Source: Vibrio sp. HB236076
Lineage (GTDB): Bacteria; Pseudomonadota; Gammaproteobacteria; Enterobacterales; Vibrionaceae
Length of the DNA: 64,000 nucleotides
Assembly (NCBI RefSeq): GCF_040957575.1
Contig: NZ_CP162601.1
Coordinates: 2,418,001-2,482,000, forward strand
Direction: 5' to 3'
The notes under the pieces were generated by a model that searched no databases, had not been told where the DNA came from, and worked only from the letters and a program-made list of their open reading frames with translations. The position numbers and the translations under genes were made by a program. Shown one piece after another: positions 1 through 64,000 of this stretch; position 1 is the stretch's first letter; each line of letters opens with the position of its first letter.

Positions 1-528
1 GGTCTTTAAACTCATGTCGAAAAACAGCGCCCCTTTAAACTCGCCAGTCGCTTGTAATGGCGTGGCAATCGAAATCAGTATGTCGCCAGTCACCGCGTCG
101 GCATAAGGAGCGGTAATGATGAGTTGATTGCGCTCTTTCGCATCTTGATACCAAGGTCGAGTACGCGCATCCCACTCACTACCGGGATCCCAATTTGGAT
201 CGCCGGAAATCGCTTTGCCGTCGGTTTCCATACCGCCGCCAACCAATAAAAAGTTTTGGTGCAGTGTCGGGTTTTCAATTACGTCGGTAATACCCGCTCG
301 CGACAGATCGTTATTCGCTAATGATGTTACGTATTGCGCTTGCGCTTTTCGGGCATCAAGTACGTAAGAAACTGTGCGACTGACACCGTTAATAGTATCG
401 CGCGTGGTTTGAGCAATCTGCTGTTCTACTGCAGATTTAATCGTTAGGTACTGACTAATACTCAATAAAGAGATTGAAACAATCAGCAGAAATGAGGAGG
501 CAATGACCACTTTATAACTAAACTTCAT
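1..528 (-). CDS. Methyl-accepting chemotaxis protein, N-terminal part (runs off the window)
   Basis: Reading leftward from the ATG at 526-528 gives an open frame of 176 residues that continues past base 1. It starts with a short basic stretch and a membrane segment (about residues 8-26). A periplasmic region then follows with the dCache hallmarks RPWYQDA (about residue 124) and ITAPYADAVTG some 17 residues later, typical of double-Cache ligand-binding domains. This suggests a transmembrane chemoreceptor sensing a small molecule in the periplasm. The HAMP and signalling domains would lie outside the window, so a Cache-type kinase or diguanylate cyclase cannot be excluded. The position where amino-acid-binding dCache domains usually carry a Tyr five residues before the Arg of RPWY is a Trp here, so I do not call the ligand. 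Confidence 0.75.
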   Translation of the reverse strand, partial: MKFSYKVVIASSFLLIVSISLLSISQYLTIKSAVEQQIAQTTRDTINGVSRTVSYVLDARKAQAQYVTSLANNDLSRAGITDVIENPTLHQNFLLVGGGMETDGKAISGDPNWDPGSEWDARTRPWYQDAKERNQLIITAPYADAVTGDILISIATPLQATGEFKGALFFDMSLKT

Positions 529-686
529 AATGGACTTCCGTGTTGTATTGTAAAAAAGATCGCTCAGCGGTACTAAAACACCTATTGATAGATCTAATGA
601 ATATTACGCTCTATTAGAGCCTAGGTATAGCGGTAAGTGACTTAACACACCATGGGCGAGTGCTCCATCACGTTGCTATGTCTTAG

Positions 687-2930
687 TCATCTTGGCTTAA
701 CCGCTCCCCATTTGACCAGCATCGCTTCGAGCTTGTAAAAATCCAAAGGCTTGGTTAAAAAGTCACACATACCCACACTCAAACACAATTGCTTATCTGT
801 TTCTAACACGTTGGCGGTAAGCGCAATGATCGGGGTATTTTGGTAAGCAGCCAGTTGCTTTATTTGGCTTGTCGCTTGCAAACCGTCGAGGACGGGCATT
901 TGCATATCCATTAAAATAAGGTCGAAGTGTTCGGCTTGGCATTGTTCAACCGCTTGTTTCCCATCGTCAACGATAACAATCGTTGTGATGTTGAGGTTGT
1001 GAAGCAAACTTTCTATCACGACTTGGTTTATCTCATTATCCTCCGCCACCAATATTTTAAGGTGTGAAAAATCCGTACTTGGCGCTGGTATCACTTGCTC
1101 TAATGAGCCGAAATCTTGTCTCTGAGGCGCTTCACTGTCTAATGTAAAATAGAAACAAGAGCCCTTGCCTAATTGACTATCGATGTTTAACTCCGTTTGC
1201 ATGAGCGACAAGAGCTTACTGGTGATAGTGAGCCCTAAGCCAGTGCCGCCATAACGACGAGTAATCGATGTATCGGCTTGAGAAAAAGCGTCAAAAAGCG
1301 TTTTTATGTTGTTGTCATCAATCCCGATTCCGGAATCCGTGACACGAAAGGTTAATAACTGCTTATTATCGTCTTGCTTATCAATATCAATATCCAATGC
1401 GACACGGCCTTGGTCGGTAAACTTGATCGCATTGCTCAAAAGATTCATCAGCACTTGTTTGATTCGGGTCTCATCGCCTAAAAAGTAGGTGTCTTTTGAA
1501 GAGGCATTCACAAACAGCTGGATACCTTTTTCTTCGGCTTGATGCCGAAATAAATGTTCTAACTCTTCGCACAGCTTTTGCAAACTGATCGGCAGATGTT
1601 CGAGCTCTATTTTACCGGCTTCAATTTTACTTAAATCCAAAATATCGTTAATGATGACTAACAAGCTGTTTCCCGACGATTGAATAATCTCAAGCATACG
1701 ACGCTGGGACGCCGATAACTCTGTAGTACTCAATTGCCAAGCCATGCCTAAAACCCCATTCATTGGCGTGCGAATTTCATGGCTCATGTTGGCCAAAAAT
1801 TCCGATTTGATCTTGGTCGTGTGTTCGGCATTTTGTTTGGCAACAATCAGATCTTGGCTAACATCGCGAAAGCGACTCGCCGCTTCCGCTAACAAACCAA
1901 TTTCATCTTCGCGTTTCGTACCATGAATGGAAGCAGACAAGTTTCCCGCCAAAAATTGTCGAAAACTCTGGGTAAGTAAGATAATGGCCTTGGCGATATG
2001 CAAATGAAAAAAGAGTGATAAGCCAAGCATGTACACCACCGAAGCAACACTCAACACGATCAGGGTTTGCACTGAGGTGTCAATACTCTCGTTACCGACT
2101 TTTTTTATCTCATTGAGCCGCTCTAAAGAAAGCTCTTTAAGCTTATTCGCTTGCGTACTAAACTCAATCGCATCCCCTGCGATCACGACATTAATTAACG
2201 AAAGATAGTTGCGGTTTGCTTGCACACTTTTGGTAAAGGTCACTTGGTATTGCTTCACCAAATCGTCAAGTTTTACCATAAATTGCGGAGCAAAATTTGA
2301 CGATTTATGAGCGATTTTGTTCAATAGCGAGTTAACCGATTGCTTTTTAGTAAAGTCTTTTTTAGTTAAAAACAGCCATGCGCTGCGATGTAGGGTATGC
2401 CAGTCGTTGATCTTTTCCACAATGCTCAATTTCATCTCTGCGTTTTGCGACTCACGTTCTGATGACTCTAAAAATGTCGTCGCTTGCTGATAAATAGACT
2501 CAAGCTCAGTATCGATCAAGCCAGAACGAAGTTGATGAAGTGAAACGAGTACCTCTAGATGGCCGGAAAAACGCACCACCAGCTCAGATAAAGAATCAAC
2601 ATAACGCAATTCCTCTGGGGGGACATGACCGCGTGACAAAGCCTGAATTCTCAAGTGAAGATGGGTCAGGTTTTGGCTGATTTTTGCCAATACACTCTGG
2701 CTCCCTGTGTTACTGTACACAGAAATATCTCGCTGAATTTCGACGAGTTCTTTATTCATGCTCAGAATCGATGTGGTATAAGTGCTGATTTCAGTCACAT
2801 TGTTCATGGCAGAGTGAATCGTGGAAAGCCGCTGCGCCATGACAATATACGTCGCCGCAATCGTGACAACGAGCAAGCTAAGCACCAAAATAATTTTTGC
2901 TACAATCGAGCGAGTAATGATTTGCAACAA
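687..2930 (-). CDS. Hybrid sensor histidine kinase (periplasmic sensor, HAMP, HisKA, HATPase, receiver)
   Basis: A 747-residue inner-membrane hybrid kinase. It has TM1 (about 8-30), a long, probably helical periplasmic domain (about 31-290), TM2 (about 291-312) and a HAMP linker. The H-box NMSHEIRTPMNG follows near residue 385, then the N-box LMNLLSNAIKF, G1 DSGIGI, G2 GGTGLGL, and a receiver with LILMDMQMP and the conserved Lys in LTKPL. No HPt domain or response regulator is adjacent, so a phosphorelay through a distant HPt protein is likely. The start is TTG, preceded by AAGGTGA that overlaps the stop of the binding-protein gene 9 nt upstream. The first in-frame ATG (residue 31) would remove TM1, so TTG is the sensible start. 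The tight coupling suggests the binding protein is the ligand-binding partner of this sensor. Confidence 0.9.
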   Translation of the reverse strand: MLQIITRSIVAKIILVLSLLVVTIAATYIVMAQRLSTIHSAMNNVTEISTYTTSILSMNKELVEIQRDISVYSNTGSQSVLAKISQNLTHLHLRIQALSRGHVPPEELRYVDSLSELVVRFSGHLEVLVSLHQLRSGLIDTELESIYQQATTFLESSERESQNAEMKLSIVEKINDWHTLHRSAWLFLTKKDFTKKQSVNSLLNKIAHKSSNFAPQFMVKLDDLVKQYQVTFTKSVQANRNYLSLINVVIAGDAIEFSTQANKLKELSLERLNEIKKVGNESIDTSVQTLIVLSVASVVYMLGLSLFFHLHIAKAIILLTQSFRQFLAGNLSASIHGTKREDEIGLLAEAASRFRDVSQDLIVAKQNAEHTTKIKSEFLANMSHEIRTPMNGVLGMAWQLSTTELSASQRRMLEIIQSSGNSLLVIINDILDLSKIEAGKIELEHLPISLQKLCEELEHLFRHQAEEKGIQLFVNASSKDTYFLGDETRIKQVLMNLLSNAIKFTDQGRVALDIDIDKQDDNKQLLTFRVTDSGIGIDDNNIKTLFDAFSQADTSITRRYGGTGLGLTITSKLLSLMQTELNIDSQLGKGSCFYFTLDSEAPQRQDFGSLEQVIPAPSTDFSHLKILVAEDNEINQVVIESLLHNLNITTIVIVDDGKQAVEQCQAEHFDLILMDMQMPVLDGLQATSQIKQLAAYQNTPIIALTANVLETDKQLCLSVGMCDFLTKPLDFYKLEAMLVKWGAVKPR

Positions 2931-2939
2931 CCCGTCACC

Positions 2940-4208
2940 TTATGCGTAAAGTAATTCGTACCATTTATCTAGGCTGTAGTCGTAATTTTGCATGACGGTG
3001 TTCCAAACCGCGATATTGGACAGACGCGATAGGTAGCTGCCCCCATGACGTATATCACCAGCGTTAATCGACACATTGCCATCGGTCCCTCTCAAATCCG
3101 TTTGAGCTTCTTTGCCTTCGTACCAATAATCCCATTCTGCTTTTGACATTAACTCTCGGCTGCGCTCTGGGTTAGAGATGTAATATCCTTGCCTAGCAAT
3201 GAATGCCCCTGGGTAGCCAGATAACCACCAATTCATGTATTCATAAGCCGCATCTTGTACATGTCCAGACACATTGGATGACAAGCACATGACGCCATGC
3301 CATGCTCGGTAGCCTTCTTTTGGCGCCGCGTAAACCACCGGAATACCCTGCCCTTTACAAGCGCTAATGGCAGGTGAAAACATACTTTGAATATGCACTC
3401 GTTCGCTCTTCATAAAGTCGACCGATTGTGGAACGGAAGTCCAAAAACCGGCAAAGTGACCTTGGCGTTTTTTGGCCAGCAAGATATCAAATAACGTATC
3501 AATTTCAGCCATGCTCATGTTGCCAATGTCTTTAAATGTCATTAACCCTTTGCTTTGCGCGGCAAGAGCAGCATCAAATATGCCAATGGTTGGCGCGTTA
3601 ATTAAAGCCACTTTACCCTTGTTTTGTTCTTCTAGAAGCCAAGACCAAGATTCCGTTTGATAAGCTTGCCCCTTTTCGATAAAACGCGTGTTGTACCCAA
3701 ATGAGTCGACATTGTGCACATAAGGCATAAAACTCAGCTGTCTCGATGCACTGGCCCCAAGTGAGCCATCGGGCTGAACAAAAATAATTTTATTCGGCGC
3801 ATCTCCCGCTCCAACGCGTGCATCTGGGGTTAATTTCCCCGTTTTAGTGAGCGAGTTTATCTCATCCCAGTACCTAAGCCGCTCGACTTCGATAGGTTTA
3901 ATCGTGCCTGCCTGCCAAAGAATATTGATCGAATCCGACCAATGCTCGTAAAGGTCAAATGAGCTTGGATCCGTGGCGGCCTTTTGCAGCAAGGCCGCAT
4001 CGCCCATCGGGGTGAACGATAAATGGATACCCAGTTCCTGCATGGCTTTTTGACGCAGTTCTTCTTGTAATGTGACGTGGGTTCCCATCACCCGTAAAGT
4101 GACTTTTTGTTTTGCGAACACATAAGGCGCCTTGATCCCCAACGCCGAGGTGGCGGCCCCGGCGCCAAGTGTGCGCAGAAACTGACGTCGGTTTACGTTA
4201 TAACTCAT
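2940..4208 (-). CDS. Tat-exported periplasmic solute-binding protein (PotD/PotF-like)
   Basis: A 422-residue protein with an N-terminal twin-arginine motif (NRRQFLRTLGAGAATSALG), so it probably crosses the membrane folded through Tat. The mature part resembles extracellular solute-binding proteins of the polyamine/iron type (PotD-like), with the pattern FDLYEHWSDS early and many aromatic residues. No ABC permease or ATPase is next to it. The hybrid kinase gene begins 9 nt after its stop, in the same direction. By analogy with binding-protein/sensor pairs such as LuxP-LuxQ, TorT-TorS and NspS-MbaA, I infer that it presents a ligand to the kinase rather than feeding a transporter. The ligand is unknown. 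Confidence 0.85.
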   Translation of the reverse strand: MSYNVNRRQFLRTLGAGAATSALGIKAPYVFAKQKVTLRVMGTHVTLQEELRQKAMQELGIHLSFTPMGDAALLQKAATDPSSFDLYEHWSDSINILWQAGTIKPIEVERLRYWDEINSLTKTGKLTPDARVGAGDAPNKIIFVQPDGSLGASASRQLSFMPYVHNVDSFGYNTRFIEKGQAYQTESWSWLLEEQNKGKVALINAPTIGIFDAALAAQSKGLMTFKDIGNMSMAEIDTLFDILLAKKRQGHFAGFWTSVPQSVDFMKSERVHIQSMFSPAISACKGQGIPVVYAAPKEGYRAWHGVMCLSSNVSGHVQDAAYEYMNWWLSGYPGAFIARQGYYISNPERSRELMSKAEWDYWYEGKEAQTDLRGTDGNVSINAGDIRHGGSYLSRLSNIAVWNTVMQNYDYSLDKWYELLYA

Positions 4209-4472
4209 AATACAGACTCTCCCTTATTCTGCTTACCTTCCATAAGCTTGGTTTGGAGGTAAAGCCGTCATGAGAAATGTCTCGCCCCCGACACTCATCA
4301 GGCGAAGCGCATCGTCAAATCACACCCCCAATTCAATCGTAGACCATATTTAATGAAATTCATCACGCAGATCGTGAGTTTGATATGTGGCGCATGATTT
4401 GACTGTCCATGCTTCCAATAGCGGTGATCATGACCTTAAAAGCCGCTTGTAAGGTTGAAATAAAAGGCATAA
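4209..4472. other. Intergenic region between guaA terminator and binding-protein gene
   Basis: No plausible gene. It should contain the promoter of the binding-protein/kinase pair (minus strand). I see no clear operator. Confidence 0.5.
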
Positions 4473-4505
4473 AAAATGCCAGTCAGTAATACTGACTGGC
4501 ATTTT
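4473..4505 (-). terminator. Rho-independent terminator of guaBA
   Basis: Perfect 15-bp inverted repeat (4473-4487 with 4491-4505) around a 3-nt loop. The core is TGCCAGTCAGT, with A/T tracts on both sides. It lies just downstream of the guaA stop and could work in both directions. Confidence 0.9.
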
Positions 4506-4546
4506 ATTTATTGGCTAAAGACTTTATACGCTATTAATCGCGAGCC

Positions 4547-6100
4547 CTACTCCCACTCGATGGTTGCTGGTGGCTTACCTGAAATATCGTAAACCACACG
4601 AGAGATGCCATCGATTTCATTAATAATGCGGTTAGACACCTTACCAAGGAAATCGTATGGCAAGTGCGCCCAATGCGCGGTCATAAAGTCAATCGTTTCT
4701 ACTGCGCGCAGCGAAACCACCCAATCGTATTTACGACCATCGCCCATAACGCCAACAGAACGCACCGGCAAGAACACGGTAAACGCTTGAGAGACCTTGT
4801 TGTAAAGGTCGGCATTGTGCAGCTCTTCAATAAAGATCGCATCAGCGCGGCGCAAGAGATCACAGTACTCTTTTTTGATCTCGCCAAGCACGCGCACACC
4901 CAAACCTGGGCCTGGGAACGGGTGACGGTAAAGCATGTTGTAAGGCAAGCCTAACTCAAGACCAATCTTACGCACTTCATCTTTAAACAACTCGCGCAGT
5001 GGCTCCACTAAGCCCATCGCCATATCATCTGGCAAGCCACCGACATTGTGGTGAGACTTAATCACATGTGCTTTACCGGTTTTCGATGCAGCCGATTCAA
5101 TCACATCAGGGTAAATGGTGCCTTGGGCTAACCATTTAGCATTTTTCAGCTTCTTCGACTCTTCATCAAACACTTCAACAAACACGTGACCGATCGTCTT
5201 ACGCTTCTCTTCAGGGTCTGATTTGCCTTCTAACGCGCGAAGGAAACGATCTTCTGCATCGATTTTGATGATGTTTAGGCCAAACTTATCGCCAAACATA
5301 TCCATCACTTGCTGACCTTCGTTGAGACGAAGTAGACCGTTGTCAACGAACACACAAGTCAATTTGTCGCCAATTGCGCGGTGAACCAACATCGCCACAA
5401 CCGAAGAATCGACACCACCAGAAAGACCTAGGATAACTTCGTCATCACCAACCTGCTCTTTGATACGAGCAACCGCGTCTTCAATAATGGATTCAGACGT
5501 CCATAAACGCTCACACTGACACACCTTGAGAACAAAGTTCTCGAGCATTTGCAAACCTTGCTTAGTATGAGTCACTTCTGGGTGGAATTGAACGCCGTAA
5601 AAGCGCTTGTCTTCATTGGCCATTGCGGCAAAAGGACAGGTGTCTGTTTGACCGACTTTGGTAAAGTCAGCAGGGATCTCGACAACTTTATCACCGTGGC
5701 TCATCCACACATCTTGAACGGCTTCTAAGCCCGCAAAAATAGAAGATTGATTGTCGACATTGACTTGTGCATAGCCGAACTCACGCTCAGTAGAACCGGC
5801 AACTTTACCGCCTAACTGCTCAGCCATGGTTTGCATGCCGTAACAAACACCAAGTACAGGCACACCTGCGTCATAAACATATTGTGGTGCACGAGGCGAA
5901 TTTGCTTCTGTTACGCTCTCTGGGCCACCAGATAAGATGATGCCGTCAGGGTTAAACTCGCGAATATCGGCTTCATCGACATCCCAACTCCACAATTCAC
6001 AATACACACCGATTTCACGTACGCGACGCGCCACAAGTTGAGTGTATTGAGAACCGAAATCTAGGATAAGAATACGTTGATCATGAATGTTTTTGGTCAT
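4547..6100 (-). CDS. guaA: GMP synthase (glutamine-hydrolysing)
   Basis: Cytoplasmic enzyme that aminates XMP to GMP, the last step of guanylate synthesis. The 517-residue protein has a class I glutamine amidotransferase domain with the nucleophile Cys in GVCYGMQ (about residue 80) and the His/Glu pair in VQFHPE. An ATP-pyrophosphatase domain follows with the P-loop [10 protein letters not shown], then the C-terminal dimerisation domain ending in PPATIEWE. I chose the ATG at 6098-6100 because it gives the family's usual start [19 protein letters not shown] longer frame to 6157 adds 19 residues without family support. It lies about 108 bp downstream of guaB in the same direction, the standard guaBA arrangement, and ends before a strong terminator. 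Confidence 0.97.
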
Positions 6101-6208
6101 TTGAGCTATCTTATTAAACTGGGTTATCAAAACGAGGCGACTTAAACCGCCCCGCAAGATGGCATTGAGCTTGTTCGATACATCTCAATGCCTATTAACG
6201 AGTAAAAC

Positions 6209-7675
6209 TTAGTTACCTAAACGGTAGTTTGGCGCTTCTTTAGAGATCTGCACGTCATGAACGTGTGACTCTTGAATGCCCGCGCCAGAAATGCGTACAA
6301 ATTGAGCTTTAGTGCGCAAATCATTAATCGTCGCAGACCCTGTTAAGCCCATGCTTGAACGCAAACCACCCATCTGTTGATGAACGATCTCTTTTAAGCG
6401 ACCTTTGTAAGCAATGCGACCTTCAATACCTTCTGGTACCAATTTGTCTGCCGCATTATCACTTTGGAAGTAACGATCAGATGAACCTTGAGACATGGCG
6501 CCCAGTGAGCCCATACCGCGGTAAGATTTGTACGAACGGCCTTGGTAAAGAATGATTTCTCCAGGGGACTCTTCGGTACCTGCAAGCATAGAGCCAACCA
6601 TGACACTAGATGCGCCAGCGGCAATCGCCTTACAAATATCACCCGAGAAGCGAATGCCGCCATCGGCAATCACAGGGATACCGTATTGATCAGCGACCTC
6701 AGCGGCGTCAGAAATCGCCGTGATTTGTGGCACACCAACACCGGTAACGATACGAGTTGTACAAATAGAACCTGGGCCAATACCCACTTTCACTGCACTC
6801 ACACCCGCTTCAATCAATGCACGAGCGCCTTCACCCGTGGCCACGTTACCACCGATAATGTCGAGATCAGGATAAGCGGCACGTGTCTCGCGAATGCGAT
6901 TTAGTACCCCTTCAGAGTGACCATGAGAAGAATCAATCAACAGCACATCAACGCCCGCTTCCACCAAAGCAGCAACGCGCGCTTCATTACCCGCGCCAGC
7001 ACCCACTGCAGCACCAACGCGCAAACGGCCTTGCTCGTCTTTACAAGCGTTAGGCTTGCGCTCTGCTTTGTGGAAATCTTTCGCTGTAATCATACCGGTT
7101 AATTGGAAATCATCGTTAACAACGAGGATTTTTTCAACACGGGCGTGGTGCATTTCTTCTTGCACATTCGCGCGTGATGCCCCTTCTTTTACCGTCGCCA
7201 ATTTATCTTTAGGTGTCATGACCGACTCGACACTCTTTGATAAATCCGTCACAAAACGCACATCACGACCCGTAATGATACCGACCAATTCATGGCCTTC
7301 TGTCACGACAGGGAAACCGGCAAAGCCGTGCTTTTCAGTCAGCGCCATCACGTCAGCAATGGTTTGATCAGGTTGAACCGTCACAGGGTGTGTGACCATG
7401 CCCGCTTCAAACTTTTTCACACGACGGACTTCATCCGCTTGCTGTTCAATAGACATATTCTTGTGAATGAAACCAATACCGCCTTCTTGCGCAAGGGCAA
7501 TGGCCAGACGAGCTTCAGTCACTGTGTCCATAGAAGCGGACAGCATAGGAATATTGAGCTGAATATTTTTCGTTAACTGAGTACGCAACTCAGCGGTGTT
7601 GGGGAGAACGGTGGAGTGTGCTGGCACGAGAAGAACATCATCGAATGTCAGCGCTTCTTTGGCAATTCTTAGCAT
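6209..7675 (-). CDS. guaB: IMP dehydrogenase
   Basis: NAD-dependent oxidation of IMP to XMP, the committed step to GMP. The 488-residue length equals the E. coli enzyme. It has an (alpha/beta)8 barrel interrupted by two CBS domains (about 95-200). The catalytic loop [18 protein letters not shown] carries the active Cys, and the flap region follows. The ATG at 7673-7675 gives [16 protein letters not shown], the normal family start. An upstream in-frame extension to 7720 is not supported. It is first gene of the guaBA operon, with a TATAAT -10 element and a PurR-like box about 100 bp upstream. Confidence 0.97.
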
Positions 7676-7770
7676 TTGCAATATCTCACAACAAATAGGA
7701 TGAATGAAAGAGTTATCCAAGACTTTACTGATTTGTCATTAAAGTGATTTGGATTTGATATTGCGGTGGG

Positions 7771-7798
7771 ATTATACGTTGAAGGTAAACGATTGGCT
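7771..7798 (-). promoter_or_regulatory. guaB promoter with PurR-like box
   Basis: On the minus strand a TATAAT hexamer (7776-7771) lies about 100 bp before the guaB ATG. The 16-bp palindrome-like AGCCAATCGTTTACCT (7798-7783) sits in the -35/spacer region. It matches the E. coli PurR consensus ANGCAANCGNTTNCNT at 11 of the 12 defined positions. Repression of GMP synthesis by PurR with hypoxanthine or guanine is established for guaBA in E. coli; its use here is inferred. Confidence 0.75.
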
Positions 7799-7875
7799 AC
7801 TCATTTTTTAGTTTTTTATTTGCAATTACCCCCTTGATATGTATTATATTGCGGCTATCTTCCATACTCACGTCT

Positions 7876-9231
7876 ATGAGATCAGCCTTGTCCACTACCC
7901 AAACCAATATTTTCACCGTCTCGCGTCTAAATGCTGAGGTGCGTTTACTACTCGAAAATGAAATGGGAATCGTCTGGTTACTTGGCGAAATGTCTAACTT
8001 ATCCACTCCGGTCTCTGGCCATTGGTATTTCACTCTCAAAGACAGCCGAGCACAAGTCAAATGTGCCATGTTCCGTGGCAATAACCGCCGTGTCAGCTTT
8101 AAACCACAAAACGGACAACAAGTGCTGGTTAAAGCGCGTTTGTCTTTATACGAACCGCGTGGTGACTATCAGCTGATTATCGAGAGTATGCAGCCCGAGG
8201 GCGATGGTCGACGTCAGCAAGAATTTGACGCATTAAAACTCAAACTTGCCTCAGAAGGCCTTTTTGCCCAGCATCTTAAAACGCCCTTGCCAGAGCACCC
8301 CAAGTGCGTTGGGGTCATTACTTCAAAAACCGGCGCCGCGTTATACGATATTTTAGATGTACTCAAACGTCGTGATCCCACGCTGCCCGTGGTGGTGTAT
8401 CCTACGTTAGTACAAGGCGAAGGCGCGGCGATCAGTATTGCACAAGCTATTGGCGCGGCCAATGATCGCAACGAATGCGATGTATTGATTGTCGGTCGCG
8501 GTGGAGGGTCACTGGAAGATCTGTGGTGTTTTAACCAAGAAATTGTTGCGAGAACCATTGTCGCAAGCCAAATTCCCGTGATCAGCGCCGTTGGTCACGA
8601 AATCGACGTCACGATCGCAGACTTTGTTGCCGATATGCGAGCGCCCACCCCATCGGCAGCCGCCGAACTGGTCAGTCGCGATCAAAGTCATAAAGCAATG
8701 CAAATTGTCGAAAAGACGCGTTATTTACAGCACGCCTTTGAACGCTACCTCAGCCGTCGCCAATACCATTTGAGCCAGCAACGGCATCGATTGGAAAAGC
8801 ACCATCCGCAGCATCGACTTGCCACACAAAGTCAACAGCTCGACGATCTCGACAATCGCTTAAACAAAGCGCTGATCCGCCAACTCGAACAACAACAATA
8901 TCGACTACAGCGCCTAGAGACCAAATTGATGCATTTGAGCCCTCTTAACTTTATTCAGCGTCAACAAGAGAAAGTGGCTCGACTCGAGCAGCGTTTGCAT
9001 CAAGCGATGACGACCTACCTTAGACACCAAAGCCACCGCTTAGCTCTCCAAGCAGAAAAGCTCGATGCTGTCAGCCCATTGGCGACGTTAAAACGCGGCT
9101 ATTCGATCACGCAAAGTGAAGATGGCAAGGTGATTACCACTCAAGAGCAACTAAAAGCCGGTGACGTGATCCTCACTCAGCTTTCTGACGGCCAAATCTA
9201 CTCCGAAGTTAAGCGCATGAGCAAGGACTGA
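7876..9231 (+). CDS. xseA: Exodeoxyribonuclease VII large subunit
   Basis: Catalytic large subunit of exonuclease VII, which degrades [14 protein letters not shown] DNA in both directions together with XseB (not in this window). It has the N-terminal OB-fold ([32 protein letters not shown]) and the catalytic core with [27 protein letters not shown] and [19 protein letters not shown] long Gln/Arg-rich coiled coil (about 270-400) precedes the C-terminal GYSITQ segment. The start is uncertain: ATG at 7876 is used here, a TTG at 7888 with a weak GAGA upstream gives a start closer to the family's, and an ATG at 7834 would be longer. It is divergent from guaB, as in many gamma-proteobacteria, and its 3' end overlaps the convergent small zinc-ribbon gene by 23 bp. 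Confidence 0.93.
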
Positions 9232-9445
9232 CTCGAACCCACATAGGTTTAATGGCTTTACGTGATTTGAGCGTTTGGCAATCAGGGCAAAAATAACTCA
9301 GCGAACCGCATGCTTGCAGTTTTTCTAATTTAGCCTGACAATCTGGGCAATTCGATTGTAATTGCCAATAATGGCGACAGGTTTGACAGTAATGACCAAT
9401 CGGTTGCCACTGCATTTTAGTGGCGCATTGAGGGCAGGTATTCAT
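9209..9445 (-). CDS. yfgJ: Small zinc-ribbon protein, YfgJ-like
   Basis: A 78-residue protein with four CxxC knuckles (CPQC, CQTC, CPDC, CPDC), that is, two probable zinc ribbons, and the family feature [11 protein letters not shown]. It matches YfgJ of E. coli, a small protein of unknown function in the same neighbourhood (next to der/xseA). The ATG at 9443-9445 follows a GAGAG ribosome-binding site; a TTG two codons upstream is less likely. The last residues are encoded opposite the end of xseA, a tail-to-tail overlap of 23 bp, which makes the C-terminus slightly longer than in E. coli. Confidence 0.75.
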
Positions 9446-10270
9446 TGTCAATTTCTCTCGTTAAACGTATTAAGCACAATATACCCGCATTTATTTTGTC
9501 GATATTGATCACAAACAACAATCATACCATTGGTCGACCATAGCTTTGCCGACCCCGCAATATGACCATCCATTCTGCGAAGCTTACCCCCGACTTAGTC
9601 ACGCTTTTCTGATCAACGATGGCTACCTCACTCATAACAGGTTAAATGAGTACCAGTTCAGCACGCATTAGCGCTAAAATATCGCCGGTACTTTATGCCA
9701 ATGCATACACTTGCGGCCAATAACCCATGTCACTCTACAGCTCAAAGAACAAATAACACAGATCGACGCCAAAAGATCATCAAACATCAAGATCCTTATA
9801 ATCTATCGGTGATCAGCGATCAGTATGAAAAAGAATTTTTATATAACCACACCCCGAAAGCATAAGTTACATATCCTGCATATGGATTTTATTTGGTTTT
9901 TTATATCAATAAAAACAACTAAAACCCAATTGATTAGAATTATATAAAAGATAGGTTGTAAGTCTGAAAATTGAAAAACACAGCTTGCCATTGACCTTTC
10001 GCCTCACTTTTAAGCAAATAACGCTACATCAATCACCATTAAGCACAGTTATCGACCACAAATGACCAACCTCACTCGAGGAAAAATAATCTTGCCTAAG
10101 AGGCCACTTAACCTAATAAAAAACTATGTAAACTGAAGTATCAGCATATCATCTTGCTAAGCGATAAAAAGAGAGCCACATTCTATAATCGTACATCAAA
10201 GATCGCGTACGGGTTAGCCTGACAGATATCATTGTCTCTAGGATCATGACACTGGCTTGATCCGTTCAAC
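9446..10270. other. Long AT-rich intergenic region without recognised gene
   Basis: About 820 bp between the zinc-ribbon gene and the der terminator. I find no convincing reading frame, no tRNA and no strong hairpin. The segment around 9840-9960 is especially AT-rich. It could hold a small RNA or the remains of a lost gene, but nothing specific is visible. Confidence 0.4.
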
Positions 10271-10299
10271 AAAAAAGCCCAAGTGAAACACTTGGGCTT
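10271..10299 (-). terminator. Terminator after der
   Basis: 11-bp perfect stem AAGCCCAAGTG with CACTTGGGCTT around AAA (10275-10299). An A-run on the plus strand gives the minus-strand U-tract. It begins 6 bp after the der stop. Confidence 0.9.
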
Positions 10300-10304
10300 G
10301 GCTG

Positions 10305-11789
10305 TTATTTACGGTTTTTAACCGCGGACATCATACGTTTGCGTTTTCGTTCTTGAGAAAGGGTCAACTTATTGGTTTTACCTTCAAAAGGGTTGTCGCT
10401 ATTTTGGAAAACCACGCGAATGGGTGTACCGACTATCTCCAGCGATTTGCGGTAGTAATTCATCAAATAACGTTTATAAGAGTCCGGTAACTCATTGACC
10501 ATGTTACCGTGAATGACCACAATCGGTGGGTTATAACCACCGGCGTGCGCGTATTTTAATTTAACACGTCGACCACGTACCATTGGCGGCTGGTGATCTT
10601 CTGTCGCCATTTTCATAATACGGGTTAATACCGACGTACTGACACGCGTCGTTGCAGAGCGGTATGCTTCTTCTACCGATTCAAACAAGTGGCCAACGCC
10701 GGTACCGTGCAAGGCGGAAATAAAGTGCAAGCGCGCAAAATCAACAAACCCCAAACGGCGATCCAATTCTTTTTTCACATGATCTTTTACATCGGTATCT
10801 AATCCGTCCCATTTATTGACGGCTAAGACAACAGATCGACCCGCATTCAATGCAAAGCCCAATAAGCTTAGATCTTGATCAGAAATATTTTCTCTCGCAT
10901 CGATCACGACCAATACAACGTTGGCATCTTCGATGGCTTGCAGTGTTTTTACCACCGAAAACTTCTCAACCGTTTCATCAATACGGCCACGACGTCGAAC
11001 ACCAGCGGTATCGATCAACACGTACTCACGGCCATTGCGCTCCATCGGGATATAAATCGAATCCCGAGTGGTGCCAGGCATATCGTAAACCACGACGCGC
11101 TCTTCACCGAGAATGCGGTTGGTCAATGTGGATTTACCCACATTTGGGCGACCAATAATGGCCAGTTTGATCGGCTGAGCCTGTAAACGAGCGTGAATTT
11201 CTTCCGCTTCCGCTTCACTGTAATCAAAGCTTTCTTCTTCGCTGTCTTCAAGTTCAGACAGATCTTGAATTTCGCCCATTTCATTTTCGATCAAAGACTC
11301 GATAAAAGGATGTAAGGCTCGTTCCAGCAATGCGGTCACACCACGGCCATGTGCCGCAGCAATTTGATACATGTTTTCAACGCCCAACTGCCAAAAATCG
11401 GAACACGCGGCATCGCCATCGACACCATCAATTTTGTTCACCACCAACATGGTCGGTTTTTCGATTTTTCTCAGGTGGGTCGCGATGGCTTCATCGGCAG
11501 GCGTACGCCCGGCGCGACCATCAACAAGAAATAGCACCACATCTGCTTCGTTAATTGCAGACAGTGACTGCTCAGCCATTTTGGTTTCTACCCCGGTCTC
11601 CGTACCATCAATACCACCGGTATCAATGACGATGAAGTCGTGATCACCCAGCTTGGCTTGTCCGTACTTACGGTCGCGCGTCAAACCAGGGAAGTCTGCC
11701 ACCAAAGCGTCACGCGTGCGCGTTAAACGATTGAATAAGGTGGATTTGCCTACGTTGGGACGCCCAACAAGGGCAACAACAGGAACCAT
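10305..11789 (-). CDS. der: Ribosome-assembly GTPase Der (EngA)
   Basis: Double-domain GTPase needed for 50S subunit assembly. Both G domains carry GRPNVGKST (near residues 8 and 213), and NKID/NKWD base-recognition motifs follow in each. An acidic linker separates the domains (about 170-200), and a C-terminal KH-like domain ends in a basic tail ([14 protein letters not shown]). Its 494 residues are typical for gamma-proteobacteria. In E. coli der follows bamB directly. Here a terminator and a 140-bp repeat element lie between bamB and der, so der probably has its own promoter. Confidence 0.97.
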
Positions 11790-11879
11790 AAATAACCTCT
11801 GTAAATAGTAAATGTTTAGCGTGATAGTGAATGCTTATTCCCTTGACATTATTTAGGTTGGCAGTGGCAAACCAAAACG

Positions 11880-12019
11880 ATACCCATTTCACTAAACCAG
11901 TCAAACAAAACCCAACGCCACATCGACTTATGTCGATTAAGGTCGCTTTTGATAACTGAACCTTTACGCATCGAACTGACCTTAAGCGCAAACCAATCAT
12001 TCCCTAGTGAAATGGGTAT
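11880..12019. repeat. 140-bp MITE-like element with 15-bp terminal inverted repeats
   Basis: The ends ATACCCATTTCACTA (11880-11894) and TAGTGAAATGGGTAT (12005-12019) are perfect inverted copies. Inside are a hairpin ATCGAC/GTCGAT (11922-11937) and a second inverted pair TTAAGGTC/GACCTTAA (about 11938-11983). The element fills most of the bamB-der gap. No target-site duplication is evident and no second copy was found in the window, so non-autonomous mobility is inferred from structure only. Confidence 0.6.
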
Positions 12020-12044
12020 TCTCTATCACTGTGTCTCTATCAAA

Positions 12045-12082
12045 AAATCGGCTCCTGGCTGTCACCAACCAAGAGCCGATTT
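12045..12082 (-). terminator. Terminator after bamB
   Basis: 10-bp perfect stem AAATCGGCTC with GAGCCGATTT, 18-nt loop, A-rich side giving a minus-strand U-tract. It lies 17 bp after the bamB stop and separates bamB from der. Confidence 0.85.
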
Positions 12083-12098
12083 GCAATTATATCACGAA

Positions 12099-13259
12099 TT
12101 AGCGACGGATCTTAAGTTTCTTTATGTCGCCATCGCGGGTCATGATCACATAGCCATCGTCCACGGATACGGGCCCTACGGCAAAACCGCTATCATCGAT
12201 CTCTTGCTGAGCAACAAAGTCACCGGTATCGGGGTCAAGCCAGTGCAGATACCCTTCGGCATCCCCAACCACTAAATAACCATCGATCAACTTAGGCGCC
12301 GTCAGTAAGCGATACTGCAACTGTTTGTTTTGCCAAAGTTCCGTGCCACTTCGTGCATCAACCGCGACCAGGTGATCTTTATCTGTAACTAAGAATAAAT
12401 CGGAACCATCGGTCGCCATGTCAATGGCAGAGGAGTAACGGCGCTTCCAACGCGGTTTGCCAGATCGCAAATCTATTGACGTCAAGTTGCCATTGATCCC
12501 TACAATATATAAATCACTGCCAATGATAACCGGTGAACTGTCAACATCGACAAGACGATCAATTTCTGTCGAGCCTTGAGGTGAGCCTATCGACTGTTGC
12601 CAAAGCAATTGTCCACGCTCAGAAATCGCAGCGGCGAGACGGCCGTTGGCAGTACCCCAAAAGACGCCCCCCGAAACGGCGGCTGGCGAACTGTCGCCGC
12701 GCAGAGACAGATTTGGTTCATCAACGGTAATCGACCAGACTTGCTCACCATTATCCGGGTTCAGAGCGACCAACTCGCCTTGACTGGTATTGATCATGAT
12801 AAGGTTATTGTCAGCCAAAGGCTTAGACAAAATTTCCCCACCGATTTGTACACGCCATTGTGTGTCACCCGTCTCTTCATTGAGCGCGTACACCTGACCA
12901 TTTTCAGTCCCGACGTAAAGCTTGCCGTAAGCGGCGCTCAGCCCACCGGATAACCGGGCGTCATCGTCGTCATCTAACTCAACTTTCCATACTCGATCCC
13001 CTTGATCAGGGGAAAGTGCCTTGATCACCCCATCGCGACTTGCGACAAAAACTTTATCGTAAGCATAAAGCGGGGCAAGGCGAGAGAAATAATGCTCAAC
13101 ACCGTCACCGACACTCGCGCGCCATTCAGTCTGGGTCTCAAATTGGTTTTCAACCAAAGGGAGAGGCGCCATCACAATGGCATCTTCTTCACCAGCACAC
13201 CCCACTAAGGCACTGACCACGGCCAAGCTCATCAAAGCTTTTGTAAGTGTTTGCTTCAT
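12099..13259 (-). CDS. bamB: Outer-membrane assembly lipoprotein BamB
   Basis: A 386-residue lipoprotein of the BAM complex that inserts beta-barrel proteins into the outer membrane. The signal peptide ends in the lipobox LVGCA with the lipidated Cys near residue 21. The mature part is built of repeated PQQ-type beta-propeller blades, visible as recurring GxxYVGxxxGxxYALxxxTG patterns such as LYVGTENGQVYALNEETG. It follows yfgM by 9 bp in one operon direction with hisS and ispG, as in E. coli. A terminator follows it directly. Confidence 0.96.
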   Translation of the reverse strand: MKQTLTKALMSLAVVSALVGCAGEEDAIVMAPLPLVENQFETQTEWRASVGDGVEHYFSRLAPLYAYDKVFVASRDGVIKALSPDQGDRVWKVELDDDDDARLSGGLSAAYGKLYVGTENGQVYALNEETGDTQWRVQIGGEILSKPLADNNLIMINTSQGELVALNPDNGEQVWSITVDEPNLSLRGDSSPAAVSGGVFWGTANGRLAAAISERGQLLWQQSIGSPQGSTEIDRLVDVDSSPVIIGSDLYIVGINGNLTSIDLRSGKPRWKRRYSSAIDMATDGSDLFLVTDKDHLVAVDARSGTELWQNKQLQYRLLTAPKLIDGYLVVGDAEGYLHWLDPDTGDFVAQQEIDDSGFAVGPVSVDDGYVIMTRDGDIKKLKIRR

Positions 13260-13268
13260 TTACTGACC

Positions 13269-13883
13269 TTACTGTGCTAAATCATCTAGTTTGAGCGCGA
13301 GTAGTTGACTGGCATCTTGCTCTTGTTGCGCTTGTGTATAAGCGGTATAAGCCGCTTGCTGATCGCCTTTTTGCAAAGCAATATCACCGCGTAGCTCAGC
13401 CACACGCCCTTTCCACGCTTCATCAGTGAGGCCATTAAGCGTTTGCTCTGCCTTGGTAAGGTCACCCTGCTCTTTCTCAATTCGAGCAATATCAAACGTT
13501 AATAGCGGTTCCAGTTTTTCTTCTTGATTATTTTCTTTGGCCCAGCGAAGTTGTTGTAATGCGTTGTCAAAGTCTTGCGCTTGTACATACGCTTTGGCCA
13601 ACTGCATTGCCGCCAACACGGAATACTCGGTCACCGGGTTATTATCAATAAAATCACTGACACTTTGACTCGCATCAACACCTTGTGTGGTGAGGGTTTG
13701 CATCACTTCAGTATATTGGTGAGAAGCGTCGTGCGTCTTTGTGGTTTGCCCTTCTTGGTAGTAGTGCCAACCAATCAGGCCACCCACACCAATCACAACG
13801 CCCGCAATTAAGGCATTACCGTATTGAGCCCACCAACTTTTGATGGCTTCGACTTGTTGCTCTTCAGTATCGTAAAGTTCCAC
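13269..13883 (-). CDS. yfgM: YfgM, SecYEG-associated TPR membrane protein
   Basis: A 204-residue protein anchored by one N-terminal membrane segment (about 24-42, LIAGVVIGVGGLIGWHYY), with a periplasmic tetratricopeptide-like region. In E. coli YfgM binds SecYEG together with PpiD and helps hand over secreted proteins. The start MELYDTEEQQVEAIKSWW is typical. It lies between hisS and bamB in the conserved order. Confidence 0.93.
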   Translation of the reverse strand: MELYDTEEQQVEAIKSWWAQYGNALIAGVVIGVGGLIGWHYYQEGQTTKTHDASHQYTEVMQTLTTQGVDASQSVSDFIDNNPVTEYSVLAAMQLAKAYVQAQDFDNALQQLRWAKENNQEEKLEPLLTFDIARIEKEQGDLTKAEQTLNGLTDEAWKGRVAELRGDIALQKGDQQAAYTAYTQAQQEQDASQLLALKLDDLAQ

Positions 13884-13959
13884 TTCCTGTCCTCTTACTG
13901 ATCAAATGGCAGCGCTAGGCTGCCATTGATTACATGCTGTATTGTGCCCAATGCGGCAA

Positions 13960-15228
13960 CTAGATTAACTCGCGAATGCGTTGTGCGATTTCGCTTTGTG
14001 CGTAGGTGGTTTGTTCGCCGCCAACCAAATCTTTTAGGACCACGGTGTTTTGGGCAACTTCATTTTCACCCAGAACCAAGGCCACGACAGCCCCCACTTT
14101 ATCAGCGCGCTTAAATTGCTTCTTAAAATTGCCGCCACCAAAGTGACTCATGACACGAATGCCCTCGACGTCTTCACGCAATTGCTCGGCGAGTTTCATC
14201 CCCGCCATCATAGTGCCTTCGCCTGCGGTGACCATGTAGACATCGACACTGCGGCGCACTTCGTCAAGCTCTAAGGTTTCAAGCATCAGTACCAAACGCT
14301 CTAATCCCATAGCAAAACCGATTCCCGGTGTTGCACGCCCGCCCAGTTGCTCCACAAGGCCATCATAGCGACCACCGCCACAAACCGTACCTTGTGCGCC
14401 TAAGCTTTCCGTGATCCACTCAAAAACCGTGCGATTATAATAATCCAAACCACGAACAAGACGCTGATTGACAGTGTATTCGATTCCTGCCGCGTCGAGA
14501 AGTTCACACAAACCCGCAAAGTGGGCTTTAGACTCCTCGTCGAGGTAGTCACTTAGCTCTGGTGCATCGACCAAAACCTTTTGAATATCGGGATTTTTTG
14601 TGTCTAATACGCGTAATGGGTTCGTGTACATACGGCGCTTGGCATCTTCATCTAACACCTCACTGTGCTGCTCAAGAAACGCAATTAAAGCGTCGCGGTA
14701 TTGAGCGCGAGCCTCGGGAGATCCAATCGAGTTCAACTCTAGACGCACGTGCTTATCAATGCCTAACTGACGCCAGATACGCGCTGTCATCATGATTAAT
14801 TCAGCATCGACATCAGGACCATCCAGGCCAAAGACTTCCACACCACATTGGTGGAATTGACGGTAACGGCCTTTTTGCGGACGCTCGTGACGGAACATCG
14901 GTCCCATGTACCACAAGCGTTGCTCTTGGTTGTAAAGCAAGCCATTTTCAATTCCTGCACGCACACAACCCGCCGTACCTTCCGGGCGCAACGTCAAGCT
15001 ATCGCCATTGCGATCGTCGAAGGTGTACATTTCTTTTTCGACCACGTCGGTGACTTCGCCGATAGCACGGCTAAATAAATGTGTCGCCTCAACAATAGGC
15101 ATGCGAATTTCGTTGTAGCCGTAAGCACTGATAACACTTTTTACGGTGTTTTCCAGTTTTTGCCACAAAGGGGATTGAGTTGGGAGGCAGTCATTCATAC
15201 CTCGAATTGCTTGAATTGTTTTTGCCAC
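13960..15228 (-). CDS. hisS: Histidyl-tRNA synthetase
   Basis: Class II aminoacyl-tRNA synthetase of 422 residues that charges tRNA-His. It begins [15 protein letters not shown]. Motif 2 lies around [19 protein letters not shown], and the histidine-specific [15 protein letters not shown] and motif 3 [11 protein letters not shown] are present. The C-terminal anticodon-binding domain follows. It sits 12 bp downstream of ispG and 76 bp upstream of yfgM. Confidence 0.97.
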
Positions 15229-15240
15229 GATGCTTACCGT

Positions 15241-16380
15241 TTATTTTGTTGAGTTTATTTCGTCATCAATACGTACATCAATGCGATTACTACTGTCCAT
15301 CATTGCCGCTTTGGCGCGAATTTTTGCTTCTAGTTTATCGACCAAGTCATCATTGTCAAAACGCTCTTTTTGACGTTTTCCATCATCGTAAAAAGCGCTT
15401 TTCTTATGGCTGCCAGCTAAGCCTAAATGCGAAACTTCCGCTTCACCTGGGCCGTTTACCACACACCCGATGATTGAGACATCCATCGGCGTTAGTACAT
15501 CTTCTAAACGCTCTTCGAGTGCATTGACCGTTGAGATAACATCAAATTCTTGACGAGAGCAACTCGGACACGCAATAAAATTGATGCCGCGAGAGCGAAT
15601 ACGCAGTGATTTGAGAATGTCAAAGCCGACTTTGATCTCTTCGACTGGGTTGGCGGCAAGAGAGATTCGCAAGGTGTCGCCAATCCCTTCAGCCAATAAC
15701 ATACCAAGGCCGACAGATGATTTCACAGCGCCCGCTCTTGCCCCGCCCGCTTCGGTAATACCAAGGTGCAGAGGCTGATCAATTTTTTGTGCCAGTAGAC
15801 GATACGATCCCACCGCCAAAAAGACATCTGAAGCCTTAACACTCACTTTAAATTGATCAAAATTGAGCCTATCGAGGATATCGACATGACGCATTGCCGA
15901 CTCAACCAAGGCCTCTGGCGTTGGCTCGCCGTACTTCATTTGCAGATCTTTTTCCAAAGAACCGCCGTTGACCCCAATGCGAATTGGGATATTTTTATCG
16001 CGAGCACAATCAACCACAGAGCGAATTCGGCTCTCGTTGCCAATATTACCCGGGTTAATGCGCAAACAGTCTACGCCATACTCCGCCACTTGAAGTGCAA
16101 TGCGGTAGTCAAAGTGAATATCGGCGACTAAAGGCACCGAGACCTGTTGCTTGATTTGTTTGAACGCTTCAGCAGCGTCCATGGTCGGCACTGAGACACG
16201 AACAATGTCGGCACCGACATTTTCAAGAGATTTAATTTGTGCGACGGTCGCCGCCACATCCGTGGTTCTGGTGTTGGTCATCGATTGAACAGCAATCGGC
16301 GCCCCATCACCAATCGGAACATTACCGACATAAATTCGAGTCGATTTGCGTCTTACTATAGGAGATTCGTGTTGCATCAT
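15241..16380 (-). CDS. ispG: 4-hydroxy-3-methylbut-2-enyl-diphosphate synthase (IspG)
   Basis: Fe-S enzyme of the MEP isoprenoid pathway that converts MEcPP to HMBPP. The 379-residue protein has the TIM-barrel domain ([19 protein letters not shown]) and the three cluster-binding cysteines in [11 protein letters not shown] (near 270) and [11 protein letters not shown] (near 307). It lies 5 bp after rodZ. It is of interest because this enzyme, like RlmN and IscR, needs a [Fe-S] cluster although the usual iscU-fdx assembly genes are missing from the neighbouring isc locus. A second Met one codon later is an equally possible start. Confidence 0.96.
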
Positions 16381-16385
16381 AGTTT

Positions 16386-17360
16386 CTAAGGTAGGGTGAA
16401 TCTTGCGACTTTCCCTGCAGTATAACGAGAAAGATCGATAGGTTCACTGGCAAATGTCATGTTTACCGCTTCAGGCGCGCCTAAAACGACCTGAAACGGC
16501 TTCTCTCCAGATAAATCGACTTGCTTGCCCGCTTCTTGTAAGCCGACTAGCAAGGTTTTACCACTGGCGTCTTTAATTTGTACCCAGCAATCGTCACTAA
16601 AATCCATGACTAAGTTCTGTGATTTGACGGTCACTGGGGCTTGTGGCTCAGACACTGCGTTTTGAGTGGCGACGGCTGCGACATCCGCCGTCGCTATCGG
16701 GGCAGATTCGGCCACCGGCTCGCCTTGGTTATCGGCGACCGTTGTAGAAGGGAGACTTGCTGGCGACGTCTCTGCAGGCGCATCAGTATCGGTGAGCGCC
16801 TCGGTGCTTGATTCGTCAGAAGCCGCTGGCAGGTCACTCACGGGGCTGACGGGTTCTGACACTTCCGGCTCTAGCGCCGAGAGGTTTGTCCCTTCGCTGA
16901 TGGCCTGATTTAGATTCTCAGTCAAACTGTTGTTTTGTTGATTTTGCAACCACCACAGCGACGAGATCCCTAAAATGATGATGAAAATGATCCCGGTCAC
17001 CCACATGATACGGCTGTTGTGCTTCGCTTGCTTAGTTTTACCCGAAAAGCTTTGCATCTCTTGCGGTTTATGCTGAACGTGCTCAAAGTGAGACAGAGAG
17101 TCAAGCACTTGGTTTTCGTCGAGCCCGACCAAGCGAGCGTAATTGCGCACGTAACCGCGAATAAATGTGGCCACTTTTTGAGATTCGTAGTGATTGGCCT
17201 CGATTTGTTCAATGACGGTCACTCTCAATCTCAACCGGTCGGCAACTTGTTGCTTTGTTAACCCCAATGATTCGCGCTTTTGGCGCAACAAAATGCCAGT
17301 ATCTGCACGAGTAACCCCTTCGTGGGAGGATTCTGTTTTTTGTTCTGTTTCTGTTGTCAT
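16386..17360 (-). CDS. rodZ: Cytoskeletal protein RodZ
   Basis: A 324-residue membrane protein that links MreB filaments to the cell-wall machinery and maintains rod shape. It has an N-terminal Xre-like helix-turn-helix (about 20-85, [21 protein letters not shown]), a basic juxtamembrane stretch and one membrane segment (about 115-135). A long low-complexity linker rich in Pro, Ala, Ser and Glu follows, then a C-terminal periplasmic domain ([15 protein letters not shown]). The ATG at 17358-17360 gives the usual start; an extension of 41 residues to 17483 lacks family support. In related genomes pilW lies immediately upstream; here the upstream 700 bp have no gene. Confidence 0.93.
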
Positions 17361-18036
17361 AGTTGTTTTTATCACTTTTGATTGCGAACAAGGTGGCTGC
17401 TGATATTTTAGTTTGTAGACATCACCACATTGCGTTGAACATTGAATAAGCATACCGTCGAACTCAACATGAACCTCTCTCATCTTGAGTCGTATTTATC
17501 CCCATCTAACTCAGTAGTTGGTCACCCTAGCGGGTTAAAAACTCGATAACATCGTTAAGAAAATAACATGTAGAATAACTACTTAGATTTTTTTCTTACC
17601 TTGTTCTCAAGCTTTAGCTCTGCGCTATCATTGATCACATACTTAATCAGATTGGTATTACACTATCGGTCTAGATAATGTAAGTAACTCTCAGTTACTC
17701 ACGAAAAGGCACATTCATCTAAACACCAAGTACTTCTTGGCTCAAACCTTTAAAAAAGGCTCGACGGACAGTTTAACTGCGCTTGTAAACCTGAACAAAA
17801 GAACGGGGTGTCAGTACACCTGTGATACTTTTGTCAAGGTCGTTGTTGATGTATTGGCCACTTCCCTTACCAAGCGCTCCGTTTGACACACGGAAGACAA
17901 ATCATACTCTCAAGTCGGCTTATCCCCAATCTATTTAGGTACAAATTTACAGCCTACTCAGTCTTTTGTCCAAATTTTGACAAAGATTGATCGATTTGGT
18001 TCCCAGCAACAATTGATGGGATGAATTGATCTGCAT
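17361..18036. other. Intergenic region where pilW is expected
   Basis: About 680 bp between rlmN and rodZ. In E. coli and Vibrio this place holds pilW (pilF), a lipoprotein gene of about 750 bp. I see no open frame of that kind and no remnant I can recognise. A weak hairpin AGTAACT/AGTTACT lies near 17682-17698. The promoter of rodZ-ispG-hisS-yfgM-bamB should be here. Confidence 0.5.
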
Positions 18037-18041
18037 AAAAA

Positions 18042-18062
18042 AACCAGGCGTATTGCCTGGTT
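18042..18062 (-). terminator. Terminator after rlmN
   Basis: 8-bp stem AACCAGGC/GCCTGGTT with a 5-nt loop and an A-run on the distal side, 11 bp after the rlmN stop. Confidence 0.85.
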
Positions 18063-18072
18063 GTTATTTTAT

Positions 18073-19197
18073 TTAAATACTTTTGAAAGGAATGGCATTT
18101 TGGGCCAACTCTGCCGCTCTTTGCGTTCGCTTAGTCCGATCTACTACATCACCGACTAACTGGCCACACGCCGCATCAATATCGTCACCACGCGTTTTGC
18201 GCACCGTCACCGTATACCCTTCTGCAGTCAGGGTTTTCATAAAGCGATCAATACGCGAGTTACTCGGTTTTTTATATGGTGAGCCCGGGTATGGGTTAAA
18301 CGGAATTAAGTTGATTTTACACGGCGTGTCTTTCATCAATTGTGCCAACTCTCTCGCGTGATCCATATCATCATTGACGTGATCCAGCAAAATGTACTCA
18401 ACCGTGACTTTACCGCGGTTGGCATTGGAAGAGGCGATGTATCGACGCACCGATGCTAAAAAGTCATCGATATCCCAACGATCATTAATTGGCATGATTT
18501 CACTGCGCAATTGATCATTTGGCGCATGTAATGAAATGGCCAATGCAACATCAATATTCCCTGTCATTTGATCAAGGCCAGAGACAACCCCTGATGTTGA
18601 CACCGTCACTCGACGTTTAGACAGACCAAAAGCCAAGTCGTCTAGCATTAAACGCAGCGCTGGCATCAGGTTTTTCATGTTCAGTAACGGCTCGCCCATC
18701 CCCATCATGACCACATTAGTAATTGGGCGGCGTCCCGTTTCTTTTTCGACCCCGATCTCGCGAGCTGCACGCCAAACCTGACCGATGATCTCAGACACTT
18801 TTAAGTTGCGGTTAAAGCCCTGCTGAGCAGTCGAGCAAAACTTACAATCCAATGCACACCCCACCTGAGAAGAAACACACAAGGTCGCGCGATCATCTTC
18901 AGGAATATACACGGTTTCCACGTCTTGATTGCCGACTCGCATGGCCCACTTGATAGTACCGTCATTAGAGTGCTGAGCGGCAGACACTTCTGGCGCAACA
19001 ATATGGCAACGCTGTTTGAGCTTTTCTCTCAACTTTTTATTGAGATTGGTCATGGCGTCGAAATCATCGCAACCAAAGTGATAGATCCACTTCATTACTT
19101 GGTCAGCACGAAAGGCTTTTTCATCCAATTCTTCAGCAAAAAACTGGCGTAAGCCTTGGCGATCAAAGTCAAGTAAATTGATTTTATCTGTGGTCAT
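18073..19197 (-). CDS. rlmN: Dual-specificity 23S rRNA/tRNA adenine-C2 methyltransferase
   Basis: Radical-SAM enzyme that methylates A2503 of 23S rRNA and A37 of some tRNAs. The 374-residue protein has the cluster-binding motif CALDCKFC (CxxxCxxC), the SAM-binding GMGEPLLN and the catalytic C-terminal Cys in AACGQL. The ATG at 19195-19197 gives [16 protein letters not shown]; four extra residues upstream are not needed. It depends on a [4Fe-4S] cluster. It is downstream of ndk in the conserved order ndk-rlmN, with its own terminator. Confidence 0.96.
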
Positions 19198-19293
19198 GGT
19201 TGCCCTCAATGACGAAACGGGAAATAAGGGCGCGAATTGTACAGCCTTTACACACTTTCAACAAGGCTTTGCCCAAGCTCAATGCAATAAAAA

Positions 19294-19317
19294 AAACCTC
19301 AGCAAGGGCTGAGGTTT
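19294..19317 (-). terminator. Terminator after ndk
   Basis: 10-bp perfect stem AAACCTCAGC/GCTGAGGTTT with a 4-nt loop and an A-run giving the minus-strand U-tract, 6 bp after the ndk stop. Confidence 0.88.
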
Positions 19318-19323
19318 GTTAAC

Positions 19324-19752
19324 TTATCCGCGGGGACAAATTTCTGAATCCGGGAAAAAGAACGCAATTTCGCGCTCAGCCGACTCAGGGCTGTCAGAGC
19401 CATGTACCGAGTTTAATCTCATGCTCACTGCGTAATCAGCTCGCAGTGTTCCTGCTGCCGCTTCTTCAGGGTTGGTTTTGCCCATCAATTCACGATAACG
19501 GCTAATGGCATTTTCCCCTTCTAAGACCTGTACCATAATAGGGCCAGAGGTCATGAACTCTTTCAATGGTTCAAAAAACGGTTTGCCCTCATGCTCGGCA
19601 TAAAAACCGCTCGCTTGTTCTTCGTTTAGCTTCACCATTTTCGCGGCAATGATGGTCAGTCCCGCTTTTTCGATGCGATTGTAAATTTCGCCCACGAGGT
19701 TTCTTTCGACCGCATCGGGCTTGATGATTGAAAAGGTTCTTTCTATCGCCAT
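19324..19752 (-). CDS. ndk: Nucleoside-diphosphate kinase
   Basis: A 142-residue enzyme that balances nucleoside triphosphates by phosphate transfer through a phospho-histidine. It has the start [17 protein letters not shown] and the active-site signature NSVHGSDS. It lies 65 bp after pepB and is followed by its own terminator. Confidence 0.97.
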
Positions 19753-19817
19753 GGTATTTCCTTTAATTGTTATTCTTTTCCAATGTAAGTGACACTGGTG
19801 TCGAGGTTTTTTCTTAC

Positions 19818-21098
19818 TTATTCGTTAAGTAAACGCGCCAAAGTCCGAAGACCGACACCTGTCGCTCCAGCGGCCCACTTGTCATTACCTGACTTACGGT
19901 AAGTTGCCGAACAATCGAAGTGTAACCAACCTTGCTGGTAGTCTTCAACAAAATGAGACAGAAATGCAGCGGCAGTACTCGCCCCTGGTACGTAATCGCC
20001 TTGGCTGATATTGGCTAAGTCAGCAAAATGCGATGGCAGCATGTCGCGGTGAGCTTCTGCAACGGGCAAAGGCCACACCCCTTCGTGTTCTGCACTCGCC
20101 GATGCCAAAGCACGCTGGGAAAGCCCCTCATCAAAACTTAGTAACGCGTGATAATCATTGCCAAGCGCTTGCTTCGCCGCGCCGGTTAACGTTGCACAAT
20201 CGATGATCATTTGCGGTTTTTGTTCACACGCATAAATCAATCCATCGGCCAACACCAAACGACCTTCGGCATCCGTATTGAGAATTTCGACCGATTTACC
20301 GTTTTTGTAACGAATGATATCGCCCAGTTTTAACGCTCGGCCAGAGACCATGTTTTCAGCGCAGCAAAGGATCAACTTAACTCGCTTGTTCAAGCCGCGT
20401 AAAATGGCCAACCCCAATCCACCGGTGACTGTCGCTGCGCCCCCCATATCCGCTTTCATCGACAGCATAAAGTTAGACGGCTTTAAACTATATCCCCCTG
20501 AGTCGAACGTAATGCCTTTACCCACCAAACAAGCAAACACCGGCGCGTTCTCATCGCCTGTTGGGTTATAATCAAGTTGCAGCATCGCTGACGTGCGTTC
20601 AGAACCACGGCCAACGGCATAAATGCCTTCCCAACCTTCAGTCAGCAAATCCTTGTCTTTAACAATGCGAATACTCACTGTGCCTTCAGGCGCAAGGGAT
20701 TTAATAAACTCAGAAGCCATGGTCGCCAATTGACGAGGCGCGACTTCTTCCGCGCTTTTATTGATCAGCTCACAGGTAAATTGTGATGTTTTGATCCGCG
20801 CCTCTAATTCAGCTTGGTCGTCGGCACCCAATTCTGGCCATTCCATCTGCGGGGATTGTTTTGGCGTGCGAAAGCCCAAGTAAAAGGCCCAAATGGCTTC
20901 TAGTCCCCAATGCTCACCTTCAAGCTTAACTTGCTTTAATCCTTGAGCATTGAGTTTGCGTGCGGCTTGCTGGATTTTATCAAGGCTTCCAGCAAAGTGA
21001 ATCAAGGTACTTTTTCCTTCAAAAGAAACCAAAGCGCCCGCGCCCCATACCTCTGCGGCGGATTCAAGTGTTAACCTAACTGGCATTTGTGTAGACAT
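19818..21098 (-). CDS. pepB: Peptidase B (M17 leucyl aminopeptidase family)
   Basis: A 426-residue cytosolic aminopeptidase with two metal ions. The catalytic domain shows [14 protein letters not shown], the signature [14 protein letters not shown] and TLTGAAK. The N-terminal domain is short, as in PepB and unlike PepA. An AAGGAG site precedes the ATG. In E. coli and Vibrio pepB is the last gene after iscX; here it follows a 450-bp gap after iscS. Confidence 0.93.
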
Positions 21099-21504
21099 TC
21101 TTACTCCTTGTCTTTTCTTCGCAGGTCATATTCGCGAAGGGATATTGTTCTATTTGTTCATGTCTCGTATGCCATATCTTAGCGTGTCATTCAAACAAAT
21201 AGCTTAACGAAACCCACGGTTCACCACAGACGGCATACGATGGGTATCAACCTCATTGTTATCTCTTGATACTGGAATAGATTGCATTTATCGACACCAG
21301 TTTACTCTTTAATTGAGACAGTTTTGAGAATATCGCTTTGTCGTAACCACCATTCTGCCCCTAAGCCCTGAGTAGCTCAATATTAAAATCATGAAAATGA
21401 CCTTAGGTGCACAAATAGCAAAGGAGAGAGAGTAAGAGGGTTGCTTAACCAAGGAGAAGACAGTTCATGAGTAAAGGAGGAATAAAAGGCAAGGAGAGAA
21501 AAAT
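21099..21504. other. iscS-pepB gap lacking iscU-iscA-hscB-hscA-fdx-iscX
   Basis: In relatives roughly 4 kb with six genes lie here. The gap contains no recognised remnant of IscX, ferredoxin or HscA. It does contain two interleaved 9-bp inverted repeats: CTATTTGTT (21150-21158) with AACAAATAG (21194-21202), and TCGTATGCC (21165-21173) with GGCATACGA (21232-21240). The promoter of pepB must be in this stretch. Confidence 0.6.
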
Positions 21505-21529
21505 CAGGAGCGATATTTACTCGCTCCTG
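21505..21529 (-). terminator. Terminator directly after iscS
   Basis: Perfect 9-bp stem CAGGAGCGA/TCGCTCCTG with a 7-nt loop, followed on the minus strand by ATTTTTCTC. It starts 18 bp after the iscS stop, so iscR-iscS is a closed two-gene transcription unit. Confidence 0.88.
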
Positions 21530-21547
21530 AAAGGTTTAATGACTCGA

Positions 21548-22741
21548 TTATGATACGCTCTCTTGCTGAAACGTTTGCCAGAGCGGAGACATATCCCTTA
21601 AACGCGTCACACACTGGCAAAGGTGTTCGGCCGCAAAATCGACGTCTTCTTGCGTGGTGTATCGGCCAAAAGACAAACGCAATGCGCTGTGAGCCAGTTC
21701 GCGTTCAAGCCCAATCGCTTGAAGCACATAAGAAGGCTCAACACTGGCAGAGGTACAAGCGCTGCCTGACGACACCGCTATGTCTTTGAGTGACATTAAC
21801 AATGACTCGCCATCGACATAGTCAAAAGCCAAATTTAAGTTATTGGCCACGCGTTGCGTGAGATCGCCATTAATGGTCACAAAGGGTAAGTCTTTAATCT
21901 TGTCAAGAAAACGTTCACGTAACGCCATTGCGTGTTGATGATCGCTTTCCATCTCCTCTTTGGCAATTCGGCACGCTTCACCAAAACCCACTATCTGGTG
22001 AGTTGGCAAGGTGCCAGAGCGAAAACCGCGCTCGTGCCCGCCACCATGGATTTGTGCCGCCAAACGGAGGCGAGGCTTGCGGCGTACATAAAGGGCACCA
22101 ATCCCTTTAGGGCCATACATCTTATGCGCAGAAATAGAAATTAGGTCTACCGCCATATTTTGCACGTCGATCGCCAACTTACCCGCCGATTGGGCAGCAT
22201 CAACGTGAAAGAGGATATCGCGCTGACGACATAACTCACCCATCGCGGCGATATCCTGAATGACACCAATTTCGTTATTGACATGCATGATAGAGACCAA
22301 AACCGTATCATCACGCATCGCGGCCTTGAGGGTTTCTATGCCGATTAACCCATTGGAGTCAGGCTTCAGGTACGTGACCTCAAAGCCTTCTTTTTCAAGG
22401 GCTTGGCATGTATCCAGTACGGCCTTATGCTCAGTCAAAGAGGTAATAATATGCTTGCCTTTTTGCTCTGCGTATTGCAAAGCCGCCCCTTTAATCGCCA
22501 GGTTATCGGACTCGGTTGCCCCGGAAGTAAACACGATCTCTCTTGGATCGGCATTAATGAGATCAGCAATCTGCTCTCTCGCCGTATCGACCGCCTCTTC
22601 AGCTTGCCAGCCATAGCGATGTGAACGAGAAGCCGGGTTAGCAAAAATGCCATCCATTGTCATGTATTGAACCATTTTTTCCGCCACACGCGGATCGACA
22701 GGACAAGTCGCCGAATAATCTAAATATACGGGCAGTTTCAT
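21548..22741 (-). CDS. iscS: Cysteine desulfurase IscS, with shortened C-terminus
   Basis: PLP enzyme that takes sulfur from cysteine for Fe-S clusters, tRNA thiolation and cofactors. The 397 residues include the PLP-lysine region [21 protein letters not shown], the active-site loop [10 protein letters not shown] with the persulfide Cys, and [11 protein letters not shown]. The family ends after SPLWxxxxQ with a conserved tail (in E. coli GVDLNSIEWAHH). Here the protein ends [13 protein letters not shown], so the tail, which is known to contact IscU, is missing. The gene is followed by a terminator and not by iscU. I infer that this IscS serves mainly tRNA and cofactor thiolation or works with another scaffold. 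Confidence 0.93.
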
Positions 22742-22790
22742 GCATTACTCCGAAAAAATAAAACTCAGCACGAGATAAAAATTTACAACA

Positions 22791-23288
22791 CTAGCGAACG
22801 TTTACGCCAATAGGGGAAAAGCGCTTTGTGCTTTCACTTGAGCTTTCTGATAGCGACAGGCCTTGTCTATCTGTGATGGCCAGCACCTCATTATCTTTCA
22901 TGAGCGCCCCCAAGGTGATGTTATTCAAAAACTCAGTGATCCGCGAGCTCAGATCGCACCACAAAGTGTGGGTTAAACAACGCACACCCGCTTGGCAGTT
23001 TGCGCTACCTTGGCATCGCGTTGCGTCAACGGATTCGTCGACCGCGGCAATGACCATACCAATTGAAATGCTTTCCGCCTCAGCCCCAAGGCGATAACCG
23101 CCACCCGGCCCACGAATACTCGATACCAATCCAGCTTTGCGCAATTTAGAAAACAATTGCTCTAGATAAGATAAAGAAATCCCTTGTCTTTCTGAAATAT
23201 CTGCCAATGGCACAGGGTGCTGCTGCGAGTGCAACGCCACATCTAACATAGCAGTCACCGCGTATCGGCCCTTAGAAGTCAATTTCAT
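22791..23288 (-). CDS. iscR: Fe-S cluster-sensing regulator IscR
   Basis: A 165-residue Rrf2-family repressor/activator carrying a [2Fe-2S] cluster. It has a winged helix ([21 protein letters not shown]) and the ligands Cys-x5-Cys-x5-Cys-x2-His in [17 protein letters not shown], all conserved. The ATG at 23286-23288 gives [16 protein letters not shown]. It is the first gene of a two-gene operon with iscS (49 bp apart) and has two IscR boxes upstream, so autorepression by the holo form is likely. What loads its cluster is unclear, since the iscU-fdx genes are not here. Confidence 0.96.
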
Positions 23289-23330
23289 AACACAATACCC
23301 ACACAAATTATCATGTTTTGAAGACTCCCA

Positions 23331-23379
23331 TACTTGACTAAATTGGTCAAGTATTTAATTGACTAAAATAGTCAGGTAT
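23331..23379 (-). promoter_or_regulatory. Two tandem type 1 IscR-binding boxes
   Basis: Two 24-bp near-palindromes lie 42-91 bp before the iscR ATG: 23331-23354 (core TTGACCAATTTAGTCAAGTA on the minus strand) and 23356-23379 (core CTGACTATTTTAGTCA). They match the type 1 motif with half sites TGAC and GTCA. The distal box runs into the last codon of trmJ. Such sites bind only the cluster-loaded IscR in E. coli. Confidence 0.85.
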
Positions 23380-24104
23380 TATTTGTCAATGCGCTTTTCA
23401 ATCGTGCGACATACACCTCGCAAAATATTGATCTCTTGCTGATCGGGACGCGCGCGATTAAAAAGACGGCGGAGTTTATTCATCACTTGTCCGGGTTGGT
23501 CGGCCGAAATAAACTCGGTTTTTAACAAAACTTGTTCGAGGTGTTGATAAAAACGCTCTAACTCTTCATGGCGTGCATACTCAGGCACCTCAGGCGTAGG
23601 ATAGTGTGATGCTTGATCGGCTAAATGTGCCATGCGCACTTCGTAACACAAAGTCTGCACTGCCATCGCCAAGTTTAATGAGCTGTATTCTGGGTTCGCC
23701 GGAATGGTAATGTGATAATGACAACATTGTAGCTCTTCATTATTGAGGCCGGTACGCTCGCGACCAAAGACAATCGCGACCTTGTGTTTTTTGCCTTCTT
23801 GAGCGACTTTTTGCCCACATTCATTGGCGGTCAACATCGGCCATTCAAGTGAACGCGAGCGCGCACTTGTCCCCGCGACAAAACTGCAGTCAGCCACCGC
23901 TTCTTGTAAGGTATTAACCACGGTTGCCCCTTGTGCAATATCTGAAGCGCCTGACGCTAACGCAATAGCTTGAGCGTCCACTTCACATTGCGGGTCAACG
24001 AGCACTAAATCCGATAGGCCCATCACCTTCATCGCTCGCGCTGCCGAGCCGACGTTGCCGGAGTGCGATGTGCCAACCAATACAATTTTCACATTGTCTA
24101 ACAT
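23379..24104 (-). CDS. trmJ: tRNA (cytidine/uridine-32-2'-O)-methyltransferase
   Basis: SPOUT-family methyltransferase of 241 residues that modifies position 32 of tRNAs. It has the N-terminal [19 protein letters not shown], the knot motif [15 protein letters not shown] and [10 protein letters not shown]. The ATG at 24102-24104 gives [11 protein letters not shown]; five extra upstream residues are not supported. It lies just upstream of iscR, and its stop codon overlaps an IscR box. Confidence 0.95.
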
Positions 24105-24319
24105 GTTTTTCCCCACCAAATAAAAAGGCCGAGATCATAGCATAAAAATCAATTAACGCGTGCGAACGTCAAAATATTACTGTCTACGCATCGCATCAAT
24201 AACACCCTTTCCACCACTCACTAAGCAAAGGACAAAAAATAACCACTTCCCTTTTTGTTTTACTCTGCTATACTTCGCCCGCTTTCACTTGTTCTTTAAC
24301 ATCCGTTGGGAAATATCGT

Positions 24320-25123
24320 ATGCATCCTATGCTAAACATTGCGATTCGCGCTGCGCGAAAAGCAGGCAATCATATTGCCAAATCACTCGAAAACAAAGAT
24401 AAGATCGAATCTTCACTCAAAGGGACGAATGACTTCGTCACCAATGTCGATAAAGAAGCTGAAGCGATCATCATCGATACCATCAAACAATCTTACCCTG
24501 AGCACAATATCGTGGCAGAAGAAAGCGGTATGATTGACGGTAAAGATAAAGACGTACAATGGATCATCGACCCACTGGATGGAACCGCTAACTTCGTCAA
24601 AGGTTTACCTCACTTCTCTGTTTCAATTGCCGTTCGTTTCAAAGGCAAAACTGAAGTTGCATGTGTTTACGACCCAATGCAAAACGAACTGTTCACCGCC
24701 CAACGTGGTTCTGGTGCTCAGCTAAACAGTCAACGTATCCGCGTTGCAAACAACAAAGACTTACAAGGTGCTTTGTTGGCAACGGGCTTCCCATACAAAG
24801 CAAAACAGCATTCAGAAAGCTACATGAAGATTGTTGCTTCCCTGTTCACTGAATGTGCAGACTTCCGTCGTACCGGTTCAGCGGCACTTGACCTTTGCTA
24901 TGTTGCAGCGGGTCGTGTTGACGGCTACTTTGAACTTGGCCTTAAGCCTTGGGATACCGCAGCAGGCGATCTGATCGCACGTGAAGCGGGTGCCATCATC
25001 ACAGACTTTGCCGGCGGTACGGATTACATGAAGTCGGGTAATATTGTCGCTTCAAACGCACGTGGTGTAAAAATCCTACTCAAGCACATTCGCGAGAATG
25101 GCAACGCGGCGATGTTCAAATAA
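24320..25123 (+). CDS. suhB: Inositol-1-monophosphatase / SuhB
   Basis: A 267-residue Mg-dependent phosphatase that also acts as a ribosomal-RNA transcription antitermination factor in E. coli. It has metal-binding motifs VAEESG, WIIDPLDGTANFVKG and LKPWDTAAGDLI. It is divergent from trmJ, as in Vibrio and E. coli, and is followed by a strong terminator. Confidence 0.96.
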   Translation: MHPMLNIAIRAARKAGNHIAKSLENKDKIESSLKGTNDFVTNVDKEAEAIIIDTIKQSYPEHNIVAEESGMIDGKDKDVQWIIDPLDGTANFVKGLPHFSVSIAVRFKGKTEVACVYDPMQNELFTAQRGSGAQLNSQRIRVANNKDLQGALLATGFPYKAKQHSESYMKIVASLFTECADFRRTGSAALDLCYVAAGRVDGYFELGLKPWDTAAGDLIAREAGAIITDFAGGTDYMKSGNIVASNARGVKILLKHIRENGNAAMFK

Positions 25124-25188
25124 GCGCTCGACTTTGGCAACCCACACTCCTTATTTATCAAATCGGAGTGCTGTGTCAGCCACCATTT

Positions 25189-25221
25189 AAAAAAGCTTCG
25201 TCTTATTGACGAAGCTTTTTT
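25189..25221 (+). terminator. Terminator after suhB
   Basis: 14-bp stem AAAAAAGCTTCGTC/GACGAAGCTTTTTT with a 5-nt loop and a T-rich tail. Confidence 0.92.
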
Positions 25222-25347
25222 TATTTTACGACCAATTTGCTAACGCCCCACTATCGACATCACGAGTTGGCCTTGTGGGTTGATCATCGCGATACCCGCG
25301 TGAATAACGCAACATACAAAGTCACTCGTGAGCATGGTATCAGACAT

Positions 25348-25375
25348 AAAAAAAGCCACTAAAGTGGCTTTTTTT
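25348..25375 (-). terminator. Terminator after secF
   Basis: 13-bp stem AAAAAAAGCCACT/AGTGGCTTTTTTT with a very small loop, 20 bp after the secF stop. It looks bidirectional. Confidence 0.88.
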
Positions 25376-25395
25376 ATCTCGGTAACGAACCGGAC

Positions 25396-26343
25396 CTAAG
25401 GCATAGGATCGAGATCGGCACCTTCTTTTTCAACTTGAGGTGGCATTAAGTGTTCTTTACTGATACCCAATTTCACCGCCAAGGCTGAAGCAACGTAAAT
25501 AGAAGAGTAAGTACCAACGGTAATACCGAGCAAGAGTGCCAGTGCAAAACCGTGGATCAACGCTCCCCCTTTAACAAATAAGGCGATAACAACAAACAAA
25601 GTGGTCCCTGAAGTGATCAAGGTACGGCTCAGTGTCTGTGTCACGGATGCATTGATGATCTCAGCAGGTCCGCCCTTACGCATTTTACGGAAGTTTTCCC
25701 TTACGCGGTCGAAAACAACGATGGTATCGTTGAGCGAGTAACCGACAACCGTCAACAAGGCTGCCACGATGGTCAAATCGATTTCTACTTGTAGGAAGGA
25801 AAATACCCCAAGCGTTATAATGACATCGTGCGCCAAAGCCAGAACAGAGCCAGCGGCCAATCGCCACTCAAAGCGCATCGACACGTAGAGAAGAATACAG
25901 ATAAGCGAAACAATAATCGCTAACCCACCCGCTTCTGCCAATTCATCTCCGACATTAGGGCCGACAAATTCAACACGGCGCATCTCAACACTTTTTCCCG
26001 TGCCTTCACGAATGGCGCCCATAACCTGTTGGCCCAGTTCATCGCCTTTAAGCTCAGGATGTGGGCGCATACGGACTAACACTTCTTTCGACGAACCAAA
26101 GTTTTGTACCGTGGCATCATCAAAACCTTTCGCCACCAAGGCGCTGCGGATCACATCGAGGTTGGCGGGTTGTTCAAACCCCACTTCAATCAGTGTGCCG
26201 CCCGTAAAGTCAAGCCCCCAGTTAAACCACTTAGTCGACAAAGTGGCAATCGACGCCACAATCATCAGAGTCGACAACAAGAAGCTGAACTTCGACCAAC
26301 GCATAAAATCAATCGTATGGTCGGTTTTTAATATTTGAAACAT
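25396..26343 (-). CDS. secF: Protein translocase subunit SecF
   Basis: A 315-residue inner-membrane protein that with SecD and YajC uses the proton gradient to drive late steps of Sec export. It has six membrane segments and a periplasmic domain beginning at GLDFTGGTLIEV. The family motifs VGYSLNDTIVVFDRVREN (TM4-TM5) and SRTLITSGTT are present. The ATG at 26341-26343 gives MFQILKTDHTIDFMRW; the upstream TTG is not needed. It follows secD by 14 bp. Confidence 0.96.
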   Translation of the reverse strand: MFQILKTDHTIDFMRWSKFSFLLSTLMIVASIATLSTKWFNWGLDFTGGTLIEVGFEQPANLDVIRSALVAKGFDDATVQNFGSSKEVLVRMRPHPELKGDELGQQVMGAIREGTGKSVEMRRVEFVGPNVGDELAEAGGLAIIVSLICILLYVSMRFEWRLAAGSVLALAHDVIITLGVFSFLQVEIDLTIVAALLTVVGYSLNDTIVVFDRVRENFRKMRKGGPAEIINASVTQTLSRTLITSGTTLFVVIALFVKGGALIHGFALALLLGITVGTYSSIYVASALAVKLGISKEHLMPPQVEKEGADLDPMP

Positions 26344-26357
26344 AGACAACCTCAGCC

Positions 26358-28214
26358 TTAGATCGACAATTTATCAATGCGTTTGCCACCGTAAAGCAGG
26401 TTGACAATACATCGAGTTCCAACAATAGCGGTGAACATTGACGTCAAAATACCAATCGATAGCGTCACAGCAAAGCCTTTAATGGCACCGGTACCAACAG
26501 CAAACAAAATAATCGCGGTCAGTAAGGTGGTAATATTGGCATCGGCGATGGTGCTAAATGCGTTGGCATACCCTTGGTGAATCGCTTGTTGAATACTGCG
26601 TCCTTCGCGGATTTCTTCTCGGATACGCTCAAAAATCAGGACATTGGCATCAACGGCCATCCCCACCGTCAACACAATACCGGCAATACCCGGTAAGGTC
26701 ATGGTCGCGCCGGGAATCAAGGACATCACACCGACAATCAAAATCAAGTTGGCAATTAAAGCCACACAAGCAATCACACCAAATTTTCGATAGTAAAGCG
26801 TGGTAAACAACATAATGGCGATCAAGCCCCATAGACAAGCTTGGACCCCCATTTCAATGTTTTGCGCTCCCATTGAAGGACCAATGGTACGCTCTTCCAC
26901 GATTGAGATTGGCGCTATCAAAGCCCCAGCGCGAAGTAAAAGCGCAAGGTTATGGGCTTCTGCTTGTGAATCAATGCCCGTAATACGGAAACTGCGACCT
27001 AATGCCGATTGAATAGTCGCTTGATTGATGACCTCTTCATGCTTGGTCAAAATCACTTTGCCATCGGCATTGCGCTCACCGCTGTCTTTGTACTCAGCAA
27101 AGACCGTCGCCATCAACTTGCCAATGTTTTGCTTAGAAAACGCCGACATTTTACTGCCGCCTTCGCTGTCTAGCTCAATATTCACTTGTGGACGACCGTA
27201 TTCATCTGCGCTCGATGAAGCATCAGTGATGCTTGAACCACTCAGAATGACGCGTTTTTTCAACACCACAGGATGGCCATTGCGATCGCTTTTTACTTCA
27301 CTGCCAGCCGGAACGCGACCGGCCGCCGCAGAGGCAAGATCCGCTGACGAGTTGACTTCGCGAAATTCCAGTGTGGCCGTGGCGCCTAAAATTTCTTTTG
27401 CGCGTGCCGTGTCCTGAACACCGGGTAGCTCCACCACAATACGCGAAGCACCTTGGCGCTGAACCAATGGCTCTGCAACGCCCAATTCATTAACGCGATT
27501 GCGAAGAATGGTGATGTTTTGCTCAACGGCATAGTTGCGAATTTCTTGTAGACGTTCTTCGGTAAATTGCGCGGTTAGCAATTGGTTGCTGCCCTGAGAG
27601 GACTCGACAAACGTCATATCTCGATGGTTAGTGCTCAAAAGCGCCTTGGCTTTATCGCGTTGCTCTTCGTTTTGTAGGACCACTTGTACGGCGTGATCAT
27701 CCACAGTGCGAATAGCTCGGTAACGGATACGCTCATCTCGCAATTCAATACGAAAGGCTTCTTCTTGTTGCACTTGCAATTTTTCAAGTGCCGCATCCAT
27801 ATCCACTTCCATTAAGAAGTGCACACCACCACGTAGGTCAAGGCCTAGTTTCAGCGGCGAGGCACCAATCGCCTGTAGCCAACTTGGGGTCGAAGGTGCG
27901 AGATTCAGTGCAACAACGGCGTCATTACCCAAGGTTTCGGTGATGACATCGCGGGCATTGAGCTGGTTATCAGTGTCTTTAAAGCGGACGAGTATCGACC
28001 CGTCTTCTAGGGCGATAGATTGATGAGGGACTTGCGCTTTATCAAGCGCATCAGTGATAGAATCCAGCGTCTGCATATTCACAGAGGCACCACGTGCCCC
28101 TGTTACTTGAACAGCCGGATCTTCACCATACAAATTTGGCAGTGCATACAGGGCAGAGGCTATGAGTACCAATGCCACCATGATGTACTTCCACAATGGA
28201 TAACGATTTAACAC
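26358..28214 (-). CDS. secD: Protein translocase subunit SecD
   Basis: A 618-residue partner of SecF with six membrane segments and a large periplasmic region containing the P1 head ([17 protein letters not shown] near 120). The membrane part carries [17 protein letters not shown] and [12 protein letters not shown], with the Asp needed for proton transport. The start is GTG (28212-28214), normal for secD. The order is yajC-secD-secF. Confidence 0.97.
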
Positions 28215-28234
28215 AGCGAGGATCCTTTAGCTGT

Positions 28235-28564
28235 TTAGAGAGATTTTAGCGTACCTTTTGGCAGTACCGCTGTCACGAAGTCTTTCTTGATCACAACTTC
28301 GTTGTTAGTGTTGAGTTCAATCGACACGTAGTCGTTGTCTTCAGCAATTTTTGTGATCTTACCGACCAAACCACCACTGGTTAAGACTTCATCGCCTTTC
28401 CCCATCGAAGCCATCAAGTTTTTATGTTCTTTTACGCGTTTAGCTTGTGGACGGTAGATCATAAAGTAAAAGATCACCGCAAACATGCCAAGCATAATTA
28501 ACATTTCAAAACCACCGCCTTGTGGTGCGCCTTCTGCAGCCGCATACGCTTTATTAATTAACAT
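28235..28564 (-). CDS. yajC: Sec translocon accessory protein YajC
   Basis: A 109-residue protein with one membrane segment (about 20-38, MLIMLGMFAVIFYFMIY), then RPQAKRVKEHKNLMASMGKGDEV split by a basic cytoplasmic domain. It binds SecDF. The ATG at 28562-28564 is chosen over the TTG one codon before. A hairpin without U-tract (28632-28654, stem TTTAGAG/CTCTAAA) lies between tgt and yajC. Confidence 0.94.
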   Translation of the reverse strand: MLINKAYAAAEGAPQGGGFEMLIMLGMFAVIFYFMIYRPQAKRVKEHKNLMASMGKGDEVLTSGGLVGKITKIAEDNDYVSIELNTNNEVVIKKDFVTAVLPKGTLKSL

Positions 28565-28700
28565 CAAACATCCTCTTTATTTTTATTTGATTACCAAAGA
28601 AATTGGGGTGAGGTGACGGATTTTCAAGCGCTTTAGAGGAAAATTAGCTCTAAATCACTAAAATGTCACATGAGGTGATACTGCCACCCCACCTTCATGT

Positions 28701-29903
<1,203 letters not shown>

Positions 29904-29970
29904 CTATCTCAGTTTTACTAACGGTGCCTAGCGAGCCCAGTAACCGCTATGTTACTGTCGCCCTGTGCAC

Positions 29971-31026
29971 TCAATCGGTTTTTTTAGTGATAAACATGGC
30001 ATCGCCATAACTAAAAAAGCGATAGGCTTGTTGCACAGCATGCTGATAGGCCTTCATGGTGTGATCATAACCAGCAAAAGCGCTCACCAACATGATCAAG
30101 GTCGACTCGGGTAAGTGAAAGTTGGTAATTAACGCATCAACCACTTGATATTGGTAACCGGGGTAGATAAAGATTTCCGTATCACCAAAGAAAGGCTGGA
30201 TTGTTTCATGACCGGCTTTTTTTGCTTCTTGAGCCGCACTTTCCAAAGAGCGTACGGAGGTGGTACCCACGGCAATAACGCGCTTGCCGCGAGCGCGAGT
30301 GGCTTCAATGGCGGCCACCACCTCTTGCGGCACCTCGACATATTCAGCGTGCATGTGATGATTTTCAATTTCATCAACGCGAACGGGTTGGAAAGTACCC
30401 GCGCCGACATGCAGTGTCACATAAGCAAATTCAACGCCTTTTGCTTTGATCTTTTCCAATAATTCTTGGTCAAAGTGCAACCCGGCGGTCGGCGCTGCCA
30501 CCGCGCCAGGCTTGGCATTGTATACCGTTTGGTAACGCTCTTTGTCCGCTTCTTCGTCGGGACGGTCGATATAAGGTGGCAAAGGCATATGGCCTATTTG
30601 GTTTAAAATATCCAAAACCGACAAATCACTTTCAAAGCGCAACTCAAACAGCGCATCATGGCGAGCCACCATGGTTGCTTGAAATTCATCTTGCTCACCG
30701 AGCCAAATGACACTGCCAGGTTTTGGGGATTTTGAGCAACGAACATGGGCGAGAATACTGTTGTCATCCAACATGCGTTCGATCAAAACTTCTAACTTAC
30801 CACCGGATTCCTTGCGGCCAAAAAGACGGGCTGGGATCACACGAGTATTGTTGAACACCATTAAATCGCCGGGCTCGACTAGCGCCAACACATCGGTGAA
30901 TGTACGGTCATTTAACTCTCCCGTGTTGCCATTGAGTTGCAATAAACGACTTGCCGTTCTTTCCGGTTGAGGGTAGCGGGCAATCAGCTCGTCTGGCAGT
31001 TCGAAATGAAAATCTGAAACTTGCAT
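29971..31026 (-). CDS. queA: S-adenosylmethionine:tRNA ribosyltransferase-isomerase
   Basis: A 351-residue enzyme that converts preQ1 in tRNA to epoxyqueuosine using SAM as ribosyl donor. It starts [20 protein letters not shown] and contains [21 protein letters not shown] and GAGTFQPVR. The ATG at 31024-31026 is chosen over a 15-residue extension. Its product is the next substrate in the pathway after Tgt, encoded just downstream. Confidence 0.97.
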
Positions 31027-31221
31027 GGTTAGGCTTCTTCTTCTGTAAATGGTGGATATAGCGAGTGTCATCGTTCGCCGACGCTAGTATAGAGAGACAG
31101 GTGTCAATAGCAAGTTTTGCGCGGTTTTCCACTCCGAGTTCACCAACAAAAAGTTAAAAACAAAGGGCGCAGCGAAGGCGATCAACAAAGCGAACATCTC
31201 GACATTCAAGTTTAAAAATAG

Positions 31222-31248
31222 AAAAACCGAGCAATACACTCGGTTTTT
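31222..31248 (-). terminator. Terminator after deoD
   Basis: 10-bp perfect stem AAAAACCGAG/CTCGGTTTTT with a 7-nt loop, about 45 bp after the deoD stop. It ends the deo operon and insulates queA. Confidence 0.9.
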
Positions 31249-31293
31249 CTTGTGTGTTAATCCAGAGGCGATGGCTAGCCGCTGGGATAACTT

Positions 31294-32013
31294 TTAAGCT
31301 TGGTCGCCGATCAATACCGACTCTAACGCAATTTCAATCATCTCATTGAAGGTATTTTGACGCTCATCCGACGTGGTTTGCTCACCTGTTTTGATGTGAT
31401 CAGACACCGTACAAATGGTTAGCGCTTTCACGCCGTACTCTGCCGCTACGCCATAAAGGCCTGCCGCTTCCATCTCCACACCAACAATACCGTATTTGTC
31501 CATCACATCGAACATTTCCGGATCCGGTGTGTAGAAAAGCTCTGCTGAGAATAAGTTACCAATTTTAACATCAACCGAACGCGCTTTGGCGGCTTCTTCG
31601 GCTGCTCTTACCATGTGGTAATCAGCGATTGCGGCAAAATCGTGATCTTTAAAGCGAATTCTATTCACTTTAGAATCAGTACAAGCTCCCATACCGATCA
31701 CAACATCACGTACTTTAATACCTTCATTGACCGCACCACAGCTGCCAACACGGATCAATTTCTTGACACCGTAGTCTTTGACAAGCTCTGTGGCGTAGAT
31801 AGAGCAAGAAGGGATGCCCATGCCGTGTCCCATCACAGAGATCTTACGGCCTTTATAAGTCCCAGTGTAACCGAACATATTTCGAACGTTACACACTTCA
31901 ACAACATCATCAAGAAACGTTTCGGCAATGTATTTTGCGCGTAAAGGATCTCCAGGCATTAAAACAACATCTGAAAAATCACCCATTTCAGCATTAATAT
32001 GAGGCGTTGCCAT
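31294..32013 (-). CDS. deoD: Purine-nucleoside phosphorylase DeoD
   Basis: A 239-residue enzyme that splits purine (deoxy)nucleosides with phosphate to the free base and (deoxy)ribose-1-phosphate. It has [31 protein letters not shown] and [11 protein letters not shown]. The ATG at 32011-32013 gives [15 protein letters not shown]; twelve upstream residues are not needed. It follows deoA by 86 bp, where deoB is expected. Confidence 0.97.
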
Positions 32014-32062
32014 TCGCGTATTCCTTCTAGTTTGTGTGTAAAAAGTCAATCTGACTTAATGT

Positions 32063-32092
32063 GGCTAAGTGGTGTCGTTTACCGACTTAGCC
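32063..32092 (-). other. Hairpin(s) in the deoA-deoD junction
   Basis: Stem GGCTAAGT/ACTTAGCC (32063-32070 with 32085-32092). On the minus strand a small stem AAGTCA/TGACTT followed by TTT comes next (about 32043-32058). They sit exactly where deoB is absent and may lower or stabilise transcription between deoA and deoD. Confidence 0.5.
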
Positions 32093-32099
32093 GATAAAA

Positions 32100-33419
32100 T
32101 TATTCAATCGTTTGATACACCGACGTGATTGATTCAACCGGCTCTTGAGTCGTCACTATCGCTTGTTGCAAGCGACGAGCGGCACGTTGCCAGTCTTCCT
32201 CGCTTTGAGCGTGAATCAAAGCCAGTGGGCGCTGCGAATCCACTTCCTCGCCGACACCACAAATCGCCTCTAAACCGACACTGTAATTCAGCTTATCTGT
32301 TGGTTGTTTACGACCACCGCCAAGCTCAACGACTGCCATGCCCACTTGCTTGGTATCTATCTGGCCAATAATACCATTGGTTGAACTAAACACCGGACGA
32401 ACGATTTTCGCTTGCGGTAGGTGTTCTTGGTAAGTGGAAATAATGTCATTCGGCCCACCAAGACAGGCGACCATGCGGTTAAAGCGCTCTGCCGCTTCGC
32501 CGCTTTGGAGCGCGCGCTCGAGCATGACTTTCGCCTCTTGAGCATGGTGAGCCAGCTTACCCATCACAAGTAACTCTTGGCACAACGCCATGGTGACATG
32601 GTACAAACGCGAAGAACGCACATCCCCTGTCAGCAGGGCAATGACTTCTTTAATTTCCAACGCATTGCCCGCCGACTGAGCCAGTACTTGGTTCATGTCG
32701 GTCAGTAGAGCTCGAGTCTGGGTACCAGCCCCATTGGCAACATCAACGATGCTTTGTGCCAAATTTTGTGACTCTTGATAACTGGGCATAAAGGCACCGG
32801 ATCCCACCTTGACATCCATGACCAGTGCATCGAGTCCAGCGGCCAGTTTTTTGGCCAGAATGGAAGCCGTGATCAACGAGATGTTATCGACCGTCGCAGT
32901 CACATCTCGGATGGCATAAATGCGTTTATCCGCCGGAGCCAATTCCCCGCTTTGACCAATGATCGCCACACCTGCCGATTGTAAGGTCGTGCCAATTTTT
33001 TGATTTGAGACTTCGACTTGATAACCAGGGATGGCTTCAAGTTTATCGAGCGTGCCGCCGGTATGACCAAGCCCACGCCCTGAAATCATGGGGACATAGC
33101 CGCCACAAGCAGCAATTAAAGGACCCAAGATCAAAGACGTCACATCACCAACGCCGCCTGTCGAGTGCTTGTCGAGTATCGGACCAGACAAGTTTAGACT
33201 TCGCCAATTTAATACTTGACCAGAATCGCGCATTGCACAGGTTAAGTCGATGCGCTCTTGCTTGGTCATATCCTGAAAGCACACGGCCATTGCAAAAGCA
33301 CCCACTTGGCTATCCGCCACCGTCCCTTTTGTAATGCCATCGATCAAAAAATAAATCTCGTCTCGACTTAACACTTTACCAAGACGCTTTTTAGCGATTA
33401 ATTCTTGTATTAGAAACAT
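32100..33419 (-). CDS. deoA: Thymidine phosphorylase
   Basis: A 439-residue enzyme that splits thymidine and deoxyuridine to base and deoxyribose-1-phosphate. It starts [15 protein letters not shown] and carries the phosphate-binding [11 protein letters not shown], the substrate loop [20 protein letters not shown] and the [12 protein letters not shown] segment. It is 27 bp downstream of deoC in the deo operon. Confidence 0.97.
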
Positions 33420-33446
33420 CCTGCCTCCTCAATACAAATCGCCAAA

Positions 33447-34226
33447 TCAATAAGCGTTTGGGTCAGCAACGTCATCAGAGACGTCAAGGGTATTGAGCAA
33501 GTTCGTCAACAAACTCGACGCGCCAAAACGGTAGTGACGCTGATCAGCCCACTGCGCACCGAGAATCTCATCGGCCATCGCCAAATAAGCCGCTGCGTCT
33601 TCAGCGCTGCGCACACCACCAGCGGGTTTAAAACCAACAGTGTCACTAACACCGAGCTCAGCTATCACCTCTAACATCCAACGTGCGTATTCTGGCGTCG
33701 CATTAACCGCCACTTTACCCGTGCTGGTTTTAATAAAGTCGGCACCGGCTTCAATCGAAATTTTCGACGCTTGTTTGATCAAGGCTTCAGTTTTTAATTC
33801 GCCGACTTCAATAATGACTTTTAACAATACAGTATCGCCACAAGCCGCTTTACACGCTTTAACTAAATCAAAGCCGCATTGCTCATCGCCGGCGATTAAG
33901 CGGCGGTACGGAAACACCACATCGACTTCATCAGCGCCGTAAGCAACGGCAGCACGGGTCTCAGCAACCGCAATCTCTATATCGTCGTTGCCATGTGGGA
34001 AGTTCGTTACCGTGGCAATTTTCACCTCTGGGGTGCCTTGCTCAGCCAATGTTTTTTTCGCAATCGGCACAAAGCGAGGGTAAATACATACCGCCGCGGT
34101 GGTTCCAACTGCCGTTTTCGCCTGTTGGCACAAACTCACCACTTTTTCATTGGTATCGTCATCATTGAGCGTTGTTAGGTCCATTAGACGTAAAGCGCGT
34201 AGAGCTTGTTGCTGTAATTCGTTCAT
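33447..34226 (-). CDS. deoC: Deoxyribose-phosphate aldolase
   Basis: A 259-residue class I aldolase that cleaves deoxyribose-5-phosphate to acetaldehyde and glyceraldehyde-3-phosphate. The Schiff-base Lys is in DFIKTSTGK, and other barrel motifs are EVDVVFPYR and [10 protein letters not shown]. The ATG at 34224-34226 ([18 protein letters not shown]) is chosen over four upstream residues. It is the first gene of deoC-deoA-deoD. Its substrate normally comes from DeoB, which is not encoded here. Confidence 0.97.
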
Positions 34227-34408
34227 TTTTCTCTCCAATAAAGTTCACAGTCACCATTCGTTGAGCGAACTGGCACCTAGATGAACGGACTTGGTTCCTT
34301 GAAGACTCGATCGTCTGATCAATTGCTATCCCTGTCACCGCTGTGTCGATAACGTATTCACTGTTCAAGAGTAGAGCTTTTCACTCACAAAAGGTAGCCA
34401 GTTTAAAA

Positions 34409-34424
34409 ACGCAAACGTTTTGTA
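34409..34424. promoter_or_regulatory. LacI-family (PurR/CytR-like) operator before deoC
   Basis: ACGCAAACGTTTTGTA lies about 185 bp upstream of the deoC ATG and agrees with the PurR consensus at 10 of 12 defined positions, around the LacI-family centre AAACGTTT. PurR or CytR control is possible. Confidence 0.5.
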
Positions 34425-34451
34425 TCTCAAAAAAAGTAATTAAAAAACAAG

Positions 34452-34480
34452 CAGCCCTATAGCAAAGCACTATAGGGCTG
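34452..34480 (-). terminator. Terminator after nupC
   Basis: 10-bp perfect stem CAGCCCTATA/TATAGGGCTG with a 9-nt loop and a minus-strand T-rich tail (CTTGTTTTTT), about 33 bp after the nupC stop. Confidence 0.9.
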
Positions 34481-34512
34481 ACAATATGGTTCTGATGTTT
34501 GACGTCCTGGGT

Positions 34513-35772
34513 TTAGAACGACAAGAAGAAACCGGCGATGGTCGCGGCCATCAAGTTCGACAAGGTACCTGCAGCAATGGCTTTAACCCCAAAGCGAGCG
34601 ATGTCTTGACGACGGTTTGGCGCAATACCGCCCAGACCACCAAGTAAAATAGCAATGGAGGACAAGTTCGCAAAACCACACAATGCAAACGAAATAATAG
34701 CTGTTGATTTTTCAGATAGAACTTGACCGGTTTGAGCAACCACTTGTGCACCTTCACCAACGTATGGAATGAAGTTGAGGTAAGCAACAAATTCGTTGAC
34801 GACAATTTTTTGGCCGATGAAAGAACCAACCAAGGTCGCTTCATTCCAAGGCACGCCAATCACGTAAGCCAATGGGGCAAACAACCAACCCAATAACAAT
34901 TCTAGGGTTAAGTGCTCAAAGCCAAACCATGCACCCACACCACCTAAGATGCCGTTTAGCAAAGCGATCAAACCGATAAAGGCAAGCAGCATTGCACCAA
35001 TGTTCAACGACAGTTGTAGACCCATAGAGGCACCACCTGCCGCAGCATCGATGACGTTAGCGGGTTTTTCGTCACCACCATCAATTTCGATGATTTCATC
35101 GTTTGGTGTTTCGGTTTCAGGCTTGATGATCTTGGCAAACAACAAACCGCCTGGCGCCGCCATAAATGACGCAGCAACAAGGTATTCAAGAGGTACACCC
35201 ATTGAAGCGTAACCCGCTAATACACCACCCGCAACAGAAGCCAGGCCACCACACATCACGGCAAACAACTCTGACTGAGTCATTTTAGGTACGAATGGAC
35301 GCACGACCAATGGTGCTTCGGTTTGGCCGACAAAAATGTTAGCCGCAGCAGACATAGATTCTGCGCGAGAAGTGCCGAGCGCTTTTTGTAGAGCGCCGCC
35401 TAAAATTTTGATCACCCATTGCATCACACCTAAGTAATACAATACAGAAATCAACGAGGAGAAAAAGATAACGGTTGGCAGCACTTGGAAAGCAAAAATA
35501 AATCCAATACCGTCGACCGAAAAGTTAACCAAACTACCGAACAGAAAGCTGATGCCGTCTTTACCGTAATCGATCACATTTTGTACACCGGCAGAAAAAC
35601 CAGCGAGAAGGTCTTTACCCCAAGGGACGTAAAGTACAAACCCTCCGAGGATAAATTGGACGGCAAATGCACCACCCACAGTTCTAAGATTGATGGCTTT
35701 GCGATTATCAGATAGCAGTACTGCGATAGCGATCAGTACGACCATCCCAATCAGGCTCATAAACAGGCTCAT
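34513..35772 (-). CDS. nupC: Concentrative nucleoside transporter (NupC/CNT family)
   Basis: A 419-residue inner-membrane symporter that imports nucleosides with Na+ or H+. It has three parts typical of CNT proteins: an N-terminal pair of helices, the gate domain with [13 protein letters not shown] and the nucleoside-binding [23 protein letters not shown]. It resembles the structurally studied Vibrio cholerae CNT. It lies upstream of the deo operon but ends in its own terminator. A perfect PurR-consensus box and a CRP-like site are upstream. Confidence 0.95.
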
Positions 35773-35905
35773 GGTTTATGGCTTCCTTATAGTTGATGGC
35801 AAAAAAGGGGCATTAAAAGAAGCGCCAATTATACGTATCCATCGCCAAGAAAGTAGTACCAATTTCACACTTTTATGTGGTTCTAGATGTAACAGATGAC
35901 AATTT

Positions 35906-35921
35906 TGTGAAATAGCTCAAA
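35906..35921. promoter_or_regulatory. CRP-like site upstream of nupC
   Basis: TGTGAAATAGCTCAAA matches TGTGA-N6-TCACA except for the last three-base region (TCAAA). It is about 135 bp before the nupC ATG. CRP activation of nucleoside uptake genes is known in E. coli. Confidence 0.55.
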
Positions 35922-35960
35922 AAACAACCCGAGATAAAAGCAAATTCACCCAACTTTAGT

Positions 35961-35976
35961 ATGTAAACGATTGCAT
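35961..35976. promoter_or_regulatory. PurR-consensus box upstream of nupC
   Basis: ATGTAAACGATTGCAT, read on the minus strand as ATGCAATCGTTTACAT, matches all 12 defined positions of the E. coli PurR consensus. It lies between the yjjV stop and nupC, about 190 bp before the nupC start. CytR, a related LacI-family protein, is an alternative. Confidence 0.65.
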
Positions 35977-35981
35977 CAATG

Positions 35982-36764
35982 TCATTTCACCGAAAATAAG
36001 CGATGGCTATTGGCCCACAAGACCTCGGCGATCACTTGCTTGGACTCAGAGCGAAGTGCCACCAAGTGTTCAAATATTTGCGGTAAATAAAAGGGGTAGT
36101 TTTCTTGTCCTTGTCGGCCTGATAACGGCATATCAGGGGCGTCGGTTTCCAACACCAAACACTCAAGTGGTAAACTCGCGATGGTGTGACGCGTTTTCTG
36201 TGCACGTAAATACGTAATGCTTCCCCCCACGCCGATCATCATTCCCAAATCAATAAATTGCTTTGCTTCCTGAAGACTCCCGGTAAAGCCGTGTACCACT
36301 CCCCCGTTTTCCAATGGGGTGCGGCGCAACAGTTTGACGATGTCCTGTGACGCCTTACGATTGTGTATCACCCCAGGCAACTGATAGCGGTTCGCTAACT
36401 TCACTTGCTGTTGAAAGAAAAACGTCTGTTTTTCCTGCGTGTCACGTGAATGATAAAAATCCAGTCCCATTTCACCAACCGCCACACATTTTGATTGTTC
36501 CCGGCTTTCCAACAAGGTAGCCAATCTATCTAAATCGCTGTTTTGATGATGTTCGATAAAATAGGGGTGCAACCCCAAAGCACAATACACCCCTTCATTG
36601 TGCTTGGTTATCTCGACAACCTCTTGCCAATTTGCGGCGAAACAAGCTGGCAACATAAAGCGGTTCACCCCAACTTGTTGCGCCTGTTCTAAAATAGAGT
36701 CTAGAGAAAGCGCACTGCGATCTTGGCGGTCAAGGTGACAATGGGTATCAAACAATGGCGACAA
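35982..36764 (-). CDS. yjjV: TatD-family metal-dependent hydrolase, YjjV-like
   Basis: A 260-residue TIM-barrel hydrolase with metal ligands in FDTHCHLDR, the Glu in VGEMGLDFYH, and the HNR, HGFTG and LVLETDAPDM motifs. It belongs to the YjjV branch of TatD-type nucleases or deacylases, and E. coli yjjV is also near the deo genes. Its exact substrate is not settled. It reads toward nupC and could be co-transcribed from upstream, but the operators behind it suggest nupC has its own promoter. Confidence 0.9.
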   Translation of the reverse strand: MSPLFDTHCHLDRQDRSALSLDSILEQAQQVGVNRFMLPACFAANWQEVVEITKHNEGVYCALGLHPYFIEHHQNSDLDRLATLLESREQSKCVAVGEMGLDFYHSRDTQEKQTFFFQQQVKLANRYQLPGVIHNRKASQDIVKLLRRTPLENGGVVHGFTGSLQEAKQFIDLGMMIGVGGSITYLRAQKTRHTIASLPLECLVLETDAPDMPLSGRQGQENYPFYLPQIFEHLVALRSESKQVIAEVLWANSHRLFSVK

Positions 36765-36924
36765 ATAAACCTCCTAACCAATCGACAAGACGCTCAAGTA
36801 TCGATTGACTAAATGGGTGGGACGAGAGACTAGATTATCACGTTATACGATGTGTAGAGTCGATAAAATCATCATTTAAGACGAACAACGCGCGATAGAG
36901 AACAAGCCACTCCCCCACTTCATT

Positions 36925-36940
36925 AGTGATTTACATCACA
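36925..36940. promoter_or_regulatory. CRP-like site
   Basis: AGTGATTTACATCACA contains GTGA-N6-TCAC exactly, one base from the full consensus TGTGA-N6-TCACA. It lies about 260 bp before the binding-protein gene and 165 bp before yjjV, so it could serve either direction. Confidence 0.65.
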
Positions 36941-36957
36941 ATTTAGATCAAAAAGTA

Positions 36958-36999
36958 TCCATCTATGTCAATTAGCTGTGACTGAGATGGCTTTTTTTT
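36958..36999 (+). terminator. Terminator-like hairpin in the leader of the nucleoside importer
   Basis: Stem CCATCT/AGATGG plus inner GTCA/TGAC (36959-36990), directly followed by CTTTTTTTT (36991-36999). It is oriented to stop plus-strand transcription before the binding-protein gene, between the CRP-like site and the start codon. Confidence 0.6.
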
Positions 37000-37201
37000 A
37001 TGGGTAACTCAGGATAATATTTGTTCAGGTAAGACCAGGATCGACTTTTTAAAAAATCTATTCGATTTTTTGAGCAAAGGCATGCTCAATTCAAATCTTA
37101 CCCATCATAATAATAATGATGTGAGCAAAATACAGTAACGCTCACATTGCCAATAAGAACGACGTTAATGATGATTACAATACAACATAGGGATATCACC
37201 A

Positions 37202-38200
37202 GTGAAAAAATCCATACTCACTCTTTCAGCGCTCACTTTAGCAATTAGCTCTTTCTCTTCTTTTGCCGCCGAAAAACCGGCTGTGGTTTATGATACCGCC
37301 GGTAAATTTGATAAATCTTTTAACGAAGCCGTATTTAGAAACGGCGTTGAGAAATTCAATGCCGATAAAGATGTTAAAGTTCGTGAATTTGAACCACAAA
37401 ACGAAGCACAACGAGAGCAAGGTCTGCGTCGCCTTGCCAGTCGTGGTTTTAGCCCGATCGTTGCCGTTGGTTTTAACATGGCCTCTGCTGTCGAAAAAGT
37501 GGCAGGCGAGTTTCCGGATATCAAATTCACCATCATCGACATGGTCATCGACAAACCCAATGTTCAATCTGTGATCTTTAAAGAACATGAAGGCTCTTTC
37601 TTAGTAGGTGCGATTGCCGCTAAAACTTCGAAAACTGGTGTCGTTGGTTTCGTTGGTGGTATGGATATTCCGTTGATCCGAAAATTTGAATGCGGTTATC
37701 AACAAGGCGTGAAATACGCCAATGCCGATACCACTATTTTGCAAAATATGACGGGCTCAACGCCAGCGGCTTTCTCGGATCCAGCCAAAGGTTCTGAATT
37801 AGCAAAATCTCAATTCTCAAAAGGCGCTGACGTTATTTACGCCGCAGCAGGCGGTACGGGGATGGGGGTGTATCAAGCAGCAAAAGATGCAGGAAAATTC
37901 GCTATCGGTGTTGATTCTAACCAAAACCACATTCAACCTGGAACGATGCTGACTTCAATGGTTAAGCGTGTCGGCATGGCCGCTTACGATACGTGGGAGT
38001 CCGCAATGCAAGGAAGTTGGACCCCTGGTATCAAAGTGCTTGGCCTGAAAGAAGACGGCGTAGCTTGGGCACTGGATGACAACAACAAAGCGCTTATTTC
38101 TTCTGATCTCAAAGCCTATGTCGACGGGTTAAAAGACGATATCGTCGCCGGTAAGATCGTGGTTCACGATTACATGTCTGACAATACTTGTACCTACTAA
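37202..38200 (+). CDS. BMP-family nucleoside-binding protein of an ABC importer
   Basis: A 332-residue periplasmic binding protein with a Sec signal peptide cleaved after SSFA (signal peptidase I, no lipobox). The mature part is of the BMP/PnrA type: VVYDTAGKFDKSFNEAVFRNG, GFNMASAVEKVA, VGFVGGMDIPLIRKFECGYQQG and the ribose-contacting GVDSNQNH. In characterised relatives these bind purine nucleosides. It is first of a four-gene cluster with a two-domain ATPase and two permeases, and sits beside nupC and the deo genes. Confidence 0.92.
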   Translation: MKKSILTLSALTLAISSFSSFAAEKPAVVYDTAGKFDKSFNEAVFRNGVEKFNADKDVKVREFEPQNEAQREQGLRRLASRGFSPIVAVGFNMASAVEKVAGEFPDIKFTIIDMVIDKPNVQSVIFKEHEGSFLVGAIAAKTSKTGVVGFVGGMDIPLIRKFECGYQQGVKYANADTTILQNMTGSTPAAFSDPAKGSELAKSQFSKGADVIYAAAGGTGMGVYQAAKDAGKFAIGVDSNQNHIQPGTMLTSMVKRVGMAAYDTWESAMQGSWTPGIKVLGLKEDGVAWALDDNNKALISSDLKAYVDGLKDDIVAGKIVVHDYMSDNTCTY

Positions 38201-38234
38201 TCGTCATTGATGAATAGTCAATAAACTCACGTAT

Positions 38235-38269
38235 GGCCACCCTGACGATCCTCTATTTCAAGGGTGGCC
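38235..38269 (+). other. Intercistronic hairpin after the binding-protein gene
   Basis: Stem GGCCACCCT/AGGGTGGCC with a 17-nt loop and no T-tract, 35 bp after the stop. Such structures often protect the abundant binding-protein message while letting some transcription continue into transporter genes. The rest of the 341-bp gap (38201-38541) shows no gene. Confidence 0.55.
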
Positions 38270-38541
38270 GGTAATTGAGATTACAATAACCCAAGAATTG
38301 TTTTGCGATACCACGTTGACAGTGGCATGGCTCTTCTTGCAGTGCCATACGCGTCTTCAACAAGACTCATCACAGCTTTTAAATACTCTTTAGTCGAGCC
38401 ATCTCATTTCGGTGTTAATCGAGACACTGCCCACCAAGGCAAGGATTAACCATTTAATGATGATCGGTGTATTAGCTTGATTATTCAGTATTAATGGATG
38501 TAATGGGTGTAAACATTCACAGATTTCAGGATGTAAATGTG

Positions 38542-40098
38542 ATGACTTCCCAAGACTTCGCCATCGAACTAAAAGGAATTGATAAACGCTTTGGCGCCGT
38601 TCATGCCAACAAACATATCGATCTTCAAATTCCTCAAGGCTCAATACATGGCATCATCGGCGAAAATGGTGCCGGTAAATCAACCCTGATGAGCATTATT
38701 TACGGTTTTTATCATGCTGACCAAGGCAGCATGCACATCAATGGCCAGCTCTATAAACCCGCCAATTCACAAGAGGCGATCAAAGCCGGTGTTGGCATGG
38801 TCCATCAACACTTTATGCTAGTCGATACATTCACGGTATTAGAAAATATCATTCTCGGCGCAGAAAAGGGCTGGAAACTCAGTGAAAGTTTGTCTTCTGC
38901 TCGTAAGAAATTACTGAAAATTGAACAAGATTACGGCTTAGAAGTGCCTTTAGATGCCATTGTGGGCGAGCTTCCTGTTGGCTTACAACAGCGTGTCGAA
39001 ATATTAAAAGCCCTGTATCGAGATGCGAAAATTTTGATCTTAGATGAACCGACAGGGGTTTTAACGCCACAAGAAGCCGATCACTTATTTCGCATTCTCG
39101 ACAAGTTACGCCAACAAGGCACCACCGTGATGATCATTACCCATAAACTGCGTGAAGTGCTTGCGATTACGGATAATATTTCCGTAATGCGCCAAGGCGA
39201 AATGGTGGCGCACGTGAAAACTTGTGATACCGATCAAGACGCACTCGCCGAACTGATGGTAGGGCGTAAAGTGCGCTTAAAAGTGGATAAAGACATCGCG
39301 ATGCCAAAGCAACCTTTGATTCAAGTCGATAAACTTCAGTATTTCGACAGCAGCGGTGTCGAACGAGTCAAAAGCATCAGTTTTAACGTTAGAGCCGGAG
39401 AAGTGGTTGGTATTGCCGGGGTTTCTGGCAATGGACAATCCGAAGTGTTGGGCTTGTTATCTGGCATCCTAACCCCTTCATCAGGCTCGATCGATCTCAA
39501 TGGAAACACCATCACAGCCCAAACCCCTAAAGACCCTCAACAAGTTCGTGCGATGAAAGTCGGACACATCCCAGAGGATCGCCACAAACAAGGCCTCATT
39601 AACAAGTTTGAAGCACAAGAAGCCTACATCCTTGGTTATCACAACCAAGAAAAATACAACAAGGGGTTCTTACAAAACAAACAAGCCATAAGAGACGCTT
39701 GCCAAGTCAATATGGATAAATGGGATGTGCGTCCGAATAATGTGCATTTAAAAACAGCCAATTTTTCAGGGGGTAACCAACAAAAATTGGTTATTGCACG
39801 AGAAATGGAGCAAAACCCGGATGTATTATTAGTCGGCCAGCCCACCCGCGGTGTCGACATTGGTGCAATTGAATACATCCACCAGCAAGTTATTGCCGGA
39901 CGCGATGCCGGTAAAGCCGTGTTACTGATATCGGTCGAACTCGACGAAATTCTCAGTTTATCTGACCGAGTTTTAGTCATGTTTGACGGGGCCATTGTCG
40001 GTGAAGTCAGTGCAGAGCAAGCCGACGAGAAAACGCTCGGCTTAATGATGGCCAATATTTTGCCTGATCATTTAAAACCAGTTCAAGGATCGCACTAA
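38542..40098 (+). CDS. Nucleoside ABC importer, two-domain ATPase
   Basis: A 518-residue RbsA/MglA-like ATPase with two nucleotide-binding modules. The first has GENGAGKST, the signature region LPVGLQQRVEI, LILDEPT and ITHKL. The second has GVSGNGQSE, FSGGNQQKLVIARE and LLVGQPTRGVD, degenerate as usual for the second half. The ATG at 38542 with AGGA upstream gives MTSQDFAIELKGIDKRFG; a longer frame from 38494 is less likely. Its stop overlaps the start of the first permease (TAATG). Confidence 0.92.
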   Translation: MTSQDFAIELKGIDKRFGAVHANKHIDLQIPQGSIHGIIGENGAGKSTLMSIIYGFYHADQGSMHINGQLYKPANSQEAIKAGVGMVHQHFMLVDTFTVLENIILGAEKGWKLSESLSSARKKLLKIEQDYGLEVPLDAIVGELPVGLQQRVEILKALYRDAKILILDEPTGVLTPQEADHLFRILDKLRQQGTTVMIITHKLREVLAITDNISVMRQGEMVAHVKTCDTDQDALAELMVGRKVRLKVDKDIAMPKQPLIQVDKLQYFDSSGVERVKSISFNVRAGEVVGIAGVSGNGQSEVLGLLSGILTPSSGSIDLNGNTITAQTPKDPQQVRAMKVGHIPEDRHKQGLINKFEAQEAYILGYHNQEKYNKGFLQNKQAIRDACQVNMDKWDVRPNNVHLKTANFSGGNQQKLVIAREMEQNPDVLLVGQPTRGVDIGAIEYIHQQVIAGRDAGKAVLLISVELDEILSLSDRVLVMFDGAIVGEVSAEQADEKTLGLMMANILPDHLKPVQGSH

Positions 40099-41207
40099 TG
40101 AGTCAAAAGAAAGTTCCGGCTTGGGTAACGGTTGCATTGTTGCCCGCCATTAACGTTGCGGTAGCCTTCCTTGTTTCCGCGATTTTGTTTTTTTACATTG
40201 GTATCAATCCCGTTGACGCGGCGAAAACCATGTGGACCGGCGCCTTTGGTTACGAAGAAGGCTTTGGTTATACCTTGTATTATGCCACTGGCTTCATCTT
40301 TACTGGTCTGGCTGTTTCTGTTGCCTTTAAAGCCAGCTTATTTAACATTGGCGGCGAAGGACAAGCCTATATTGGTGGCTTAGGAGTCGGTTTGGTCTGT
40401 TTGACCTTGGGGGAATTTGCGCCTTGGTATGTTGTGTTCCCGGTCGCGATCATCGCCGGCGGGCTGTTTGGGGCTGCGTGGGGCTTTATTCCTGCCTATC
40501 TACAAGCTACCCGCGGCTCTCACATTGTGATCACGACCATCATGTTCAACTTTATTGCCGCGTCATTAATGGCCTATTTACTGGTGGATATTCTCAAGCC
40601 CGCAGACACGATGGCAACTGAAAGTCGCATCTTTGCCGAGGGCAGCTGGCTACCCAAAATGCATCAGATATTAGCGCCATTGGGTATCGACATTGCCGCA
40701 AGCCCACTCAACTTAAGCTTTATTTTTGCTTTGCTTTGCTGTGTGTTTGTATGGCTGTTCATTTGGCATAGTCGCTGGGGTTACGAAATACGCGCAGTGG
40801 GTGCTAACCCGTCAGCCGCTGGCTACGCGGGGATTCACTATGTCAAAGTCGTCGTGATGGCAATGGCAATATCAGGGATGCTCGCCGGCTTTTTTGGCTT
40901 AAACGTCTTACAAGGGGAATTGCACCAAATTAAGCTCAACTTCGTTGAAGGCTTTGGCTTCACTGGTATTGCCGTAGCGCTCATGGGCCGCAATCACCCA
41001 GTCGGTGTACTGCTCGCCAGTTTGTTATTTGGCTTTTTATATCAAGGGGGGGCCGAACTGAGTTTCGAATACGGTGTTGACCGTAATATTGTTGTTGTTT
41101 TGCAAGGGTTAGTGATTTTATTTTCTGGCGCTTTAGAACACATGTTTAGACCCACGCTTGAAAAACTCTACTTACGCCTTGTCACTCCTCGTCAAGGAGA
41201 AGCTTGA
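40098..41207 (+). CDS. Nucleoside ABC importer permease 1
   Basis: A 369-residue, about 10-helix permease of the RbsC/YufP type (BPD_transp_2). It has FNIGGEGQAYIGG, GSHIVITTIMFNFIAAS and EIRAVGANPSAAGYAGI. It overlaps the ATPase stop by one base and is followed by the second permease after 2 nt, so the three are translationally coupled. Confidence 0.92.
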   Translation: MSQKKVPAWVTVALLPAINVAVAFLVSAILFFYIGINPVDAAKTMWTGAFGYEEGFGYTLYYATGFIFTGLAVSVAFKASLFNIGGEGQAYIGGLGVGLVCLTLGEFAPWYVVFPVAIIAGGLFGAAWGFIPAYLQATRGSHIVITTIMFNFIAASLMAYLLVDILKPADTMATESRIFAEGSWLPKMHQILAPLGIDIAASPLNLSFIFALLCCVFVWLFIWHSRWGYEIRAVGANPSAAGYAGIHYVKVVVMAMAISGMLAGFFGLNVLQGELHQIKLNFVEGFGFTGIAVALMGRNHPVGVLLASLLFGFLYQGGAELSFEYGVDRNIVVVLQGLVILFSGALEHMFRPTLEKLYLRLVTPRQGEA

Positions 41208-41209
41208 TT

Positions 41210-42175
41210 ATGTACGAAACCATTATTCTCATGCTCGACGCCACCATTCGCGTCGCAACACCACTGATATTTGCCGCCTTAGCCGGGATGTTTTGTGAGC
41301 GCGCTGGTGTGGTTAACATTGCTCTAGAAGGCAAATTACTCTCTGCGGCATTTGTTGGGGCTGCGGTATCTTATGAAACCAACTCGGCCATGCTTGGGCT
41401 GTTTGCAGGTATTGGCATCTCCGTACTTTTATCCTTAATGCACGGCTTTGCTGCCATTACTCATAAAGGCGATCAAGTCGTCAGCGGTATGGCGATCAAT
41501 ATTCTTGCCGTCGGTCTCACCGTGACACTGGGGCGCTATTGGTATCACCAAGGAGGACAAACCCCTTCTCTCTCCGGCGATGCTCGCTTTGCCCCGATCG
41601 AATTACCTGGTGCTCAAGCTCTTGCCGATGTTCCTGTGGTGGGTTATTTTTACCATGAATTGATCAGTGGACACTCTTTGCTTGAGTATTTATTGATCCT
41701 CGCGGTGCCATTCGCTTGGTTTGTGATGTTTAAAACTCGCTTTGGTTTGCGCCTGCGCGCTGTGGGAGATTCACCTTCTGCTGTCGATACCGCTGGGATC
41801 TCCGTGAATGGCACGCGTTACGCCGGTGTGATCATCTGTGGCGTCCTCGTCGGCATTGGCGGTGTCTACCTCTCAGTGGCGCAAACCGCGCAATTTATTC
41901 CCAACATGAGTGCAGGTAAAGGCTATATGGCATTGGCGGCGTTGATTTTTGGTAAATGGCGTCCCTTTACCGCCATGGCGGCGTGTTTGCTATTTGGCTT
42001 TTTGGATGCTCTGGCGATCCGCATGCAAGGCTTTAGTATCGGCGACATCGCCATCCCGGTACAAGCCATTGAAGCATTGCCTTATGTGTTAACGGTCTTT
42101 TTATTGGCGGGCTTTATTGGCAAAGCCATGGCCCCGAAAGCCATCGGTGTTCCCTACACCAAAGAACGTGAATAA
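41210..42175 (+). CDS. Nucleoside ABC importer permease 2
   Basis: A 321-residue permease of the YufQ type with NIALEGKLLSAAFVGA, HKGDQVVSGMAINILAVG and RAVGDSPSAVDTAGI. The ATG at 41210-41212 has AAGGAG upstream. It pairs with permease 1 to form the membrane channel. It is followed by a bidirectional terminator shared with prfC. Confidence 0.92.
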   Translation: MYETIILMLDATIRVATPLIFAALAGMFCERAGVVNIALEGKLLSAAFVGAAVSYETNSAMLGLFAGIGISVLLSLMHGFAAITHKGDQVVSGMAINILAVGLTVTLGRYWYHQGGQTPSLSGDARFAPIELPGAQALADVPVVGYFYHELISGHSLLEYLLILAVPFAWFVMFKTRFGLRLRAVGDSPSAVDTAGISVNGTRYAGVIICGVLVGIGGVYLSVAQTAQFIPNMSAGKGYMALAALIFGKWRPFTAMAACLLFGFLDALAIRMQGFSIGDIAIPVQAIEALPYVLTVFLLAGFIGKAMAPKAIGVPYTKERE

Positions 42176-42187
42176 AGCTTTTGACAT

Positions 42188-42219
42188 AAAAAAGCGGAGT
42201 CACTATGACTCCGCTTTTT
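42188..42219. terminator. Bidirectional terminator between the ABC operon and prfC
   Basis: 14-bp perfect stem with core GCGGAGTCA/TGACTCCGC, A-run on the left and T-run on the right, between two convergent genes. Confidence 0.92.
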
Positions 42220-42250
42220 ATTGGCCATTTCAAATGATCAGGCTACACGA

Positions 42251-43840
42251 TTAGTGCTCACGAGTTGCTCTGAATTGGATATCAGGGAAACGCTCTTGCG
42301 CCAAGTTTAGATTGACCATGGTCGGGGCAATGTAGCTCAAATTATCACCACCATCGAGCGCAAGGTTCGTCTGATTCTTACGTTGGAACTCATCGAGCTT
42401 CTTCTCGTCTTCACATTCAACCCAGCGTGCTGTGGCCACGTTAACGCTTTCATAAATCGCTTCAACATTGTATTCAGATTTTAAGCGTGCAACGACGACG
42501 TCAAACTGCAAGACCCCAACGGCACCAACAATCAAATCATTGTTTTGCAGTGGGCGGAATACCTGTACCGCCCCCTCTTCTGAAAGTTGCACCAACCCTT
42601 TGAGCAATTGCTTTTGCTTTAATGGATCTTTAAGGCGAATTCGGCGGAACAATTCAGGGGCAAAGTTAGGGATCCCCGAGAACTTAAGCGTTTCACCTTG
42701 AGTAAAGGTATCGCCAATTTGGATGGTACCATGGTTGTGCAAACCAATAATATCACCCGCGACAGCTTGCTCTGCACGCGCACGATCACCGGCCATAAAG
42801 GTGACAGCATCGGCAATGTTTATCTGCTTGCCCAGGCGCACGTGATTCATTTTCATCCCTTGCTGGTAGGTGCCGGACACAATACGCATAAAGGCAATGC
42901 GGTCGCGGTGTTTGGGATCCATGTTTGCTTGGATCTTAAACACAAAACCAGAAAACTTCTCTTCTTCGGCACTGACGACTCGCTCGTTGGTTTGACGAGG
43001 CAATGGCGACGGCGCCCATTGGGTGAGACCATCGAGCATATGATCAACACCGAAGTTACCCAAAGCGGTACCAAAGAAAACCGGCGTGAGTTCACCACTG
43101 AGGAACAACTCAAGATCAAATTCATTCGATGCCCCAACAACGAGCTCAAGCTCTTCGCGCAATTGCTCAGCGAGCTCAACGCCAATCGCTTGATCCAATT
43201 CAGGGTTGTTCAAACCTTTAACAATACGCTCATCTTGAATCGTGTGCCCTTGACCGGTACTGTACAAAATCGTCTCATCGCGATGTATGTGGTACACACC
43301 TTTAAACTCTTTACCACACCCGATCGGCCATGAGATAGGAGCGCACGCCATATTGAGTTCACTTTCTACTTCGTCAAGCAACTCCATTGGGTCACGGATA
43401 TCACGGTCAAGTTTGTTCATAAAGGTAACAATGGGCGTATCGCGCAAGCGAGTGACTTCCATTAACTTGCGCGTGCGATCTTCGACACCTTTGGCTGCGT
43501 CAATCACCATCAAACAAGAATCGACAGCCGTCAATGTACGGTAGGTATCTTCAGAGAAATCTTCGTGTCCGGGAGTATCGAGTAAGTTGACTAAACACTC
43601 GTTGTAAGGAAATTGCATCACCGAGGTGGTCACCGAGATACCGCGCTCTTTTTCCATTTCCATCCAGTCAGATTTGGCATGCTGGCTTGAACCTCGGCCT
43701 TTTACGGTGCCCGCCGACTGAATCGCGCGTCCAAATAACAAGACTTTTTCAGTGATGGTCGTTTTACCCGCATCAGGGTGAGAGATGATAGCAAAGGTTC
43801 TTCGCTTATTGACTTGATTGAGAAAATCTTGGTTTGCCAT
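42251..43840 (-). CDS. prfC: Peptide chain release factor 3
   Basis: A 529-residue translational GTPase that removes RF1/RF2 from the ribosome after termination. It has G1 SHPDAGKTT, the switch [10 protein letters not shown] and NKLD, followed by beta-barrel and C-terminal domains ([17 protein letters not shown]). It is convergent with the nucleoside importer. In E. coli prfC is close to rimI-holD; here about 12.5 kb of other genes lie between. Confidence 0.97.
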
Positions 43841-44183
43841 AAATCTAAATTCCCATTTTGCAACCGCTTATAGTAGGCAGAAGGAGTGCAAAAAAATAAG
43901 GTTTGCTCTAAGCTCTGACCGTTAAATAGCCCGCTAGACCTACAAACCAGCAAACCTCTATCGGAGCATTGAAAAATTTGAGCGCATTCTAGCAAAAAGC
44001 CTGAGTGTTATAAATCACGCACCGACACTTTATTTACCATCTCTTTTTTAGCAAGCACAATAGTACACTTAAAACTGAGAATCCTATTAACGACTCGCGA
44101 CCTTCGCTAGACACACAAGTGGGCCGTATGTCTGAAAGGTACAATTCAGTTCACATCAAACTCAGAACGATGATAGCGGATTA
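43841..44183. other. Intergenic region between prfC and the oxidoreductase gene
   Basis: 343 bp, AT-rich. It should hold the prfC promoter. No gene, tRNA or strong hairpin seen. It may be one edge of the variable segment. Confidence 0.4.
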
Positions 44184-44864
44184 TCACTGCAGCGACATAA
44201 ACTCATCATATTGTAAGTATTCAATACCTCTTTTTGCCAATAAGAGATTGTTTGCAATCGCATTGCCTAGCAATTCTACTTTAATACCCCGATATTGACG
44301 GAGTTCCCCGCGTAACAAGAAATCAAGTTTTGGCCAAACCATCAGTGTTAAGGCTTGAGTAAGTCCATATCTGTTCTGGGGCGTTAAAATCATAGACGGT
44401 TGAAAAATACTCAACCGTTCAAAGTCTAGCTGAATCAATTTATCAATCAGCTCCCCTTTAGTACGAAGGTAAAAATTTCGAGATTTTTTATTAACACCGA
44501 CAGAGGAAAGTAATTGAAAATGCTTCACGCCCTTAGACTTACACACCTTTGCAAATGCTAAAACAGCGCTTCTATCAATTTTGACAAACTCAGTCTTTGA
44601 TAACTTTGAAGGCTCGCCAACACCTAATGTGCAAATTGCCGTAGTGTAGCCGTTAATAAGAGCCGAATAAGTATTGACATCATGAATATCTATAACGCGA
44701 GATTTTACCTTTGCTATCGATTTTTTAACATCAATTGCTCTTCTTCCTAGTGACAATACATCTATGACTTCTGAAAACCGTAAAATACGATCAAAAGCGA
44801 CCGAGCCCACCGCGCCAGTTGCCCCTAAAAAAACAATCTTCTGCTTGTTCAAATGTGCGCTCAC
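44184..44864 (-). CDS. NAD(P)-binding oxidoreductase, HTATIP2/TIP30-like
   Basis: A Rossmann-fold protein of about 226 residues with the dinucleotide-binding FLGATGAVGS at the N-terminus, LSLGRR, ICTLGVGEPS and FQLLSSVGVNKKSRNFYLRTKGE, where the Y-x3-K pair of atypical short-chain dehydrogenases is visible. The start is uncertain. GTG at 44862-44864 has AGGTGG upstream and fits the family; an ATG frame begins at 44936. The substrate is unknown. The base composition is more AT-rich than the housekeeping genes, and the gene is in the variable segment. Confidence 0.75.
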   Translation of the reverse strand: MSAHLNKQKIVFLGATGAVGSVAFDRILRFSEVIDVLSLGRRAIDVKKSIAKVKSRVIDIHDVNTYSALINGYTTAICTLGVGEPSKLSKTEFVKIDRSAVLAFAKVCKSKGVKHFQLLSSVGVNKKSRNFYLRTKGELIDKLIQLDFERLSIFQPSMILTPQNRYGLTQALTLMVWPKLDFLLRGELRQYRGIKVELLGNAIANNLLLAKRGIEYLQYDEFMSLQ

Positions 44865-44983
44865 TTTACCACCTATCCCCATTTGTATTAAACGTTCATC
44901 CGAAGCGAACCATTTAATGCACTCAATAGCGGTCATACCGGTATCACGTCACAATTAAATTGAACCAAGAATTTATATAAATA

Positions 44984-45910
44984 CTAATGCCTAAACTGCA
45001 TAGATTCACGAAATTGTTTAGGTGTTTTACCGGTTTTGTTTTTAAATATACGGGTAAAGTAACCCGCACTTTCATAGCCAAGTTCGTACGCCACTTGGTT
45101 GATACTTTGATTACTCGCCAGCAATAAGTTTTTTGCTTTATTAATCAAATAGTTTTGCACACATGCCTTCGCACTTTGCCCCGTTTGTGCCTTCAAGGCA
45201 TCCGTTAAATAACGCGGCGACACTTGCATTTGGTTGCAAAGCTGTTGCAAGTTGGGTAATTCAATATAGTGACTTTGGTTTGCATAATGCGCATCTAACA
45301 AGACAACCAAACGACTGTGCCAATCACCTTGCAGCTCACTGCGCTGGATAAACTGACGCTGATAAAAGCGCTGGCAATAATGCATTAACACCGTAATTTG
45401 AGACAAAATAATATCTCGACTAGTACTGTCGTAGCCACCTTGTAATTCGTGCTCTAATGCATTAAATAACTGTTGCAATATAGCTTGCTCAGACGTGGAG
45501 ACATGCAACGCCTCATTGACCTGATATTGAAAAAAACCACACTCGTTAAGTAACATCTCAAGTGGAAGCCCACGCACATAATCTGGATGTAGCATTAAGA
45601 CACAGGCATCAGCTTCAATCGTTACATCATGACTCGACATTTTTTGATTAGGAGCCATAGCAATTAAGGTACCCGTTTGGCAGTCATATTCGGTGCGGCC
45701 GTAGAATAACTGCCCTTGAGTAACCTGCTTTAACGCAAGGTAATAAAAACCGCCCGATAACTGCACCCCTTTAGCAAAACTCGGGGGGCGTACCGCTAAT
45801 TGTGCGGCACTTAGCCTCATTGTTGCGACGAGCGGATGGTTAGGCGCTGCAAACCCTGCTGCTGTTAAATAATCACTAATATGTTCAAAGTGCAAAACGG
45901 AGTTGTTCAC
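44984..45910 (-). CDS. AraC-family transcriptional regulator
   Basis: A 308-residue protein with a cupin-like N-terminal sensing region and a C-terminal double helix-turn-helix (about 205-305) ending in the classical YELGYESAGYFTRIFKNKTG followed by KTPKQFRE. The start is GTG (45908-45910). It lies 6 bp after the SDR gene in the same direction and probably controls it. The effector is unknown. Confidence 0.9.
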   Translation of the reverse strand: MNNSVLHFEHISDYLTAAGFAAPNHPLVATMRLSAAQLAVRPPSFAKGVQLSGGFYYLALKQVTQGQLFYGRTEYDCQTGTLIAMAPNQKMSSHDVTIEADACVLMLHPDYVRGLPLEMLLNECGFFQYQVNEALHVSTSEQAILQQLFNALEHELQGGYDSTSRDIILSQITVLMHYCQRFYQRQFIQRSELQGDWHSRLVVLLDAHYANQSHYIELPNLQQLCNQMQVSPRYLTDALKAQTGQSAKACVQNYLINKAKNLLLASNQSINQVAYELGYESAGYFTRIFKNKTGKTPKQFRESMQFRH

Positions 45911-45916
45911 CTTAAT

Positions 45917-46768
45917 CTACCCAAACGTTTGTTGGACTATTGCTAGTTGTTTCAAGCCGCTTGGGTCAGCTTGTGTTTTTAATGCGGTAAATTGTTCTGC
46001 CCAAGCAGACGTGCGAATACGGAGCGGCAACTGTTCATTTAACGCGGTTGTTACCACGATCTCTGCCACTTGCTCTGGGCTTTGATATAAGTCATCTCGT
46101 TCAGAGCCTGCGCCACTTGCCAAAAAGGCCTCAAAGACTGGCTTGTATGAATCGTTAGGCATGTCACCATTTGATTGTAATTGAGCGATTACGTTATTAG
46201 CAAACTCAGTCGCAATCCCCCCCGGCTCGACACAGCAAAATTGGATACCAAAACTAGGCGTAATGTAACTAGCCAAGGCTTCTGTGTATCCTTCTACCGC
46301 AAATTTTGCCGCACAGTATATGTCGCTAAATGGCTGGCCAACTAACCCACCAACTGAACCAATATTAATGATTTTACCCTGTTTTAGCCGACGCATATGA
46401 GGCAATACAGCCTTGGTACAACGCACGATACCGTGAAAGTTAACATCCATCACCCATTTAACTTCGGCTTCTGTCGCATGCTCTGTTGTGCGAACGCATC
46501 CCGCCCCTGCATTGTTTATCAGTAAGTCTATTTGACCGTGCTTTGCAATAATGCGCTCAACACTATTGGTAATTGTGTCATTATCCTGTACGTCAAGCGC
46601 TAGCACATGTAAAGTCACACCTGCTTCCTTAGCTGCGTTTAATAGCGCTTGCGATTTAGCGACATCACGCATCGTCGCGTAGACTTCATAACCTTGTTGC
46701 GCCAGTTGCACACTAAGTGCAATACCTAAACCTGTAGATGTACCTGTTACCAATGCGACCAATTTCAT
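45917..46768 (-). CDS. Short-chain dehydrogenase/reductase
   Basis: A 283-residue classical SDR with the cofactor motif TGTSTGLG, NNAG, the catalytic Ser in INIGSVGG and the YCAAK dyad. A good ribosome site (AGGAGCAG) precedes the ATG. It forms a two-gene unit with the AraC regulator. The substrate cannot be told from sequence. Confidence 0.9.
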   Translation of the reverse strand: MKLVALVTGTSTGLGIALSVQLAQQGYEVYATMRDVAKSQALLNAAKEAGVTLHVLALDVQDNDTITNSVERIIAKHGQIDLLINNAGAGCVRTTEHATEAEVKWVMDVNFHGIVRCTKAVLPHMRRLKQGKIINIGSVGGLVGQPFSDIYCAAKFAVEGYTEALASYITPSFGIQFCCVEPGGIATEFANNVIAQLQSNGDMPNDSYKPVFEAFLASGAGSERDDLYQSPEQVAEIVVTTALNEQLPLRIRTSAWAEQFTALKTQADPSGLKQLAIVQQTFG

Positions 46769-46957
46769 TTTCTGCTCCTATTCAATTTATGATGCTATAG
46801 TAGAGAAAATAGACCTGCATTACGTTACACAAAAAGACATAAAAGTAGTACGAAATCCCGTATTTCCCTCAGAGATAGTAATTGGATTATTTGTTGATAT
46901 TACCTCTGTAACAAGAACTCTTTTCAGAATTCAACAAACTAGGGCTGGCTTTATCAC

Positions 46958-47958
46958 ATGCCGTTAACAGTTAGCTGGCTCCATGCGAGGTTAAATAAAG
47001 AAACAAAAGAAAGCGTAGTAAAAGCCGACCAAGATAGACTAAGTAAGGGTGTATCGGCCAAGGAAAAAGGAGAAAACGTGGCACTACCAAAAACACAGCA
47101 GTGAAATATATTTGCTGAACCGACTTGGCAAGTACCCATTAACTGACATCAATGAATTGTCCTTGCGAAACTGTCTTCGTGAAGTTTCGGAGTCGTCCCC
47201 TTCAAACACAGAACGCCTAGTGTCAGTGCTGCATAAGTTTATGACTGGCTGATTGATGAACAAATATTGGAAATTAACGCCGCCGCTGGGATCACTGCAA
47301 AAAGGTCGGCGGTAAAAAAGGCAAACGAACTCGGGTGCTAAACGACAACGAGCTCAGGATACTTTGGCGCTATTTACACAAGTCAAAAATCATTGAGAAG
47401 AATCGCATCTACATAAAATTGCTTCTGTTATTGGGAGACCGCAAGGGCGAACTCATTCAAGCTAAAAAGCATCACTTTGATTTCCAATCTGCAATGTGGA
47501 CAGAGCCTGTAGAGATCCGCAAACAAGGTGAGAAAATTGAATCGCCGACCATGCGGCCATTAATTAAACCAGCTATCGAGCTGATTGAACTGGCGATGCA
47601 GATGAGCAAATCAACTTACTTGCTTCCCGCGAACGGACAAGAAGAGCTTGCCACAAATGGCTTTGATACCACTATTCCTAACAATGTGAAAACCTGGACT
47701 CGCAGGTCGCTTGGTATTGAGATGGAACACTGGTCTATACATGATCTTAGCAGAACGATGCGAACGCGAATATCGGCCATCACGACGTAAGAAGTTGCCG
47801 AGTTGATGATTGTCCACAGCAAAAAAGGGTTGGATGCTATCTACAACCAATATCAGTACCTGGATGAAATGCGTCATGCTTACGACGTTTGGTATCAACA
47901 ACTAGAAACCATCATCGAGCCGACAGACTTTCCATTCAACTGGCGTTTCGGACAATAA
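46958..47958 (+). pseudogene. Tyrosine recombinase (phage/island integrase), decayed
   Basis: Pieces of one integrase lie in successive frames. They are an N-terminal part from ATG 46958 (MPLTVSWLHARLNKE...VKADQDRLS, stopped at 47104), a core-binding part (about 47095-47250, LGKYPLTDINELS), a catalytic part from about 47335 (RVLNDNELRILWRYL, LLLLGDRKGEL), and a C-terminal tail after an in-frame TAA at 47788-47790 (VAELMIVHSKKGLDAIYNQYQYLDE split, ending 47958). So there are at least two frameshifts and one nonsense codon. It marks an old genomic-island insertion. Confidence 0.8.
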
Positions 47959-48164
47959 AAGAAAGAGGCACAGTCCTCTTTCTTGTCATACGCTTCTAGG
48001 TCTTGAATGTGGCACAAATTGTTTCGTGTATTTCGGTTGATACGAGGTTGCGGCAAGCTGCCATCTTTTATTCTTTGCCAGAGCGTCGTACAGCTAATGT
48101 GGTAACGAGCCATCACTTCGTAAGATGTTAGAAAAGGGGTTAACTAGTGTGCTACTGCTGTCAT
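47895..48164 (-). pseudogene. AlpA-like excisionase/regulator with nonsense codon
   Basis: A small helix-turn-helix protein: after AGGAGAATTC the ATG at 48162-48164 reads six codons to TAG, and the frame then continues with LTSYEVMARYHISCTTLWQRI split by WQRIKDGSLPQPRI, the pattern of AlpA-type DNA-binding proteins. Its 3' part is antisense to the integrase tail (63-bp overlap). The nonsense codon suggests inactivation; reinitiation at 48116 cannot be excluded. It belongs with the integrase remnant. Confidence 0.65.
47960..47986. terminator. Hairpin at the end of the integrase remnant
   Basis: 10-bp stem AAGAAAGAGG/CCTCTTTCTT with a 6-nt loop immediately after the integrase stop; it may act as a terminator. 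Confidence 0.5.
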
Positions 48165-48345
48165 CTGAATTCTCCTGAAAATCAATGTAAAGCTATCATC
48201 GCCTGATTTATTACTTGTTGATGGTCAGAAAGATGGATGATTCGTTCAGAAGATTTTACCTCAATGGCTTCAGTTCCTGACATCCAACATAACGGAGTGA
48301 TTCGTCATATTTGCCCTCTGTCACTGAGCTTTAAAACCGATAAAT

Positions 48346-48368
48346 TAAGCCGCCTTATTGGCGGCTTA
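48346..48368 (-). terminator. Possible terminator of the ynj-hydroxylase operon
   Basis: 9-bp perfect stem TAAGCCGCC/GGCGGCTTA with a 5-nt loop, about 14 bp after the hydroxylase stop; the following T-tract is weak. Confidence 0.65.
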
Positions 48369-48381
48369 CTGGTAGGTATGG

Positions 48382-49179
48382 CTATTTTCTTTTGGCAAAA
48401 GGCATGGTCAACAATCGCCACAAGCTCGCATTATCATTATTGGCAGGAAATGCATTTTGCCCAATGTCGAGGGTTTCATCGCTTTTCTCACCTTGCGACT
48501 TGTAACTGCCAAATAACCTATCCCACCACGAGACACTAAACCCAAAATTACTATTTGATTCATTGAGTTTCACACTGTGATGTACACGATGTACCCTTTG
48601 AGTAATAAAGATATAAGACAGTCGATCATCCCACTTTTTGGGGAGGCGAATATTGGCGTGATTAAAAATGGCAAAGCCATTCAGCGCCACTTCAAAAATG
48701 ACCACCGCGACAGCAGGAATACCGAATAAGAGTACCACCAATGCTTTAATCGCTAAGCTCATCACGATTTCAAATGGGTGAAAACGCAACCCTGTCGTTG
48801 TATCAACATGTCCATCTGCGTGGTGTACTTGGTGTAAACGCCATAAAATGGGGATGGTATGACTAAGCCTATGCTGCCAATAAATCACCACATCCAGTAG
48901 TAACACCCCCAAAATAGTGGCGAACACTATCGCGGTGTCGAGCCAATGAAATACCCCGAAATTATGCTCTGCCGACCACAGAGCAATACCGGTTAGTGTC
49001 ATTGGCAAAACCACTCGAGCAGCAACAGAGCCAACAACAATCATTGCAAGGTTTCCCCACCAGCGACGCACTTTAGAAACCGGCGAATGCCTCGCGGGTA
49101 ATAACGCTTCCCATATCGCCATCACCACAAAGACAGAGAGAAACACGCTCAGCCGAATGCTAGCACTCTGTTCATCCAT
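48382..49179 (-). CDS. Fatty-acid hydroxylase/sterol desaturase superfamily membrane protein
   Basis: A 265-residue integral membrane di-iron oxygenase with the His clusters HRLSH (near 107), HQVHHADGH and HRVHHS, plus a further His in FNHANIRLP, between about four hydrophobic segments. Enzymes of this superfamily hydroxylate or desaturate lipids and sterol-like molecules. Its ATG overlaps the stop of the phosphatidyltransferase gene by 8 bp (ATGGATGA), so it is last in a five-gene operon. I infer action on a lipid made or altered by that operon. Confidence 0.85.
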   Translation of the reverse strand: MDEQSASIRLSVFLSVFVVMAIWEALLPARHSPVSKVRRWWGNLAMIVVGSVAARVVLPMTLTGIALWSAEHNFGVFHWLDTAIVFATILGVLLLDVVIYWQHRLSHTIPILWRLHQVHHADGHVDTTTGLRFHPFEIVMSLAIKALVVLLFGIPAVAVVIFEVALNGFAIFNHANIRLPKKWDDRLSYIFITQRVHRVHHSVKLNESNSNFGFSVSWWDRLFGSYKSQGEKSDETLDIGQNAFPANNDNASLWRLLTMPFAKRK

Positions 49180-49798
49180 TTTCTTCGACCTGTTTTAGTG
49201 TGTAAAACCCACCGACAATCCGAGTCACAATAGTAATAGAGCAAGCAAGGGCAAAAACATAAGCCAAAACCGGAAAGTAATGCGGCCACAAACAAAAAGC
49301 CACAAAAGCCAAAATGGTCTCAAACCCCTCGGTTAAGCCTTGCATATAATAAAAACTCTTGTGGCGAAATTGGGGTTTATCGATTTGGTATTTTTCTGCG
49401 GCAATCGCAAAGGCGAGAAAGCTGCTCCCAGTACCAATAAAACTTGCAATAAGTAACAAAGCGGGGATCCCCCACTCATTCGGATTGGCAATACCAAACG
49501 CCAAAGGAACGGACGCATAAAACAAAAAATCGAGGCAAATATCAAGATAGCCCCCTGCACTGCTACTCGAGGCTTGATAACGCGCCAATTGACCATCAAT
49601 GCCATCACAAAGGCGATTAATGGCAATACACAGAAGTGCCATCAACCAAAAACCGTGAATGATCATTGGCATGGTCATTAAGCCAATCACAAAACCCGCC
49701 ACTGTCACGTGGTTTGGGCGCACTCCTTTTTTGTCCAAGGCAACAATGAAAGGATTGAGTATTGGTTTTATATAAGGGGTGACCTTGGCATCAAACAT
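49172..49798 (-). CDS. ynjF: CDP-alcohol phosphatidyltransferase family protein, YnjF-like
   Basis: A 208-residue membrane protein with the family signature D-G-x2-A-R-x8-G-x3-D-x3-D visible in CDGIDGQLARYQASSSSAGG and YLDICLDF. Such enzymes join a CDP-activated lipid to an alcohol. It closely follows the E. coli YnjF pattern (SFYYMQGLTEGFETI). The ATG at 49796-49798 comes one base after the ynjD stop. The head group is unknown. Confidence 0.88.
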   Translation of the reverse strand: MFDAKVTPYIKPILNPFIVALDKKGVRPNHVTVAGFVIGLMTMPMIIHGFWLMALLCIAINRLCDGIDGQLARYQASSSSAGGYLDICLDFLFYASVPLAFGIANPNEWGIPALLLIASFIGTGSSFLAFAIAAEKYQIDKPQFRHKSFYYMQGLTEGFETILAFVAFCLWPHYFPVLAYVFALACSITIVTRIVGGFYTLKQVEENG

Positions 49799-49799
49799 A

Positions 49800-50432
49800 C
49801 TAAACCTCAATGACTTGGCCATTAAGCATGGCACTGTCTTCTTTATCGTGTGTCACTAGAACCGCAGGTAAACCACGCTCGGATAATTGCTCAAACACCC
49901 AATCGCGTATTTGTTGTCGCAGCGACGTATCTAATTTGCTAAACGGTTCATCGAGCAACACGGCATTAGGCTCAGAGGCCAAGGTACGCAGCAGCGCCAC
50001 ACGGGCTTGTTGCCCCCCCGATAAAGTATCGACAGAGCGCTTAGCCATCTTGGCTAACCCAATCTGCGATAACTGCTCAGCAATCCAATGCTGTTGCTCA
50101 GCTTTACGCCAACTTGCTTTCGCACCATTCATAGCAAAAGCAATGTTTTGCTCAACCGTGAAATGTTCAAACAACAAGGCATCTTGATACAAAACCCCGA
50201 TCTTGCGCAAATGCGACGGCATACTATCAAGTGCATTATCACCAAATTTTACACTCCCTGTATAGTGAAAAGGCGCTTGCAACTGGCCGCTAATCACATC
50301 AAGTAATGTGGACTTACCGACACCGGATGGCCCCATTATGGTCAAAACTTCCCCAGCCCCCACGGTCTCATTGATGGTCAGTAAGGGGGTATCGCCATTA
50401 AAAATGGCAATGTTGTCTAAGACTAAATTCAT
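49800..50432 (-). CDS. ynjD: ABC importer ATPase, YnjD-like
   Basis: A 210-residue ATPase with Walker A GPSGVGKST, signature LSGGQQARVALLR, Walker B AVLLDEP and the H-loop LVTHD. It is short, without a regulatory C-terminal domain, as in YnjD and ThiQ. It is 11 bp downstream of the permease gene. Confidence 0.9.
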   Translation of the reverse strand: MNLVLDNIAIFNGDTPLLTINETVGAGEVLTIMGPSGVGKSTLLDVISGQLQAPFHYTGSVKFGDNALDSMPSHLRKIGVLYQDALLFEHFTVEQNIAFAMNGAKASWRKAEQQHWIAEQLSQIGLAKMAKRSVDTLSGGQQARVALLRTLASEPNAVLLDEPFSKLDTSLRQQIRDWVFEQLSERGLPAVLVTHDKEDSAMLNGQVIEV

Positions 50433-50443
50433 GATTCCCTCTA

Positions 50444-52171
50444 TTATTTGTGTGTTGTTTCAGTTTTGGGGTTAAAACATACCTTAGGTAACCACCAAGC
50501 CAGCACGAAACCGAGTAAAGGCAGTATCAGTTGAACCAAAACATACACGGCACTTAAGCGAGTACTGCTGCCAGAAACAATCGCCACCGCTTCTGTCGTC
50601 ACTGTTGCCATACGCCCGCCGGAAGCAAGTAATGTGGGTAAATACTGACTAAAACTGATCGATAACCCCAAGGCAAACGCCACTAAAATTGGGCGAAATA
50701 ACAAGGGTAATTTGACGTGTAAAAACGTTTGTAGCGGCCCGATCCCCAGGCCCGCAGCGACTTTTAAGTAGCGCGGTTCAAAGCGTCGATACGAAACGGC
50801 AAGTGAGATAAACACGTAAGGTAAGACATAAACAAAATGGCTGATATACACATTAAACCACAGCAGTTTAGGCCAATAGACTTGCTGAAACCACACCAAA
50901 CCAAATAGGAAGGCGACACCTGGAATAATTAACGGCAAATACAAGGTGACGTTAAGAAGCCAATGCTCCCACTGCCGCCAACGACCTTTTTTATGCATCA
51001 CTTGCCCAACCTCGGCCTCTAGTGCGAATAAGACCAGACACACCGCGCTAAGGCTAACCACAATACCTAGCCCCAAACTGTTTACAATCGGCGTCGATAA
51101 AGCCGTTAAAGCCGTTTGCCAGTGCAATAACGTCACTCCTTGAGGAAGCAAATCCGGAAAAGACCAATATGTCGCCAGTGACCACAACACTAAGCTCAAC
51201 ATCATGAGCAATGCCATCACAAAATACAAAACAACAAAGAAATAAGCGACAAACTTGAATAAGTGCTCAACCCCAAATGACCGTCCACGCACCAAGGACT
51301 CTTGGGTTAAAAGCCGAACAGCACGCTCGAGAATCAGCCAAAAAACCAATGCAAATAAAGTGACGGCTAATTGTAACAGCGCTGCTGCAGAAGCTTGAAA
51401 GCGCAGTGATAAATCGACATGGTTAAACCAATGAAGAATCGCGACGGCCAAAGTGGGTGGATCATTAGGCCCTAAAATCAGCGGGATTTCCACGTTGGCC
51501 GTTGCGTAGGCAAGCACGGCCAGCAGAGGCAAACGGATATGAGGGTACACCACGGGCAACACTGTTTTTACCAATGACATAACCGGAGAATAACCCAGAG
51601 ATTGTGCGGTTTTTAAGTAGCCATCAAAACGGCGTTTTAGTTGTGGCTGCTCTAATGTACTCAACAAGATCAGAAAAATAAAAGGCAATTCTTTAAGCGC
51701 TAAAGCAAAAATTATCGCCAAACCACCGCGGTCATAAGGAAAATCCCACTGCGGAGGCATGGCCTCACTCCCCCATACGACGATGCGAGCGAGCCAACCA
51801 GAGGGGGATAACAATAAAATAAGGGCAATCGCTGCAGCGGCATGGGGAATGACCAATAACGGACTTAATAATCGTTGAATCTTCGCCAACCAAGCATGAT
51901 GATAAAAAACCGAGATCAGTGCCAGTGCACCCAGGGTGGCAATTAACGTCGAGATAACCCCAGTAAAAAGAGATAAACCAACCATGGTGGCGAGACCATC
52001 GACTTGGAAGAGTGTGGCAAAGACACCAAAACCTATCTCCATTTCACCAAGAGCAGGAAAATACCCAAGCGCCGGCATCAACACGCCGACAACGCCCATT
52101 AAAACGGGGATCAGTAGGGCTGCGAATAAGCCCATTCTCATCAGCCAAGTAAATTGCTGAAAATTCATCAT
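50444..52171 (-). CDS. ynjC: ABC importer fused double permease, YnjC-like
   Basis: A 575-residue membrane protein with about 12 helices and two permease halves. Each half has an EAA-type loop (KTAQSLGYSPVMSLVKTVLP near 200 and KVAAGLGIGPLQTFLHVKLP near 480), so one polypeptide supplies both channel halves, as in ThiP and YnjC. Its start overlaps the stop of the binding-protein gene (TAATGATG). Confidence 0.9.
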   Translation of the reverse strand: MMNFQQFTWLMRMGLFAALLIPVLMGVVGVLMPALGYFPALGEMEIGFGVFATLFQVDGLATMVGLSLFTGVISTLIATLGALALISVFYHHAWLAKIQRLLSPLLVIPHAAAAIALILLLSPSGWLARIVVWGSEAMPPQWDFPYDRGGLAIIFALALKELPFIFLILLSTLEQPQLKRRFDGYLKTAQSLGYSPVMSLVKTVLPVVYPHIRLPLLAVLAYATANVEIPLILGPNDPPTLAVAILHWFNHVDLSLRFQASAAALLQLAVTLFALVFWLILERAVRLLTQESLVRGRSFGVEHLFKFVAYFFVVLYFVMALLMMLSLVLWSLATYWSFPDLLPQGVTLLHWQTALTALSTPIVNSLGLGIVVSLSAVCLVLFALEAEVGQVMHKKGRWRQWEHWLLNVTLYLPLIIPGVAFLFGLVWFQQVYWPKLLWFNVYISHFVYVLPYVFISLAVSYRRFEPRYLKVAAGLGIGPLQTFLHVKLPLLFRPILVAFALGLSISFSQYLPTLLASGGRMATVTTEAVAIVSGSSTRLSAVYVLVQLILPLLGFVLAWWLPKVCFNPKTETTHK

Positions 52172-53346
52172 TAGTAATGCTCCCCATAACGTTCAAACCA
52201 AGCTTCTCTTAAGGCGTCAGCCCAACTTGCATCGGGTTCTGGCAAAAGCGCGTGATAAGCACCGGATGGCAATGCTGATGGCAAAACGACATCGGGTAAA
52301 AACTGAGCTTGAATATCAGGTTCTAACAATGACAAATCCAAAACGGTTTCATCTCCCCACACCGATACTTGTTGTTTTTTTGCTTGAGCTTGTGGCGACA
52401 AAAAGAAGTTAACCACTTTCTTAGCTGCCTCAGGATGAGCCGTATTATAAGGGATACCAACAAAGTGAATATTGCCTAAGCTGCCATCTTTCATCGCATA
52501 AGTACGAATACTTTCCGGCAGATCGTAGCGGGTCACCGCACTGGGGATTTCAGCAGAAGTAAAAGAAAAAGACAGCAATAATTCTTGATCGCTCATCAAT
52601 TTTTGCAATTGCGATGCTTGCCTCAACCGATACTGACCTTGCCGCCACATCAAAGGGTGTAATTGATCCAAATACTGCCACAATGGAGCGGTCATTCGTT
52701 CGAAATTAGCCTGTGTTACCGGTTGGTATAAGGGGTCGGTATTGTCTTTATTTAACGCAAGGAGCGCATACTTTAAGAAGGTAATTCCTAAGTAATCACT
52801 GGGTAATGGGTAGGTAAAACGCCCCGGAAACTGTTTGGCAAAAGCCAACAATTGCTGCAGATCTTCAGGGGGAGCCTCGATATAGCGACTATTGTAATAA
52901 AATACCATTGCCGCTTTCCCCCAAGGGGCTTCTTGCCCTTGTGTATCTAAGCCAAAATCTTTGGTCATTGCGGGGTTTTTGTCCGGATTTGTCAAAGAAA
53001 AGTTGGGCAAATCCGCGACCCAATCTTTGAGTAGCAAATGATGGCGACTCATGGCCGCAAAATTCTCGCCGTTAATCCAAATCAGATCGACACTACCGCG
53101 GTCATCATTACCTGCGGCTTTTTCGGCTAACACCCGTGAGACGGCATCACTGGTGTCTGCTAATTTAACGTGATTGAGTGTAATTCCGTATTGCTGTTGC
53201 AATTGCTGGTTTGCCCACTGTAAGTAACCATTGACTTGAGCACTGCCCCCCCAAGCATAAAACTGAACCGTTTCTGCTTGAGACAATGCTGATGTTAATA
53301 ACGTACTCAAAAGCCACATGCAACGGCATAATATGCTTCTTCTCAT
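52171..53346 (-). CDS. ynjB: ABC importer periplasmic binding protein, YnjB-like
   Basis: About 391 residues from the ATG at 53344-53346, with a Sec signal peptide (MRRSILCRCMWLLST to ALSQA). The mature start TVQFYAWGGSAQVNGYLQW and the VDLIWINGENFAAM segment fit the YnjB/thiamine-binding-like family. AGGAG lies 12 nt before the ATG. The substrate is unknown. No TPP riboswitch was recognised upstream, so thiamine import is not supported. Confidence 0.88.
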   Translation of the reverse strand: MRRSILCRCMWLLSTLLTSALSQAETVQFYAWGGSAQVNGYLQWANQQLQQQYGITLNHVKLADTSDAVSRVLAEKAAGNDDRGSVDLIWINGENFAAMSRHHLLLKDWVADLPNFSLTNPDKNPAMTKDFGLDTQGQEAPWGKAAMVFYYNSRYIEAPPEDLQQLLAFAKQFPGRFTYPLPSDYLGITFLKYALLALNKDNTDPLYQPVTQANFERMTAPLWQYLDQLHPLMWRQGQYRLRQASQLQKLMSDQELLLSFSFTSAEIPSAVTRYDLPESIRTYAMKDGSLGNIHFVGIPYNTAHPEAAKKVVNFFLSPQAQAKKQQVSVWGDETVLDLSLLEPDIQAQFLPDVVLPSALPSGAYHALLPEPDASWADALREAWFERYGEHY

Positions 53347-53404
53347 TGGTCGATTTTTGCTCCTAAACTCCATTTGGCATTGCTCCAACCTAAATGCACG
53401 GTTC

Positions 53405-53438
53405 AAAATAAAAGGCATCCCCCGGAAAAGAGGATGCC
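53405..53438 (-). terminator. Terminator between the flavoprotein gene and ynjB
   Basis: Stem GGCATCC/GGATGCC with an 11-nt loop followed on the minus strand by TTTTATTTT; it ends the upstream flavoprotein gene and overlaps the ynjB upstream region. Confidence 0.85.
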
Positions 53439-53445
53439 CGCTTGG

Positions 53446-55599
53446 TTATTGACGACGCCAAGTGTGGTACTTTTCAAGCCAAGCCAATACTTTTTCTGGT
53501 TTATTGGCTTTTTTCCAATTTCCCGCCGTGTATTTCGCTCCTTCCGCCCAAGTTGGGTAAGCGTGGATAGTACCCAGTATTTTGTTTAAGCCTAACCCAT
53601 GCTTCATCGCCAAGACAAACTCAGGGATAAGATCGCCGGCATGCTCAGAAACAATGGTAACGCCGAGAATGGTATCTTTTCCTGGCGGTGTTAATATCTT
53701 GATAAACCCTTGACGAGCACTTTCAGTAATGGCTCGATCGAGCTCTTCGTATTCGAACTTCGTCACTTCAACGTCAATCCCTTGAGCCTTGGCCTCTGAT
53801 TCGTTTAACCCGACCCGAGCAACCTCAGGGTCAATAAAGGTTGCCCATGGAATAACGCGATAATCCGCTTTAAACTTCTTAAAACAACCAAAGAGAGCAT
53901 TCACCGAAGCATACCAGGCTTGATGAGCAGCGACGTGAGTAAACTGATAAGGCCCAACGACGTCACCCGCGGCATAAATATTGGGGTACAAGGTTTGCAA
54001 ATACTCATCGGTCTCAATTGTGCGGTCAAACTCAATGCCAAGCTCTTCAAGACCAAAGCCATTGAGACGTGCCTTACGCCCAACCGCGACAATCACTTCA
54101 TCGTATTCAAGGGTGATTTCTTCGCCTTGATACTCGACAATGAGATGCTTTTGTTGGCCAACGCGCTCGAAGCGCAACGCTTTGTGTTCAGTTAATACAT
54201 TGACACCGCTCTCGGTTAAAACGCTTTGCGCGTATTGTGCAACGTCGGCATCTTCTCTACCCATCAAGCGCGGGGCCAATTCAACCTGAGTTACATTGCT
54301 GCCCAAGCGAGAGAAAGATTGAGCTAACTCACAACCAATCGGCCCACCACCTAGTACAATCAATTGTTTAGGTGCTGATTCTAACGTAGAAAAGCGCTCC
54401 CATAATGTATCGGATGTCACATAATCACTCTCTTCGATCCCGGGTAATGGCGGGACAAATGGGCTCGCACCAGTAGCGACGATAATACTCTGGGTCGTCA
54501 GTGTTTGAACCTCGCCATTCTCTAAGGTGATATCCACCGTCCAAGGGTCGCGAATTTTGGCGTACCCCTTAACTACATCCACACCTAACTCGGTATAACG
54601 TTCGACACTGTCGTTAGGGGCAATCGCGGCAATCACTTGGTGCACTCTCGCCATCACTTTTTTAAATACAATCTCAGGGTTAACGGGCTCCAGGCCGTAT
54701 TTATCAGCATGACGCATTTGATGAGCCATTTTGGCCGATTTGATGATCGCTTTACTGGGTACGCAACCGTAATTGAGGCAATCGCCCCCCATTTCCCCAG
54801 CCTCGACCAAAGTGACTTTGGCTTTTACCGCGGCGGCAATATAACTCGAGACTAAGCCCCCAGCGCCAGCACCTATAACGACTAAATTGCGATCAAAGCG
54901 CTTAGGTTTGCTATACCCCTTATAAACGCGACGACTGTGGAAAATGCCGACAATAAATTTAGCAATCCAAGGGAAAATACCCAGTAACACAAAGGAAAAC
55001 AACAAACCGGGCGAGAGGATACCAGCCAAACTGTCGATCTGTGCTAATTGCGTACCGGCATTGACATAGACAATGGTCCCCGCGAGCATGCCAACCTGAC
55101 TAACCCAATAAAATGTCAAGGTTTTAAGGCTGGTTAAGCCCATCAATAAATTGACCAAGAAAAACGGAAATACAGGTAATAAACGCAAAGTAAACAGATA
55201 AAAAGCGCCTTCTTTTTCTATGCCCTGATCGATACTTTTTAGTTTGTCACCAAAGCGCTTACGCACCGAATCACGCAAAATAAATCGGGCCACTAAAAAG
55301 GCCAATGTCGCTCCAACACTTGACGCAAACGATACGATGAACAAACCTTGTGCTAAACCAAACAAGGCACCTGAAGCCAGAGTCATGATCGCAGCGCCAG
55401 GCAAAGAGAGGGCGGCGACAGCAACGTAAATGACAAAAAAGATCAAGGCGCTCGAGACTGGGTGTTCGCCAATGGTCAATTTGAAGCTATCAAGCGATGC
55501 TTTCATCCCTTCTAGCGTGAGATAACTATTGAGTTCAAAATGAAAAAACGCAGTGGCCACGCCTATTAGCACCGCAAGTAGCGCTATTTTTTTATACAT
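53446..55599 (-). CDS. Fusion of TVP38/DedA-type membrane domain and flavin disulfide oxidoreductase
   Basis: A 717-residue protein. The first 235 residues have about five membrane segments with the TVP38/SNARE-associated pattern (LPGAAIMTLASGALFG, RLLPVFPFFLVNLLMG). The rest is a class I pyridine nucleotide-disulfide oxidoreductase: FAD motif VIGAGAGGLVSS, redox pair GGDCLNYGCVPSKA, NAD(P) motif VLGGGPIGCELAQ, IYAAGDV, and a C-terminal His in IHAYPTWAEG. It resembles mercuric reductase or lipoamide dehydrogenase, but there is no N-terminal metal-binding domain. The ATG at 55597-55599 has GGAG upstream. It is divergent from a DoxX-like gene. Confidence 0.88.
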   Translation of the reverse strand: MYKKIALLAVLIGVATAFFHFELNSYLTLEGMKASLDSFKLTIGEHPVSSALIFFVIYVAVAALSLPGAAIMTLASGALFGLAQGLFIVSFASSVGATLAFLVARFILRDSVRKRFGDKLKSIDQGIEKEGAFYLFTLRLLPVFPFFLVNLLMGLTSLKTLTFYWVSQVGMLAGTIVYVNAGTQLAQIDSLAGILSPGLLFSFVLLGIFPWIAKFIVGIFHSRRVYKGYSKPKRFDRNLVVIGAGAGGLVSSYIAAAVKAKVTLVEAGEMGGDCLNYGCVPSKAIIKSAKMAHQMRHADKYGLEPVNPEIVFKKVMARVHQVIAAIAPNDSVERYTELGVDVVKGYAKIRDPWTVDITLENGEVQTLTTQSIIVATGASPFVPPLPGIEESDYVTSDTLWERFSTLESAPKQLIVLGGGPIGCELAQSFSRLGSNVTQVELAPRLMGREDADVAQYAQSVLTESGVNVLTEHKALRFERVGQQKHLIVEYQGEEITLEYDEVIVAVGRKARLNGFGLEELGIEFDRTIETDEYLQTLYPNIYAAGDVVGPYQFTHVAAHQAWYASVNALFGCFKKFKADYRVIPWATFIDPEVARVGLNESEAKAQGIDVEVTKFEYEELDRAITESARQGFIKILTPPGKDTILGVTIVSEHAGDLIPEFVLAMKHGLGLNKILGTIHAYPTWAEGAKYTAGNWKKANKPEKVLAWLEKYHTWRRQ

Positions 55600-55935
55600 A
55601 ATTTTCTCCAAGTGTGGCCGTGTAAGGACCGCATGTGATCAAGACCCAAACACGGTTAGTCATCAATAACTAACGAAATATTCGGATTAACATTTAAAGA
55701 TTAGCTGGAAGCCATACCTTTACGTAACTGATTTAAAAATAAAAATAAACTTTGTAAACCAGATCAATATTTTGGTGTACACAGATTAAAAGACAGGTAC
55801 CCATTGATGACCTCAGAGAAAAAGACCGCACTAAGAATCAAAAAATTTCTATTGATAAAACTTTTTTCTTGGCAAAGTGAAAGAAAGTAACCAAAAACGC
55901 TTTCTTATTTAAAAGATAATTAACTGGAGAGTATT
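55600..55935. other. Divergent promoter region, flavoprotein and DoxX-like genes
   Basis: 336 bp, AT-rich, without a gene or a clear operator. It must contain both divergent promoters. Confidence 0.45.
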
Positions 55936-56367
55936 ATGGAACATCAAGCACCCTATCCGGCAAACTTTGGTCAACGACTGAGTTGGTCATTACTGTCATT
56001 GCGCCTTGGGGTATTTATCGTTATGTTTATTTGGACGTTAGATAAGTTTATGAATCCTGGCCATAGTGTGGTCATTTTTCAAAAATTTTATTCTATGGAT
56101 GCATCAACCTCGATCATTTACCTCTTAGGTGTTGCACAGTTGATACTGGTTGTCGCTTTTTTGGCGGGCGTTGCGAAGCGTTATACCTATGGACTTATTT
56201 TACTGATGCATTTGGGCTCGACACTGGCCTCGTTTAATCAATACTTGGACCCCTTCAAACATTTACTGTTTTTTGCCGCTTGGCCGATGCTTGGCGCTTG
56301 TCTGACGCTTTATTTACTGCGAGAGTTTGATACAAAATGGACGTTATCTCGGGCTAAAAACGTCTAA
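55936..56367 (+). CDS. DoxX-like small membrane protein
   Basis: A 143-residue protein with four hydrophobic segments (about 18-38, 60-80, 85-102, 108-128) and the pattern SLRLGVFIVMFIWTLDKF with AGVAKRYTYGL, typical of DoxX-like proteins. A GGAG site precedes the ATG. The divergent flavoprotein partner recalls the known association of DoxX with membrane redox systems; the role here is unproven. Confidence 0.7.
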   Translation: MEHQAPYPANFGQRLSWSLLSLRLGVFIVMFIWTLDKFMNPGHSVVIFQKFYSMDASTSIIYLLGVAQLILVVAFLAGVAKRYTYGLILLMHLGSTLASFNQYLDPFKHLLFFAAWPMLGACLTLYLLREFDTKWTLSRAKNV

Positions 56368-56426
56368 TTGCCCTCGTGGTAAAAACTCAGGCAGTCCAAC
56401 AACTGCCTGAGTAATCCATCGATGAA

Positions 56427-56861
56427 TCAAAGTGTTAAACACATGATCAACGCATCCTCATAACCTTGCTTCGCCGGGTAATAATTTTCTCGACGAGTGA
56501 CCTCTGAAAAATCAAACTTGTGGTACAGGGCTTGAGCAGAAAGGTTACTGACCCTGACTTCCAACCATATACTGTCCGCATTGAGACTTTTTGCCTGCGT
56601 GATTAGGGCCGATAATAAACAGCTCGCGATCCCCTGTCCCTGGTTGACTTTCGCCACGGCTAAATTGTGAAGGTGCACTTCCCCAGCGATGCACTGTGAG
56701 TAACAATACCCAAGCCCTTTTTCTTGCTCAAAATAACCAAAGTGATAAGCTCCTCGACCATCAAGCTTTGATAAGGTGCTGTAACTCCAGGGAGAGAGAT
56801 GAACTTGTTGCTCAATCGCTTCCACCCACGTTATATCATGCGCGGTTAATGGCCTAATCAC
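56427..56861 (-). CDS. rimI: Ribosomal protein S18 alanine N-acetyltransferase
   Basis: A 144-residue GNAT enzyme that acetylates the N-terminus of S18. It has the acetyl-CoA loop QGQGIASCLL, LEVRVSNLSAQALYHKF and the typical RRENYYP near the end. The start is GTG (56859-56861), overlapping the holD stop by 8 bp, so the two are coupled. Confidence 0.94.
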   Translation of the reverse strand: MIRPLTAHDITWVEAIEQQVHLSPWSYSTLSKLDGRGAYHFGYFEQEKGLGYCYSQCIAGEVHLHNLAVAKVNQGQGIASCLLSALITQAKSLNADSIWLEVRVSNLSAQALYHKFDFSEVTRRENYYPAKQGYEDALIMCLTL

Positions 56862-57273
56862 GCTCGCCTCCTAAGCTTTGTTTTATTTGGTGCCATAGAT
56901 GTCTTTTATGTGCTTGGGAAGCATTGATCACCGCTAAACTGGGTGAGATCAAAACTGAAATATCACTATGATCAAGCGCAGTCGGATCGCAACCGCAAAA
57001 CCACACCCAACGCAAAGCTTGTTGATCAATCGTGCTGATATCACGGGGGAAAACATGCCCAACTTGAGACAACGTCAGGCCCATACTTTGCGCTATCTTT
57101 TGCAACAAAGTCGAGTAGTTTTGGCTGGGTTTCTCTGACATCACTAACAATAATTGGCAGTCATTGACCGGTGAAATTTTTTTCGCTTGGTAACCAAGCA
57201 AACGTTCTGGATGAGTGAGTTGCCAGGTACTGATACCCATCTCAGACAAATATGAAGAATGATTTTCACGCAT
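56854..57273 (-). CDS. holD: DNA polymerase III psi subunit
   Basis: A 139-residue protein of the clamp-loader complex that bridges tau/gamma and chi. It has the N-terminal LSEMGISTWQLTHPERL, in which W-x-L is the chi/gamma contact region, and the usual C-terminal WHQIKQSL. The ATG at 57271-57273 gives the normal length; a frame to 57396 runs back over the upstream gene. holD-rimI is a conserved pair. Confidence 0.9.
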   Translation of the reverse strand: MRENHSSYLSEMGISTWQLTHPERLLGYQAKKISPVNDCQLLLVMSEKPSQNYSTLLQKIAQSMGLTLSQVGHVFPRDISTIDQQALRWVWFCGCDPTALDHSDISVLISPSLAVINASQAHKRHLWHQIKQSLGGERD

Positions 57274-57302
57274 TAGCTTAACAGTACAATAATCAATAGA
57301 AT

Positions 57303-57803
57303 TTAAACAAACAGTTGTTTTTGTTCTGGCGAGAATAAAAAACTTGGATTGTTCGGACAGGATGTCGATGAGGGAGCCAAACTTAACCAAGCCCAATGGG
57401 AGGCGTCGAGATCAGCCTTGTCTACTGCTATCTTATCCGCCGTGCTTTTATAAGCCCACCAAGCACCTTGATGAGTCACACAAGTGGAATAACTTAACTC
57501 ACTAAGTGTTTCAAGCCCATATTCGATCAACGCCTCTTTCAACGACCCATCACGCTGAAAGGAAGGAGAAAGAGTTAACGCACACAGCCACTGAACAGAC
57601 TGGGTCGATTCTAGTGCTAACTCAGTAAACAGTAAATGCCCCTGAATCATCCCGTCATCATCACAGGCAACCAATGACAATGTCATCTGCCCAGTTTGCC
57701 TTAATTTGCGAATGGCCCTAGGCAACTCATCAGAGTCACCGTAGTCAGTAACCAGTTGCTCAATCGGCAATATATCAGCGGGGGCTTCTGTGCGAATCAA
57801 CAT
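57303..57803 (-). CDS. GNAT-like acetyltransferase, YhbS-like, with degenerate CoA loop
   Basis: A 166-residue protein from the ATG at 57801-57803, MLIRTEAPADILPIEQL, with the fold order of YhbS-type acetyltransferases (LSLVACDDDGMIQGHLLF, LCALTLSPSFQ). The acetyl-CoA-binding loop, normally Q/R-x2-G-x-G/A, reads QRDGSLKEAL, so the second Gly is lost. It may be inactive or may bind CoA differently. It is 29 bp upstream of holD in the same direction. Confidence 0.65.
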   Translation of the reverse strand: MLIRTEAPADILPIEQLVTDYGDSDELPRAIRKLRQTGQMTLSLVACDDDGMIQGHLLFTELALESTQSVQWLCALTLSPSFQRDGSLKEALIEYGLETLSELSYSTCVTHQGAWWAYKSTADKIAVDKADLDASHWAWLSLAPSSTSCPNNPSFLFSPEQKQLFV

Positions 57804-57921
57804 CCCAAATCCCTTAAAAATTAATGATATTTGTAACGATTTCACACTTTCGCGTGAACAATCGTAGAATTAAAATGGCTTTGACGAATTAGACTATATA
57901 CTTACTCAAGTGAAAGCGATA

Positions 57922-57953
57922 TTTTTTTCACGATTTTCTTTGTGTGAAAAAAA
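57922..57953. repeat. 10-bp inverted repeat upstream of the GGDEF-EAL gene
   Basis: TTTTTTTCAC (57922-57931) and GTGAAAAAAA (57944-57953) are perfect inverted copies 12 nt apart, in the divergent promoter region. It may be an operator or a hairpin. Confidence 0.4.
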
Positions 57954-58091
57954 TGAACCTTAAATGGCTCATATGGATATCACCTCACAATCAGGTCATG
58001 CTAGCATGACGCGTTTTTACAAAGTCTTTTATACACGCATTTTTAAGACAAAATATGTTCAAATTCACATCTTCAAATGTTGGTAGGTAGA

Positions 58092-60137
58092 ATGCTTTCA
58101 GAGCAAATGCAGCACTGGTTTACGAGATTGACATCGAATAATACCTTCTTTTTTGCCATTTTAGACAGTCAACACAATTATTGCTTAGTCAACGACAGGT
58201 ATTGTGATGTATCGGGTTTGTCCAAGACGGAATTGGTTGGAAAAAATGACCAACAAATCTTAGGGGACAACTTTTACCACAAGCTCAAACCCTATTATCA
58301 GCGTGCCATCAAAGGCGAGTTTATCGAGTCAGAAATTTCACTCGACGACTCCGATATCGAAACCAGTTTACAGTTTAGTATTACCCCACTCGATGAAGGG
58401 GAGCTCAAACGCTATTTGATTTTCCATGCTGTAGACACCTCTGAAAAACATTTGCTGGTTCGCTCCTTAGAAGAAGCTGAAAACAAGTTTTCTCACCTCC
58501 TTCACCTGCTCGATGATGGCCTACTGATGGTTGAAGATGACATTATTTTATCGGCCAATCCAGCCGCCGCCAAATTGCTTGGCTATAACGCGCCTAAAGA
58601 GCTACTTGGTGAGCAATTGTCTCGCTTGTTTGTCGATGCGCAAACCAAACAAAGCTTTGCCCGGCCGCTCAGCGAATTGTTGTCAACCACACCAACCCCT
58701 TGCTCAACCAGTGCTCGTTGTGGTTTTGAAAAAGCGATGACTCTGTGCGCCAATCAAACTTTTCAGTTTGGGGCACCGATTCAAATGGTCATGCTGCAAT
58801 CAAGAAATTCACAAACCTCAACCCTCGACGAGCAACCCAAGGATAACATTGGTATTCAAGACCCTCTAACAAAGCTCTACAACCGCACAGGTTTTACCCA
58901 ACGCCTAGAGCAATTTATTCGCAACAAAACGCCTTTGGTTCTCTTGTATCTCGATATCGATAACTTCAAGAATATTAATGACTCCCTTGGTCATCATATC
59001 GGTGACCGCGTGATCGAAGAAGTGGCGAAGCGGCTACAACGCTCTTTGCCAAAGCGTGCGATTCTAGGCCGATTTGGCGGAGATGAATTCGGCATTATGA
59101 TTCCGGAAGCGGAGAGCACGCCCCATGCGATTGAGCAATTAGGGCAAAAAGTGATTAATCTCATCAACCAGCCGTTTGATTTACACCACTTTACCAAGCG
59201 TTTGGCCTGCTCTATTGGCAGTGTGGTTTATCCCACTAACGCCAAAGATGCACGCAGTTTGCTGCAAAGTGCAGACACCGCGATGTATGAAGCGAAAGAG
59301 CGCGGTCGCAATCGCTTAATCCAATTTCATGAGCAAATGAATAAAGAAGCGAGAATGAGACTATGGTTGGAGATTGAATTACAAAAAGCGCTGCAACAAA
59401 ACGGCCTTGAAGTCTGGTATCAGCCTAAGGTGAATGCTCGTGATTTTACCATTCATGGCGCCGAAGCCTTAGTGCGTTGGAAACACCCGGTAGAAGGCTA
59501 CATTAGCCCTGCCGCCTTTATCCCTGTCGCTGAAAAAGCAGGTCTTATTGAGCAACTTGGCAAAGTGGTCATGCGCGAGGTGTTCACGACAGTCAAAAAG
59601 TGGAAGCAACAAAATATTCTCCCTGGCAGGGTGGCGATCAACTTATCGCCAGAGCAATTTGGTAACTCCCTCTTGACACAATACATGGAAAAACTGCTCA
59701 AAGTGACAGGGTTGGATCCCAGCTGTATTACCTTTGAATTAACGGAGAGCGCAGTGATGAGTGACAGTGACCACACATTACAAATGCTCAACGCGATTAA
59801 AAAATTGGGCTTTTCGTTATCGATAGACGATTTTGGTACTGGGTATTCATCACTGTCTTATTTAGCTCGTTTTCCCATTGATGAGTTAAAAATAGACCGA
59901 GCGTTTGTCTGTGATATCGACACCTTACCCAAACAGGTCACCGTGATTGAAAACATCATTAACCTTGGACACGCACTAGAGCTCAATGTCGTGGCTGAAG
60001 GAGTAGAAAACCGAGAGCAAGCCAGTTTACTTTCCAATCTCAAGTGCAATTCAATTCAAGGCTTCCACTTTTATCGACCTCAACCCAAACAAGAGGTTGA
60101 GGTCTTATTTGCCAAAAATAAGCGTAACAAAAATTAA
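58092..60137 (+). CDS. PAS-GGDEF-EAL cyclic-di-GMP protein (RocS-like by position)
   Basis: About 681 residues. It has two PAS-like sensor regions (about 10-125 and 130-200), a GGDEF domain with intact RFGGDEFG, and an EAL domain with intact GAEALVRW, NLSPEQF, FELTES, IDDFGTGYSSLSYL and VAEGVEN. Both cyclase and phosphodiesterase motifs look complete. No RxxD inhibitory site is seen before GGDEF. There is no membrane segment, so it is cytoplasmic. The ATG at 58092 has GGTAG upstream; another ATG is at 58077. The place between holD-rimI and nlpI-pnp recalls Vibrio cholerae rocS, but that identity is not proven. Confidence 0.88.
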   Translation: MLSEQMQHWFTRLTSNNTFFFAILDSQHNYCLVNDRYCDVSGLSKTELVGKNDQQILGDNFYHKLKPYYQRAIKGEFIESEISLDDSDIETSLQFSITPLDEGELKRYLIFHAVDTSEKHLLVRSLEEAENKFSHLLHLLDDGLLMVEDDIILSANPAAAKLLGYNAPKELLGEQLSRLFVDAQTKQSFARPLSELLSTTPTPCSTSARCGFEKAMTLCANQTFQFGAPIQMVMLQSRNSQTSTLDEQPKDNIGIQDPLTKLYNRTGFTQRLEQFIRNKTPLVLLYLDIDNFKNINDSLGHHIGDRVIEEVAKRLQRSLPKRAILGRFGGDEFGIMIPEAESTPHAIEQLGQKVINLINQPFDLHHFTKRLACSIGSVVYPTNAKDARSLLQSADTAMYEAKERGRNRLIQFHEQMNKEARMRLWLEIELQKALQQNGLEVWYQPKVNARDFTIHGAEALVRWKHPVEGYISPAAFIPVAEKAGLIEQLGKVVMREVFTTVKKWKQQNILPGRVAINLSPEQFGNSLLTQYMEKLLKVTGLDPSCITFELTESAVMSDSDHTLQMLNAIKKLGFSLSIDDFGTGYSSLSYLARFPIDELKIDRAFVCDIDTLPKQVTVIENIINLGHALELNVVAEGVENREQASLLSNLKCNSIQGFHFYRPQPKQEVEVLFAKNKRNKN

Positions 60138-60158
60138 TTGGTGAACAGGCTATTGGCG

Positions 60159-60195
60159 AATGAGATGAAAACTTTCATTTGATTTTCATCTCATT
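60159..60195. terminator. Bidirectional terminator between the GGDEF-EAL gene and nlpI
   Basis: 13-bp perfect stem AATGAGATGAAAA/TTTTCATCTCATT with an 11-nt loop between two convergent genes. Confidence 0.85.
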
Positions 60196-60204
60196 GAACG
60201 AGAG

Positions 60205-61122
60205 TCATTGCTCTGCACTGTCATCTTTCGCCGATGCCGACTCTTCCTCATCCAGAGTTAAGCTACGATAAATGTTGCCAAGCTCGACAAACGTATACCT
60301 GTGCTCTAAATAGTCAAAAACGTTATAAGATAAGACCAATTTATACAAAGAGATCGCATGGGCGTAATCTTGGTTGATTTGATATTTTTTGCCCATATAA
60401 AAGTACAACTCGGTTAAGCGCTCAGCGAGATCGTTATTGTTTTCGCTATTGTCCATCACCACTTGAAAGGCTTGTCGCTCACTAATTTCATCGAGCATGA
60501 CAGCGACAATTAACCACCCCCAACGAGCGTTTCTCTGCTGATAACTCTCTGCTAAGTGGGCTTTAGCTTGTTGCGGGTCCACTTTTTGCTCAATGACATA
60601 GCGCCACAACACGCGAAAAGGATCACTGGGATCTTCACGCCAATAAGCGTTCATATCTTCGAGTGCCAACAAGTAGCGTTCGCCGTAATACAGGGCAATG
60701 GCGCGATTGCGCTGAGCAAAAGTATCTTGCGGGTTGAGCTCCAATGTCGAATCAAAAAATTGATAAGCATCATCAAAATTGGCCCTTTGCGTTTCATAGA
60801 CACCAAGGATATTAAAGATTGCCGGTTGCTGGGGGTTGATCTTCAATGATTGAAAAAAATCAACGCGAGCTAACTCATCCAGCCCAACACTGTCATAGAA
60901 ATGCCCTCGCTCAACCAACATTTTGGCCCTGACATCAGCCGGTAGGTTTTTTCGCGCAAGCAACTGCGTTAACTGAGCAATTTTCACTTGTTGTTCTGCC
61001 GAAGGCTGCAGCGGTACTGCCATAGCCGGAAAGACCCAATGTTCAGAAGTCTCCTGTTGAGTAGCGCAACCGCTCAGTAATAGTACTGAGCTCATTCCCA
61101 ATAATGCTAACCATTTCACCAC
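60205..61122 (-). CDS. nlpI: Lipoprotein NlpI
   Basis: A 305-residue outer-membrane lipoprotein with lipobox LLSGC (Cys near 19) and TPR repeats (for example AIFNILGVYETQRANFDDAYQFF split by DSTLELNP). In E. coli it is the adaptor that brings peptidoglycan hydrolases to the protease Prc. The start is GTG; two GTG codons in a row (61122, 61119) are possible. It follows pnp, with an intervening terminator-like hairpin, as in other gamma-proteobacteria. Confidence 0.94.
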   Translation of the reverse strand: MVKWLALLGMSSVLLLSGCATQQETSEHWVFPAMAVPLQPSAEQQVKIAQLTQLLARKNLPADVRAKMLVERGHFYDSVGLDELARVDFFQSLKINPQQPAIFNILGVYETQRANFDDAYQFFDSTLELNPQDTFAQRNRAIALYYGERYLLALEDMNAYWREDPSDPFRVLWRYVIEQKVDPQQAKAHLAESYQQRNARWGWLIVAVMLDEISERQAFQVVMDNSENNNDLAERLTELYFYMGKKYQINQDYAHAISLYKLVLSYNVFDYLEHRYTFVELGNIYRSLTLDEEESASAKDDSAEQ

Positions 61123-61143
61123 TCATATACCCCTTGTCAAAGA

Positions 61144-61167
61144 AAAAGGGAGCTATCGCTCCCTTTT
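61144..61167 (-). terminator. Terminator after pnp
   Basis: 10-bp perfect stem AAAAGGGAGC/GCTCCCTTTT with a 4-nt loop and a minus-strand T-tract. It separates pnp from nlpI; partial read-through is likely. Confidence 0.85.
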
Positions 61168-61219
61168 GATATAGACACCAGTGAAACACAAAAGTGCTTA
61201 AGCAGCAAAAAGTTCTGCT

Positions 61220-63361
61220 TTATTCACCTGCATTATCTGCCGATGCTGGCGCTTGTTCTGCTTCTTCTGCTGGTTTCTCAACCGCTTCTTTCATGCTCAA
61301 ACGCACGCGGTTTTGACGGTCAATTTCCAAGACCTTCACTTTTACTTCTTGGCCTTCGCTCAAGTAGTCAGAGACTTTCTCGACGCGTTTATCCGCAATT
61401 TGAGAAATGTGTACCAAGCCATCTTTACCAGGCAAGATGGTCACGAAAGCACCAAAGTCAGCAAGGCGAGCAACTTTACCTGTGTAGATGCGGCCAACTT
61501 CAACTTCTGCGGTGATTTCTTCGATACGGCGAATCGCTTCTTTTGCCGCTGTTCCTTCGGTTGCTGCAATTTTGATGGTACCGTCATCTTCGATTTCAAT
61601 CGTTGTACCGGTTTCTTCTGTCAATTGACGAATAACCGCACCGCCTTTACCGATAACGTCTTTGATCTTTTCAGCACTGATCTTCATCGTGTGGATACGA
61701 GGAGCAAACTCAGAGATATCATCACGAGCGCCAGCAATGGCTTGATCCATGACAGATAGGATGTGCTTACGCGCACCTTGTGCTTGATTTAGCGCAATCT
61801 GCATGATCTCTTTCGTGATACCTTCAATCTTGATATCCATTTGTAGCGCAGTAATACCTTCATTGGTACCCGCAACTTTAAAGTCCATATCACCTAAGTG
61901 GTCTTCGTCACCTAAGATGTCAGACAGCACGACAAAATCATCGCCTTCTTTCACTAGGCCCATCGCAATACCGGCAACGGATGACTTAATTGGCACACCT
62001 GCATCCATAAGAGCAAGGGAAGTACCACATACAGAAGCCATTGATGAAGAGCCGTTAGACTCGGTAATTTCCGATACAACACGCACTGTGTATGGGAATT
62101 CATCAACCGATGGCATTACCGCAGCAATACCGCGTTTAGCCAGTTTACCGTGACCAATTTCACGACGCTTAGGTGAACCGACAAAGCCCGTTTCACCCAC
62201 ACAGTATGGAGGGAAGTTGTAGTGTAACAAGAAGTGGTCTTTACGCTCACCGGTCAACTCATCGATAATTTGAGCATCGCGCTGGGTACCAAGCGTCGCG
62301 GTCACCATAGCTTGGGTTTCACCACGAGTGAACAAAGCCGAACCGTGGGTACGAGGAAGTACACCCGTACGAACATCCAAAGCGCGAACCATGTCTTTTT
62401 CACGGCCATCAATACGCGGCTGACCAGAAATAATACGGCTGCGAACAACGGTTTTTTCTAGATCGTGGAAAATCGTGTGGATCTCTTTCGGGTTAAGCGT
62501 GTCATCTTCCGCCAATAGCGTTTCGCTGACTTGAGCACTGATTTGACCAATGCGTTCATAACGCGCCATCTTTTCAGTGATCTGATACGCTTCGACCAAT
62601 TGCGCTTCTGCTAGCTGTGCAATTTTTGCTTTCAGCTCAGTGTTTTCCGCTGGAGCAACCCAGTCCCATGCCGGTGTTGCGACTTCTGCAGCAAACTCAT
62701 TAATGGCGCTGATCACCGTTTGTTGTTGATCGTGGCCGTAAACCACAGCAGAGAGCATTTCTTCTTCTGTTAAGTTATCCGCTTCGGATTCAACCATTAA
62801 TACAGCCGATTCAGTACCCGCAACCACTAAGTCTAGTTTAGAGTTTTCAAGCTCTGTGTTACTCGGGTTTAACACTAACTGACCATCGATATGACCAACG
62901 CGCGCCGCACCGATTGGGCCGTTAAATGGAATGCCTGAAATGGCCAATGCCGCAGACGTACCAATCATAGTAACAATGTCAGGTTGAACATCAGGGTTCA
63001 CCGAGACAACTGTCGCAATCACTTGAACTTCGTTTTTAAACGAATCTGGGAACAGTGGGCGGATTGGGCGGTCGATAAGACGAGCGGTTAATGTTTCGCC
63101 TTCTGAAGGACGGCCTTCGCGTTTGAAGAAACCACCAGGGATTTTACCTGCCGCGTAAGTACGCTCTTGGTAGTTAACCGTTAATGGGAAGAAATCTTGG
63201 CCTTCAACGGCCTCTTTTTTACCAACCACTGAAACGAATACAGCAGTGTCATCCATGGTCACCATCACAGCAGCGGTGGCTTGGCGTGCGATAATACCAG
63301 TTTCTAAAGTAACGGTATGATTACCGTATTGAAACGTTTTTACTACGGGTTTTTCGAACAT
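61220..63361 (-). CDS. pnp: Polynucleotide phosphorylase
   Basis: A 713-residue 3'-5' exoribonuclease of the degradosome that uses phosphate to degrade RNA. It has two RNase PH-like domains ([35 protein letters not shown]), a KH domain with [16 protein letters not shown] and an S1 domain ([19 protein letters not shown]). The ATG at 63359-63361 gives [13 protein letters not shown]; a 28-residue extension is not supported. It is downstream of rpsO with a terminator and a long processing hairpin between. Confidence 0.98.
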
Positions 63362-63422
63362 GTCTTGTCCTTTGCTCTTTGAGCCTATAAAAATTAACAA
63401 GGGCAGTGAGACATTGCTTATC

Positions 63423-63467
63423 GCGACTAATCCAAACAGGCTCAAATAACCTGCTTGGAATAGCCGC
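63423..63467 (-). promoter_or_regulatory. pnp leader stem-loop (RNase III processing and autoregulation)
   Basis: A long imperfect stem, 63423-63440 paired with 63450-63467, with blocks GCGACTA, TCCAA and CAGG opposite CCTG, TTGGA and TAGCCGC, and a 9-nt loop. It lies about 60-105 nt before the pnp ATG. E. coli pnp has such a hairpin, cut by RNase III so that PNPase represses its own message. Confidence 0.7.
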
Positions 63468-63638
63468 GACCAAATGGTCGACGTGTGATGTGACTAGCAA
63501 CGCCCAAAGCCACTTATGCCATAGGATGAAACCGCTGGTTACTCCAAGTCAGTTCACCCTATTAGCATGAATAAAATCCGATGAGATTTCGCCAAATAGT
63601 ATAACGATTTAATCGGCATTTGGCTAAATTTCACCAAT

Positions 63639-63664
63639 AAAAAAGGGGCATAAAGCCCCTTTTT
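63639..63664 (-). terminator. Terminator/attenuator after rpsO
   Basis: 10-bp stem AAAAAGGGGC/GCCCCTTTTT with a short loop, 28 bp after the rpsO stop. It matches the known rpsO-pnp intercistronic terminator in position. Confidence 0.9.
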
Positions 63665-63691
63665 CAAATCATTGTTCTTTGTCTGTCGAAA

Positions 63692-63961
63692 TTAACGACG
63701 TAGACCTAGACGCTTGATTAGGTCTTGGTAACGAGCTAGATCTTTACCTTTTAGGTAATCTAGAAGTTTACGACGACGAGAAACCATACGTAGAAGACCA
63801 CGACGGCTGTGGTGATCGCCTTTGTGCTCTTGGAAGTGACCTTGTAGGTGTTTAATAGAAGCAGTAAGTAGTGCTACTTGTACTTCTGGTGAACCAGTGT
63901 CGCCTTCGCCACGTGCGTATTCAGCTACAACAGCTGCTTTAGTTTCTGCATTCAGAGACAT
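63692..63961 (-). CDS. rpsO: 30S ribosomal protein S15
   Basis: An 89-residue four-helix protein that binds 16S rRNA early in 30S assembly. It contains [21 protein letters not shown] split by [16 protein letters not shown], and [17 protein letters not shown]. It is first of rpsO-pnp. The upstream 39 bp contain the ribosome-binding site AGGAGAG; the promoter is outside the window. Confidence 0.98.
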
Positions 63962-64000
63962 AATTCTCTCCTAAAGAGTTGAGTTAACGTTTGTACCAGC

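Follow-up and report, generated by a model that had tools for sequence, protein, structure and literature searches.

Missing ISC assembly genes and an altered docking surface on the retained IscS of Vibrio sp. HB236076 and related lineages

The isc Locus

The window, by which we mean the whole analyzed stretch of 64,000 nucleotides from Vibrio sp. HB236076 (genome G000), carries on its minus strand the gene order trmJ, iscR, iscS, a 449-bp gap, pepB, ndk, rlmN, a RodZ-like gene, and ispG. The identities of IscS, IscR, PepB, and Ndk are those given by NCBIfam models, and the names trmJ, rlmN, and ispG, like secD, secF, suhB, dnaK, and erpA, are those customary for the families concerned. The genome used for comparison, G112, is Vibrio cincinnatiensis according to the label of an identical database IscS (P0103). 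The features of the locus are as follows.

19818..21098, minus strand: pepB, bounding the lost genes on the right; it is also the next gene after iscX in G112
21099..21547, no strand: gap of 449 bp, where G112 carries iscU-iscA-hscB-hscA-fdx-iscX
21504..21530, minus strand: terminator-like hairpin of 10 pairs, 18 bp past the iscS stop codon
21548..21569, minus strand: altered end of iscS; after SPLW come QTFQQESVS and the stop
21548..22741, minus strand: iscS, 397 aa (NCBIfam IscS equivalogs and residue check)
22791..23288, minus strand: iscR, 165 aa, above the TIGR02010 cut-off, with cysteines 92, 98, and 104
23330..23354, plus strand: IscR type-1-like site upstream of iscR, 1 mismatch
23355..23379, plus strand: second IscR type-1-like site, 2 mismatches

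A sequence-only reading of this stretch had proposed that the six isc genes are missing between iscS and pepB and that a terminator directly follows iscS. Both observations stand: searches with the G112 genes from iscU to iscX revealed no relics beyond chance matches in the 449-bp gap, the absence extends to the whole genome (see below), and the hairpin lies where a terminator was predicted, terminator-like sites numbering 2 in the region against 0.3 expected. No Rfam RNA was found in positions 20900-23600 up to an E value of 0.1. The same reading held that IspG, RlmN, and IscR retain their cluster cysteines, and we indeed see the CPSC...GC motif of IspG and the CxxxCxxC motif of RlmN, both of them the usual cluster motifs of these families, in the translations from the window, alongside the three cysteines of IscR.

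The IscR sites were scored with a commonly used type-1 consensus. Type-1-like sites are also present upstream of iscR in a second Vibrio genome of interest, G156. Upstream of the suf operon of G000 there is no type-1-like site, and the best match to a type-2 site there has 2 mismatches, a score equalled in 64% of shuffles, for which reason we do not claim it. A type-1-like site with 2 mismatches does occur upstream of sufB in both G156 and its relative G233, and 100 shuffles per region yielded no site with up to 5 mismatches.

Genome-Wide Inventory of ISC, CyaY, and SUF

The G000 genome (3.88 Mb, two contigs, completeness 100) encodes no IscU detectable with the NifU_N model, a search that was positive in 12 of 14 control genomes. 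The remaining ISC genes were sought with a single query made by joining HscB, HscA, Fdx, IscA, and IscX from G112, which recovered the true genes in all six ISC-bearing genomes of the same search. The HscB, Fdx, and IscX parts have no match anywhere in G000; the HscA part retrieves only Hsp70-family proteins at no more than 42% identity, the best of them DnaK-like; and the IscA part matches the A-type carrier encoded in the suf operon and a protein resembling ErpA, leaving no true HscA or IscA. Relocation of iscU-fdx to another site in the genome is rejected, since the genome-wide search is without a match. Further, the only IscS-type or related enzymes at E values up to 0.001 are IscS itself and SufS, so that neither a displaced iscU-fdx nor a second IscS-type enzyme, which the earlier reading had named in combination as grounds for abandoning its claim, is found. 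We found the bacterial frataxin CyaY to be absent from the genome as well. This loss, together with the repeated independent losses and the changes elsewhere on the surface of IscS that docks ISC partners, all described below, goes beyond what had been read from the window.

The earlier prediction that another assembly route must exist is borne out by a single complete sufABCDSE operon (C1:1619047-1624511) on the same replicon as the isc locus. Its SufB, SufS, and SufE were named by NCBIfam, SufB and SufD by SUFBD_core, and SufA and SufC through their resemblance to those of G156; SufE and SufS score under the E. coli-type equivalog cut-offs, and SufS clears the SufS family cut-off. TusA, ThiI, and NfuA are encoded in G000, G156, and G233 alike.

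Rarity across Vibrionaceae

IscU is present in 244 of 247 Vibrionaceae genomes, and the three without it are G000, G156, and G233, each 100% complete. Among further Vibrio genomes, it was found in 79 of the 80 searched, the miss (G311) being 80% complete and split into 350 contigs, and iscU was seen in the fetched loci of the remaining 2 of these 82. SUFBD_core is found in 41 of the 247 genomes (40 above the cut-off), including the three that lack IscU, and IscU co-occurs with it in the other 38; by simple arithmetic that ignores kinship, the chance that three random genomes would all be SUF positive is 0.004. CyaY is present in 219 of 227 Vibrio genomes, with G000, G156, and G233 among the 8 misses. 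Thus, within Vibrio, these three genomes combine a missing IscU and a missing CyaY with a SUF system. The other CyaY misses are G194 (1.0 Mb), G306 (610 contigs), and three genomes of 73 to 80% completeness. As a separate observation, G194, a very small Vibrio genome of 1.0 Mb, retains IscU and has no CyaY match.

In the comparison of C termini that the earlier reading had recommended, an EW..H-like IscS end is found in 79 of 82 sequences from fetched loci (Vibrionaceae plus one Aeromonas and one Shewanella), each of the 79 with iscU in its locus; the 3 with neither are again G000, G156, and G233. Among the fetched loci, 12 contained SecD/SecF without the isc locus, and two at estimated positions in G194 and G247 contained none of the genes.

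At Least Two Losses within Vibrio

The locus of G156 and G233 reads iscR-iscS-pepB, with an IscS of 396 aa ending in SPLWQMHKESATI and SPLWQMHKESSII, respectively. Their gap retains 32 bases that are 90.6% identical to the stretch 37 to 68 bases past iscX in G112, which shows that the old end of the isc operon now lies behind iscS as the result of a local deletion. G112 itself has the full isc operon, a full IscS tail, and CyaY, and it is absent from the 41 SUF-positive genomes.

A FastTree phylogeny of eight flanking proteins, from which IscS and IscR were left out (70 taxa, 2753 columns), places G156 and G233 next to G112 with a support of 1.0 and G000 elsewhere on a long branch. In a 31-taxon IQ-TREE analysis, forcing G000, G156, and G233 together is rejected by the AU test (P = 4.2e-9), as is forcing these three together with G112 (AU 0.0025). 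A single ISC loss in Vibrio is accordingly rejected by the flanking proteins. The SUF operons also differ: that of G156 and G233, with the G156 genes named by NCBIfam, is built as sufBCDSA-sufT-sufE, unlike the sufABCDSE of G000. In a tree of 28 SufB sequences (28 of 30 loci, two of which lay on SufD), G000 falls among the usual Vibrionaceae SufB proteins, and G156 and G233 stand far outside, beside the distant SufB of G150; among 369 genomes, the SufB closest to that of G156, at 91%, is from G676, which belongs to a different family within the order. Because a common loss is rejected and the SUF operons are built differently, these sequence comparisons indicate that ISC was replaced at least twice within Vibrio.

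The IscS stem since the split from G112 measures 0.164 in G156/G233 versus 0.023 in G112, and the stems of the flanking proteins are even (0.066 versus 0.063); this indicates relaxed or changed selection on IscS alone. G000, for its part, is an isolated, long-branched Vibrio lineage whose SecD is no more than 83% identical to that of any Vibrio among the matches listed.

The Docking Surfaces of IscS

The IscS of G000 passes two equivalog models (NF010611, 696 over 548 bits; TIGR02006, 676.7 over 643.2 bits) and retains the PLP lysine K206 and the catalytic cysteine C328. Two database proteins, P0001 and P0002, which are 99% and 90% identical to it, are also 397 aa long with a similar end.

The footprints of its partners are available from the portions covered of several published studies. 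In E. coli, IscU contacts IscS residues 309-316, 347, and 379-391, and deletion of 376-404 abolishes IscU binding; TusA contacts W45, E49, D52, R55, D65, R220, and R237; CyaY and IscX depend on R112 (IscX), R116, R220, R223, R225/E227, R237/M239, and R340; and F89, R116, and R340 matter for ThiI too (PMC2854127). Ferredoxin requires R220/R223/R225 and is weakened by R112E/R116E, with K101E/K105E leaving its binding unaffected (PMC3750173), and ACP contacts R112 and R116 (PMC13343975). Human NFS1 wraps ISCU with its final 20 residues, of which frataxin holds the last two (PMC6525205).

Against these footprints, the earlier claim that the IscU-contact tail of G000 IscS is missing stands in part. 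The tail is absent, but in the structure of E. coli IscS with IscU the mapped contact is made by helix 379-391, which is mostly still there; the missing part is 392-404, which corresponds to the ISCU-wrapping and frataxin-held part of human NFS1. Apart from the tail, the IscU-site residues are mostly retained in G000 and G156. The TusA-contact residues of G000 are retained at 7 of 7 sites, L333 at their edge being V, a change that adjoins the catalytic loop. The patch serving CyaY, IscX, and ferredoxin is altered by R112Q, R116K, E227A, and R340Q (E. coli numbering). F89, R116, and R340, the residues relevant to ThiI, are changed in G000 and in a genus of another family, g16 (see below), although G000 encodes ThiI; F89 and R340 are retained in G156 and G233.

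We compared 12 short IscS proteins from five lineages, P0001 and P0002 among them, with 165 full-tail IscS proteins (159 distinct). P0003 (395 aa, 79% identity, ending in MYKEGLI, with the docking residues intact in the stretches read), which is taken as a frameshift or a partial sequence, was left out of both groups, as was the Algicola IscS. All 12 short proteins keep the 7 TusA and 6 catalytic sites unchanged. R112 and/or R116 is changed in every one of them, versus 0 of 165 controls for R112 and 2 of 165 for R116, and the replacements of R112 vary by lineage (Q, E, L, A, D, and H). At seven patch sites including K101, the changes number 5 in G000, 2 in G156, 7 in G676, 4 in G786, and 2 in G825, against a control mean of 0.024. 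K101 was put into the patch after inspection of the data, and a cleaner test omits it, with the sites fixed by PMC2854127 and 376-404 left out. In that test, the changed sites of 9 are 4, 2, 6, 3, and 2 in the same lineage order, and the P values for patch enrichment, which are guides only as the sequences are related, are 0.0036 for G000, 0.0054 for G156, 0.00023 for G676, 0.018 for G786, and 0.11 (not significant) for G825. A looser conservation threshold gives 0.0064, 0.023, 0.00087, 0.032, and 0.2 in this order, again guides only for related sequences. With a Vibrionaceae-centered set, 6 conserved sites are changed in both Vibrio lineages versus 1.05 expected (P = 1.2e-4, likewise a guide given the relatedness of the sequences).

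Beyond Vibrionaceae

G676 and four more genomes of its genus, g16 (five loci in all: L294, L330, L331, L332, and L333), carry the run iscR, iscS, sufB, C, D, S, A, T, E, and ndk, in which the SUF operon occupies the ancestral isc place behind iscRS, and their IscS proteins of 388 to 396 aa have no tail. G786, of a further family of the order (f199; locus L334, IscS at 10790-11950), has iscR, iscS (386 aa), and pepB, and in G825, which is 82% complete, iscR and iscS (392 aa) are followed by 8 kb that contain none of the sought genes. The family of G676 (L315) and that of G786 (L321, L328, and L329) include relatives with IscU and a full tail. On this locus evidence, there are probably three more ISC-loss lineages in other families.

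In an order-wide search, the 30 best-match loci (the best of 204 genomes with a match among 217) comprise 25 with a full tail and an adjoining IscU and 5, all of the G676 genus, with neither; in the set of named loci, 78 of 80 have both. The L098 locus stops 119 bases past iscS. The locus of Algicola sagamiensis (L094, IscS at 7980-9215) breaks the pattern: its IscS has a full tail, yet the 8 kb downstream contain no iscU, iscA, hscB, hscA, fdx, or suf genes, which points either to an operon relocated elsewhere or to ISC loss that is just beginning.

Probable Replacement of ISC and the Fate of IscS

We consider it highly probable that ISC was replaced by SUF in these lineages, that IscS was kept as a sulfur donor for TusA and ThiI while its ISC docking surface decays, and that the process is recurrent. 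SUF would have taken over cluster assembly, and iscU-iscA-hscB-hscA-fdx-iscX and cyaY, absent here and present in relatives, were lost. The gene iscR would have been retained as a regulator or cluster sensor. To judge from E. coli, the delivery of sulfur to TusA, ThiI, and molybdenum cofactor enzymes needs an IscS-type desulfurase, which could account for the retention of iscS; the enzyme would then supply sulfur for tRNA thiolation, thiamine, and the molybdenum cofactor. With IscU, CyaY, IscX, and ferredoxin gone, IscS has shed its tail and charged patch, and its catalytic and TusA faces have stayed constrained; this pattern is seen in the residues described above, and the functions are assigned to it provisionally. 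Relaxed selection suffices for the change of surface, and selection for the release of acidic partners is possible. Several observations count against a tidy version of this account: the IscU-site residues mostly retained apart from the tail in G000 and G156; the changed ThiI residues of G000 and genus g16; L333V in G000; E285, I166, S304, and D346, which lie outside the mapped patch and are altered in three or four of the five lineages; the nonsignificant result for G825; the IscS tree, which rejects neither one origin nor two; and the Algicola locus.

An alternative, which we regard as unlikely, is that the short IscS still feeds cluster assembly as a sulfur donor to SUF or to a carrier, its changed surface fitting the new partner. 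In its favor, genus g16 has iscS immediately before sufB in a single run of genes, and Fe-S enzymes of mycobacteria are affected by the lone IscS that accompanies SUF there, according to the part of PMC10848736 covered. Yet each of the two SUF operons encodes a SufS and a SufE of its own, the suf genes of G000 and of G156/G233 are far removed from iscS, and the replacements differ between lineages, which looks like loss and not like a shared new contact.

Far less probable still is a single loss followed by horizontal spread of the short iscS or of the ISC-less state. A FastTree phylogeny of IscS alone does group G000 with G156/G233 (0.915), and maximum likelihood does not reject that grouping (AU 0.465). 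The same maximum-likelihood analysis, however, puts G156/G233 with G112 with a support of 75 for protein and 93 for DNA, neither grouping being rejected, and the IscS of G156 is 85.6% identical to that of G112, its closest relative besides G233, against 75.6% to that of G000. The flanking genes reject monophyly, the SUF operon builds differ, and the stretch from downstream of iscX kept in G156/G233 speaks for a local deletion. For plasmid-borne iscS, we found no near match. An assembly error or missing sequence at 21099-21547 has a negligible probability, given an absence that is genome wide in a two-contig assembly of completeness 100 and includes cyaY at another locus, the same absence in G156 and G233, the same short end in P0001 and P0002, and the terminator-like hairpin right after iscS; the earlier judgment that this is a real evolutionary change is thereby upheld.

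Within the preferred reading, replacement of ISC by SUF, we advance one extension tentatively and with some doubt: gammaproteobacterial ISC loss might be a repeatable path to an IscS dedicated to tRNA and cofactor sulfur, in which, in addition to the IscU tail, the arginine patch that binds the acidic partners CyaY, IscX, ferredoxin, and ACP is removed under selection, freeing ferredoxin and ACP. If so, the short IscS proteins would be natural separation-of-function alleles showing which surface serves which pathway.

Relationship to Known Systems

The locus resembles the iscRSUA-hscBA-fdx-iscX system of E. coli and other Vibrio species in having iscR-iscS between trmJ and pepB and type-1-like sites upstream of iscR, and it is unlike that system in that G000 is without the scaffold, carrier, chaperones, ferredoxin, IscX, CyaY, and the IscS tail. 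Its SUF system has the gene set and order of sufABCDSE, with a SufB that lies within those of Vibrionaceae, but unlike in most SUF-positive Vibrionaceae, no ISC stands beside it. Most bacteria have one Fe-S system, mostly SUF, as stated in the part covered of PMC11559095, and SUF with a lone iscS has already been described in the literature. Thus, in Mycobacterium tuberculosis, the isc operon is reduced to the desulfurase beside a complete SUF (PMC10848736), and the parts of that study covered contain no isc-bearing sister controls and no docking-site erosion. Similarly, some Alteromonadaceae have suf without a complete isc, the two systems alternating between related genomes (PMC12844025), and the portion of that paper covered makes no mention of the IscS tail or docking residues. 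Among the literature matches listed, from a search mainly of open-access journal papers, none describes a Vibrio that has lost ISC or an IscS docking face that has eroded repeatedly.

The closest parallel to the surface changes is the E. coli series of IscS separation-of-function mutants, whose mutations hit the same tail and a number of the residues changed here (PMC2854127, in the portion covered); unlike those designed mutants, the changes here are natural and repeated and occur where the partners are absent from the genomes. IscS is a hub, and the assignment of its surfaces to acceptors came from the designed E. coli mutants. Here evolution has in effect run that mutant experiment again, more than once: several lineages have gone through it, for two of which close ISC-bearing relatives serve as controls, and the result mostly fits the mapped footprints. 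Within one genus, a housekeeping ISC system is seen to be replaceable by SUF, and the fate of the bacterial frataxin is tied to that of IscU. With the short proteins, ready-made IscS variants are at hand for probing what the tail and the arginine patch do, the recently reported contact with ACP included.
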